The notes beneath the pieces are model-generated. The model was not told where the DNA came from, did no database searches, and saw only the letters and a program-made list of their open reading frames with translations. This document shows positions 1 to 39,871 of a stretch of DNA of 39,871 bases, piece by piece. The stretch is from Chromatiales bacterium (lineage in GTDB: Bacteria > Pseudomonadota > Gammaproteobacteria > Thiohalomonadales > Thiohalomonadaceae), in assembly GCA_003251535.1 (NCBI GenBank), contig QKFD01000116.1, positions 1 through 39,871 on the forward strand, given 5' to 3'. Each line of letters begins with the position of its first letter. Positions within the stretch are counted from its first letter, which is position 1. The position numbers and the translations under genes were made by a program.

Positions 1-524
1 GGTAGCGGGGCAGAACGAGGTCACAGTACCTCTCACCTGATAAGGCTAAGGGGTCAGAGTCACCGGTTAGAGAAGTGCGCTGGAGTGAGTGTGAAAAGGG
101 TGAGTAATGGGTGGGTACCGAGCGGCATGGAACCTGGGGGTGTGGTTCAGTGAGCCTCTGGGGGCGTGGGTAGAGTGGGACTATAGGGGAGGGGGTGGGA
201 TCGGTTTTTCACCGAAATTTCACTTGGAGAGGGTGATGGAGTGGTTAGGTTATGTGAGTAGACATTTTTTATATAGTGGGATCGGTGATGGTCATGCTTG
301 ACAGTATATTAAAACAGCCGATAGGCTCCGCCTCCGTTGGTCTACGACCGGGACGACCTGCCTACGCAATGAAATTTTCTGTCCCTTATTTACGGTGTCT
401 CTCCGTCTTATAGGGCTCAGGGGGTCGTTTCACTCGGTGGGTGAATGCCGTTGTGCAGTCCGCCAAATCCCTCCGGCGATGGGCACACGGAGGTCCCTTT
501 TGCGCTGTTATTGGAGAGAAATGA
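1..524. other. Region without a recognised gene
   Basis: No open frame here resembles a known protein. The only candidate is a 64-codon plus-strand frame at 107-301, preceded by a weak purine run, with a tryptophan- and glycine-rich product that looks like translated noncoding sequence. A perfect TTGACA lies at 298-303, but the best -10 at 18 bp spacing (TAGGCT, 322-327) is poor, so I do not call a promoter. The stretch just before 525 probably carries the 5' region of the secreted-protein gene. Confidence 0.4.
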
Positions 525-1307
525 ATGAGGCACACAACTAGATTTGGTTTGACCTGCGCGCTGCTATTAGGGGTATCGGTCAGTGCGCACGCCGCGACAT
601 ACACGACCACGCCGACCACGTCACCGGCGGTGGGCCCGACGATCACCACCCCCAGTACGGGTTATGTAGTAACGGATAACTCAACGGCCGCTCTCTTGGC
701 CTTCTCCGCCGTTTCGCCGGGTGAGAGTGGATCGGGGGCGGGCTATGGCACCATCTCCAATCTGTCGATCCAGATCGCGCTGGGTGCAGGCGAGACGCTC
801 GGGGCAACCACCTTGGCGTTCGCTACCGGTAGTTTCGATGATGGGCTTCTGATTAAGGTCAACGGCATCACCATCGTTGACTTTGATTACAGTAACTACA
901 CGACCACGGCATTTGGTACCAAGTTTGGTAATGGTGTTGCCCCCTGGCAGCCCTGGACGAACGAAGGCAACCCCGTATTGAGCATCGATTTTCAGGCGGG
1001 CACCGTTGAGCTGCTGGTGGATACGGCAGGGGGTGGACGGGAAAATGCTCTGGATGACATGACGGGCAGTCCGACCCCGAATCCCATCCCTAGCCTAGAC
1101 TTTATGACCGGTGTCACCTTCAGCTCGGCCTATAAGAACTATGCGGGTCCGGGCAGCATCGGCGAGCAGTCCCTAGACTTCTCTGCCGCCATCTCTACCG
1201 CCTCTGCGGTGCCTGTGTTGGGGCCCTCAGCGAGCATCGCAAGCGTCCTGTTACTGCTGTTGGCCGCGGCTTATCGGATGAGCGGATCGCGTAGAGACTC
1301 CCTGTAG
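525..1307 (+). CDS. Secreted protein with C-terminal sorting-signal-like tail
   Basis: This 260-residue protein has an N-terminal signal peptide (residues 1-23, ending AHA before ATYTT). A Thr/Pro/Ser-rich stretch follows, then a beta-rich body with no catalytic motif I recognise. The C-terminus reads VPVLGPSAS, a leucine-rich membrane segment (about 237-249) and a short basic tail with Arg residues. That plan (Pro-containing motif, one helix, Arg cluster) resembles the PEP-CTERM/IPTL-CTERM class of exosortase-type sorting signals, although the motif itself is not canonical. A good Shine-Dalgarno GGAG at 513-516 sits 8 bases before the ATG; another ATG at 521 is out of frame. A strong terminator follows, so it is probably monocistronic. 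The likely location is the envelope or outside the cell; the function is unknown. Confidence 0.7.
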   Translation: MRHTTRFGLTCALLLGVSVSAHAATYTTTPTTSPAVGPTITTPSTGYVVTDNSTAALLAFSAVSPGESGSGAGYGTISNLSIQIALGAGETLGATTLAFATGSFDDGLLIKVNGITIVDFDYSNYTTTAFGTKFGNGVAPWQPWTNEGNPVLSIDFQAGTVELLVDTAGGGRENALDDMTGSPTPNPIPSLDFMTGVTFSSAYKNYAGPGSIGEQSLDFSAAISTASAVPVLGPSASIASVLLLLLAAAYRMSGSRRDSL

Positions 1308-1327
1308 TCTAGGTTGTTGTAGCGTTA

Positions 1328-1368
1328 CGGGGCGTAGTGCGTCTGCGTACTACGCCCCGCGTTATTTT
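1328..1368 (+). terminator. Rho-independent terminator after the secreted protein gene
   Basis: A perfect 11-bp stem (1328-1338 with 1349-1359) extends through a G-T pair and two G-C pairs to a TCTG loop and is followed by a T-rich run (TTATTTT, 1362-1368). It ends the plus-strand gene and abuts the stop codon of the convergent minus-strand gene, so it may stop both transcripts. Confidence 0.8.
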
Positions 1369-1778
1369 CAGGCATCACCTCCGCCGCCACCGCCGTCACA
1401 CCCACCTCCGCCATACCCACCTCCGTCATACCCACCGCCATCACTCTCGATACCATCATACGGGTGGTGTTGTACGCCGAAAGATGCAAGCCATTCATCG
1501 TCATCTCGCTGGGTATTAGGAGAGATGGCCTTGCCACCAATGAGGTACCTAAGTAGCCAAGGTAACCGACCCTGGAGCGCCTCGGGATCGTTCTGCCAGA
1601 TGAGTCGCAAGACGATGATCGCACCGACCCAAGGTAGCAGCCAGGCGAGCAGCAGCTGAGCCGCTTTTTGCGATGTCTCAAGGGTGATATCCCGTTGTAG
1701 CGCCCGCGAGGCGAGGAGGGCGAACCAGCCCCAGAGCAGGGCGGCCATTGCGATGCTGGTATAGACCACTATTGCCAT
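1368..1778 (-). CDS. Small membrane protein with glycine-rich tail
   Basis: This 136-residue protein has two hydrophobic segments (about 2-25 and 44-62) with a short polar stretch between them. A hydrophilic part follows, and the last ~25 residues are built from GGGYDGGGY- and GGGGCDGGGG-type units. The tail is encoded by an imperfect 15-bp tandem repeat near 1390-1440. I do not recognise the family. The start is supported by AAGGAG placed inside the end of the upstream gene, whose stop codon lies 3 bases before this ATG, so the two genes are translationally coupled. The single Cys in the Gly-rich tail is notable. Inference: an inner-membrane protein with a flexible tail. Confidence 0.6.
   Translation of the reverse strand: MAIVVYTSIAMAALLWGWFALLASRALQRDITLETSQKAAQLLLAWLLPWVGAIIVLRLIWQNDPEALQGRLPWLLRYLIGGKAISPNTQRDDDEWLASFGVQHHPYDGIESDGGGYDGGGYGGGGCDGGGGGGDA
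1390..1440. repeat. Imperfect 15-bp tandem repeat encoding the Gly/Tyr/Asp-rich tail
   Basis: On the plus strand the unit CATACCCACCTCCGT/C recurs with drift. In the minus-strand gene it encodes repeated GGGYD/GGGGCD units. Such repeats can change copy number in frame. Confidence 0.6.
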
Positions 1779-1781
1779 GCG

Positions 1782-2330
1782 TCATCTCTCCTTCAATCCG
1801 CATTGAGCGGTGTTCGTGCCTTGCAATGCCGCGAGCACCTCCAGTGCGATGGCGCCAAATGTCTTACCGATACCCGGGCGGTGGCTGGAGATCTCAACCG
1901 CTGAAGAGAGGTCCGCCAGGCGCTCTAGCAAGAGGAGGCGATGGCTTCCGTACTCTAGGAGCGCTTCGATAGCGTAGAACTGTCCCGTGTAGGTCAGCCA
2001 GGTGGCATAGGCCAGCTCACCGCCCTGCTCCGGGACCGTATTGAACGCCACCAGAATGCCCGCCGTAGGATCCAGGGAGGCCTCTAGCAGGAGCTGCGGG
2101 AGCCAGCATAGGAGGGGATCCGCTGCGCGGTAACGCCGAGCACTCTCACAGATAGAGGCCTGCATGAGTGCATTTTGCTGCTGCACATTCAGCTGACGTT
2201 TGGGCCGGCGTTTGGCGATGGCACTGCCTGCGGCTCCCGTAGTGCAGAGGGGTATGGGCCGCACAGGATTGCGTGGTGGTAGGGTCAAGGGGCCACCGCG
2301 GGCGCTTCTCTCATAGGCGATCTCTACCAA
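1782..2330 (-). CDS. Protein of unknown function, coupled to the downstream membrane protein
   Basis: The open frame encodes about 182 residues and I do not recognise it. The N-terminal ~50 residues are basic and proline-rich. The rest is helical, with Leu-rich stretches (LLCWLPQLLLEASLDP; YAIEALLEYGSHRLLLLERLADL). There is no signal peptide or clear membrane helix. The start is uncertain: TTG at 2330 has no Shine-Dalgarno, no ATG exists in the first 50 codons, and the frame is open upstream to a stop near 2391. Its end carries the ribosome binding site of the 136-residue membrane protein, so the pair forms one operon and may work together. The product could be a soluble partner of that membrane protein. 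Confidence 0.5.
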   Translation of the reverse strand: MVEIAYERSARGGPLTLPPRNPVRPIPLCTTGAAGSAIAKRRPKRQLNVQQQNALMQASICESARRYRAADPLLCWLPQLLLEASLDPTAGILVAFNTVPEQGGELAYATWLTYTGQFYAIEALLEYGSHRLLLLERLADLSSAVEISSHRPGIGKTFGAIALEVLAALQGTNTAQCGLKER

Positions 2331-2363
2331 GGTGGTGAAGGCGTGCCGCAGCGGTTGCCTGGG

Positions 2364-2394
2364 CTGGGGGGCCTCAGGTGATTGGCCCCCTCAG
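2364..2394 (-). other. Inverted repeat between methionine gamma-lyase and the next minus-strand gene
   Basis: GGGGGCC (2367-2373) pairs with GGCCCCC (2384-2390), with a further CTG/CAG match outside. No T run follows on the minus strand, so it is at most a weak attenuator or an mRNA-end hairpin for the lyase transcript. Confidence 0.35.
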
Positions 2395-2414
2395 CCGGCG
2401 ACGGCCTGCGTCCG

Positions 2415-3608
2415 CTACAGCCCCTCCAACGCCTGGAGGAGGTCATGCTGGAGATCGGCAGGTGACTCCAGGCCGATGGAGAGACGTACCAACCCTTCGC
2501 TGATCCCGTGGGCGGCGCGTACCTCGGGGGCGTAGGGGGCGTGGGTCATGGAGGCGGGGTGCTGGGCCAGCGATTCGCAATCCCCGAGGCTGACGGCGCG
2601 GGTGAAGAGCTGGAGGCGATCCAGGAAGCGGGTGCCGGCCTCATAGCCGCCCCGTAGCTCCAGGGCGATCATGCCGCCCGGGAGCGCCATCTGCCGCTGT
2701 GCCAACTCGCGCTGCGGGAAGTTGGGGAGCCCCGGATAGCTCACCTGGGCCACCGCCGGGTGGGTCACCAACAGCTCGGCCATGGTCTGGGCGCTCTGGC
2801 AGTGGCGCTCCATGCGCAGTTCTAGGGTCTTGAGTCCGCGCAGCACCTGCGCCGCATCCATGGAGGAGAGGCAGGCGCCGGTCATCTCCTTGACGCCGAA
2901 GCCGCGGAACTCCTGGATAAGCTCCGCCGGTCCCACCACCGCACCGGCGATGAGATCACCATGGCCGCCAAGATATTTGGTGGCGGAGTGGACCACTAGA
3001 TCCGCCCCCAGGGCCAGAGGGCGCTGGAGATAGGGGGTGCAGTAGGTGTTATCCACCATCACCAGGGCCCCGTGACGCTTGGCGATGGCGCTCACCGCGG
3101 CGATGTCGATGAGGTGCATGTTGGGGTTGGCTGGGCTCTCGAACAGCACCACTCGGGTGTTGGCGGTCAACGCCTCTTCCAGGTTGGCGGGGTCGGTCAG
3201 ATCAGCAAAGCGCACCTCGATGCCGAGCCGGGTGAGGCCGTGGTGTAGATAGCCGTAGGTGCAGCCGTAGAGGGTTTGGTCGGCCACCACCCCATCGCCG
3301 GCCCGCAGCAGGCTCCACAGGGCGCTGGTGATGGCCCCCATACCGGAGGCGGTGGCCAGTGCCGCCTCACCCCCCTCCAGCTCCGCCAGACGCGCCTCCA
3401 GCAGCGCTACCGTAGGATTGCCAACGCGGGAGTAGATAAAGCCCGGCTCCTCGCCCGTGAAGCGGCGCTGCCCTTGAGCGGTATCGGCAAAGGCGTAGGT
3501 GGAGCTGGTGAAGATGGGAGGAATGAGGGCTCCGTGGTACTCCAGGGGGTCATAGCCGTGGTGGATGGCACGGGTGGCAAAACCTAGGGGTCGATCGCGC
3601 TCCTGCAT
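2415..3608 (-). CDS. megL: L-methionine gamma-lyase (PLP-dependent)
   Basis: The product is a 397-residue Cys/Met-metabolism PLP enzyme of fold type I. It cleaves L-methionine to methanethiol, 2-oxobutyrate and ammonia in the cytoplasm. The N-terminal GFATRAIHHGYDPLEYHGAL and the VDNTYCTPYLQRPL and SATKYL blocks match the methionine gamma-lyase group closely. The PLP lysine is in SATKYL. TLYGC carries the active-site Tyr and the Cys typical of methionine gamma-lyase rather than cystathionine enzymes. I place the start at the ATG at 3608, because AGGAG (3618-3622) lies 9 bases upstream and the length then fits the family (about 398); a TTG at 3650 would add 14 poorly conserved residues. No met-pathway gene is adjacent. 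Other family members (MetB, MetZ) are less likely because of the Cys motif. Confidence 0.9.
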   Translation of the reverse strand: MQERDRPLGFATRAIHHGYDPLEYHGALIPPIFTSSTYAFADTAQGQRRFTGEEPGFIYSRVGNPTVALLEARLAELEGGEAALATASGMGAITSALWSLLRAGDGVVADQTLYGCTYGYLHHGLTRLGIEVRFADLTDPANLEEALTANTRVVLFESPANPNMHLIDIAAVSAIAKRHGALVMVDNTYCTPYLQRPLALGADLVVHSATKYLGGHGDLIAGAVVGPAELIQEFRGFGVKEMTGACLSSMDAAQVLRGLKTLELRMERHCQSAQTMAELLVTHPAVAQVSYPGLPNFPQRELAQRQMALPGGMIALELRGGYEAGTRFLDRLQLFTRAVSLGDCESLAQHPASMTHAPYAPEVRAAHGISEGLVRLSIGLESPADLQHDLLQALEGL

Positions 3609-3710
3609 GGGCAGCATCTCCTGCGAATGGTCGTTCTGGTGAGGGGGCAAGATAGTGGGGAATGGTGTCGGCGGTAAAGGTTGCGCCGCGAGCCGCCTGC
3701 CAAGCGGAGG

Positions 3711-4331
3711 CTAAACAGGTACTTCTCCCCCCTCCTGGGGGGGCCGATCACGCCACTCGGCCTGGGTTATGGCATAGCGCCACACCTCCCGTCCATGGAA
3801 CGCAAGCCGTTGACGCTGGCTGAACCCCGCCTTCTCCACCACCCGCAGCGAGGCGCCGTGGTCCGGTTCGACGATGGCGATCACCTGGGGGAGGCGGCAT
3901 ACGGCAAAGGCGTAGTGCAGGGTGGTGGTGACCGCCTCCGTCGCCAGACCCACGCCCCAGTGGGGGCGGGCGAGGCGGTAGCCCAGGGCGATCTGTTCGC
4001 CCTCTGCCAGGCGCTCCGGGGCGAGGCCGCAGAACCCTATGAACTCCCCGTCGGCGCAGGGGGTGGGAGAAACCGCTGCGACGCTATCGGCTTGGTTGAC
4101 CGAAAGGGGGCGCCGCACCAGTGCCCAGGGGCCCAGGCCGTCTTCTCGGCGGTAGCAGGCGCAGCACCAGTCGAGGAAACGCTGGGTGGCCGCCTGGTCG
4201 TGGACCCCGCCTACCGAGTAGCGCATCACCTCCGGGTCACTCAACATGGCCTGGAGTGGTGCGCTATCCGCCGGGGTCAGTTGGCGCAGGGTGAGGCGAG
4301 TGGTCTGGCTGACAATGGCGGGGTAGCGCAC
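3711..4331 (-). CDS. GNAT-family N-acetyltransferase (RimJ/RimL-like)
   Basis: This product of about 206 residues has the Acetyltransf_3 layout. An N-terminal TTRLTLRQLTPADSAPL strand-helix is followed by a core with GEFIGFCGLAP. Then comes the acetyl-CoA-binding region, ALGYRLARPHWGVGLATEA (Gln/Arg-x-x-Gly-x-Gly/Ala type), and ASLRVVEKAGF, the typical N-x-x-S-x-R-V-x-E-K-x-G-F block. It probably acetylates a protein N-terminus or a small molecule; the substrate is not predictable. It starts 44 bases after ftsX on the same strand and may be cotranscribed with ftsY-ftsE-ftsX. The start is ambiguous: GTG at 4331 or TTG at 4334, both served by AGGA at about 4341-4344. A central insertion rich in Ala/Ser/Val (about residues 75-95) is longer than usual. 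Confidence 0.8.
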   Translation of the reverse strand: MRYPAIVSQTTRLTLRQLTPADSAPLQAMLSDPEVMRYSVGGVHDQAATQRFLDWCCACYRREDGLGPWALVRRPLSVNQADSVAAVSPTPCADGEFIGFCGLAPERLAEGEQIALGYRLARPHWGVGLATEAVTTTLHYAFAVCRLPQVIAIVEPDHGASLRVVEKAGFSQRQRLAFHGREVWRYAITQAEWRDRPPQEGGEVPV

Positions 4332-4375
4332 CAATAGTCGTCCTGGCTGGAGGCCATGAGGGGATGGCGAGGCGG

Positions 4376-5305
4376 TCAGCTCGGTTCGATCTCGCGCAGG
4401 TGGCGTCCCACCGCCAGCCAGGCCCCCACCCAGCCCAGGCCGATCCCGCTCCCGAGGACCGTCAGTGAGGCGATGGTGTCGGGGCCGCTCAGCCGAAAGG
4501 CGCTGCTGTAGAGGATAGCGAGGCGGTCGATGGGCTCGGCCAGCAGATAGATCGAGCCATGTACCAGGGCCAGGGCCAGGCTCCCACCGAGGAGTCCATA
4601 CCAGAGGCCGGTGTAGAGGAAGGGGCGGCGGATGAAGGCGTCCGAACCGCCGATCAGCTTCAGTACCACCACCTCGTCACGACGATTCTGGATGGTGAGA
4701 CGGATGGTATTGCCGATCACCAGCAGCACCGCGGCGCCGAGCAATCCGGCCAGCACCAGAACCGCCTGCTGCCCCACCGCCATCACGGCATGGAGCCGCT
4801 TCAACCAGGCCATATCGAGCTGCGCCTGCTCTACCTCGGGCAGTGACTTGAGCTTATCCAGCAGCACCTCGGCCGCCTGTGGATCACTACTCTGCGGTTG
4901 CACCACCAAGACCGCCGGGAGTGGATTTTGGTCCAGCGCCTTCAAGGCGTCGCCAAAACCGGAGTAGTTGGTGAACTCCGCGAGCGCCTCCTCTTTGGTG
5001 ATGAGCTGTACCGTGGCGGCCCCCGTGCGGCCGCGCAGGCTCGCGGCGAGGCGAGTGGCCTGCTCATCCGTCACCTCTTGGTGGAGGAAGAGGGAGATAC
5101 GGGGGGTGGCATCCCAACCCGTGGCTATCCGCTGGAGGTTACCTAGCAGCAGATAGAGGCCGGTCGGCAGCGCTAGGGCGATGCCAATGACCGTGGCGGT
5201 CATGAGCGAGGCGAGGGGGCGCCGCAGCAGGTCCCGCAGGGTGCCAAACAGCGCCTCCAGGTGGCGCAGTATCCACAGTTCGAGGCGTACAAAGGGCCGA
5301 CTCAC
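4376..5305 (-). CDS. ftsX: Cell division protein FtsX (permease-like subunit)
   Basis: This 309-residue FtsX is the membrane partner of FtsE. In gammaproteobacteria the FtsEX complex activates septal murein hydrolysis through EnvC-type partners and takes part in divisome assembly. One membrane helix lies near the N-terminus (about 33-57). A periplasmic domain follows (about 60-170, with the EEALAEFTNYSGFGDAL region), then three C-terminal helices (about 178-200, 228-250, 278-300), and the FtsX/MacB fold is evident in NRRDEVVVLKLIGGSDAFI. The GTG start overlaps the TGA of ftsE by two bases (GTGA), so translation is coupled. rpoH, which often follows ftsX in gammaproteobacteria, is absent; a GNAT gene comes next. 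Confidence 0.95.
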   Translation of the reverse strand: MSRPFVRLELWILRHLEALFGTLRDLLRRPLASLMTATVIGIALALPTGLYLLLGNLQRIATGWDATPRISLFLHQEVTDEQATRLAASLRGRTGAATVQLITKEEALAEFTNYSGFGDALKALDQNPLPAVLVVQPQSSDPQAAEVLLDKLKSLPEVEQAQLDMAWLKRLHAVMAVGQQAVLVLAGLLGAAVLLVIGNTIRLTIQNRRDEVVVLKLIGGSDAFIRRPFLYTGLWYGLLGGSLALALVHGSIYLLAEPIDRLAILYSSAFRLSGPDTIASLTVLGSGIGLGWVGAWLAVGRHLREIEPS

Positions 5306-5991
5306 GGGGTGACCTCGGTCGTTGCCGGGCGGTCGGCACCGGCGATTAGGCGCCCCTCCTCCAGGGTGAGGGTGCGGTAGGGCAGCTCTTCAATGAGGGA
5401 GAGGTCGTGGGTGGCCACCAGCACCGTCACCCCCACCTGGTTAAAGGCGCGGAACAGCCCAAACACCTCCCGCGATAGCTCCGGGTCGAGATTGCCAGTA
5501 GGTTCATCCGCCAGCAGTAGCGATGGCCGATTGACCACCGCCCGGGCCAGCCCCACCCGCTGTTGCTCGCCGCCGGAGAGGGTGACGGGATAGGCCTTCT
5601 CCCGATGGAGCAGCCCCACCTTGTCGAGGGCGGCGCGCACCCGCTTGGCGGTCTCCTGATGGGTGAAGCCGGCGATCACCAGCGGTAGGGCGACGTTGTG
5701 GTAGACGGTGCGATCAAACAGTAGACGGTGGTCTTGAAAGACCACGCCGATCCGCCGCCGCAGCTCCGGGATACGTCTGCGGGCCAGTTTGGCCAGATTC
5801 TGGCCACCCACCAGCACCTGGCCAGTGGAGGCGCGCTCAATGAGGGCGATGAGCTTCAACAGGGTGCTCTTGCCCGCCCCAGAGCGACCGGTGAGGAAGG
5901 CCATCTCCCCCTGCTCCAAATGGAAACTGACCCCCGAGAGGGCCTCGTAGCCGTTCGGGTAGCGCTTGGTTACATCGACGAATCGGATCAT
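5302..5991 (-). CDS. ftsE: Cell division ATP-binding protein FtsE
   Basis: This 229-residue ABC ATPase drives FtsX at the septum. Visible motifs are Walker A GRSGAGKST (about 36-44), the Q-loop region VFQDHRLL, signature LSGGEQQR, Walker B LLLADEPTGNLD and the switch histidine in VATHD. FIRFVDVTKRYPNGYEAL-type N-terminal residues are typical of FtsE. The ATG at 5991 has no strong Shine-Dalgarno, and 117 bases separate it from the ftsY stop. That gap contains a GC hairpin (CCGGGGG/CCCCCGG at about 6030-6048) without a T run. The C-terminal 14 residues are loosely conserved. Confidence 0.95.
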   Translation of the reverse strand: MIRFVDVTKRYPNGYEALSGVSFHLEQGEMAFLTGRSGAGKSTLLKLIALIERASTGQVLVGGQNLAKLARRRIPELRRRIGVVFQDHRLLFDRTVYHNVALPLVIAGFTHQETAKRVRAALDKVGLLHREKAYPVTLSGGEQQRVGLARAVVNRPSLLLADEPTGNLDPELSREVFGLFRAFNQVGVTVLVATHDLSLIEELPYRTLTLEEGRLIAGADRPATTEVTP

Positions 5992-6108
5992 CAGGGGGTG
6001 TTGGCAGTGACGGCGAACAGGTTGGTCATCCGGGGGGGATACCCCCGGTAGCTATCCAATAATCCTCTCCCGGCGGTCGCGGCGGCGCCAGCGGCCACCC
6101 TGTCGGCC

Positions 6109-7164
6109 TCACCGCTCCAACAGGGCGTTGACGAACTCCTCGGCGCGGAACTCGCGGAGATCCTCGATCCCCTCGCCCACCCCGATGTAGCGGATGGGAA
6201 GCCCCATGCGTTTGGCCACGGCGAAGATAACCCCCCCCTTGGCGGTGCCATCCAGCTTGGTCAGCACCAGGCCGTCGATCCCCACGGCATCGTGGAACTG
6301 GCGTGCCTGGTTGAGGGCGTTCTGGCCGGTGCCGGCGTCGAGCACCAGCAGTACCTCATGGGGTGCCGAGGGGTCGAGTTTACCCACCACGCGCTTCACC
6401 TTCTTCAGCTCCTCCATCAGATTGCTCTGGGTATGGAGCCGGCCGGCGGTGTCGGCTATCACCACATCAATGCCGCGGGCCTTGGCCGCCTGCACGGCAT
6501 CAAATACCACGGAGGCGGAGTCGGCACCGCTGCCCTGGGAGAGCACCGGCACCTGGTTGCGCTCGCCCCACACCTGCAACTGCTCCACCGCTGCGGCGCG
6601 GAAGGTGTCACCGGCGGCGAGCATCACGGAGAGGCCAGAGTCTTTCAGCTGGCGGGCGATCTTGCCGATGGTGGTAGTCTTGCCTGCACCGTTGATGCCT
6701 ACCATCAGGATGACGTAGGGGCGGATCTCCTGGGGAATGACCAGCGGGCGCTCCACCGGATCGAGGATGGTGCGTAGGTTCTCCCGCAGCGCCACCATCA
6801 ACGCCTCGACATCCGCCAGCTGCTTGCGGGAGACGCGCCGGGTGAGATCGCCGATGATGGCGCTGGTGGCCTCCATGCCGACATCTGCGGTGATGAGCCG
6901 GGTCTCCAGCTCCTCCAGCAGCTCGTCGTCGATCTCCTTTTTGCCGAGGAAGAGGTTACCAAGCCCCTCGGTAAATTGATTGCGGGTCTTGGCCAGCCCC
7001 TGTTTCAGACGGCTGAACAGACCACTCTTGGTCGGTTTCTCCGCGACCGCAGGGGGGGCAACAGACGCCTCCTCCACCGGTTCAGGTGCAGGTGCGGCCT
7101 GCGTTTCGGGTTGCTGATCTGCCTGGGACGGCTGCTTGCCTTTGCCTTTTCCGAATCCGAACAT
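6109..7164 (-). CDS. ftsY: Signal recognition particle receptor FtsY
   Basis: This 351-residue SRP receptor GTPase docks ribosome-SRP complexes at the inner membrane for co-translational insertion of membrane proteins. The short N-terminal part (1-50, Gln/Pro/Ala/Glu-rich) replaces the long acidic A domain of E. coli. The N domain follows (about 50-140). The G domain shows G1 GINGAGKTTT (156-165), the DTFRAAA block (186-192), G3 DTAGR (238-242), G4 TKLD (302-305) and the C-terminal amphipathic region. It heads the ftsY-ftsE-ftsX order and lies divergent from the M16 peptidase pair, with about 126 bases between starts that should hold both promoters. Confidence 0.97.
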   Translation of the reverse strand: MFGFGKGKGKQPSQADQQPETQAAPAPEPVEEASVAPPAVAEKPTKSGLFSRLKQGLAKTRNQFTEGLGNLFLGKKEIDDELLEELETRLITADVGMEATSAIIGDLTRRVSRKQLADVEALMVALRENLRTILDPVERPLVIPQEIRPYVILMVGINGAGKTTTIGKIARQLKDSGLSVMLAAGDTFRAAAVEQLQVWGERNQVPVLSQGSGADSASVVFDAVQAAKARGIDVVIADTAGRLHTQSNLMEELKKVKRVVGKLDPSAPHEVLLVLDAGTGQNALNQARQFHDAVGIDGLVLTKLDGTAKGGVIFAVAKRMGLPIRYIGVGEGIEDLREFRAEEFVNALLER

Positions 7165-7290
7165 GGCCCTTTACCGGAACTTCGCGCCACCCCGACGGTC
7201 TTTCCGCCGAGAGACGCAAGTGGAATTGAGGGCGTATCCTAACATTTCGTTGGTTACTCCGGCAGATTGAGGAGAATACGGAAAAATCCT

Positions 7291-8667
7291 ATGTCGACTA
7301 GGCACTTGCTAAGCTTTGTCACACTGACTCTGTTCGCTGTCCCCGCCATCGCCACCCCCCCAGAGGTCCAGCAGCGGACCCTTGCCAATGGTCTCAAGGT
7401 GATCGTCAAAGAGGATCATCGTGCGCCCGTGGTCACCTCTCAGGTCTGGTATGCGGTGGGCTCCGCCAATGAATATAGCGGTCTCACCGGCATCTCCCAT
7501 GTCCTGGAGCACATGATGTTTCAGGGGACCCCGGAGCATCCAGGGGGTGAGTTCTCGCGCATCATCGCCGAGCAGGGGGGGAACGAGAACGCCTTCACCA
7601 GCCGCGACTACACCGCCTACTACCAGAATCTGGAGCGCTCTCGGTTGCCCATCGCCTTTGAGCTGGAGGCGGATCGGATGCAGCACCTGGCGCTGCTCGA
7701 TGAGGCCTTTAACAAGGAGCTTAAGGTGGTGATGGAGGAGCGCCGCCTGCGCACCGAGGACCAGCCCAACACCCAGATGGCGGAGCAGTTCAACGCCGTT
7801 GCCTGGCAGGCAAGTCCCTATCACAACCCGGTGATCGGCTGGATGGATGACATCCAGAACCTCTCTGTGGCGGAGCTGCGGGAGTGGTATCGCGCCTGGT
7901 ATGCCCCCAACAACGCCACGCTGGTGGTGGTGGGTGATGTGACCCCGGCAGAGGTGTTCACCCTGGCGGAGCGCTACTTCGGGCCGCTGCCGCGGCGGGA
8001 GACCCCCAAACTGAAACCGCGCACCGAGCCGGAGCAGAAGGGGGAGCGGCGGGTCACCGTGCAGGCGCCGGCCGAGCTGCCCAGCCTGCTACTGGGTTAC
8101 AAGGTCCCCACGCTTGCCACCGCCAGTGAGCCGTGGGAGGCCTATGCCTTGGAGGTGCTGGCGGGGGTCCTGGATGGTGACGATAGCGCCCGCCTCACCC
8201 GGGAACTGGTGCGCGGTAAGGCGCTGGCCGCCGGGATTGGCGCCGGTTATGACCTCTACAGCCCGCGGGAAGGGCTGTTACAGGTCTCCGGCACCCCCAG
8301 CTCCGGCCATACGGTGGCGGAGTTGGAGCAGGCCATCCTGCAACAGCTGGATCAGCTGAAGAGGGAGCCGGTCGCCGTGGAGGAGCTGGAGCGGATCAAG
8401 GCCCAGGTGATGGCCGATGAGGTCTATAAAAAGGACTCGCTCTTTGCCCAGGCCACCGAGATCGGTCAGCTGGAGACCATTGGCCTCGGTTGGCAGGTGG
8501 GAGAGGGGCATCTGGCGCAGATCCGGGCCGTGACCCCCGAGCAGATCCAGCAGGTGGCCCAGCGCTATCTGGTTGATCGCACCCTCACCGTGGCCACCCT
8601 CGATCCCCTGCCCATTGACCATAGCCAGATGGCGCTGCAAGAGAGCAATTCTGATGCGATTCGTTAA
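7291..8667 (+). CDS. M16 family zinc metallopeptidase (catalytic subunit)
   Basis: This 458-residue exported peptidase of the pitrilysin/processing-peptidase superfamily has a signal peptide at residues 1-21 (ending AIA). The inverted zinc motif HVLEH occurs at 70-74, with the downstream glutamate ligand in VVMEE (about 149). GGNENAFTSRDYTAYY and the C-terminal M16_C domain follow. I start it at ATG 7291 rather than the TTG at 7267, because the latter leaves basic residues before the signal peptide. Its end overlaps the next M16 gene by 14 bases. Together they match the periplasmic catalytic/non-catalytic pairs found next to ftsY and rsmD in many gammaproteobacteria. Substrates are unknown; peptide turnover in the envelope is likely. 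Confidence 0.9.
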   Translation: MSTRHLLSFVTLTLFAVPAIATPPEVQQRTLANGLKVIVKEDHRAPVVTSQVWYAVGSANEYSGLTGISHVLEHMMFQGTPEHPGGEFSRIIAEQGGNENAFTSRDYTAYYQNLERSRLPIAFELEADRMQHLALLDEAFNKELKVVMEERRLRTEDQPNTQMAEQFNAVAWQASPYHNPVIGWMDDIQNLSVAELREWYRAWYAPNNATLVVVGDVTPAEVFTLAERYFGPLPRRETPKLKPRTEPEQKGERRVTVQAPAELPSLLLGYKVPTLATASEPWEAYALEVLAGVLDGDDSARLTRELVRGKALAAGIGAGYDLYSPREGLLQVSGTPSSGHTVAELEQAILQQLDQLKREPVAVEELERIKAQVMADEVYKKDSLFAQATEIGQLETIGLGWQVGEGHLAQIRAVTPEQIQQVAQRYLVDRTLTVATLDPLPIDHSQMALQESNSDAIR

Positions 8668-9979
8668 TGCCCTGTTGGCCCTCAGCGGCCTGTTGTGGGC
8701 CGGCGAACTTCTGGCCGTTCCGCAGATCCAGCACTGGGAAACCAGCAATGGTGCCCAGGTCTATTTTGTCCCCGCGCCGCAGCTGCCGATGGTCGATGCC
8801 CGAGTGGTGTTCAACGGCGGCAGCGCCCGCGACGGTGAGCGGCCGGGGTTGGCGGTCTTCACCAACTCGCTGTTGGAGGAGGGGGCAGGGGGCTTGAGCG
8901 ATGATCAGATTGCCGAGCGTTTCTCCTCCCTGGGGGCGCGCTTCGATAACGATGCCCTACGTGACATGGCGTTGATCGAGCTGCGTAGCCTCACCGAACC
9001 GAAGCTGTTGGACCCGGCCGTTGAGACCGCCGCGCTAGTGATCGCCAAGCCCGATTTTCCGCCCCAGGCGATAGAGCGGGAGCGGCAGCGGATCCTGGTG
9101 GCGCTCAAGTCGCAGGCGGAGGAGCCGGGTGACATCGCCAGCAAACTGCTGTTCGAGAAGATGTATGGCGCTCACCCCTATGGCCACCGCAGCCTCGGTG
9201 AGCCGGCGGTGGTCAGCGCCATTACCCGGGATGAGCTGGTGCAGTTTCATCGGCACTACTACGTGGCACACAACGCCGTGGTCGCCATTGTCGGTGATCT
9301 GGAGCGGGCCGCTGCCGAGCAGCTTGCCGAGCGCTTGGTCGGCGCACTGCCGGCCGGTGAGAGCGCGCCGCCGCTGCCGCTACCGGAGCCCGTGGTGGGC
9401 GGTAGTGTGCGTCAGCCCTTCCCCTCCAGTCAGACCCACATCTACCTGGGTCAACCGCTCATCTCCCGCCAAGACCCCGACTACTTCCCGCTCCTGGTGG
9501 GCAACCACATCTTGGGGGGGAGCGGCCTGGTCTCCCGCATCAGCCAAGAGGTGCGCGAGAAGCGCGGACTCTCCTATAGCGCCTTCAGCGGCATGATCCC
9601 GATGCAGTCCCAGGGGCCCTTCCTGCTCGGTCTCCAGACCCGTAATGAGAAGGCGGAAGAGGCGCTGGCGGTACTCCAGGCGACACTGACCGATTTCGTT
9701 GCCCATGGCCCGAGCGCTGAGGAGCTGGTGGCGGCCAAGAAGAACCTGACCGGCGGTTTTGCCCTCAGTATCGATAGCAACGCCGACCTGGTGGCCTACC
9801 TCGCCGCCATCGGTTTCTACCACCTGCCGCTGGACCACCTCGATACCTACATCGCCCGGGTGGAGGCGGTGACCGCCGATCAGATCCGCTCCGTCTTTCA
9901 GCGGCGGGTCAAACCGCAGGCGATGGCGGTGATCGCCGTGGGTGGCGGGGCCATTGCCGGTGCGAGCGACGGCAGATGA
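8654..9979 (+). CDS. M16 family peptidase-like protein without zinc motif
   Basis: This 441-residue M16 homologue has a signal peptide (residues 1-21, ending LLA before VPQIQHW). Where the catalytic partner has HVLEH, this one reads FTNSLLEEGAGGL, so the zinc-binding histidines are missing and it should be inactive. The C-terminal substrate-binding block EVREKRGLSYSAFSG, with the Arg/Tyr pair, is intact. In known two-subunit M16 enzymes one partner supplies the zinc site and the other the R/Y pair, so this is probably the non-catalytic subunit of a heterodimer. The ATG at 8654 lies inside the end of the upstream gene (overlap 14 bases), and its own stop overlaps the ATG of rsmD, so expression is coupled across three genes. 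Confidence 0.9.
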   Translation: MRFVNALLALSGLLWAGELLAVPQIQHWETSNGAQVYFVPAPQLPMVDARVVFNGGSARDGERPGLAVFTNSLLEEGAGGLSDDQIAERFSSLGARFDNDALRDMALIELRSLTEPKLLDPAVETAALVIAKPDFPPQAIERERQRILVALKSQAEEPGDIASKLLFEKMYGAHPYGHRSLGEPAVVSAITRDELVQFHRHYYVAHNAVVAIVGDLERAAAEQLAERLVGALPAGESAPPLPLPEPVVGGSVRQPFPSSQTHIYLGQPLISRQDPDYFPLLVGNHILGGSGLVSRISQEVREKRGLSYSAFSGMIPMQSQGPFLLGLQTRNEKAEEALAVLQATLTDFVAHGPSAEELVAAKKNLTGGFALSIDSNADLVAYLAAIGFYHLPLDHLDTYIARVEAVTADQIRSVFQRRVKPQAMAVIAVGGGAIAGASDGR

Positions 9980-10596
9980 GCCGACAGGCAGCCGGTAAAG
10001 CGGGTGGGAGTAGCGGTCGGCTGCGCATCATCGGTGGCCGCTTCCGCTCCCGGCTGCTTACCTTTCCGGCCTTGGAGGGGGTGCGTCCCAGCGCTGATCG
10101 GGTCCGGGAGACACTGTTCAACTGGTTGGCCCCGGTGATCGAGGGGGCCCACTGCTTGGATCTATTTGCCGGCAGCGGGGCGGTGGGGCTGGAGGCGCTC
10201 TCTCGCGGCGCGGCGCGGGTGGTGTTTGTCGATCGGGAGCCGCGGGTGGTGCAGGCCATTCAGGGCCATCTGGCCACCCTCGGGGCCGTCGGTGGTGAGA
10301 CGGTCGTAGCGGATGCGCTGGCATTTCTGCAACGGCCCGCGCAGCCGTTCGATCTGGTCTTCCTGGATCCCCCTTTCCGGCGCGATCTACTCAGCCCTTG
10401 TATCGCTGGCCTGGCCCGCGGCTGGCTCGCCCCTGGGGCGCGCCTCTATCTGGAGGCGGAAGCGGAGCTGACTGCGCTGCCACTCCCTCCAGGCTGTCAG
10501 CTGGTGCGTAGCAAACAGGCGGGCCAGGTGGGCTACCACCTGGCCCTCTGCGCAGGACCGGAGGCTGGCAGTGAGGTGGGAGAGGGCGGTGCCTGA
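9976..10596 (+). CDS. rsmD: 16S rRNA (guanine966-N2)-methyltransferase RsmD
   Basis: This 206-residue SAM-dependent methyltransferase makes m2G966 in 16S rRNA of the 30S subunit. The N-terminus LRIIGGRFRSRLL and RPSADRVRETLFNWL are signature blocks. The SAM motif is LDLFAGSGAVGLEALSRGA (about 61-79), and the catalytic motif IV reads FLDPPF. ATG overlaps TGA of the preceding M16 gene (ATGA). The length is slightly above E. coli RsmD because of a short C-terminal extension. The start is supported only by the overlap; no separate Shine-Dalgarno is needed for coupling. Confidence 0.95.
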   Translation: MSRQAAGKAGGSSGRLRIIGGRFRSRLLTFPALEGVRPSADRVRETLFNWLAPVIEGAHCLDLFAGSGAVGLEALSRGAARVVFVDREPRVVQAIQGHLATLGAVGGETVVADALAFLQRPAQPFDLVFLDPPFRRDLLSPCIAGLARGWLAPGARLYLEAEAELTALPLPPGCQLVRSKQAGQVGYHLALCAGPEAGSEVGEGGA

Positions 10597-10619
10597 GCCT
10601 CGGTCTCCCTCTGGGCTAG

Positions 10620-11186
<567 letters not shown>

Positions 11187-11208
11187 TATGCGCCCCACTT
11201 GTGACTAG

Positions 11209-11472
<264 letters not shown>

Positions 11473-11480
11473 TCCCCTCG

Positions 11481-11501
11481 CCGCCGGGCTGGTCCCGGCG
11501 G
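11481..11501. terminator. Hairpin between convergent ferredoxin and PhnD-like genes
   Basis: A perfect 8-bp stem, CCGCCGGG/CCCGGCGG (11481-11488 with 11494-11501), has a 5-base loop. Neither side has a real T run, so termination strength is uncertain, but the position between two convergent stop codons fits a bidirectional terminator. Confidence 0.5.
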
Positions 11502-11514
11502 CGCCCTCCCCGCT

Positions 11515-12321
11515 TTAGTCAAAGCCCCATAGGGGCGCCAGCTGTTTGTAGACAGTCTGATAGGCCGTTGGATCGGCCGGCAGTAGTTTGGGCTGTTTGA
11601 ACAGCGTCAGTAGGGGGGCTGCGGCCAGCTGTCCCTGCTCGCTCAGCAGGGCCGCCGTGAGCGCCTGCACCACCTCCGGCCCTAGATCGCCCCGCACCGA
11701 GAAGGTGCGCTCGGGGTAGGCGCCAAAGTCGCCCTGGAGCAGGCTGAGGCCGGTCTGGTCGATCTTGTTCCAGTAGGTATCCCGCACCAGCGCCGCCACC
11801 CCTTGGCCGGAGCGGAGGCACTCCATCACCCCCTTGAAGCCCTCTTGACTGATCAGAACAGGCTGCTGCGCCGGGTTGGAATACTGTTGCAGGAAGATCA
11901 TGGTGAGCTGGTTGGGGGAGTCGAAGCCGCACACCTTGCGGCCGATCAGGTCCGCCAGCTGCCGGATCCCGCCGTCGGCCTGTACCACTACCGCCACTCG
12001 CATCTCCCCCGGCAGGCGGGCGATGGGTTGGTGCCCTTGGCGCCGCATCCGCCAGCTGACAAAGTGAGAGCCGTCGAAGGCGATATCGTAATCTCCACGC
12101 TGCATCGCATTGGAATAGGCGAGGTAGCTCGACGCTATCTGTAGCTGGATGTCGAGCCCGGTGGTCTCGGCCAGATAGGTCACTAGGGGTTGGTAGACCT
12201 CACGGGTGGTCGCTAGATCGTGGGTCGGTGCCGTTGAGAAGACTAGACTCTCGGCTTGGGCCGACTGGGCCGCCACAGCGAACCAGAGGGCGGTGGCGGC
12301 CCGTAGCAGGGTGCGGTACAT
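11515..12321 (-). CDS. PhnD-like periplasmic substrate-binding protein
   Basis: This 268-residue exported protein has a signal peptide (1-23, AQA before ESLVFS). It belongs to the phosphate/phosphite/phosphonate-binding (PhnD) type II solute-binding family. Typical blocks are SYLAYSNAMQRGDYDIAF, DLIGRKVCGFDSPNQLT and VAALVRDTYWNKI, in which the ligand pocket lies. No permease or ATPase gene is near. The only same-strand neighbour is a histidine kinase gene 174 bases upstream, so this protein may serve as a periplasmic ligand sensor rather than a transporter part. PhnD-like sensors feeding kinases are known, but the link here is inferred from position only. Ligand identity cannot be read from sequence. 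Confidence 0.82.
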   Translation of the reverse strand: MYRTLLRAATALWFAVAAQSAQAESLVFSTAPTHDLATTREVYQPLVTYLAETTGLDIQLQIASSYLAYSNAMQRGDYDIAFDGSHFVSWRMRRQGHQPIARLPGEMRVAVVVQADGGIRQLADLIGRKVCGFDSPNQLTMIFLQQYSNPAQQPVLISQEGFKGVMECLRSGQGVAALVRDTYWNKIDQTGLSLLQGDFGAYPERTFSVRGDLGPEVVQALTAALLSEQGQLAAAPLLTLFKQPKLLPADPTAYQTVYKQLAPLWGFD

Positions 12322-12495
12322 GGGTATAACGCTCCAGATGATAGAGTGGCAAAGCCTCGACAGAGGTTAATCGGAGGCACCCATCCGGGCCTAGTCCCAC
12401 TTCACGATTACTACGAATGGGTCACAGCGGTCACCACGGGCGTGGCAATCGTCATGCTTTAGCCACAACTATTGCTGCTTCGGTATCGGGCGAGA

Positions 12496-14343
12496 TCACA
12501 GCGGTTCGTGCAGCGCCACCATCCGCCGCGGCCAGGTAAATTTGAAGACCGTGCCCCGCTCTGGGGCCGACTCCACCCAAACCCGCCCGCCACAGCTCTC
12601 CACCACCTTACGAACGATGGAGAGGCCGATGCCGGTGCTCTCTCGCTCATCCCGAGCGGCGAGGGTCTGGAAGACGCGAAAGACCCGCTCGTGGTACTCG
12701 GGGGCGATTCCGGGACCATCATCGGCCACGGAAAACTCGTAGAGCCCACCGGGGATGGGGCGCCAACCGATGCGAATGACGCCGTTGCGGCGGTCGTGGT
12801 GCTTCAAGGCGTTGCCGATCAGATTGCTAAACACCTGGGTGAGATGAAAGCGATCGGTGTCGAGGGTGGGGGTCTTGCTGGGTAGCTCGACACTGAACTC
12901 CGGCGGCAGATCGAGGGTGGCCACCACCTCACGTAGCAGTTCGCGCAGATCGACCCGCTCCGGCTGGGCGAGGGAGCGGCCGGCGCGTGAAAAGGTGAGC
13001 AGGGCGTCGATGAACTGATCCATGCGGCGGACTCGGGAGCGGAGCAGATGGAGCCGCTCGCGGCTCTGATCATCCACCCGCTCACCCAGGTCCTCCTCTA
13101 GCCAGGAGCTAATGTTGGAGACAGCCCGCAGCGGCGCCTTCAGATCGTGGGAGACCACATAGACAAACTCCTCCAGCTCGCCGTTGAGGCGGGTCAACTC
13201 CGCCGCCTTGGCCTCCAGCGCCAACCCCCGCGCCGAGATCTGATCGAGCATCAACCGGAAGGCGCTGGCTAAAACCCCCACCTCATGGCGGGCCCCCAAG
13301 GGTAGGTTGACGCGGAAGTCCCCCGTCGCCACCTGGCGTGCGGCGTGGGTCAATTCGGCAACCGGGAGGGTGACGCGGCGCGCCAGCCAGACGGCCAGCA
13401 GCACCGCCGAGCCGGCCATAATCAGGGCGAGGAGGAGGGTGTCAAAGAGGATGCCGAGGGAGGCGTGGAACCATTTGGGCGGTTCGGTCGTCAGGCGGAT
13501 CCCGAGGCTCCGCTCTGGATGTTCGGGATCAAAGTGGACCTCGCGTAGCTGCTGCATCTCCCCTGCCGCTCCGCTATCGCCCGCTTCGTGGGTCTGCTGC
13601 CAGGGTTGGGCCGTGGGTCCCGGGGTTGGGATCTCCTCCACCGGAAAGAGCGGTTCACCGAAGCGGCCGGTTAGCTCGATCTGGATCCCACTCAGGTCAT
13701 CCACCAGCTCCGTGAGCAGAAAGCTATCGATCTGCTCGGTCTCGATGGCCAGCACCCCAAACAGCGCCCCGTCAGAGGTGAATACCGGGTAGGCGGCGTA
13801 GACCGGGTGGCCGGCGTTGAGATCGGAGAGATAGACCTGATAGATGCTGAGCCGTAGCGCCGCGGCGACATAGGGTGCCTCGGCCAGTCGCACCAACTCC
13901 GAGGCAGGCACCTCCGTGATCTGGCGGGCACGCCGCTCCACGCGCAGTAGCTCACGTCCAACATCGGTGATGGAGATGTAACGAATGCTGCGGTAGTGGG
14001 GGTGGCGCGCCAGGGTCTCGGCAAATAGCGCCGCCAATCGCTCGTGCCAGGCGGGGCGCGCCTCGGGGTGGAGATCCCCGCTGCGGGTGGCCTGTAACAG
14101 ACCGCGCATCGCCGGGACACCGCCCAACACCTGCACCTCTTGGCGCAGATCGGCAAACATGGTCCGGAGCCGGAACGCGGCGCTATCGGCAGCGAGGCGC
14201 AGGTTCTCGCTCTGCTGCTGCTGGAGCAGGCGATACATCCTGGCGTGGAGTACCGCGCCCACCGAGATGGCGGTACCAAATACCACGATACCGGTCAGCA
14301 GGGCGATGCGAGCCGTGATTCCGAAGGAGCGCCATCCATCCAT
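12496..14343 (-). CDS. Membrane sensor histidine kinase with periplasmic domain and HAMP
   Basis: This 615-residue kinase has one membrane helix at about 12-34, a large periplasmic double-Cache-like domain (about 35-290) and a second helix at about 298-320. HAMP follows (about 321-375), then a coiled linker and HisKA with VSHDLKAPLRAVSN (phospho-His 399). The ATPase domain shows the N box FSNLIGNALKHHDR, G1 DDGPGIAP and G2 STGIGLSIVRKVVESCGG, complete and likely active. The HisKA type resembles phytochrome-like kinases. No response regulator is adjacent, so it is an orphan whose partner is elsewhere. The PhnD-like gene follows in the same direction and may encode its periplasmic ligand-binding partner. 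The N-terminal signal-anchor and ATG at 14343 fit. Confidence 0.9.
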   Translation of the reverse strand: MDGWRSFGITARIALLTGIVVFGTAISVGAVLHARMYRLLQQQQSENLRLAADSAAFRLRTMFADLRQEVQVLGGVPAMRGLLQATRSGDLHPEARPAWHERLAALFAETLARHPHYRSIRYISITDVGRELLRVERRARQITEVPASELVRLAEAPYVAAALRLSIYQVYLSDLNAGHPVYAAYPVFTSDGALFGVLAIETEQIDSFLLTELVDDLSGIQIELTGRFGEPLFPVEEIPTPGPTAQPWQQTHEAGDSGAAGEMQQLREVHFDPEHPERSLGIRLTTEPPKWFHASLGILFDTLLLALIMAGSAVLLAVWLARRVTLPVAELTHAARQVATGDFRVNLPLGARHEVGVLASAFRLMLDQISARGLALEAKAAELTRLNGELEEFVYVVSHDLKAPLRAVSNISSWLEEDLGERVDDQSRERLHLLRSRVRRMDQFIDALLTFSRAGRSLAQPERVDLRELLREVVATLDLPPEFSVELPSKTPTLDTDRFHLTQVFSNLIGNALKHHDRRNGVIRIGWRPIPGGLYEFSVADDGPGIAPEYHERVFRVFQTLAARDERESTGIGLSIVRKVVESCGGRVWVESAPERGTVFKFTWPRRMVALHEPL

Positions 14344-14729
14344 GGGGCGGCCTCAAGGCGAGGGGCGGTGCCCGGTGTGGGCGGGGATCGACAGGTGACA
14401 AAGTAGCAGAGGCGGCGGCAACCCTGGGCTCCTTGGTCGAGCAGGGGCATTGCACGTCGCCCCGCTAGCGGACAACTGGCGCAGGCCCCAACCGGAGTGG
14501 CGTCGCCCTGCTCGCCCACCGCCTACACCGCTGGTGCCCGCTCGCAGGCGGGCCATCGGCGGCCCCTGAGCTGAGTACCGCAGCACGCAGGGGGGAGCTG
14601 CCGGGAGGCCCATTGCACCACCGACACCACGGCATCGCAAGCGGTAAATGCTGCGTCATGGTGCCCCACATTGACTCACCGCCGCCGTCCCCCCATGCCA
14701 CCGTCGGTGGCCCCGAGGGGAGATCCGGA
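14344..14729. other. 386-base gap without a recognised gene
   Basis: This region lies between the histidine kinase start and the deaminase stop, both on the minus strand. Open frames on both strands give Pro/Gly/Ala/Arg-rich translations of the kind expected from GC-rich noncoding DNA, and I see no tRNA, riboswitch core or terminator with a T run. It should hold the kinase promoter. Confidence 0.5.
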
Positions 14730-15173
14730 TTAGACGCCGATATCCTCATTCCACAACACCGGCTTTTCGCGGATCAGGCGCGTCATAAGGTCTACGCACT
14801 CCGCATCGTCCAACACCACCACCTCCACCCCCCGTGATCGTAGTAGCTCCTCCTCCCCCATGAAGGTGCGGTGTTCGCCAATCACCACCTTGGGGATGCC
14901 GTAGAGGAGGATGGCGCCACTGCACATAGGGCAGGGGGAGAGGGTGGTGTAGAGCACCGCTTCGCGGTAGGTAGCCGCTGGGAGGCGACCGGCATTCTCC
15001 AGGGCATCCATCTCCCCGTGGAGCACCACAGATCCCCTCTGCACCCGCCGATTGTGGCCGCGCCCGATGATGCGCCCCTGATGCACCAATACCGAGCCGA
15101 TGGGGATCCCACCTTCACGCCAACCGGCCATGGCCTCCTCTAGGGCGGCCTGCATAAAGGGATCACGGGCCAT
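14730..15173 (-). CDS. Cytosine deaminase of the yeast Fcy1 type
   Basis: This 147-residue zinc-dependent CDA-superfamily deaminase has the catalytic HGE at 52-54 and the zinc cysteines in PCPMC (C81, C84). Most of its length resembles fungal Fcy1 rather than TadA or guanine deaminase. GIPIGSVLV, GRGHNRRVQRGS, LENAGRL, YTTLSPCPMCSGAILLYGIP and the terminal WNEDIGV all have direct Fcy1 counterparts, including the Asp (D144) that in Fcy1 contacts cytosine. The expected reaction is cytosine to uracil plus ammonia. I start at ATG 15173: GAGGAG lies 7-8 bases upstream, and the upstream gene's stop is 2 bases before the ATG. It is coupled to the beta-hydroxyacid dehydrogenase gene. A related small-amide or creatinine-type deaminase is an alternative. 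Confidence 0.82.
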   Translation of the reverse strand: MARDPFMQAALEEAMAGWREGGIPIGSVLVHQGRIIGRGHNRRVQRGSVVLHGEMDALENAGRLPAATYREAVLYTTLSPCPMCSGAILLYGIPKVVIGEHRTFMGEEELLRSRGVEVVVLDDAECVDLMTRLIREKPVLWNEDIGV

Positions 15174-15175
15174 GC

Positions 15176-16063
15176 TCAACTCCTCACCGTTTTGCTGGTC
15201 AGGCTCTCCAGCACCTTGATCACCGCAGCGATATCCTCCTCGCCCAGGCCACGTGCCATGGCGCTGGCAAAGCACTCGCGGGTGGCAGCGGCCTGCGGGA
15301 GTGGGATCCGGCTGCGGCCAGCGGCGTCTAAGACCAGGTTGAGGTCCTTAAACATCAGGGCCACCGGAAACTGACCGGCGTAGCTCCCCTCCAGGATGGC
15401 TTTGGCCTTGGGTTGGAAGATGGGAGCGGCCAGCGGCCCGGCGCCGAGCGCCTCCAACAGCTTGGCCTGATCTAGACCAAAGCCGCGCGCCAGCATCATC
15501 GTCTCCGCCAGCCCCTCCATCAGGGTGCCGAGCAGCAGGTTGAGTACCAGCTTCATGCGGGTCCCTTGGCCCACTGCGCCACACGCCACCACCGCCTTAC
15601 CCATCGCCTTGAGCAGCGGGGTGATGCGTTGGATCACCTTGGGATCGCCCCCTGCCAGGATCACCAAACTCCCCTCTTCGGCCGGCTGGACACTGCCGGA
15701 GACCGGTGCATCGACAAAGGCGGCCCCCTTGGCCTCCACGGCCGTTTGGGCTGCCAGCGTCGCCTCTGGCGAGACGGTGCTCATGTTGACGACCACTTTG
15801 CCGGCGGTGATACCGGCGGCGACCCCATCCGGGCCCTCCATGATCGCCTGGAGTGCTTCGGGTCCGGTCACCATGATGATGACGATATCGGCCCGGCCGG
15901 CGACGGAGCGGGGAGAGTCACACACCTCGACCCCGGCGTTGCGAAACGGCTCCAGCGGTCCGGGGGAGCGGTTATAGACCCCCAGGGGATAACCATGGCG
16001 ACGGACATTCCAGGCCATCGGGGTGCCCATGGCACCTAGGCCAATGAATCCGACCTTATCCAT
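15176..16063 (-). CDS. NAD(P)-dependent beta-hydroxyacid dehydrogenase (3-hydroxyisobutyrate/GLYR family)
   Basis: The 295-residue product has the N-terminal Rossmann motif GFIGLGAMGTPMA (5-17) and the substrate block DAPVSGS (118-124). The catalytic lysine is in GTRMKLVLNLLLG (K171, N175). The family reduces or oxidises short 3-hydroxy acids (3-hydroxyisobutyrate, tartronate semialdehyde, succinic semialdehyde); the exact substrate is not clear. I use the ATG at 16063, because AGGAGG lies 10 bases upstream and the Rossmann fold begins at once; an open frame extends 16 codons further without family similarity. It is the first gene of a two-gene operon with the Fcy1-type deaminase, which follows directly. 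A role in pyrimidine degradation products is possible but speculative. Confidence 0.88.
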   Translation of the reverse strand: MDKVGFIGLGAMGTPMAWNVRRHGYPLGVYNRSPGPLEPFRNAGVEVCDSPRSVAGRADIVIIMVTGPEALQAIMEGPDGVAAGITAGKVVVNMSTVSPEATLAAQTAVEAKGAAFVDAPVSGSVQPAEEGSLVILAGGDPKVIQRITPLLKAMGKAVVACGAVGQGTRMKLVLNLLLGTLMEGLAETMMLARGFGLDQAKLLEALGAGPLAAPIFQPKAKAILEGSYAGQFPVALMFKDLNLVLDAAGRSRIPLPQAAATRECFASAMARGLGEEDIAAVIKVLESLTSKTVRS

Positions 16064-16128
16064 CTCTGTATTCCCTCCTCTCGCGCGGGATTGAGTGCTG
16101 CATCCTGCCACGCTTATTTCCCAGGCAC

Positions 16129-16158
16129 AAAAAAAGGCGGCAGCCTAAAGGCTGCCGC
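16129..16158 (-). terminator. Rho-independent terminator of dsrC
   Basis: On the minus strand a perfect 9-bp stem GCGGCAGCC/GGCTGCCGC with a TTTA loop (16137-16158) is followed by seven T (16135-16129). It separates dsrC from the dehydrogenase operon. Confidence 0.92.
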
Positions 16159-16210
16159 AAGTCGCCAAAGGAGATGTCACGCGCTGAGAAACAGGGAACG
16201 AGGTGTCGCT

Positions 16211-16543
16211 TTAGACACAGCCGGTGGGTTTGGGCAGGCCACCAATACGGCACGCCTGCTTAGCCGGGCCATAGGGAAACAGGCCATAGAGATATTTGGT
16301 ATTGCCCTTCTCCGGGCCAAATACCTTGGAGAAGGACTTTTGTAGCTGGCGCATGTTGGGCACCGTGCCGGTGGTCTGGTAACCCTCGCGCAGGAAGTTG
16401 ATCACCTCCCAATGGCTATCCGACATCGCCAACCCCTCCTTCTCTGCCAGTACCTGGGCCAGATCGGGGCTCCAGTCGGCGAGTTCGGTGAGGTAGCCCT
16501 CGGAATCGGTGTGGACCTGCTTGCCATTGATGGTGAAATCCAT
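16211..16543 (-). CDS. dsrC: Sulfur carrier protein DsrC (dissimilatory type)
   Basis: This 110-residue TusE/DsrC/DsvC-family protein carries a complete C-terminal arm, ACRIGGLPKPTGCV, with Cys98 and the penultimate Cys109 in CX10C spacing. TusE homologues that serve only tRNA thiolation lack the first Cys. Both cysteines are the mark of genuine DsrC, which carries a trisulfide or persulfide between sulfur-transfer proteins and dissimilatory sulfite reductase. The body blocks HWEVINFLREGYQ and GNTKYLYGLFPYGPAKQAC match this group. AAGGAG lies 6 bases before the ATG. It is a single-gene unit with its own promoter and terminator; no other dsr gene is in the window, so it is an additional or stand-alone copy. 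Confidence 0.93.
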   Translation of the reverse strand: MDFTINGKQVHTDSEGYLTELADWSPDLAQVLAEKEGLAMSDSHWEVINFLREGYQTTGTVPNMRQLQKSFSKVFGPEKGNTKYLYGLFPYGPAKQACRIGGLPKPTGCV

Positions 16544-16599
16544 GGGGTGCTCCTTCTGTTCGGTTATTTCGCAGTAAAATGGTTGGTTATTGGTAACTG

Positions 16600-16628
16600 A
16601 GTTTATTTGTCAGGTATTTCCCTGTCAA
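16600..16628 (-). promoter_or_regulatory. Sigma-70-type promoter of dsrC
   Basis: On the minus strand a perfect TTGACA (16628-16623) is followed after 17 bases by TAAACT (16605-16600, 4 of 6 with TATAAT). The local sequence is AT-rich. Transcription would start near 16593, about 50 bases before the dsrC ATG. Confidence 0.75.
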
Positions 16629-16716
16629 GCCGATTTTTTACTCCATTTATCTGGCGCTGCCTCGGTGGCTGGCGAGCGGGGCATAGGGGGTGGCAGAAGC
16701 CTGGTAAGCTGCGACC

Positions 16717-17337
16717 ATGCAACGGGTCATAGTGTTAAATCCCAAAGGCGGGAGCGGTAAGAGCACGCTGGCGACCAACTTGGCGGCGTGGTGGGCGGTG
16801 GCCGGTCTGCGGGTGGGGTTGGTGGACCTAGATCGGCAGAAGAGCAGCCGCGATTGGCTCGCCCTGCGGCCGCCCCAGCGACCGCCGGTGGTGCGTTTGA
16901 AGGTGGATGAGGGGCACCCCTCACACTGGCCGGAGCTGGATCGGGTGGTCCTGGATACCCCAGCCGGGGTGCATGGCAAGGAGCTGAAGCAGCAGCTGAA
17001 ATTGGCCGATATCCTCCTCCTGCCGATCCTCCCCTCGCCCATCGATATGCGGGCCGGTACCCGCTTTATCGAGGAGTTGTTGCTGACGGGGCGGATCCGG
17101 CGGGAGCGGGTGCGGATCGCCGTGGTGGCCAATCGGGTGCGTGAGGGGAGCCGTGCCTATGGTGCCCTCAGTCAGTTTTTGGCGGCGTTCGATCTGCCCC
17201 TACTCGGGCCGTTGCGGGAGTCGGTCAACTATCTCGATGCCGCCGAGCAGGGGCTCGGGGTGTGTGAATTGGCGCCTGCACGGGTGGCAGTGGAGTTGGC
17301 CCAGTGGCAGGGGTTGATGGCCTGGCTCGACCGCTGA
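16717..17337 (+). CDS. Orphan ParA/MinD-family ATPase
   Basis: This 206-residue protein has the deviant Walker A KGGSGKST (10-17) that defines ParA-type dimerising ATPases. DLDRQKSSRDWL (switch I region) and the Walker B block VVLDTPAG (about 84-91) follow. It is short, without the helix-turn-helix domain of plasmid ParA, like chromosomal orphans that position protein cargo such as chemosensory arrays, carboxysomes or cellulose machinery on the nucleoid. No ParB-like or adaptor gene is adjacent; the neighbours are divergent dsrC and convergent YeeZ-like SDR. Inference: a cargo-positioning ATPase with an unknown client. The soluble chemosensory cluster 4 kb away is a conceivable client, but nothing in the sequence links them. 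Confidence 0.85.
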   Translation: MQRVIVLNPKGGSGKSTLATNLAAWWAVAGLRVGLVDLDRQKSSRDWLALRPPQRPPVVRLKVDEGHPSHWPELDRVVLDTPAGVHGKELKQQLKLADILLLPILPSPIDMRAGTRFIEELLLTGRIRRERVRIAVVANRVREGSRAYGALSQFLAAFDLPLLGPLRESVNYLDAAEQGLGVCELAPARVAVELAQWQGLMAWLDR

Positions 17338-17370
17338 GCAGGCCCGCTGCCCACTCCTAAGCCCTCTGGC

Positions 17371-18231
17371 CTAGAGATCGCAGGCCGCCAGCCCAGTTGC
17401 CAGATCGGGGTAGCGGAGCACTACCCCCAGGTCCTTTTGCAGCCGGCGGATATCGAGGCGGCGAGACTCGGTGAGGTAGGAGAGCATGGCGGGCGACAGC
17501 TGCTGCCGCGCCTGCGCCAGGGATATCTCGGGTGGGTGTGGCAGGCCGGCGCGATCGGCCACGGCCAAGAGGTAGTCGGTCATGCTGCTGGGTTGGCCAT
17601 CGGCCACGTTGTAGAGGGCGCCGGCCGGGGCGCGTAGGGCCGCGGTGACAATCACCTGGGCCAGATCGTCGGCATGGATGCGGTTGCTATAGCCGCACTC
17701 GCTATCTCTTACCACCGGCTCTCCGCGCTCGATCCGCGCCAGCGGCAGCCGACCTGGACCATAGATACCCCCCACCCGCAGGATCACCGACTCGACCCCC
17801 TGACGCCCCGCAAACGCCACTATGCGCCGCTCAGCCGCCAGGCGGCGACGGGCCCGGGCCGTCTGTGGTTGGGGGGGGGTCTCCTCCGTTACCCACGCCC
17901 CAGCCTGGTCGCCATAGACACCACTGGTACTGAGGTAGAGCAGCCGGCGCGGCAGCCTCTCCAGCGGCAGTAGCGCCAGCAGCCGCTGGAGCCGCGAATC
18001 GTCCTCCCCCGAGCTAGGGGGCGGAGCCAGATAGATGAGGGTGGTGATGGTCGTCTGCGGATAGGGGGTGGCTAGCGAGTCATCCAGATCCAGCCGCCAC
18101 GGGATCACCCCTGCGCTACGCAGGCGCGCCTCGCCCTCCGCCCTCCGCACCACCCCGATGACCGGAGAGTGGGGCCAGGTGCGGGCAACCCGCAGACCGA
18201 TATCGCCACAGCCGACAATCAGTAGACCCAT
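17371..18231 (-). CDS. YeeZ-like SDR-family NAD(P)-binding protein
   Basis: This 286-residue atypical short-chain dehydrogenase of the extended/epimerase type begins with the dinucleotide motif IVGCGDIGLRVA. LLYLSTSGVYGD supplies the active-site Ser/Thr and Tyr region. VILRVGGIYGPGR and SNRIHADDLAQVI are typical of the YeeZ/NAD-dependent epimerase group. The substrate is unknown. The ATG at 18231 is preceded by AGGTGA at the right distance; a GTG directly before it is the alternative start. It is convergent with the ParA gene and separated from amtB by a strong terminator, so it is likely transcribed alone. Confidence 0.85.
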   Translation of the reverse strand: MGLLIVGCGDIGLRVARTWPHSPVIGVVRRAEGEARLRSAGVIPWRLDLDDSLATPYPQTTITTLIYLAPPPSSGEDDSRLQRLLALLPLERLPRRLLYLSTSGVYGDQAGAWVTEETPPQPQTARARRRLAAERRIVAFAGRQGVESVILRVGGIYGPGRLPLARIERGEPVVRDSECGYSNRIHADDLAQVIVTAALRAPAGALYNVADGQPSSMTDYLLAVADRAGLPHPPEISLAQARQQLSPAMLSYLTESRRLDIRRLQKDLGVVLRYPDLATGLAACDL

Positions 18232-18295
18232 CACTCACCTCAGGCAGATTCAACCCATCACCTAGCCGCATGATAGCGAGGTTGCCGCGGCCAAT

Positions 18296-18325
18296 AAAAA
18301 AGGGGGCGCCCGACTGGGCGCCCCC
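18296..18325 (-). terminator. Rho-independent terminator after amtB
   Basis: On the minus strand a perfect 10-bp stem GGGGGCGCCC/GGGCGCCCCC with a 4-base loop (18302-18325) runs into six T (18301-18296). It closes the porin-glnK-amtB operon. Confidence 0.95.
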
Positions 18326-18354
18326 CATGACCTTTAGGTCTACTACAACGGTTA

Positions 18355-19602
18355 CTAGCGGGTGTTGGCGGTGAACTCCGGATACGCCTCCAGACCGCAC
18401 TCGGCCAGGTCAACGCCGTTGTACTCCTCCTCCTCGCTGACCCGCAGGCCCATCACCACCTTCAGGATCATCCAGACAACGAAGCTGGCAGTGAAGGTCC
18501 AGGCGAAGATGGCCCCGAGGCCGATCAGCTGGGCAGTAATGGTTGCCCCTTCATTGGTGAGCGGCACAGCCAGCAGGCCCCAGGCACCAGCGACACCGTG
18601 GACTGAGATGGCGCCAACCGGGTCATCGATCTTCAGCTTGTCCAGGGTGATGATGGCGAACACCACGATAAGACCACCGATGGCGCCGATGAGGGTCGCC
18701 TCCAGGGCCGTCGGCGTGGAGGGCTCAGCGGTGATGGCCACAAGGCCGGCGAGGGCGCCGTTGAGGGCCATGGTGAGGTCGGCCTTGCCGAACAGCATCC
18801 GCGCCGCGATCAGAGCGGCCACTACACCGCCAGCGGCTGCCATGTTGGTGTTGACGAAGACGGCGGCAACGGCGTTGGCATTCTCGACGGTGGAGACCGC
18901 CAGCTGGGAGCCACCGTTAAACCCGAACCAACCGAGCCAGAGGATGAAGGTGCCCAGGGTAGCCAGCGGCAGATTGGCGCCAGGGATGGCGTTCACCTCG
19001 CCATTCTTGCCGTACTTGCCTTTGCGAGCGCCCAGCAGCAGGACACCGGCGAGGGCCGCGGAGGCGCCGGCCAGGTGCACAATGCCTGACCCGGCGAAGT
19101 CGAGGAAACCTGCGGCGTCGAGCCAGCCTTTACCCCACTTCCAGTACCCTTCAACAGGGTAGATAAAGCCGGTCATCACCACTGAGAAGGCGAGGAAGGC
19201 CCACAGCTTCATGCGCTCAGCCACCGCACCAGAGACGATGGACATGGCGGTGGCAACAAACACCACCTGGAAGAAGAAATCGGCCTGCGTGGAGTAGGCC
19301 GAGGCCGTTCCGCCGATCACCTGCTCTGCGGTGTTGTCCGCGCCCAGCAGGAAACCGATGGAGGGGATAAAGCCCCCTTCCGGGCTGGAGTACATCAGGT
19401 GGTAACCCAAGAGCAGGTACATGATGCAGGCGATGGCATACAGCACGATGTTCTTGGTGAGGATCTCAGCGGTGTTCTTGGCGCGTACCAAGCCGGCTTC
19501 CAGCATGGCAAAGCCGGCGGCCATCCACATCACCAGGGCTCCGGAGACGAGGAGGTAAAAGGTATCGAGCGCGTACGTTAGATGTTGTGCCGTGTGGTCC
19601 AT
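18355..19602 (-). CDS. amtB: Ammonium transporter AmtB
   Basis: This 415-residue Amt/MEP/Rh channel for ammonium uptake across the inner membrane has about eleven hydrophobic helices. The pore twin histidines are in GIVHLAGA (H176) and ISVHGVAGAWG (H335), and FFFQVVFVATAMSIVSGAVAER is a signature block. The C-terminal cytoplasmic tail LRVSEEEEYNGVDLAECGLEAYPEF is the PII-responsive segment. I start at ATG 19602, because GAGGAG lies 7 bases upstream and the upstream frame lies inside glnK. It begins 16 bases after the glnK stop, the standard glnK-amtB pairing in which GlnK blocks the channel when nitrogen is plentiful. It is under the sigma-54 promoter at 21057-21073. Confidence 0.96.
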   Translation of the reverse strand: MDHTAQHLTYALDTFYLLVSGALVMWMAAGFAMLEAGLVRAKNTAEILTKNIVLYAIACIMYLLLGYHLMYSSPEGGFIPSIGFLLGADNTAEQVIGGTASAYSTQADFFFQVVFVATAMSIVSGAVAERMKLWAFLAFSVVMTGFIYPVEGYWKWGKGWLDAAGFLDFAGSGIVHLAGASAALAGVLLLGARKGKYGKNGEVNAIPGANLPLATLGTFILWLGWFGFNGGSQLAVSTVENANAVAAVFVNTNMAAAGGVVAALIAARMLFGKADLTMALNGALAGLVAITAEPSTPTALEATLIGAIGGLIVVFAIITLDKLKIDDPVGAISVHGVAGAWGLLAVPLTNEGATITAQLIGLGAIFAWTFTASFVVWMILKVVMGLRVSEEEEYNGVDLAECGLEAYPEFTANTR

Positions 19603-19618
19603 GGTGAACTCCTCTGAA

Positions 19619-20308
<690 letters not shown>

Positions 20309-20986
20309 TTACAGATCGAAGCTCTTCGACCAGCCGATGGAGACGCGGGTGTCGTCGATATCGCTGCCATCGTCGATATCGTTCTTGTCCACCGCGAAGG
20401 TGAAGTCGCCAAAGTCACCAGCGCTCTTGGTGAGGCTCACCTGGTAGTGGCTGTAGTCATCGACGCTGTCGTCTTCGAAGTCGTAGTAACCCACCAGGGC
20501 GCCGAGGGAGAGACCTTCCTTCACCTCAAAGTTGGCACCCAGGCTGTAGTAGAGATCGTTCTCATCGCCACCCGCCTCTTTATCGACGGTGTAGGCGATG
20601 CCCGCGGTGATGGGGCCAAAGCCGAGGTTGCCGTAGATCTCGGTGAAGTCGAGCTCATCGTCGCCCACCGGGTAGAGGTAGCTGATGACGCCGAGGTCAT
20701 AGCTGACGGCACCCACTTCACCGGCGTAACCGCCATAGAGGTCCAGCTCATACTGACCGTCGCCGCCGAGGCTAGAGGTCCAGGTGCCAAGATAGATACC
20801 GCTGTCGTGGGCAAAGTCGAGACCGCCGGAGATGGCTGCCTCGTCGTCGGTCTGGGTGACGCCACGCCAGATGTAGTTAGAGTTCACACCGACGTTGGCA
20901 CTCAACTCGGCCATGGCCGGTGCACTGGCTAGGCTGGCCATCGCTAGGACGGAGACCGCTGCGAGAGTCTTGAACGAATGGTTCAT
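20309..20986 (-). CDS. TorF-family putative porin (TIGR02001-type outer membrane protein)
   Basis: This 225-residue exported protein has a signal peptide (1-26, ending AMA before ELSANVG). A beta-barrel-like body of alternating strands, rich in Tyr, Gly and Asp, follows and ends in Phe-Asp-Leu. The N-terminal SANVGVNSNYIWRGVTQT and the YELDLYGGYAGEVG block are hallmarks of the Gcw_chp/TIGR02001 family often found beside glnK-amtB. It probably forms an outer membrane channel produced during nitrogen limitation; the solute is unknown, and ammonium or small amines are a guess from context. GAGGAAA precedes the ATG. It is the first gene after the sigma-54 promoter. Confidence 0.85.
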   Translation of the reverse strand: MNHSFKTLAAVSVLAMASLASAPAMAELSANVGVNSNYIWRGVTQTDDEAAISGGLDFAHDSGIYLGTWTSSLGGDGQYELDLYGGYAGEVGAVSYDLGVISYLYPVGDDELDFTEIYGNLGFGPITAGIAYTVDKEAGGDENDLYYSLGANFEVKEGLSLGALVGYYDFEDDSVDDYSHYQVSLTKSAGDFGDFTFAVDKNDIDDGSDIDDTRVSIGWSKSFDL

Positions 20987-21056
20987 GGTGTCTTTCCTCG
21001 TCTTTATTAGATGAAATGGACAGCGCTGCGCGTATGAATCTTTAGCGACGGTCAGA

Positions 21057-21073
21057 TTGCATCGGGTGTGCCA
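21057..21073 (-). promoter_or_regulatory. Sigma-54 (RpoN) promoter of porin-glnK-amtB
   Basis: The minus strand reads TGGCAC-ACCCG-ATGCA. It has TGGCAC at -24, five bases, then TGC at -12, with the GG and GC spaced exactly as in the RpoN consensus; only the first T of TTGC is replaced by A. It would start RNA near 21047, about 60 bases before the porin ATG. Confidence 0.8.
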
Positions 21074-21138
21074 AAGGGGGTTTTGGGCGATAATTCAAGC
21101 GATTCAGTGCGCAACAACAGGGCATGGGCCGCCCTTGC

Positions 21139-21153
21139 GCACCAAGACCGTTC
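21139..21153 (-). promoter_or_regulatory. Possible weak second NtrC site
   Basis: GCACC-AAGAC-CGTTC keeps one perfect half-site and 3 of 5 bases of the other. Its centre is 32 bp from that of the strong site, about three helical turns, as in paired NtrC enhancers. Confidence 0.4.
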
Positions 21154-21169
21154 CATAGTGGCGGAACCA

Positions 21170-21186
21170 TGCACCATCCCGGTGCG
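21170..21186 (-). promoter_or_regulatory. NtrC enhancer-like site
   Basis: TGCACC-ATCCC-GGTGCG is a near-perfect dyad matching the NtrC site form TGCACC-N5-GGTGCA. It lies about 130 bases upstream of the predicted sigma-54 start, where enhancer sites are expected, and just upstream of the divergent ubiK start. Confidence 0.75.
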
Positions 21187-21212
21187 TTACCGCCCCGTTA
21201 CAGGAGAGCACC

Positions 21213-21506
21213 ATGAGTCGCATCGACGAGTTGGCCGCACAACTGGCCTCCCTCCTCCCCCCGGGGGCGAAGGAGCTACAGCGGGATCTGGAGAAGAACA
21301 TGAATGCGGTGCTGCACTCCGCCTTCGAGCGGATGGATCTGGTCACCCGTGAGCAGTTTGAGATCCAGGCGCAGCTGCTGGCCCGCACCCGCGCCAAAGT
21401 GGATACCCTGGAGCGGCAGGTAGCGGCGCTGGAGCGCCACCTAGGGTTGGTACCTGCTGTCGCTGACACCTCCTCCGACACCGGCGAGACCTCCATCGAG
21501 CTGTGA
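21213..21506 (+). CDS. ubiK: UbiK-family ubiquinone biosynthesis accessory factor
   Basis: This 97-residue protein of the BMFP/YqiC family begins MSRIDELAAQLASLLPPG, with an N-terminal amphipathic helix. The central block NMNAVLHSAFERMDLVTREQFE is strongly typical, and a C-terminal coiled coil (about 50-78, LLARTRAKVDTLERQVAAL) mediates trimerisation. UbiK assists the aerobic ubiquinone biosynthesis complex with UbiJ, and membrane binding has been described. AGGAGA is 6 bases before the ATG. It lies divergent from the porin operon, a common position near glnK; the comM/yifB gene that often follows is replaced here by the chemosensory cluster. The tail (VADTSSDTGETSIEL) is acidic and variable. 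Confidence 0.88.
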   Translation: MSRIDELAAQLASLLPPGAKELQRDLEKNMNAVLHSAFERMDLVTREQFEIQAQLLARTRAKVDTLERQVAALERHLGLVPAVADTSSDTGETSIEL

Positions 21507-21625
21507 AGCGGCAGCGTGGGCAGTGGGGGTGGGCATGGTGCGGTTAGCCCCCCTCCCGCGCCTCCCATTCATTTTTTCTGTCGGCTCTGCTAGGTTCGTG
21601 CGCTGCCCATGCAGACACTGACGGG

Positions 21626-23098
21626 ATGCAACCCACCTCGCCCACCCCACCCCCGAGCGGCCCCCTCTCGCCGCCCTGCGAACTCTCGCTTACCGAGCTG
21701 ATTCGCCTGCGGACGGGGATCGCCATCCAGCCGCACCAACGAGAGAAGTTGCGCGAGGCGTTGGCGCTGGCCTGTGAGCGCTTTGGCCACAGCAGCTGTG
21801 AGGCGCTGATCCAGCGCCTGGCGGCGCACCCCGACGGTTGCCCCGAGCAGGAGTTCCTCATCGGCGAGATCACCGTCGGCGAGAGCTACTTTTTCCGTGA
21901 TCCGGTGCAGATCGCCTTCCTCCGCGAGACCCTGCTGCCACGGCTCATTGCCAGTAAACAGGCGCGGGGGGAGCGTAGCCTACGCATCTGGTCGGCCGGC
22001 TGTGCCGGTGGTCAGGAGCTATACACCATCGCCATCCTGCTGCGCGAACTACTACCCGATTTCGATGCCTGGCAGCTGCACCTGCTCGGCACCGATATCA
22101 ATACCCGGGTGTTGGCCCAGGCGGTGCGGGGGCGCTACCGCTCCTGGTCGTTTCGGGCCACAACCCAGGCGACGCTGGCCCGTCACTTTGTACCGGAGGG
22201 GCCCTACTGGGGGGTGACCCAATCGCTCAAGGAGCGGGTCAAGTTCTGTTATCTCAATCTGCGCGATGACCGCTTCCCATCCATCCTCACCGAGACCAAC
22301 GCCCTCGACCTCATCCTCTGTCGCAACGTCTTCATCTATTTCGACCCGGAGACGGTGCAGCGGGTGATGGAGAAGTTCGCCGCCTGCTTAGTGCCGGGGG
22401 CCGTGGTGATGGTGGCCTCCACCGATCCATTGGTGCCGGTGGCCGGTCTGCGTATGAACCAGGCGGGGGATATCTTTTTCCTGGAGCGGGAGGGGGAGCC
22501 GCTGCCGCACTCGGCGCCGCCCCGGCCCACCCCGCCGGCCGTTTGGGCGCCCCCCCCACTCCCACCCTCACCGCCCCCGGCGGCACCACCGGTCTCACCG
22601 CCGCTCCCCTCGCCAGAGTGGGCGCAGCTACTGCGTGAGCGGCGTTGGCCGGAGGTGCTGGCGGTGGTGGAGCAGCGCCTCGCCCGCGAGGGGCGCACGA
22701 CGGCACTGTTGCAGCTGCGGGCCCGCTGCCTGGCCAATGTCGGTCTGCTGACGGAGGCGGCCGCCTGCGGCCGAGAGGCGCTCGATCGCGATCCCCTGGA
22801 TCGCATCGGTCAGTTCACCTACGCCCTGGTGCTCATCGAGCTGGACCGCCCGCGGGAGGCGGAGGCGGCGTTGCGGCGAGCGCTCTATCTGGATCCCGGC
22901 TTCGCCGAGGCGCACTATCAACTAGGGCTGCTGGCGTTGCGCGGCGGTGATGCGGTAGGGGGACGCAAACGGCTACGGGTGGCGCTCTCACTCCTGGAGG
23001 ATCAAGATCCCTCCAGCGAGGTGGTCCACGCCGAGGGCATGACACGCTCCAGGCTCGCCGATATCCTAAGGTCCGAGCTTTCTATCTACGACGAGTGA
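21626..23098 (+). CDS. CheR-type chemoreceptor methyltransferase with C-terminal TPR domain
   Basis: This 490-residue protein is a CheR methyltransferase (about 16-285) joined by a very proline-rich linker (about 292-330) to a TPR-like helical domain (about 335-480). This is the architecture of WspC. It should methylate glutamates of the receptor encoded four genes downstream, using SAM. Typical blocks are GEITVGESYFFRDP, LHLLGTDINTRVLAQA and DLILCRNVFIYFD. The SAM loop reads WSAGCAGGQELYTIA where most CheR proteins have GCSTGEEPYS, so two motif residues differ and activity should be tested. The ATG at 21626 lacks a clear Shine-Dalgarno. It is the first gene of a six-gene operon, and its stop is one base from the next ATG. 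Confidence 0.9.
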   Translation: MQPTSPTPPPSGPLSPPCELSLTELIRLRTGIAIQPHQREKLREALALACERFGHSSCEALIQRLAAHPDGCPEQEFLIGEITVGESYFFRDPVQIAFLRETLLPRLIASKQARGERSLRIWSAGCAGGQELYTIAILLRELLPDFDAWQLHLLGTDINTRVLAQAVRGRYRSWSFRATTQATLARHFVPEGPYWGVTQSLKERVKFCYLNLRDDRFPSILTETNALDLILCRNVFIYFDPETVQRVMEKFAACLVPGAVVMVASTDPLVPVAGLRMNQAGDIFFLEREGEPLPHSAPPRPTPPAVWAPPPLPPSPPPAAPPVSPPLPSPEWAQLLRERRWPEVLAVVEQRLAREGRTTALLQLRARCLANVGLLTEAAACGREALDRDPLDRIGQFTYALVLIELDRPREAEAALRRALYLDPGFAEAHYQLGLLALRGGDAVGGRKRLRVALSLLEDQDPSSEVVHAEGMTRSRLADILRSELSIYDE

Positions 23099-23099
23099 G

Positions 23100-23654
23100 A
23101 TGAGCACTTCCCCCATAGCCCAAGCACCTGCCAGCCTACTGCCGGTGGATGCCACGGCGCAGCGTATCCTCCGCCAACGGGCCGAGTTGCTGGCCCGACG
23201 GGAGGAGCAGGGGGCGGAGGGGGAGAGCCGTTTCTACATCCGCTTTCTGCTGGGCAATGAGCCGTTTGGCGTCCCCTATCAGTTCTTAGAGGAGATCCTC
23301 CCTGGCGCGCAGCCCGCTCGGGTGCCGGGTGTCCCCCCCTTCATCGCCGGGGTGGTCAACCGGCGGGGTGATCTGATTACTGTGCTCGACCTACGCCATC
23401 TGTTCCAGGCGGCCCCGGGCGAGCGGCGTGATGCCGGGGTGTTGGTGGTGACGGCAGCGGGTGTGACGGCAGGGATCTACGCCCCCCATATCGAGGGCAA
23501 CACCCGCTACGATCCACAGACACTGCTGCCGCCCCCACCTGCCAGTGGGGTGAGTAATCCGGCCCACATCGCTGGTGTCCATGAGGGGAGGGTCACCCTC
23601 CTCGACATGGAGGCGTTACTGGGTGATCCGGCCCTGCGGATCGATACGGGTTGA
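23100..23654 (+). CDS. CheW-like adaptor protein (first copy)
   Basis: This 184-residue protein has a CheW domain (about 43-178) preceded by about 40 residues rich in Ala and Arg/Glu. FYIRFLLGNEPFGVPYQFLEEIL and FIAGVVNRRGDLITVLDLRHLF are the characteristic strand pair and the NRRG receptor-binding block. CheW links the receptor to CheA in the signalling array. The N-terminal extension resembles WspD-type adaptors. The ATG starts one base after the CheR-TPR stop, so the genes are coupled. A second CheW lies two genes downstream, which allows a distinct role for each, as in Wsp systems. Confidence 0.9.
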   Translation: MSTSPIAQAPASLLPVDATAQRILRQRAELLARREEQGAEGESRFYIRFLLGNEPFGVPYQFLEEILPGAQPARVPGVPPFIAGVVNRRGDLITVLDLRHLFQAAPGERRDAGVLVVTAAGVTAGIYAPHIEGNTRYDPQTLLPPPPASGVSNPAHIAGVHEGRVTLLDMEALLGDPALRIDTG

Positions 23655-23732
23655 GCCCGTAGTCCACAACAATTATGAGGAGGCGTCCCGCTAGAGGATG
23701 CCCCATGAGCGCGGAATCATGAGGGGGCACAT

Positions 23733-24836
23733 ATGAGCTTTCCCGAGGTTGAGTCTGGTCAGCTGTTCCACCAGGCACTGCTCGGTTCGGCACCGGCCCG
23801 GGTCCTGGTGGTGGATGATATGGCCACCAATCGTGCCCTGGTCAAGGCAGTGTTGCGCCCGCCGGAGTTCGACATCTTGGAGGCGGCCTCCGGTGATGAG
23901 GCGCTCGCCATCATCCCTCAGCATGACCTCGATGCGGTGCTGCTGGATGTGATCATGCCGGGCAAGAGTGGGCTGGAGGTGTGCGCCGAGATCCGCGGTG
24001 TCCTCAAACTGCCACTGCTGCCCATCATCATGGTCACCTCCATGGGCAGCCCAGATGACGTGGTGCAGGGGATGGAGATGGGGGCCACCGACTATGTGGC
24101 CAAGCCGTTCAACGCGGCCGAGCTGATGGCGCGGGTGCGGGCGGCGGTGGACCACAAGCGGCTCACCGATCGGTTAGAGGATACCGAGTCGGTACTCTTT
24201 GCCCTGGCGCGGGTGGTGGAGTCGAAGGATGGTGGCACGGGGGATCACTGCGATCGGCTGCAACACATCGCCCTGGTGTTCGGCAAGGCGCTCGGCCTCG
24301 CCTGGGAGGACCTGGAGGCGCTACGGCGCGGCGGGGTGCTGCATGACATCGGCAAGGTGGCCATCCCGGATCGCATCCTCCTCAAAGAGGGGCCGCTCAC
24401 CGAGGAGGAGTGGGCCATCATGCGCCAACACCCCACCATCGGCACCCATCTATGCTCACCACTCAAGACCATGCGCCGCACGGTCGATATCGTCCGCTGT
24501 CACCACGAGAAGTGGGATGGCAGCGGCTATCCGGCGGGGTTGATGGGGGAGGAGATCCCGCTGCTGGCACGGGTGTTCCAGATCTGCGACTGCTACGATG
24601 CCCTGCGCAGCGTGCGCCCCTATAAGCCGGCCATCGACCACGAGACCACCCTCGACATCCTGGCGGAGGAGGCCCAGCGTGGCTTCTGGGATCAGAACCT
24701 GATGAAGGTCTTCTTGGAGCTTTCCCGCGGCCACCCGGAGCGGTTGGAGCTGCCAACCGACCGCACCTCTGGCCGCGATGCCGAACTGGTCCGCGGGGTC
24801 ACCACCATGAATCTATATGACTGGGAGCGACGCTGA
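23733..24836 (+). CDS. Response regulator with REC and HD-GYP c-di-GMP phosphodiesterase domains
   Basis: This 367-residue output protein has a receiver domain (about 22-140) with acidic pair D28/D29, phospho-acceptor D72 in LLDVIMPG and K124 in YVAKPF. HD-GYP follows (about 150-345). Catalytic residues are H172 in the TGDHCDRL block, HD 204-205 in LHDIGKVAIPDR, H233 in MRQHPTIG, and HHEKWDGSGYP with the GYP signature (about 257-267). All are present, so it should hydrolyse c-di-GMP to pGpG or GMP. The CheA-REC kinase in the operon is the likely phosphodonor. GAGGGGG precedes the ATG. It replaces the GGDEF regulator WspR of Wsp-type clusters, giving the opposite enzymatic sign. Its end overlaps the next gene by 20 bases. 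Confidence 0.93.
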   Translation: MSFPEVESGQLFHQALLGSAPARVLVVDDMATNRALVKAVLRPPEFDILEAASGDEALAIIPQHDLDAVLLDVIMPGKSGLEVCAEIRGVLKLPLLPIIMVTSMGSPDDVVQGMEMGATDYVAKPFNAAELMARVRAAVDHKRLTDRLEDTESVLFALARVVESKDGGTGDHCDRLQHIALVFGKALGLAWEDLEALRRGGVLHDIGKVAIPDRILLKEGPLTEEEWAIMRQHPTIGTHLCSPLKTMRRTVDIVRCHHEKWDGSGYPAGLMGEEIPLLARVFQICDCYDALRSVRPYKPAIDHETTLDILAEEAQRGFWDQNLMKVFLELSRGHPERLELPTDRTSGRDAELVRGVTTMNLYDWERR

Positions 24837-25341
24837 TCTCCTGCTCACCACCGCCTGCGGCGAGCGATTTGCCCTGCCGCTGGCGATGGTGGAGCGCATC
24901 ACCGCCCTGCCACAACTGCTACCGGTCCCCGGCGCCCCGGCCTACCTGCAAGGGGTGATGGTGGTGGCAGGGGAGTGTCTGCCGGTGGTGGATCTCGCCC
25001 GCCGTCTGGGGTTGCCGCGGGCGGCGCCATGGTCGCTAGATATCGCCCTGCTCATCTGCCGTTGTGGCCCGCTGCGGGCCGCCTTGGCGGTGGATGAGGT
25101 GCTGGGGGTCATCCACAGCGCGCCCCCCGACCAGCAGCTCGCCGAGCTATTTCGCGGTGGTCTGCCGGCCGTCAGTAGCCTGACCCAGACCCCTCAGGGG
25201 ATGGCGCTTATCCCGGATGTAGGGCGGCTCATTGATCTCGACCTCGCCCTCCCTGGTAGCGACCTCACCCTGCCCGAATCGCTCTTGGAGGCGTGCCGCC
25301 ACGCCACCGCCGTTACCACCGAGGACCCCCATGACCGCTGA
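24817..25341 (+). CDS. CheW-like adaptor protein (second copy)
   Basis: This 174-residue CheW-domain protein begins almost directly with the domain (DLLLTTACGERFALPLAMVERI) and includes YLQGVMVVAGECLPVVDLARRLG, the receptor-binding strand. The usual NxRG is changed to VAGE, so binding may differ from the first CheW. A C-terminal extension of about 30 residues ends in an acidic stretch. It overlaps the REC-HD-GYP gene at its start (20 bases) and the receptor gene at its end (11 bases), which indicates translation coupling. The role is a second coupling protein for the CheA-receptor array, like the WspB/WspD pair, possibly with competition between the two adaptors. Confidence 0.85.
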   Translation: MTGSDADLLLTTACGERFALPLAMVERITALPQLLPVPGAPAYLQGVMVVAGECLPVVDLARRLGLPRAAPWSLDIALLICRCGPLRAALAVDEVLGVIHSAPPDQQLAELFRGGLPAVSSLTQTPQGMALIPDVGRLIDLDLALPGSDLTLPESLLEACRHATAVTTEDPHDR

Positions 25342-27244
25342 CTCCCACCCGACCGCGCCCCCCAGCGCCGGGCTGGCCGCCCAGATGGGTATCGACGCCG
25401 CCGATCAGGCCGCCCGCAAGTCGTTCATCGGCTTCGGCCCCGCCGACGCCGCAGAGCTGGCGGCCTTGGCACCATTGATCCAGAGCAACGCCCACGCCAT
25501 CGTCGAGCGTTTCTACGACAATATCCGCCGCTACCCGGAGCTGGAGGCGGTGATCAACCGGGCCGGCTCCAGCGTCGAACGCCTGAAGCAGACCCAGCGC
25601 CAATACCTGCTGGAGCTGTTTACCAGCGAGCTGGACAGCTCCTACTTCGACCGCCGTCTCGCCATCGGCGTTATCCACCACCGCATCGGCCTCACCCCGC
25701 GCTGGTATATCGGCAGCTACTCGGTCTACAGCCAGCTCATCACCCCCATCATCCTCCGCCACTACCGCTTCCGCCCCGACCGTGCCGCCCGCGCCGTGGC
25801 CGCGGTGCAGAAGGTGCTTGCCCTCGACGCCCAACTCGCCATCGACACCTACATCCATGAGCTGATGGAGGGGTACAAACGGATCAGCCTCTCCAAGGGG
25901 GAGATCGAGCAGCGGGTGGATGAGTACAGCACCCTGGTGCAGCGGGTCACCCATGGTGATCTCACCGCCCGGGTAGAGGGGTTGGAGCAGGCCGATGACG
26001 GCCTCGGTCGGCTGGGGGACGGCTTAAACGCCATGGTGGACAGCCTCTCCGGGATGAGCCGGAGGGTGACCGAGGCGAGCAACTCCATCCTCGACCTGCT
26101 AGAGGAGGTGCAGGAGGCGGTGGCGGCCCAATCCTCCGGTGCCTCCCAGCAGGCCATCTCGGTCAACGAGACCACCTCCACCCTGGAGGAGATCCGCAGC
26201 ACCTCGCGCCAGACCCTGGAGAAGGCGATGGCGCTGGGGGCCAGCGCCGAGCGCACCCGGCAGGAGGGGAGCCGAGGGTTGGAGGCGGTGGAGGAGAACG
26301 TGCAGGCGATGCGCGATATCCGTGCCAAGGTGGAGGCGATCGGCGAGACGGTCACCGCCCTCTCCACCCAGACCCAACAGATCGGCGAGATCACCGCCGT
26401 GGTGACCGACCTCGCCCAGCAGTTGAAGATGCTGGCCCTCAACGCCTCCATCGAGGCGGCCAAGGCGGGGGAGGCGGGACGTGGCTTCGCGGTGGTGGCG
26501 GCAGAGGTGAAGGAGCTGGCGGAGCAGTCGCAGCAGGGCACCGCCCAGGTGCAGCACATCCTGCTGGAGATCCGCACCGCCGGTGACCGCGCAGTGATGG
26601 CGATGGAGGAGGGGACGCGCGGCGTTGACCGCGGCCTGGTGTTGGCCGAGCGTACCGGCAGCGCGGTACAGGCGCTGATGGATGTGATCCAGGAGACCTC
26701 CCTCGGCGGCCAGCAGATCGTCGCTGCGGTCCGCCAAGAGGCGGCCGGCATCGAGCAGATCGCCACCGCCATGACCGAGATCAACAAGGTCACCGGCCAG
26801 TTTGTCAGCGCCACCCGCAACACCGCCAGCGCCTCCGAGGCGTTGTCGGAGCACGCCGCGGAGCTGCAACGCATGGTGCGCCAGTTCAAACACGAGGGGG
26901 CGGTCGATTTTGCCGCCGCCAAGGGGGCGCACCACGCCTGGCTACTGCGGGTCCACGCCTTCCTCGAAGGGCGCGGTACCCTCACCGATCAGGAGGCCAT
27001 CTCCCACCACCACTGCGAACTGGGGCGTTGGTACGACGAGGTGGGGCGGGAGCGCTATGGTGATCTGCCAGAGCTGAGGCAGCTGGAGCGGCCCCACGCC
27101 GAACTCCACCAGCAGGTGCAGGAGCTGCGCCGTGCCAAGGCGGAGGAGGATTTTGTCGCCCAGGCGGCGGCGGAGCAGCGCATCCGCGACCTCTCCACCC
27201 AGATCAGCGCGCTGCTCGATCGCCTCTCCAGCCTCGTGCAGTAG
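25331..27244 (+). CDS. Soluble globin-coupled chemoreceptor with C-terminal CZB zinc domain
   Basis: This 637-residue receptor has no membrane helix. Residues about 33-180 form a protoglobin sensor domain; IHHRIGLTPRWYIGSY holds the expected proximal haem histidine (H116 by pattern, H117 adjacent). A HAMP-like linker follows (about 205-245). The methyl-accepting domain has the hairpin tip LKMLALNASIEAAKAGEAGRGFAV (about 365-388). The C-terminal CZB domain (about 530-600) carries H534 (HHAW), C562 in HCELGRW, H589 and H593, the zinc-binding pattern. The protein should sense oxygen or another haem ligand and also zinc/thiol oxidants, in the cytoplasm. I use the ATG at 25331, where the protein begins without the out-of-family upstream codons; it overlaps the CheW gene by 11 bases. 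Confidence 0.9.
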   Translation: MTADSHPTAPPSAGLAAQMGIDAADQAARKSFIGFGPADAAELAALAPLIQSNAHAIVERFYDNIRRYPELEAVINRAGSSVERLKQTQRQYLLELFTSELDSSYFDRRLAIGVIHHRIGLTPRWYIGSYSVYSQLITPIILRHYRFRPDRAARAVAAVQKVLALDAQLAIDTYIHELMEGYKRISLSKGEIEQRVDEYSTLVQRVTHGDLTARVEGLEQADDGLGRLGDGLNAMVDSLSGMSRRVTEASNSILDLLEEVQEAVAAQSSGASQQAISVNETTSTLEEIRSTSRQTLEKAMALGASAERTRQEGSRGLEAVEENVQAMRDIRAKVEAIGETVTALSTQTQQIGEITAVVTDLAQQLKMLALNASIEAAKAGEAGRGFAVVAAEVKELAEQSQQGTAQVQHILLEIRTAGDRAVMAMEEGTRGVDRGLVLAERTGSAVQALMDVIQETSLGGQQIVAAVRQEAAGIEQIATAMTEINKVTGQFVSATRNTASASEALSEHAAELQRMVRQFKHEGAVDFAAAKGAHHAWLLRVHAFLEGRGTLTDQEAISHHHCELGRWYDEVGRERYGDLPELRQLERPHAELHQQVQELRRAKAEEDFVAQAAAEQRIRDLSTQISALLDRLSSLVQ

Positions 27245-27250
27245 CCGTCA

Positions 27251-29473
27251 ATGGAGCTTGATCCGGAGATCATGGCCCAGCTGATCGCGGTCTTCCGCGT
27301 TGAGCTGGAGGAGCAGCTGGCGATCATCACCGATGGCCTCATCGCCCTGGAGAAGGGGAGTGCGGCCGAGCCCGCCAGCCAGCTCGACCCGATGTTCCGG
27401 GCCGCCCACAACATCAAGGGGGCGGCCCGCGGGGTGGGGGTGGTCGATCTGGCGGAGCTGGCCCACGCCCTGGAGTCGCTCTTTGCCCGCTTTAAGCGGG
27501 CCGGGGTGGCGCCATCGGCGGCGCTGATCGATCTCTGTCTCGCCAGCCTGGACCGGATGCGGGAGCTGATGGCCGCCTTCGCTGATGGCCGCCCCAGCGA
27601 GTTTGATCTCCCACACCTCATCCGCGAACTGGAGCAGGCGGCCGAGCAGCCGGCCGCACCGGCGGAGACCGCGATCGCCGCCCCCCCGGTGGCCGCTCCA
27701 CCCCAACCACCGCCCCGCCCAGAACCCGCCGCCGAGCCACCCAGCCCGGTGGCGGCGGAGGCGGTGGTGCGCATCGCCGTCGATAAACTGGAGCGCTTGG
27801 GGGGGCGGGCCGACGCCTTCCAGATGGCGCGTATCCAGCTGGATGAGCAGGTGGCCGAACTGCGGCGCCTCGATAGCCTGATCCAGGGGCTCTCCGGGCT
27901 CTGGGCCGCCACCGGCCGCCGTCAGGCCGCTGCCCTACCGCCGGAGCTGGTGCGGTTGCTGGAGAGCGGTGGCGATCTGGTCAGGGAGGCGCGCGATAGC
28001 GCCATCCGTCTCCATCGCCAGCTGCGACGCACCAATAACCAACTCCAACTCCTCACCAGCGGCTTCCAAGAAGAGGTGCGGATGCTGCGCCTGGTGCCCG
28101 CCGCCTCGGTGCTACGTCCTCTCGCCCGCAGCGCCCGCGACATCGCCCGCGAGCTGGGTAAGCAGGTGGAACTGACCATTGAGGGGGAGCAGATCGAACT
28201 GGATCGCCAGGTGCTGGAGGGGCTGCGCGATCCCCTCATGCACCTGCTGCGTAACGCCATCGACCACGGCCTGGAGGCGACCGAGCAGCGGCGGGCCGTT
28301 GGCAAGCCGGAGCGGGGAGAGGTCCGCATCAGCGTCGAGGCGCAGGGGGGCGAGGTGGTGCTCACCCTGGCCGATGACGGGGCCGGCATCGACCCCGAGC
28401 GGGTAGGGCAGAGTGCGGTGCGCCGCGGGGTGATCAGCGAGGCGGAGCGGGCGGCGATGGAGCCGGCGGCACTGCGCGATCTCATCTTCCGTCCCGGCTT
28501 CTCCACCCGCGATGAGGTGAGCGCCATCTCCGGCCGCGGGGTCGGTCTCGATGTGGTGGCGGCCAACCTACAGGGGATCAAGGGGGTGGTGGCGGTAGAG
28601 AGTAGCGTCGGTCACGGCACATGCTTCCGCCTCACGGTCCCCCTCACCCTGGCCACTGATCGCGGCCTGCTGGTCACCGCCGCCGGTAGCGCCTACGCCA
28701 TCCCGGTCACCGGGGTGGAGCGGGTGCTGGAGTTGCCGCCTAGCGCAGTGGTCAATGTGGCGGCGACCCAGGCGGTCATGGTGGAGGGGCGGCCGGTGGC
28801 GCTGCGTCAGCTCTCTCAGGTACTGGGGGAGCGGGCCGCCGAACCGCCAACCGAGGGGCTGATGGCATTGGTGGTGCTCTCCCGCGGCCACCATCGGGTG
28901 GCGCTGCGGGTGGACGAACTGGTGGGGGAGCGGGAGATCGTCATCAAGCCGCTCACCCCGCCCCTCATCTCTGTGCGCCACCTCATCGGTGCCACCCTCA
29001 CCGGGGCCGGGGAGGTGATCATGGTGCTGGATCCCGGTCAGGTGGTGGCCACCGCCCTGGAGCTGGCGGTGGCACCGCTCCCCACCGCCGCCGCCACCAT
29101 TGACCACACCCCGCGAGTGCTGGTGGTGGATGACTCCATCACCACCCGCACCCTGGAGCGCACCATCTTGGAGAATAAGGGGTTCGCCGTCACCATCGCG
29201 GTCAACGGCAAAGAGGCGTGGGATCTGCTCCAGAATGAGCCCCTCTTTGACCTCATCATCACCGACATCGAGATGCCGGTGATGGATGGCCTAGAGCTGA
29301 CCACCCACATCAAGGGGAGCCCCACTCTGCGTCGCACCCCGGTGATCATCGTCTCTTCCCTCGGGAGTGACGAGCAGCGGCGGCGCGGCATGGAGGCGGG
29401 GGCCGACGCCTATATCGTCAAAAGCGAGTTTGAGACCCGGGCGCTGCTGGAGGTGGTGCGGCAGCTCATCTGA
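27251..29473 (+). CDS. CheA-type histidine kinase fused to a receiver domain (CheA-REC)
   Basis: This 740-residue hybrid kinase has an N-terminal Hpt domain with phospho-His 53 in AAHNIKGAARG and an Ala/Pro-rich linker (about 130-168). A dimerisation/ATPase region follows: LLRNAIDHGLE N box, LADDGAGID, SGRGVGLDVVAANLQGIKG, GHGTCFRL. The CheW-like domain (about 465-600) and a C-terminal receiver (about 622-740) follow. The receiver acceptor is D672 in LIITDIEMPVMDG and the conserved Lys is in AYIVKSEF. This is the WspE architecture. The fused receiver may act as a phosphate sink or branch point; the separate REC-HD-GYP is the probable output. It follows the receptor gene by 6 bases. No CheB methylesterase follows, although Wsp-like clusters usually have one. 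Confidence 0.93.
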   Translation: MELDPEIMAQLIAVFRVELEEQLAIITDGLIALEKGSAAEPASQLDPMFRAAHNIKGAARGVGVVDLAELAHALESLFARFKRAGVAPSAALIDLCLASLDRMRELMAAFADGRPSEFDLPHLIRELEQAAEQPAAPAETAIAAPPVAAPPQPPPRPEPAAEPPSPVAAEAVVRIAVDKLERLGGRADAFQMARIQLDEQVAELRRLDSLIQGLSGLWAATGRRQAAALPPELVRLLESGGDLVREARDSAIRLHRQLRRTNNQLQLLTSGFQEEVRMLRLVPAASVLRPLARSARDIARELGKQVELTIEGEQIELDRQVLEGLRDPLMHLLRNAIDHGLEATEQRRAVGKPERGEVRISVEAQGGEVVLTLADDGAGIDPERVGQSAVRRGVISEAERAAMEPAALRDLIFRPGFSTRDEVSAISGRGVGLDVVAANLQGIKGVVAVESSVGHGTCFRLTVPLTLATDRGLLVTAAGSAYAIPVTGVERVLELPPSAVVNVAATQAVMVEGRPVALRQLSQVLGERAAEPPTEGLMALVVLSRGHHRVALRVDELVGEREIVIKPLTPPLISVRHLIGATLTGAGEVIMVLDPGQVVATALELAVAPLPTAAATIDHTPRVLVVDDSITTRTLERTILENKGFAVTIAVNGKEAWDLLQNEPLFDLIITDIEMPVMDGLELTTHIKGSPTLRRTPVIIVSSLGSDEQRRRGMEAGADAYIVKSEFETRALLEVVRQLI

Positions 29474-29490
29474 TCACCTGAGTACGACCC

Positions 29491-29790
29491 TCAACCCAGC
29501 TTCGCCTCCACACTCGCCACCTTCTGCTCCAGCGTCTGGTCCTTATCGGTACGGGTGCCGGCGTAGATCACCGTAGAGATGCGCTCCGCCCCCATGGCAT
29601 GGACCCGTTCATGGCAGCGACGGATAGCGGCGAACGCCGCATCCCACTCCCCCTCCACATTGGTGCCGTTGGCGTGTAGCTGATACTTGAGGCCGCTCTC
29701 CGCCAACACCCGCTCGCACTCCGCCACATACTCGGAGACCGAGACACCTACCCCCATGGGGATCACTGAGAAACTAAGTAGCACTTTCAT
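29491..29790 (-). CDS. MTH1187/YqgV-family thiamine-binding protein
   Basis: This 99-residue small protein of the UPF0045/MTH1187 family has the KVLLSFSVIPMGVGVSVSEYVAEC and NGTNVEGEWDAAFAAIRRCHE blocks that shape its thiamine-binding ferredoxin-like fold. Family members bind thiamine or a related compound in the cytoplasm; the physiological role remains vague. I start at ATG 29790, because GGGAG lies at the right distance and the 22 codons upstream have no similarity. It converges with the CheA-REC gene, 17 bases apart, and has no functional link to it that I can see. Confidence 0.85.
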   Translation of the reverse strand: MKVLLSFSVIPMGVGVSVSEYVAECERVLAESGLKYQLHANGTNVEGEWDAAFAAIRRCHERVHAMGAERISTVIYAGTRTDKDQTLEQKVASVEAKLG

Positions 29791-30059
29791 AGACGCTCCC
29801 GATGCAATTGTTGGATGGTGCTGATTAGGGTAACCCTGAAGCGCAACGCCCCGCACGACGGGTTTGATACGGCACTCAACGCTGCCACGTGGTGGTCGCC
29901 TGACCGTACTCTCTCCTGAGCGGGTGGTATTGGGCGAGGGGGTGACGGTCCAGCAGGGGGCCAGTTTGAAGGACCAAACGACACCGAGTGGGTGTGTCCC
30001 TTGAGGGGGATTTATGGGGGACCGCAGGCGGCCTGTATTTCATTAGCTGGAGTCGCTTT

Positions 30060-30833
30060 CTAATCGTGCCCCGGGTTGAGCGATGCCAAATAGCTATCGC
30101 ATCGCCGGCGCTCGGCGTCAGAGGCGTGTGCATAGCAATAGTCCACCAGTGATTGTATGTACTCTGGGAAGCTGTGATAGGCATGACCCAGTTCTATATC
30201 GTAGCCGGGAAACCAATATTGCACTTCATACTCATCGCCCACGGTCGGCTTCAGGGTATTGAGTATCAGACAGTGATCATCATGTCCCCAGCGAATGACA
30301 ACAAAGTGGCGGGGCTTGATGCTGACCCAGTGTTTTCCTGGGAATGCGCGTACATTTAAATAGGCGCTGCGCGCACTGTAGCGGCGTCGTTTATTTTTGT
30401 GGTAGGCATTGGCGCGGATCAGGTGGTTCCAGTCTTTATAGTGCTCTCCAAGGCTACAAAACCACCGTTCGAAACCGCAGCTCTGGCGACTAAAATTGAT
30501 TAGCGAACGGGGCAGTGCGATGCCCAAGTAGTCCTCAATTCGCGCCACGCTATCTGTGGTGGGGGGCGTGCGCCTATCGGCGCTTACGGCATCAAAGTGA
30601 ATGTCAAATAGCGCTGCTAAAGTGTGTTCATCGATCACCGCTGGTTCCTCACCCATGGTCCTCGGCAGGGCTATCCACATGGCGGCGGGTTCCCCGCTCT
30701 GCACGGCGTTGTGCCGTATCGCCAACTCCTTCCGGCCTCGCTCCTCGAAGCGTTGCAATATAGCGGAGAATGCGTGGGGCGGGAGCACCTGCTGTTGGCT
30801 CGCCAGCAGTAGGGCGGTCGCCGTCGCTGCCAT
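30060..30833 (-). CDS. SMI1/KNR4 (SUKH)-like protein
   Basis: The product is about 257 residues. The N-terminal half (1-90) is not recognised. The C-terminal part starts with DSVARIEDYLGIALPRSLINF, the typical helix and PxxL opening of the SUKH/SMI1-KNR4 fold. It continues with CSLGEHYKDWNHLI and an aromatic-rich strand region HFVVIRWGHDDHCLILNTLKPTV, where SUKH proteins have a DGDGN-type strand. SUKH proteins are common immunity factors against Rhs, CDI and other polymorphic toxins. No toxin gene is near, so it may be an orphan. The start is uncertain: ATG 30833 has no Shine-Dalgarno, and GTG 30884 would add 17 residues. It is transcribed away from the AAA-TPR operon. Confidence 0.65.
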   Translation of the reverse strand: MAATATALLLASQQQVLPPHAFSAILQRFEERGRKELAIRHNAVQSGEPAAMWIALPRTMGEEPAVIDEHTLAALFDIHFDAVSADRRTPPTTDSVARIEDYLGIALPRSLINFSRQSCGFERWFCSLGEHYKDWNHLIRANAYHKNKRRRYSARSAYLNVRAFPGKHWVSIKPRHFVVIRWGHDDHCLILNTLKPTVGDEYEVQYWFPGYDIELGHAYHSFPEYIQSLVDYCYAHASDAERRRCDSYLASLNPGHD

Positions 30834-30886
30834 GCCAACAGGATGAACAGGGCGTAGGCTACAATCCGCGCGGCGTTGTTCCACAC

Positions 30887-30991
30887 CTAGCCGAATTCAA
30901 AACTGCGGACGATCATCAACAGCATCCCCGGCAGGAAGGACCACGCCAGGACCCAGATCAACCGATCAAAGAGCCGGGAGCGGATGGCCAT
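30887..30991 (-). CDS. Possible small membrane protein, interrupted by an in-frame TAG
   Basis: A 34-codon frame begins at an ATG with GAGG 5 bases upstream and gives MAIRSRLFDRLIWVLAWSFL followed by a second half (PGMLLMIVRSFEFG) that completes one hydrophobic helix. It ends in TAG. In the same frame, directly after the stop, 20 codons encode another hydrophobic segment (VWNNAARIVAYALFILLAWQ) and a basic tail. Together these would make a two-helix membrane protein of 55-60 residues. Either the TAG is a real decay or sequence error in a small gene, or the first helix is the product. It lies between the divergent SUKH-like and AAA-TPR genes, in a region with ordinary GC. Confidence 0.45.
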   Translation of the reverse strand: MAIRSRLFDRLIWVLAWSFLPGMLLMIVRSFEFG

Positions 30992-31023
30992 GGTTGCCTC
31001 ACCCCAAACACTAGGAGTTGTCG

Positions 31024-32367
31024 GTGGAAGAGAGTCATATCGCTGCCTTGGAGGCGGCTTTGAGTGCCGGACCGACCAATCGGCCACTGCGTTTCCTGTT
31101 GCTGCGGCTATACCACGAGCAGGGGGCGACTGGGCGGGCGGCTGCCCTGCTAGAGCCGCTCGCGCCGGCGCCGGAGGATGGGCTGGAGGAGCGGCTATTG
31201 GCGGCACAGGTCATGTTGCGCGCCGGCCAGCCGCAGGCGGTACCCACCTGGGTGGCGGGCGACACCCCGCACGAGCAGCTGCTGCGGGCCGAGGCGGCGC
31301 TGGCCCTGGGGCAGACAGCAGAGGCGCAGCGGCTCTACCAGGCGGCGGTGGCGAGTAACGCCACCCTGGAGTCGCCGCGGCTCGCCGCGCTCCTCGCCGC
31401 CGAGGAGCGCGGGGGCGGTGAGGGGCGCCCGCGTCTGCGGGTGGTGGCCAATGACGATACCCGCGCCGAGGAGACCGTGCGGCTGCTGCAACCCCCGGAA
31501 CGGTCGGTCACCTTCCAGGAGGTGGGGGGGCTCGACGAGGTGAAAAAGCAGATCCACCGGCGCATCATCGCCCCGTTCCAGCGGCCCTCGCTGTTCGCCC
31601 GCTTTCGCCGCCAGGTGGGGGGCGGGATCCTCCTCTATGGTCCGCCGGGCTGTGGCAAGACCCTCTTGGCGCGGGCCACCGCCGGCGAGTGCAACGCCCG
31701 CTTCATCAACGTGCTCATCTCCGACGTGCTGGATATGTACATCGGCGAGTCGGAGGCCAAGCTGCACGCCATCTTCAACGAGGCGCGTGCCCACACCCCG
31801 GCAGTGCTCTTCTTCGACGAGGTGGAGGCGCTGGCCGGTAAGCGACAGTACAGCCGTGAGGCCACTGCCTCCAAACTGGTGAGTCAGTTCCTCTCCGAGC
31901 TGGACGGTTTTGCCCAGAACAATCGCGGGGTCCTGGTCCTGGCGGCGACGAACACGCCATGGGCCGTCGATCCCGCCTTCCGTCGCTCGGGGCGGTTTGA
32001 TCGGGTGGTGTTCATCGCCCCGCCGGATGTCGTGGCGCGGCGTGAGATCTTGCGGGGCCTGCTGGCGGAGCGCCCCGGTGGCGAGGCGATCGACCCCGCC
32101 CCCTTGGCTCGCGCTACCGCCGGTTTTTCCGGGGCGGACCTCCGCCTGCTGGTGGAGAGCGCGGTGGATGAGGCGATCGAGGCCTCCATCGCCGCGGAAG
32201 AGGAGTTGCCGCTCACCATGGCGCAGCTACAGACGGCGCTCAAGGACGTGCGCCCCACCACCGGCGAGTGGCTCACCACCGCCCGCAACTATGCCAAATA
32301 CGCCAACGAGGCGGGCCAATACGACGATGTACTGGCCTTCATAGAGAAGCACGGGAGGGGGCGATGA
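31024..32367 (+). CDS. TPR-AAA+ ATPase
   Basis: This 447-residue protein has an N-terminal TPR-like helical part (about 1-125) and a classical AAA module (about 160-400) of the CDC48/katanin/FtsH type. Walker A is GPPGCGKT (206-213), the pore loop region DMYIGESEAK (about 237-246), Walker B FFDEVEAL (about 263-270) and sensor 1 AATN (307-310), with arginine-finger candidates in FRRSGRFDR. It looks catalytically complete, so it should remodel or unfold a protein. The TPR part may recruit the client. AGGAG (31013-31017) is 6 bases before the GTG at 31024, better than the TTG at 31018. It overlaps the next gene (ATGA). I infer a working unit with the two membrane partners downstream. Confidence 0.85.
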   Translation: MEESHIAALEAALSAGPTNRPLRFLLLRLYHEQGATGRAAALLEPLAPAPEDGLEERLLAAQVMLRAGQPQAVPTWVAGDTPHEQLLRAEAALALGQTAEAQRLYQAAVASNATLESPRLAALLAAEERGGGEGRPRLRVVANDDTRAEETVRLLQPPERSVTFQEVGGLDEVKKQIHRRIIAPFQRPSLFARFRRQVGGGILLYGPPGCGKTLLARATAGECNARFINVLISDVLDMYIGESEAKLHAIFNEARAHTPAVLFFDEVEALAGKRQYSREATASKLVSQFLSELDGFAQNNRGVLVLAATNTPWAVDPAFRRSGRFDRVVFIAPPDVVARREILRGLLAERPGGEAIDPAPLARATAGFSGADLRLLVESAVDEAIEASIAAEEELPLTMAQLQTALKDVRPTTGEWLTTARNYAKYANEAGQYDDVLAFIEKHGRGR

Positions 32368-32816
32368 GGGGTGGTTACAGCATCATCGATGAGCCGCGGC
32401 CAGGCCCGTTTGCCCGGGTGGTGGTCAATCCGCTGTGGCCGCTCGTCGCCACCATGTTGGCAGGGCCGCTATACGGCTGGGGCTGGGCGCTGTTCAACGG
32501 CTTCGCCCTAGGCAGCGCCAGCCGCTGGCGGGAGCTGACCTTTGTCGGGTTGGGGGTGTTGGCCACGGTGGGCGCCCTGCTGCTGCTGGGGACGTTAAAA
32601 GAGGCGGGGACGCTGACTGACGGGGCGATGCCCTATGTGCGGGTGGCGCTCAAGGCGCTGTGGTTGACGGTGGCCTACGCCATCTATCAGCGCCAGGCCG
32701 ATAGTTTTGAGATCCACGAGACCTATGGCGGTACCAGTGCCAACGGTCCGTTGGGGCTGCTGCTGGTGGGACTGGTGTTGCCGCGCCTGCTCTCTGGAAT
32801 CAAGGGGGTTCTATGA
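32364..32816 (+). CDS. Membrane protein of the AAA-TPR operon
   Basis: This 150-residue protein has about four hydrophobic segments (around 22-36, 58-78, 92-108, 128-146). A short soluble N-terminus (MRGGYSIIDEPRPGPFARVV) precedes the first, and an acidic loop (ADSFEIHETYGGT) precedes the last. I do not recognise a family. Its ATG overlaps the TGA of the AAA gene and its own TGA overlaps the ATG of the TPR gene, so the three products are made together. Inference: a membrane component that anchors or is acted on by the TPR-AAA ATPase. Confidence 0.65.
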   Translation: MRGGYSIIDEPRPGPFARVVVNPLWPLVATMLAGPLYGWGWALFNGFALGSASRWRELTFVGLGVLATVGALLLLGTLKEAGTLTDGAMPYVRVALKALWLTVAYAIYQRQADSFEIHETYGGTSANGPLGLLLVGLVLPRLLSGIKGVL

Positions 32817-33745
32817 GTGATCCCTTCACCCACTGGAGTGAAGAGCGCTTCTGGCGGCAGCTGGAGTATGGCGATACGCAGGGGGCGATAGAGAGCGCCC
32901 GCACCGCCCTTGCCGCAGAGCCGGACAGCGGCCAGCTGCACAGTATGCTGGCGCTGGCCCTGCTGGCGGCCAAGCGCCCCTATGCCGCCCGCCACGAGGC
33001 GGCCATCGCTCGGGAGCTGGAGCCGGAGCTACCGCTCGCCCACCTCGCCTTCGGCAACGCCCTGCTGGCGGCACGTCGTTTCAACGAGGGGTTGGCCGCC
33101 CTAGAGCAGGCGGTGGCACTGGCGCCGCAGACCTCGGAGCTGCATGAGGCGCTCGGTGCCGGTTATCTGGTCACCCGCCGCTTTGAGCAGGCCCACAGCG
33201 CCCTCCAGCGCGCCCTGGAGATCGATCCGGAGAATCTCGACGCCATGGTTCGGCTCGGGGACCTGGCGTGGCAACAGGGCCAACGGGTTGAGGCCGAGGC
33301 GTGGTATCTGCGGGCCCTCGCCAGCGCACCGGCGCACCTCAACGCCTTGGTGGGGCAGGGGCGGGTGCTGCTGGAGCGGGGTGAGGTGGAGAGGGCGCGT
33401 GACCACGCCCTGTGGGCACTCCAACAGCACGCCAACGATGAGGGGGCGCTCCTCCTACTCTGCGCCGTGGCCGCTCGACGCAACCGCGTCATGGGGCTCT
33501 GGTGGCGCCTCAACTCGTGGCTGACGCTCGGCGGCCAGCGGCGCACCCTGATGCTGCTCATCGGCGGTTATCTACTATTCAACCTCTCCTCTTTGCTGCT
33601 CACCGATAGCGGCTATCCAGCGGCAGGGAGCGCCGTGGGCTGGCTCTGGATCGGCCTCGCCCTCTACAGCTGGATCGGCCCCTTCTGGTTCCTCAAGATG
33701 GTGGAGCGGGAGCTGGCACGGGTGGAGGTGAAGGCGGAATATTGA
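32813..33745 (+). CDS. TPR protein with C-terminal membrane helices
   Basis: The 310-residue product consists of six or so TPR-like helix pairs (about 10-215); consensus residues such as ALEIDPENLDAMVRLGDLAWQQG are evident. Two hydrophobic helices follow (about 242-262 and 272-292), then a charged end. The TPR part probably faces the cytoplasm and binds other proteins; the C-terminal hairpin anchors it. It is the last gene of the coupled AAA / membrane / TPR operon. It is similar in plan to TPR proteins that pair with MoxR-like ATPases, but the ATPase here is of the CDC48/FtsH type. The function is unknown. Confidence 0.75.
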   Translation: MSDPFTHWSEERFWRQLEYGDTQGAIESARTALAAEPDSGQLHSMLALALLAAKRPYAARHEAAIARELEPELPLAHLAFGNALLAARRFNEGLAALEQAVALAPQTSELHEALGAGYLVTRRFEQAHSALQRALEIDPENLDAMVRLGDLAWQQGQRVEAEAWYLRALASAPAHLNALVGQGRVLLERGEVERARDHALWALQQHANDEGALLLLCAVAARRNRVMGLWWRLNSWLTLGGQRRTLMLLIGGYLLFNLSSLLLTDSGYPAAGSAVGWLWIGLALYSWIGPFWFLKMVERELARVEVKAEY

Positions 33746-33754
33746 GTGGGGCGG

Positions 33755-33782
33755 GGCGGCCCGCTAGGGGTCTGGGGCCGCC
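33755..33782. terminator. Hairpin between convergent TPR and beta-lactamase genes
   Basis: GGCGGCCC (33755-33762) pairs with GGGCCGCC (33775-33782) across a 12-base loop. It lies between two convergent stop codons, but no T run follows on either side, so termination efficiency is uncertain. Confidence 0.4.
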
Positions 33783-33795
33783 ATTCGCCTACCCG

Positions 33796-34593
33796 CTACG
33801 GCGCCGGCAACACCCCTGCCTGCGCCAGGATCGCGCGGGCGATCCGCTGTCGTTCAGCCGCCTGTTCGGGGCGCTGGATGTCGAGGTTGAGGGCAAAGTA
33901 CCAGCACCCCTCCGCCCGCTCCACATAGCCTACCCACCAGCCGATGGCGGGCTCCATATCCATCGCCCAGCCGGTCTTGGCGTAGAGTCGATAGCCGTCA
34001 CCGGCCTCGTTGAACAGCACCTCGCGCACCATCGCCTGGTGTCGTGGGGCGATGCCGGCCACGCTATCGCTGTGTAGCCGTTGCAGAAAGGCGACCTGTT
34101 CGCGGGCGGAGATGCGTAGATCGCCCGTTAGCCAGAAGCGGTCGATGCCGCCACCGATGGCGCCATTGCCGTAGGCCATCCGCTCCAGGGCCGCCGTCAT
34201 CCGCCGGGGGCCGATGGCGCGGGCAAAGCGCTGGAAGACCGGCACCACGGAGGCGGCCATGGCGCTGGCGAGGTTGTGGTCCTGATTCCAGGCGGCAAAC
34301 GGCCGTTTTACGCCATCCCACGCCAGGCGCTGCTGAGGGTCGCGCAGGACGCCGCTCTCCAGGGCGATGAGGGCGTGGGGGATCTTGAAGGTGGAGGCGG
34401 GGATGAAGCGGGTCTCGGCCCGCTCCAGGTTGTAGATCTGGTTGAGACCGGCCGGGCTACGCAGGACAAAGGTGCCTTCCGTGCCGGCTTGTCGGAACAG
34501 CGCCCCCCACTCTGGCCGCTGCTGTAGCTCGGCGCTGGCGCTGGCCGGCAGGAGCAGTAGTAGCCAGCAGATGAATAGCGGGCGGAAGGTCAT
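33796..34593 (-). CDS. Class D (OXA-type) beta-lactamase
   Basis: This 265-residue exported serine beta-lactamase has a signal peptide at 1-21. The class D motifs are complete: STFK at 67-70 (nucleophile Ser67 and the Lys that is normally carboxylated), SVV at 115-117 (the SxV motif), YGN at 141-143, FWLTG with Trp154, and KTG at 206-208. It should hydrolyse penicillins in the periplasm; the spectrum cannot be read from sequence. GGAGA precedes the ATG by 6 bases. The gene is in typical host GC, with no adjacent integron or resistance genes, so it looks resident rather than newly acquired. A long open frame continues upstream but lies antisense to the DUF1566 gene. Confidence 0.92.
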   Translation of the reverse strand: MTFRPLFICWLLLLLPASASAELQQRPEWGALFRQAGTEGTFVLRSPAGLNQIYNLERAETRFIPASTFKIPHALIALESGVLRDPQQRLAWDGVKRPFAAWNQDHNLASAMAASVVPVFQRFARAIGPRRMTAALERMAYGNGAIGGGIDRFWLTGDLRISAREQVAFLQRLHSDSVAGIAPRHQAMVREVLFNEAGDGYRLYAKTGWAMDMEPAIGWWVGYVERAEGCWYFALNLDIQRPEQAAERQRIARAILAQAGVLPAP

Positions 34594-34698
34594 GGCGTTC
34601 TCCGTGGATCTAGGGGAGGGGGAGTATAGGGGCCTCTCCATGCTCTTTGCACGATCGCCTCCTACCATGACGCCACTGCTCCCCTGGAGGATTGGACC

Positions 34699-36171
34699 AT
34701 GTACCGCCACGCCGCCCGCTATGCTCTCCCCCTCCTGATGGCCACCGCCGCCGGCGCCGGTACCCTGCCCGATACCGGCCAGGGGAGCTGTTATAACGAC
34801 AGCGCCGCCATCAGCTGTCCCGCCGCTGGCGCAAGTTGGTACGGCCAGGATGCCCAGTACCAGCAGAATCCCCCCAGTTATACCAACAACGGCGATGGCA
34901 CCATCACCGACAACGTGACCGGGCTGATGTGGCAGCAGGACCCCGATCTCACGGGTGATGGGGTGATCGATGCGGCGGATCGCCTGAGCTTCAGCGCCGC
35001 CCAGAGCTATGCCAGCAATCTCAACCTCGGTGGCCATACCGACTGGCGCCTGCCCACCATCAAAGAGCTTTATTCACTCATCGACTTCAGTGGCGTCACC
35101 GGCACCTCTGCCAGCTACAGCACTGTGCCAGCAGATGCCGTGCCCTACATCGATACCGCCTACTTCGACTTTGCCTATGGCGACACCAGCGCCGGGATGC
35201 GCTACATCGATGCCCAATACTGGAGCAGCACCGAATATGTCTCTACCACCATGCAGGGGGATGCCACGGTGTTTGGCGTCAACTTTGCCGATGGCCGCAT
35301 CAAGGGCTACCCGAAACAGGCGGGGGCGACGGAGGATCTGCACTATGTGCGCATGGTGCGGGGGGCCAGTGGCTATGGCGTCAACAGCTTCACCAACCAT
35401 GGCGATAGCACCGTCAGCGACGCCGCCAGCGGACTGATGTGGATGACCTACGACAGCGGCCACTACGCCGCCGGCAGTTACGGCGATGGCCGCCTCAACT
35501 GGCAGCAGGCGCTCGCTTGGTGCGAGGGGCTGAGCCTGGCCGGTTACGCTGACTGGCGGCTACCCAATGCCAAGGAGTTGGAGAGCCTGGTGGACTACAG
35601 CCGCTCCCTCGCCACCACCAGCTCTCCCGCCATCGATCCCCTCTTCAGCGCCACCTGGTTGGCCAATGGCGTCAACAACAGCGGCGCGGGCAACTACCCC
35701 TACTACTGGAGCAGCACCACCCACCTCGATGGCCAGCCGGCCGCCATGCGGGCGGTCTACGTGGCGTTTGGTGAGGCGCGTGGCTTCATGGACTTTGGCA
35801 GCGGCCTCGCCCTCTACGACGTCCACGGCGCCGGTGCTCAGCGCAGCGATCCCAAGTCGGGCGATCCGAGCCAATACCCCACCGGCTGGGGGCCACAGGG
35901 GGATGTGATCGGCATCTACAACTACGCCCGCTGTGTCCGCCCCGCTGATAGTGGAGACGCCCGCTGTCCGAGCGGCAGTGATGTCACCATCAGCAACGTC
36001 ACCTACAGCAACGGCGAACACGCCAGCTGCACCGGCAAAACCAGCCTCACCGCCGGGCCGGCGGTGACGGTGGAGAGCGGCGCCAGCGTCGATTGGTCCG
36101 CCAGCAGCGTACAGCTGCTACCCGGCTTTACCGCCGCCGCCGGCGCCAGCTTTAGTGCCTCGGCGCCGTAG
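34699..36171 (+). CDS. Secreted protein with two DUF1566 (Lcl C-terminal) domains
   Basis: This 490-residue exported protein has a signal peptide of about 20 residues (ending AGA). Two DUF1566 domains follow (about 60-220 and 228-415), each with a TVSD/TITDNVTGLMW opening, DWRLPxxKEL and YWSST blocks. Domain 1 includes a calcium-loop-like DLTGDGVIDAAD (about 82-93). A C-terminal beta-rich stretch (about 425-490) ends in LPGFTAAAGASF. Domains of this type occur in lectin-like and fimbrial-tip proteins; I infer a surface or secreted binding role. GGAGG lies 8 bases before the ATG. It is divergent from the beta-lactamase. An IS66 remnant follows it immediately. Confidence 0.82.
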   Translation: MYRHAARYALPLLMATAAGAGTLPDTGQGSCYNDSAAISCPAAGASWYGQDAQYQQNPPSYTNNGDGTITDNVTGLMWQQDPDLTGDGVIDAADRLSFSAAQSYASNLNLGGHTDWRLPTIKELYSLIDFSGVTGTSASYSTVPADAVPYIDTAYFDFAYGDTSAGMRYIDAQYWSSTEYVSTTMQGDATVFGVNFADGRIKGYPKQAGATEDLHYVRMVRGASGYGVNSFTNHGDSTVSDAASGLMWMTYDSGHYAAGSYGDGRLNWQQALAWCEGLSLAGYADWRLPNAKELESLVDYSRSLATTSSPAIDPLFSATWLANGVNNSGAGNYPYYWSSTTHLDGQPAAMRAVYVAFGEARGFMDFGSGLALYDVHGAGAQRSDPKSGDPSQYPTGWGPQGDVIGIYNYARCVRPADSGDARCPSGSDVTISNVTYSNGEHASCTGKTSLTAGPAVTVESGASVDWSASSVQLLPGFTAAAGASFSASAP

Positions 36172-36220
36172 TGGGTATTTGTGCATTCTCAGGTGGAGCA
36201 GTGGCTTGGTTGGCAGCATG

Positions 36221-36239
36221 ATAAGCGTCCGGTGACGAC
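36221..36239 (+). repeat. Left terminal inverted repeat of the IS66 remnant
   Basis: 19 bases, ATAAGCGTCCGGTGACGAC, match the complement of 37271-37289 at 17 positions. Confidence 0.85.
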
Positions 36240-36302
36240 ACCTTGCCTTTGCAGAAAGATTCCCTCAGCGTCGCGGCTCATCACTCACAGAGGAGAGCGG
36301 CG

Positions 36303-36631
36303 ATGGCACAGCATAAGTCAAAGGCATTCTGGGAGCGGCAGGTCGCTGCGCTGGGAAAAAGCGGTCTAACACGGGCGGTCTATTGCCGCCGAGCGGGGTT
36401 GAGCTACTCGGCCATGACGGCATGGGAGCGCCGTCTGCGGTCGGCCGATTTGCCCGAGCAGGCGGCTCCGCTCCTGGTGCCGGTGATGGTGGAGGATGCC
36501 GTGCCGTGCCCTGCCCCTTGGTCGAGGTGCGCATCGGCAGAGAGCTAATGCCTTCAGTTCCGGCCTCGGTGGATGCCCGGTGGCTGGCGACGCTGCTGCG
36601 GGCGGTGAGCCCATGCCCGGCAATTTCTTAG
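36303..36631 (+). pseudogene. IS66 TnpA-like protein, frameshifted
   Basis: The start (ATG 36303, GAGGAG upstream) gives an IS66 accessory TnpA N-terminus: FWERQVAALGKSGLTRAVYC followed by a helix-turn-helix-like RRAGLSYSAMTAWERRL. After about residue 65 the frame runs to a stop at 36548, but the expected ending LVEVRIGRELMP...WLATLLRAVS continues in another frame to 36631, so there is a one-base indel near 36500-36520. TnpA is needed for IS66 transposition with TnpB and TnpC; this copy should be inactive. Confidence 0.8.
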
Positions 36632-37133
36632 TACTTGGCGTGGCACGCTGATGGTCGCTGACTACAGCAGCTACAAGGCCCTATTCGCCGCTGGCATCAC
36701 CGAGCTGGGCTGTTGGGCCCACGCCCGACGCAAGTTTGTTGAGCTGGAGAAGGCCAGTGGCTCCGTTATCGCCACCGAGGCCATCCGCCGCATCGGAGCG
36801 CTCTACCACATCGAGCAAGAGGCCAAAGCGCTCGACGACAGTGCACGCTACACCTATCGCCAGCAACACGCGAAACCCCTGGTCGATGCCTTCCACACCT
36901 GGCTGCTCGAACTCCAGCCCAAGGTGCTCGGCTCCAGCGGCACCGCCAAGGCCATCCATTACTGCCTACGCCGCTGGGAGGCGCTGGCGCGCTATCTCGA
37001 TAACGGCCACTACCCCATCGACAATCACCCAGCCGAGAATGTGATTCGGCCTATCGCCCTGGGGCGCAAGAACTGGCTATTCGCCGGCTCAGAATCTGCG
37101 GGGCGGCGCGCCGCCGCCATCATGAGCCTGCTC

Positions 37134-37181
37134 GCCACCGCCACCGCCACCGCCACCGCCAAGGCCAAGGCCAAGGCCAAT
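37134..37181 (+). repeat. Hexanucleotide repeats inside tnpC
   Basis: GCCACC occurs four times, then GCCAAG three times and GCCAAT once, all in frame, coding for alternating Ala-Thr and Ala-Lys. In IS66 transposases this point normally reads ETAKxNG, so the run is an expansion by replication slippage. Confidence 0.85.
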
Positions 37182-37270
37182 GGCCATGACCCCCATGCCT
37201 GGCTCTGCGACGTGCTTGAACGCCTGCCCACCACCCGCGCCTGTCGTTCGTTTTCAACCGAAGGCAAGGG

Positions 37271-37289
37271 GTCGTTACCGGACGCTTAC
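37271..37289 (-). repeat. Right terminal inverted repeat of the IS66 remnant
   Basis: Its complement, GTAAGCGTCCGGTAACGAC, matches the left end at 17 of 19 positions; the element ends at 37289. Confidence 0.85.
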
Positions 37290-37290
37290 G

Positions 37291-37326
37291 AAAAGCCCCG
37301 GTCGTGGGAGCGACCGGGGCTTTTTT
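37291..37326 (+). terminator. Strong Rho-independent terminator next to the IS66 end
   Basis: A 14-bp perfect stem, AAAAGCCCCGGTCG/CGACCGGGGCTTTT (37291-37304 with 37311-37324), has a 6-base loop and ends in TTTTTT (37321-37326). The A run on the other side gives a shorter T run on the minus strand, so it may work both ways and insulate the Rhs cassettes from the IS. Confidence 0.92.
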
Positions 37327-37375
37327 GTATTAGGGACGGATGGCTAGTAAATGAAATAAGGCGGCTTTGTTTGAC

Positions 37376-37430
37376 GCTTGGCGTTGATGGATTTCGTTCC
37401 TCAATCCATCCTACGCGGGCTGGAATGAGT
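37376..37430 (-). repeat. Palindromic intergenic repeat, copy 1
   Basis: The core is the stem GATGGATT/AATCCATC (37386-37393 with 37403-37410) with the loop TCGTTCCTC, flanked by TTGGCGTT and CTACGCGGGCTG. It is a close relative of copy 2 at 38080-38130. The stop codon of the neighbouring immunity gene (37411-37413) lies within it. Confidence 0.8.
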
Positions 37431-37851
37431 AATAAAACTCAAATGGAAACTCTCTCCAATTAGACAAACAGGGCTCACCTCGCTGTCGCAAAACCTCTTT
37501 AGTGGCCGAGGAGGTGCTTATAAAGCGCCAAATTGTCATATCAATGCATTGGACGGCAAAGTCACAAGCACCATCCAAGAGAGGGTTCTCGTTAAAATGG
37601 TAAATCTGCGTCCAATCAAACCCAATCCTATTATCATTTAGATAAAACAAAAACTCTTCTCCAGATAACTTATGGCACTGCCTCCCCACCGAATCCAACC
37701 ATGACAAGCGCAACTCTTCCTCATTGCTGTATAGGCCAAAATAAGCGGAATCATATATAAGCCACACGCCGCCAACCATGCTGGCGACAATATCCTTCAG
37801 AAAGCATTCTCCTTGCTTGGATATCTGCACACAGAGAATCATTTCTTCCAT
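37411..37851 (-). CDS. Putative immunity protein for the displaced Rhs toxin fragment
   Basis: The product is about 146 residues from the ATG at 37851 (37842 is the alternative; the frame is also open upstream to 37908). It is rich in Trp, Phe, Tyr and Asp, with no signal peptide or membrane helix, for example GGVWLIYDSAYFGLYSNEEE and EEFLFYLNDNRIGFDW. I recognise no family. Its position supports the role: its start lies 22 bases after the stop of an Rhs-type toxin C-terminus on the same strand, and base composition is low-GC like the Rhs tips. The last residues (QPA) and the stop codon come from repeat copy 1, so the native C-terminus may be altered. Confidence 0.6.
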   Translation of the reverse strand: MEEMILCVQISKQGECFLKDIVASMVGGVWLIYDSAYFGLYSNEEELRLSWLDSVGRQCHKLSGEEFLFYLNDNRIGFDWTQIYHFNENPLLDGACDFAVQCIDMTIWRFISTSSATKEVLRQRGEPCLSNWREFPFEFYYSFQPA

Positions 37852-37873
37852 AACACCAGTGCCTCGCAAATGA

Positions 37874-38104
37874 CTATAGCGGCTCATAATCAATATGAAT
37901 ATCATCATATTTTAAATGATAATGCAACTTAAAATATGGGAGGTTTGTCGAATAATTCATATAATCCAACCTAAACAAGAAAGGTCCTCGGCCTGGAGGT
38001 GGATTCCGGCCAGTTCCATGTTTAAACTTAAATGTCTGCCTTGGTTCCCCGCCTTGATATACAGCAAACGAGACATGGCGCCTGGCGTTGATGGGTTTCG
38101 TTTC
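37874..38104 (-). pseudogene. Displaced C-terminal fragment of an Rhs-type toxin, no start codon
   Basis: On the minus strand a frame of 76 codons is open from a stop inside repeat copy 2 to a TAG at 37874-37876. From about 38078 it reads like real protein: HVSFAVYQGGEPRQTFKFKH, then GTGRNPPPGRGPFLFRLDYM, then an aromatic and His-rich end with KLHYHLKYDDIHIDYEPL. There is no ATG or ribosome site at its start, so it is the 3' end of a larger gene cut at the repeat. The composition, position and the gene that follows suggest a silent alternative toxin tip (orphan Rhs-CT). I cannot name the catalytic family. Confidence 0.6.
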
Positions 38105-38130
38105 TCAACCCATCCTGCGCGGGCTGCGCG
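38080..38130 (-). repeat. Palindromic intergenic repeat, copy 2
   Basis: The core is the stem GATGGGTT/AACCCATC (38090-38097 with 38107-38114) with the loop TCGTTTCTC, flanked by CTGGCGTT and CTGCGCGGGCTG as in copy 1. The A/T pair of copy 1 is a G/C pair here, so pairing is kept. It marks the point where the displaced toxin fragment begins. Confidence 0.8.
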
Positions 38131-38186
38131 TAAAATGAGGGTAACCCTGAGTAATCCATCCTGCACAGATCAACATAACTAATAAA

Positions 38187-38672
38187 TTAATCGGCATTAT
38201 TTGCAGGGATCTCTAACCCAACGAGGTTTGCAAACTCAGAAAACGTGCTTGCAACATACACCCAGCTGCCTTGCGTTGCATTTTCATCCCAGCCGAGCCT
38301 CATGACTTGGGGCTGAGCATGACCATGCCTATAATCCAATATTAGCGCAGAATCTGTCCCCTCCCCAAAATCTCCAATCAAGACGGCCAAGGATGGAGAA
38401 ATTTCTTTTGTTTTTACCTGAGGTAGCAACCAAAAAAAATCGCCTTTATCGATAAGCCTACCAATTGTCTCAAAGGGTGGTGAAAAAAGACATAATCGTA
38501 AAGCGTCAGGAACCAACTTGCAAAGACGCACCGGATCGGCCAGAGGATGAATTAACTGTTGATAAAGCATATCTTGCCCAACGGGCAGCACCCCCCTGTC
38601 AATTAATAACATAAGCTCCGGAGGGAGGATAAATTTTCCACCCATTACCAAATCACTCTCAGAATTACTCAC
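38187..38672 (-). CDS. SUKH-family immunity protein of the Rhs toxin
   Basis: The product is about 161 residues, with GTG 38672 as the start (TTG 38675 is the alternative) and AGGTGA just upstream. The C-terminal half, VLIGDFGEGTDSALILDYRH followed by QPQVMRLGWDEN and STFSEFANLVGLEI, is the typical SUKH/SMI1-KNR4 strand pattern. The N-terminal half has LPPELMLLID. The gene starts 13-17 bases after the stop of rhs on the same strand, the classical position of an immunity gene, so it should protect the cell from that toxin tip by direct binding in the cytoplasm. Base composition is AT-richer than the host average, in line with the exchanged toxin tip. Confidence 0.8.
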   Translation of the reverse strand: MSNSESDLVMGGKFILPPELMLLIDRGVLPVGQDMLYQQLIHPLADPVRLCKLVPDALRLCLFSPPFETIGRLIDKGDFFWLLPQVKTKEISPSLAVLIGDFGEGTDSALILDYRHGHAQPQVMRLGWDENATQGSWVYVASTFSEFANLVGLEIPANNAD

Positions 38673-38688
38673 CAATCACCTCACCTAC

Positions 38689-39871
38689 TCATTCCACCAC
38701 CCATCCTGTAACCCCACTTACAGCAGATTTAATTGCTGGCCGAAAAGCATCAGGAACAACTGTGCCACTGAAATTTCCATTAGGTCCATTAACACTTCCA
38801 GAATGCCATGTAATCATGATGCTTCGCTCTTTGACGTGAACTGTAAACGCAAACAGTTCATTTGGGTTCGCATTAGGAAAGAATTCATTGGCCACTTGAA
38901 CGTGTCCACGTGTTCTTGGAACTGAACCTGGCACATCCGGCCGAGCGCTCAACCGCATAGCGATCCCTCCTCTTGAGTACCAGACACCAGAAAACACATT
39001 TCCAGTAAGCAAATGATCATGTTCAAAAAACTGGACTGCAGATGTGGCGGTAGTTTGCCGCACCAACAAATATCCGCCCAGTATCGCGCTGATTCCGCGG
39101 AAAAGCGCCTGTCCATATTCGCCCTGACTAGCTGAGTGTGCAGCGCCAGCAATCGCACCAGCACCAAACGCCATCGCAAGAGGCTTTTGAAGCACTTTGA
39201 TACGACCCAAAGGCCCAAATGCAGCACCAGTAATAGCACCGCCTGCTGCAGCATAGAGAATATCTTGCCCGGTCGACTCAGAAGCAATAGCTGTGTCTAA
39301 GGCACTCCAGGCGGAACCGACAACAGAATTAAGCAAAACAGCCCGAACTGTGAAGGCTGCCGAAATCTCTTGCAATCCAAAGCGCCCCGAAGGATCGATA
39401 GTTACGACGGGATTTCCGTTTGCATAGACATATTTATGGATGGATGCTGGAAGCGTCGGAGATCCCGGGAACGAATCCACGCTCAACAATCGCCCCACCC
39501 GCGGGTCCATATACCGCGCCCGCAGGTAGTACTGTCCGAGGCGTAACTCAAGCTGTTCCCCCGCAAAGAGATACGCATTGGGCGTACCCCCACTCTGCGC
39601 GTCCATCTCCCCAAACGCCTTATAGGCGTAGCTATCGGTTAGGGCGCCGGCCGCATCGGTGAGCGCCCGCGTAGAGCCGAGGGCATCATAGTGGTAGTAG
39701 CTGCTCGCCCCCTCCCGCTCCTGGCTGAGCAGGTCATCGCCATAGGTGTAGGCCACCTGTTCAATGCCGTCCGTGTACTCCCCCAGCACTTGGGCGTAGG
39801 CCTGGTTGGGGTCCACCAGGAATTCGGTGGTGCGGCCGTTGATAGTCCGGCGCTGGCGGATGCCCTGGCTA
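38689..39871 (-). CDS. Rhs-family polymorphic toxin, 3' part (5' end outside the window)
   Basis: 393 residues are visible; the gene continues past the window edge. The GC-rich Rhs core (about 39390-39871) has the YD-repeat style RTTEFLVDPNQAYAQVLGEY and YHYDALGSTRALTDAAG. It ends in the Rhs-associated core AYLFAGEQLELRLGQYYLRA, then RYMDPRVGRLLSVDSF, HKYVYANGNPVVTIDPSGR. Downstream of DPSGR is a variable C-terminal tip of about 230 residues with a Gly/Ala-rich helical linker and then VQFFEHDHLLTGNVFSGVWY, MRLSARPDVPGSV and ITWHSGSVNGPNG. I cannot assign its activity. The tip is lower in GC than the core, as expected from tip exchange. It would be delivered by a type VI secretion system or as an Rhs shell; no secretion genes are present here. 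Confidence 0.88.
   Translation of the reverse strand, partial: SQGIRQRRTINGRTTEFLVDPNQAYAQVLGEYTDGIEQVAYTYGDDLLSQEREGASSYYHYDALGSTRALTDAAGALTDSYAYKAFGEMDAQSGGTPNAYLFAGEQLELRLGQYYLRARYMDPRVGRLLSVDSFPGSPTLPASIHKYVYANGNPVVTIDPSGRFGLQEISAAFTVRAVLLNSVVGSAWSALDTAIASESTGQDILYAAAGGAITGAAFGPLGRIKVLQKPLAMAFGAGAIAGAAHSASQGEYGQALFRGISAILGGYLLVRQTTATSAVQFFEHDHLLTGNVFSGVWYSRGGIAMRLSARPDVPGSVPRTRGHVQVANEFFPNANPNELFAFTVHVKERSIMITWHSGSVNGPNGNFSGTVVPDAFRPAIKSAVSGVTGWVVE

Follow-up and report, generated by a model that had tools for sequence, protein, structure and literature searches.

Wsp is a well-studied case of chemosensory control of c-di-GMP, and it makes the signal. Could a pathway built on a similar core serve to break it down? 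This question is raised by an operon in a stretch of 39,871 nucleotides from a Chromatiales bacterium (the window), in which the response regulator is an HD-GYP protein. An earlier note on this DNA took the HD-GYP regulator as a replacement for the GGDEF output of Wsp, with a pathway that would only lower c-di-GMP. Here we ask whether the operon can be read in this way, that is, alone.

Results

The region 21626-29473 consists of six same-strand open reading frames, and their Pfam domains bear out the chemosensory core described earlier, in the order CheR-TPR, CheW, REC-HD-GYP, CheW, protoglobin-MCP-CZB receptor and CheA-REC (Table 1). The TPR region of CheR gave matches to TPR_2 (5.2e-6), TPR_16 (1.3e-5) and other TPR families just below the Pfam cut-off. 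The tight coupling ascribed to these genes holds at four junctions, where CheR and CheW are separated by 1 bp and the receptor and CheA by 6 bp, the HD-GYP gene overlaps the second CheW gene by 20 bp, and the latter overlaps the receptor gene (ATG at 25331) by 11 bp; it does not hold at the 78-bp gap which separates the first CheW gene from the HD-GYP gene. No GGDEF protein or CheB was found by Pfam elsewhere in the window among 30 reading frames including these six, with about ten more of at least 120 aa lying outside the scan. No Rfam RNA, c-di-GMP riboswitches included, reached the gathering score in the window, and a scan of the window for promoters and terminators gave counts no higher than chance.

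Table 1. Genes of the chemosensory operon in the window.
Product	Position	Strand	Pfam evidence
CheR methyltransferase with C-terminal TPR region (WspC-like), 490 aa	21626..23098	+	CheR 3.4e-41
CheW, 184 aa	23100..23654	+	CheW 2e-19
REC-HD-GYP response regulator, 367 aa	23733..24836	+	Response_reg 2.3e-27, HD_5 2e-32
Second CheW, 174 aa	24817..25341	+	CheW 4.5e-24
Soluble receptor, 637 aa	25331..27244	+	Protoglobin 1.8e-45, MCPsignal 1.3e-35, CZB 1.3e-13
CheA-REC kinase, 740 aa	27251..29473	+	Hpt, HATPase_c, CheW, Response_reg

The receptor had been described as a soluble globin-CZB protein, and this proved correct: a protoglobin is followed by an MCP signalling domain and a C-terminal CZB domain, and a hydropathy count gave no membrane span. 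Its H116 aligns with the histidine of the HemAT motif 'IH.RIGL' and is invariant in 8/8 aligned sequences, and a tyrosine of the globin is also aligned with HemAT. The receptor thus has the features of a globin-coupled sensor, a protoglobin with a proximal histidine and predicted haem binding. In the alignment the CZB domain agrees with DgcZ at four positions, which we take to be the zinc ligands. The signalling stretch was matched over 249 residues compared with 221 in Tsr (1qu7), and this excess of 28, which is one of length only, is presumably what a 40H receptor would show against a 36H one. A 40H receptor class is stated for the Wsp-like pathway in a passage of PMC5907407. In CheA, H53 of the Hpt domain and D672 of the C-terminal REC domain are each invariant in 8/8 aligned sequences.

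Is this operon a Wsp operon? The earlier note had considered that its CheA might form a class apart from Wsp, and in a quick-method tree this is what we found, the window CheA falling in an 18-row clade (support 100) and the Wsp CheAs of Pseudomonas, Cupriavidus and Ralstonia in a separate 8-row clade (100). The operon lies outside Wsp in the strict sense on two grounds: its CheA is outside the clade of Pseudomonas WspE, and both a REC-GGDEF protein (WspR) and CheB (WspF) are missing from it. It has the features given for the ACF (Wsp-like) class in passages of PMC3447774 and PMC5907407, namely CheR-TPR, CheA with a C-terminal REC domain, two CheW proteins and a multidomain output regulator. 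By its sequence, this core with a globin-CZB receptor and a REC-HD-GYP regulator is a variant of the ACF/Wsp-like chemosensory pathways. The statement that order and parts match Wsp is right as far as a Wsp-like core is concerned; CheB/WspF is absent and the gene order is unlike that of Pseudomonas loci such as L085 and L093 (MCP, W, R, W, A, B, REC-GGDEF).

We then compared the clusters of relatives, using the best 80 loci of a longer list from the genome scan. Among the matches listed, five of the seven other HD-GYP loci of the CheA clade (L029, L030, L061, L064 and L080) have REC, CheC and PAS-GGDEF genes in the cluster, and in these five the HD-GYP, CheB and REC-CheC-GGDEF genes all stand together. 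Two drafts from the sister genus, G003 (94% complete) and G004 (72%), keep HD-GYP and CheB, and no cluster-type GGDEF or CheC was found in either. The two outputs are therefore separable, and these drafts may hold a breakdown-only version of the system. Within 20 genomes of the order, the cluster-type GGDEF occurs in G000, G015 and G016, and the cluster-type CheB in all five CheA-positive genomes and no others; neither was found in any of the 15 CheA-negative genomes. More weakly related cyclases occur in G009, G010 and G011 (145-153 bits, 34-47% identity). Class-wide counts are lower bounds and carry no weight as to absence: one count scored 2 candidates per genome, and another, in which the known trio of G249 was missed, at most 6. 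In a tree from which the HD-GYP of L032, cut by its contig end, was omitted, the HD-GYPs of seven clusters form one clade (100/99) apart from five REC-HD-GYPs sampled from the window genome itself, which rules out the recruitment of just any REC-HD-GYP for the clusters tested. A Burkholderiales MAG locus with REC-PAS-GAF-HD-GYP after CheB (L101) is an unrelated recruitment.

In relatives, CheB, the REC-CheC-GGDEF trio and a NIT-domain receptor are each found in the same cluster as CheA. Does the window genome hold them at other places? Orthologues are probably present, with the trio on contig C117, CheB on C31 and the NIT receptor on C22. The lone CheB of C31 shares 57-60% identity with the cluster CheBs of G016/G015 and belongs to a 17-row clade that otherwise consists of 16 cluster CheBs (97/84, and 89 by the quick method), and the three other CheBs of the genome form a clade of their own (100/98). 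With this cluster-type CheB in the genome, the notion that the lack of CheB means no adaptation was dropped. On C117, a GGDEF protein whose neighbouring genes correspond to those for the cluster CheC and REC is 49% identical to the G015 copy (307 bits), and the next GGDEF protein of the genome reaches 36% (147 bits). It groups with eight cluster copies in a clade of nine rows (100/99), and all eight copies adjoin CheA and CheB. This clade was obtained without L145 and L053 (long branches) and L142 (a duplicate); with the three rows included, support for the nine-row fork was 86/43, and L145, one of the genome's own GGDEF proteins, came within the 94/91 fork as well. Pfam matches a PAS domain in the L030 cyclase and none in the C117 copy. 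Another GGDEF protein of the genome, encoded on C62 next to a REC protein that has a CheC/CheX-like part, was too distant (36%; it groups with G010/G011).

The NIT-MCP of C22 is a membrane receptor whose signalling domain is 62% identical to that of the window receptor; the other MCPs of the genome that were compared reach 28-34% over at least 200 residues, and a second NIT-type MCP on C117 (169-171 kb) has a different signalling domain (33%). The absence of CheB from the operon, with a cluster-type copy in trans, and this second receptor, also in trans, had been missed earlier. All three places are interior to their contigs (51 kb into the 121 kb of C31, 118 kb into the 174 kb of C117 and 20 kb into the 44 kb of C22), and the scatter is therefore not accounted for by breaks between contigs; since the C31 and C117 stretches are also like the window in composition (r 0.989 and 0.982), an origin by assembly break or foreign contig is unsupported. 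We infer the link of the trio, CheB and NIT-MCP to the window core from sequence relationship and co-occurrence only, and the trio on C117 might instead work with one of five other CheA kinases that the genome encodes.

Because a matching trio lies on C117, the HD-GYP protein as a simple replacement of WspR, with c-di-GMP only lowered, was dropped for this genome. Pairing of such clusters with a separate GGDEF protein, which the earlier note had named as contrary to its reading if it always occurred, is seen in the five loci listed above and not always, as G003 and G004 demonstrate. Perhaps the operon is nevertheless self-contained, CheA acting on the HD-GYP protein so that c-di-GMP falls, with the trio, CheB and NIT-MCP serving other kinases. 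The core is indeed one operon with the HD-GYP gene inside, the G003 and G004 clusters manage without the cyclase trio, and phosphorylation activates the REC-HD-GYP protein PA4781 (passages of PMC3774798). We find this rather unlikely, however, as the trio, CheB and NIT-MCP of this genome group with cluster genes, the CheA-negative genomes have neither that CheB nor that cyclase, and the cyclase shares the cluster in most of the other HD-GYP loci listed.

Would the HD-GYP protein itself be active? D72 of its REC domain, the predicted phosphorylation site, is invariant in 4/4 aligned sequences (the window and three relatives). The alignment with PmGH (4mcw), the roles of whose residues are given in passages of PMC4159591, shows that D183, H189, H221, D222, K225, H250, H276, H277, D305 and the GYP motif are kept, with D166, K208 and G265-Y266-P267 as the window equivalents of D183, K225 and GYP. 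The protein was said to have all catalytic residues, and this is nearly so: with these residues and 7/8 metal ligands it has what is expected of an active HD-GYP phosphodiesterase, save that the eighth ligand, E185, is replaced by a glycine, G168. In the six full-length relatives the residue at this site is N, N, S, N, T and N (E or D in 0/7 including the window). With neither E nor D there, the window protein is outside the trinuclear (E/D-T-G) subgroup, as defined in a passage of PMC4159591.

This glycine is shared with RpfG, and E185A in PmGH markedly lowers hydrolysis without abolishing it (both in passages of PMC4159591). It may be that the window protein is mainly an adaptor which binds and restrains the GGDEF cyclase, in the way that RpfG acts on unphosphorylated WspR in Lysobacter, and that hydrolysis is secondary. 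In the same source, however, RpfG is also without H189, which the window protein retains together with the other six ligands, and we consider such a role unlikely. That the substrate is pGpG or 3'3'-cGAMP and the pathway not primarily one of c-di-GMP seems more improbable still, for although PA4781 binds pGpG more tightly than c-di-GMP (passages of PMC3774798), some HD-GYPs hydrolyse 3'3'-cGAMP (a passage of PMC8177086) and the second-best solved-structure match of the window protein is a cGAMP phosphodiesterase, the GGDEF partner in cis in 5/7 other HD-GYP loci listed argues for c-di-GMP.

Discussion

We favour, with a probability of roughly 0.6, the reading that the window operon is the core of a globin-type Wsp-like pathway which, when complete, has two opposed c-di-GMP outputs, and that in this genome the genes of the pathway are dispersed over four loci. 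The globin (sensing haem ligands, probably O2), the CZB domain (zinc or oxidants) and the NIT receptor (nitrate/nitrite) would feed one CheW-CheA array. Phosphorylated CheA would act on D72 of the REC-HD-GYP protein and release hydrolysis of c-di-GMP (or pGpG), as in PA4781, and would also phosphorylate CheB, which together with CheR would bring about adaptation. The stand-alone REC would be phosphorylated by CheA too, and its phosphoryl group drained by CheC. The activity of the GGDEF cyclase might then be set by the REC/CheC pair, or by direct binding of the HD-GYP protein as with RpfG and WspR in Lysobacter. Such an array would be a two-way c-di-GMP valve tuned by the available respiratory acceptors rather than a one-way breakdown switch.

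Kinase input of the same sign to both enzymes would be a futile cycle, and a valve would need an inversion of sign. Could CheC provide it? More tentatively, and with the odds somewhat against it, we suggest that an array reading terminal electron acceptors drives the phosphodiesterase and the diguanylate cyclase reciprocally, with CheC making the two arms opposite, and that this lineage scattered the system over four loci and the sister genus cut it to the breakdown arm. A single kinase in charge of a breakdown enzyme as well as a cyclase, with respiratory inputs, would open the setting of c-di-GMP in two directions without a futile cycle to direct test. The case also illustrates that the reading of a single operon can lead astray: comparison with relatives which keep the parts together located three missing ones elsewhere in the genome.

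How does this system compare with those already known? The label cd00077 presumably denotes the HD family. In CheR-TPR clusters the ACF survey records REC fused to GGDEF, EAL or a 'metal-dependent phosphatase cd00077'; HD-GYP and globin each have 0 occurrences in its main text, and its passages on these clusters hold no pairing with a cyclase (PMC3447774). Halomonas chemosensory cluster 2 is Wsp-like with an altered gene order, an additional CheY and a cyclase of another architecture; its output is a cyclase, and phosphodiesterase has 0 occurrences in the main text of that report (PMC5907407). In the parts of the open-licence PMC literature covered by our search, we found no description of a chemosensory cluster in which an HD-GYP output accompanies a cyclase. 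In Lysobacter enzymogenes the Wsp cyclase WspR and the HD-GYP protein RpfG belong to one c-di-GMP circuit (PMC9758175), as the two outputs would here; RpfG, however, is part of the DSF system and lies outside the chemosensory cluster, whereas the HD-GYP protein here is within it. PA4781 is likewise a REC-HD-GYP protein and its hydrolysis requires REC phosphorylation; its kinase is not known in the passages of PMC3774798, whereas the window operon encodes one. A haem globin controls c-di-GMP breakdown in the globin-coupled HD-GYP of Vibrio fluvialis, where O2 promotes it (PMC10882959). That is one fused protein, whereas here a receptor array and a kinase would stand between the globin and the HD-GYP domain.

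The closest comparison is that with Pseudomonas Wsp (WspABCDEF-R, ACF class). CheR-TPR, two CheW proteins, CheA with a C-terminal REC domain and a c-di-GMP response regulator are common to both, as is CheB, of which the window genome has a cluster-type copy in trans. The window CheA belongs to a separate clade, and the receptor is a soluble globin-CZB protein in place of the membrane receptor WspA. The window operon has an HD-GYP regulator, while the putative cyclase is not fused to its REC and stands in a REC-CheC-GGDEF trio at another locus, and CheB and a second receptor lie at further loci.

Operon and its surroundings

The window is contig C35 of a 4.63-Mb genome (130 contigs, completeness 95.6%). 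Its six plus-strand genes carry the domains that an earlier note had assigned to them, as Pfam bears out, and the receptor starts at an ATG at 25331. The operon has neither CheB nor GGDEF, and the downstream neighbour is a minus-strand Thiamine_BP gene, therefore no chemosensory gene follows CheA. An IS66-family transposase lies 7 kb 3' of the operon and is possibly relevant to the gene scattering described below. The table also includes ammonium-transporter-like and PII-like ORFs, read by eye, and a SUKH-1 protein, from a family whose members are frequently immunity proteins.

Genes and stretches discussed in the text
Feature	Location	Strand	Remarks
Ammonium-transporter-like and PII-like ORFs	window 18355-20986		adjoin a Gcw_chp family protein
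BMFP-family gene	window 21213-21506		upstream of operon; Pfam
Operon: CheR-TPR, CheW, REC-HD-GYP, CheW, receptor, CheA-REC	window 21626-29473	plus	
Thiamine_BP gene	window 29491-29856	minus	downstream of operon; Pfam
SMI1/KNR4 (SUKH-1) protein	window 30060-30884		
IS66-family transposase	window 36651-37463		
CheB	C31 51006-52043		cluster-type by identity and tree
GGDEF cyclase	C117 118352-119263	minus	
REC protein and GGDEF gene	C62, L152:6612-8533		
Hemerythrin-domain gene	C22, L189:8709-9104	as NIT receptor	
Another chemosensory cluster	C66, L034:487-14750		
REC-HD-GYP of that stretch	L034, 13566-14750		
REC-PAS-GAF-HD-GYP cluster	L101:8766-10937		Burkholderiales MAG
Small genes after CheB	L052:6555-7004; L051:3158-3619		

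Relatives and the CheA tree

A CheA match at E <= 1e-110 was found in 5 of the 20 genomes of the order, and at E <= 1e-120 in at least 12 of 369 class-sample genomes, a lower bound since two candidates per genome were scored; both counts include this genome. A scan of named genomes gave at least 80 loci. Gene orders were read at 15 loci from the order and class sample and at 80 from the named-genome scan (of which L066, on a contig equal in length to G016:C26, counts once, as L029), using a home-made annotation (phmmer against the window's domains, plus motifs) in which several loci end at contig ends and some CheW genes went unrecognised.

In a quick tree of 44 CheA rows the window fell in an 18-row clade (support 100), whereas the Wsp CheAs of Pseudomonas, Cupriavidus and Ralstonia lie within an 8-row clade (100), which places the window's CheA in a class apart from Pseudomonas Wsp. 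All 13 loci with a globin receptor lie in the 18-row clade, and the window's nearest grouping is L029/L030 (84). At L085, L093 and similar Pseudomonas loci the order is membrane MCP, CheW, CheR, CheW, CheA, CheB, REC-GGDEF; L102 and L132 differ.

The earlier note had proposed that the HD-GYP protein replaces the cyclase output. This may hold for L031 and L032, from two sister-genus drafts (G004 and G003), whose clusters contain HD-GYP, globin-CZB receptor, second MCP, CheA and CheB without a cyclase, on contigs that end just upstream of the cluster and, in L032, inside HD-GYP. It was not supported for L029, L030, L061, L064 and L080, where a REC-CheC-GGDEF trio accompanies the HD-GYP gene, nor for our genome, which has the trio on C117. 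L061 (Sulfuricella denitrificans MAG) reads REC-HD-GYP, CheW, CheR, a minus-strand ORF, CheW, globin-MCP, second MCP, CheA, CheB, small gene, REC, CheC, GGDEF. L064 (Betaproteobacteria MAG) contains all of these parts, but its HD-GYP gene comes behind the second CheW. In L029 and L030 the second MCP lies beyond the cyclase, that of L030 being cut by the contig end, and L080 (Rhodocyclaceae MAG) has one CheW and no second MCP that we could see. Elsewhere in the clade, L050, L053 and L062 carry a WspR-like REC-GGDEF without HD-GYP, L052 and L065 the trio without HD-GYP, and L051, L055, L063, L067 and L078 neither HD-GYP nor a recognised GGDEF. Because HD-GYP and trio occur together on both sides of the clade's first split (L064 versus L061, L080, L029 and L030), the two outputs look ancestral. 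The window's combination, HD-GYP inside and both CheB and cyclase outside the cluster, was seen at no other locus examined. Several relatives have a small gene after CheB; of those in L052 and L051, one gave a weak Hpt match (E 0.00086, below cut-off) and the other none.

CheB and cyclase in trans

Where are the missing parts in this genome? Three of its four CheBs sit in other chemosensory clusters (C68, C80, C86). The fourth, on C31, has no recognised chemosensory gene in a 19-kb stretch surrounding it and shares 57-60% identity with the cluster CheBs of G015 and G016. A careful tree built from 39 CheBs, without L082 and L102 because of their long branches, places it in a 17-row clade (97/84) in which all 16 other members come from loci of the 18-row CheA clade, and the three other CheBs of this genome form a separate clade (100/98); a quick tree of all 41 rows gave the 17-row fork a support of 89.

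The L030 cyclase found the C117 gene with 49% identity and 307 bits (next match in this genome: 147 bits, 36%), and the CheC query found the adjoining gene (43%, 149 bits; next 19 bits). The REC gene next after CheC is 57% identical to that of L030 and 61% to that of L061, and the three genes, all minus-strand, overlap. The cyclase, with the motif GGEEF, groups with eight cluster copies, that of G060 included, in a nine-row clade (100/99) in a tree built without L142, a duplicate, and without L145 and L053, which sit on long branches. When these rows are included, support for the fork is 86/43, and the next fork (94/91) takes in L145 as well, a long-branch GGDEF of the same genome. The 39-row CheB tree and this cyclase tree strengthen the placement of the CheB on C31 and of the cyclase on C117. 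By eye, the C117 CheC shows the D-x3-E-x2-N-x22-P motif of its family once.

A GGDEF gene on C62, which has relatives in G010 and G011, adjoins the gene of a REC protein whose C-terminal part weakly matches CheC/CheX, and no chemosensory genes were recognised nearby. This suggests that REC, CheC and GGDEF can form a working unit even away from chemosensory clusters.

Cluster-type CheB (at least 326 bits; next 237) occurs in exactly the five CheA-positive genomes among the order's 20. The match is expected in four, because CheB is in cis there; the window's genome, with its parts in trans, is the informative case. The C117-type cyclase (at least 306 bits) occurs in this genome, G015 and G016, with weaker relatives (145-153 bits) in G009, G010 and G011; G003 and G004 lack a CheC and a cyclase of this type, and none of the 15 CheA-negative genomes has CheB or cyclase at those bit levels. 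Composition correlates with the window at r 0.989 for the CheB stretch and 0.982 for the trio; other stretches of this genome gave 0.966-0.990, G015 0.853 and G016 0.872. The places on C31, C117 and C22 are not near contig ends.

Receptors

The globin part of the window's receptor aligns with HemAT, and its proximal histidine H116 and tyrosine Y62 are invariant in 8 of 8 aligned receptors. Its CZB part matches DgcZ at the latter's four zinc-ligand positions, and a simple hydropathy count gave no membrane span. CZB accompanies the globin in 4 of the 13 loci (window, L031, L032, L064). The extra MCP of L029, L031, L032, L061 and L064 is NIT, HAMP and MCPsignal by Pfam, which describes NIT as a nitrate/nitrite sensor. 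A C22 gene of our genome matches it over its full length (39%, 397 bits; Pfam NIT at 1.2e-23), and its signalling domain is 62% identical to that of the window's receptor; among the part of the genome's MCPs compared, the others, one of them another NIT-type MCP located on C117, show 28-34% identity over at least 200 residues. A hemerythrin-domain gene lies directly upstream of the C22 receptor.

The REC-HD-GYP protein

The earlier note had credited this protein with all catalytic residues. In alignment with PmGH (PDB 4mcw), with residue roles as given in excerpts of PMC4159591, D183, H189, H221, D222, K225, H250, H276, H277, D305 and GYP are kept; E185 is replaced by G168. At this position six full-length relatives carry N, N, S, N, T and N, and the HD, HHE and GYP motifs are kept in 7 of 7 proteins. 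By the scheme in those excerpts the window's protein falls outside the E/D-T-G trinuclear subgroup; glycine occupies this site in RpfG too, and the PmGH variant E185A keeps a much reduced activity (PMC4159591). As the E185 ligand is missing but the PmGH variant is still active, hydrolysis is plausible, not certain. PA4781, also REC-HD-GYP, is described in excerpts of PMC3774798 as active only with a phosphorylated REC, slow, and binding pGpG better than c-di-GMP.

In a careful 13-row tree the seven cluster HD-GYPs included form one clade (100/99) apart from five other REC-HD-GYPs of the genome and L101. The latter, in a Wsp-like cluster, follows CheB with no nearby GGDEF recognised, and here HD-GYP was recruited independently as an output. 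A separate chemosensory cluster on C66, with CheW, MCP, CheA, CheY, MCP and a 1446-aa REC protein, has another REC-HD-GYP gene two ORFs past the REC protein.

Proposed mechanism and comparison with known systems

CheA phosphorylates REC domains in partner proteins, proteins of the CheC type remove phosphate from CheY-type RECs, and c-di-GMP is broken down by HD-GYP and made by GGDEF proteins. Our observations are of gene content, sequence relationship and residue conservation; from these we infer that one array may govern both the HD-GYP protein and the GGDEF cyclase, that CheC or HD-GYP binding could give the two arms opposite sign, and that the inputs would be haem ligands, zinc or oxidant, and nitrate or nitrite. 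The passages of open-licence literature that were searched did not describe any chemosensory cluster combining HD-GYP with a cyclase. According to excerpts of the respective papers, output diversity is already known for CheR-TPR/ACF clusters (PMC3447774), other Wsp outputs are known in wspHRR of Burkholderia (PMC8552884) and Halomonas cluster 2 (PMC5907407), and globin is known fused to HD-GYP (PMC10882959). In the Lysobacter RpfG-WspR complex, as excerpted from PMC9758175, an HD-GYP protein is able to restrain the unphosphorylated Wsp cyclase.
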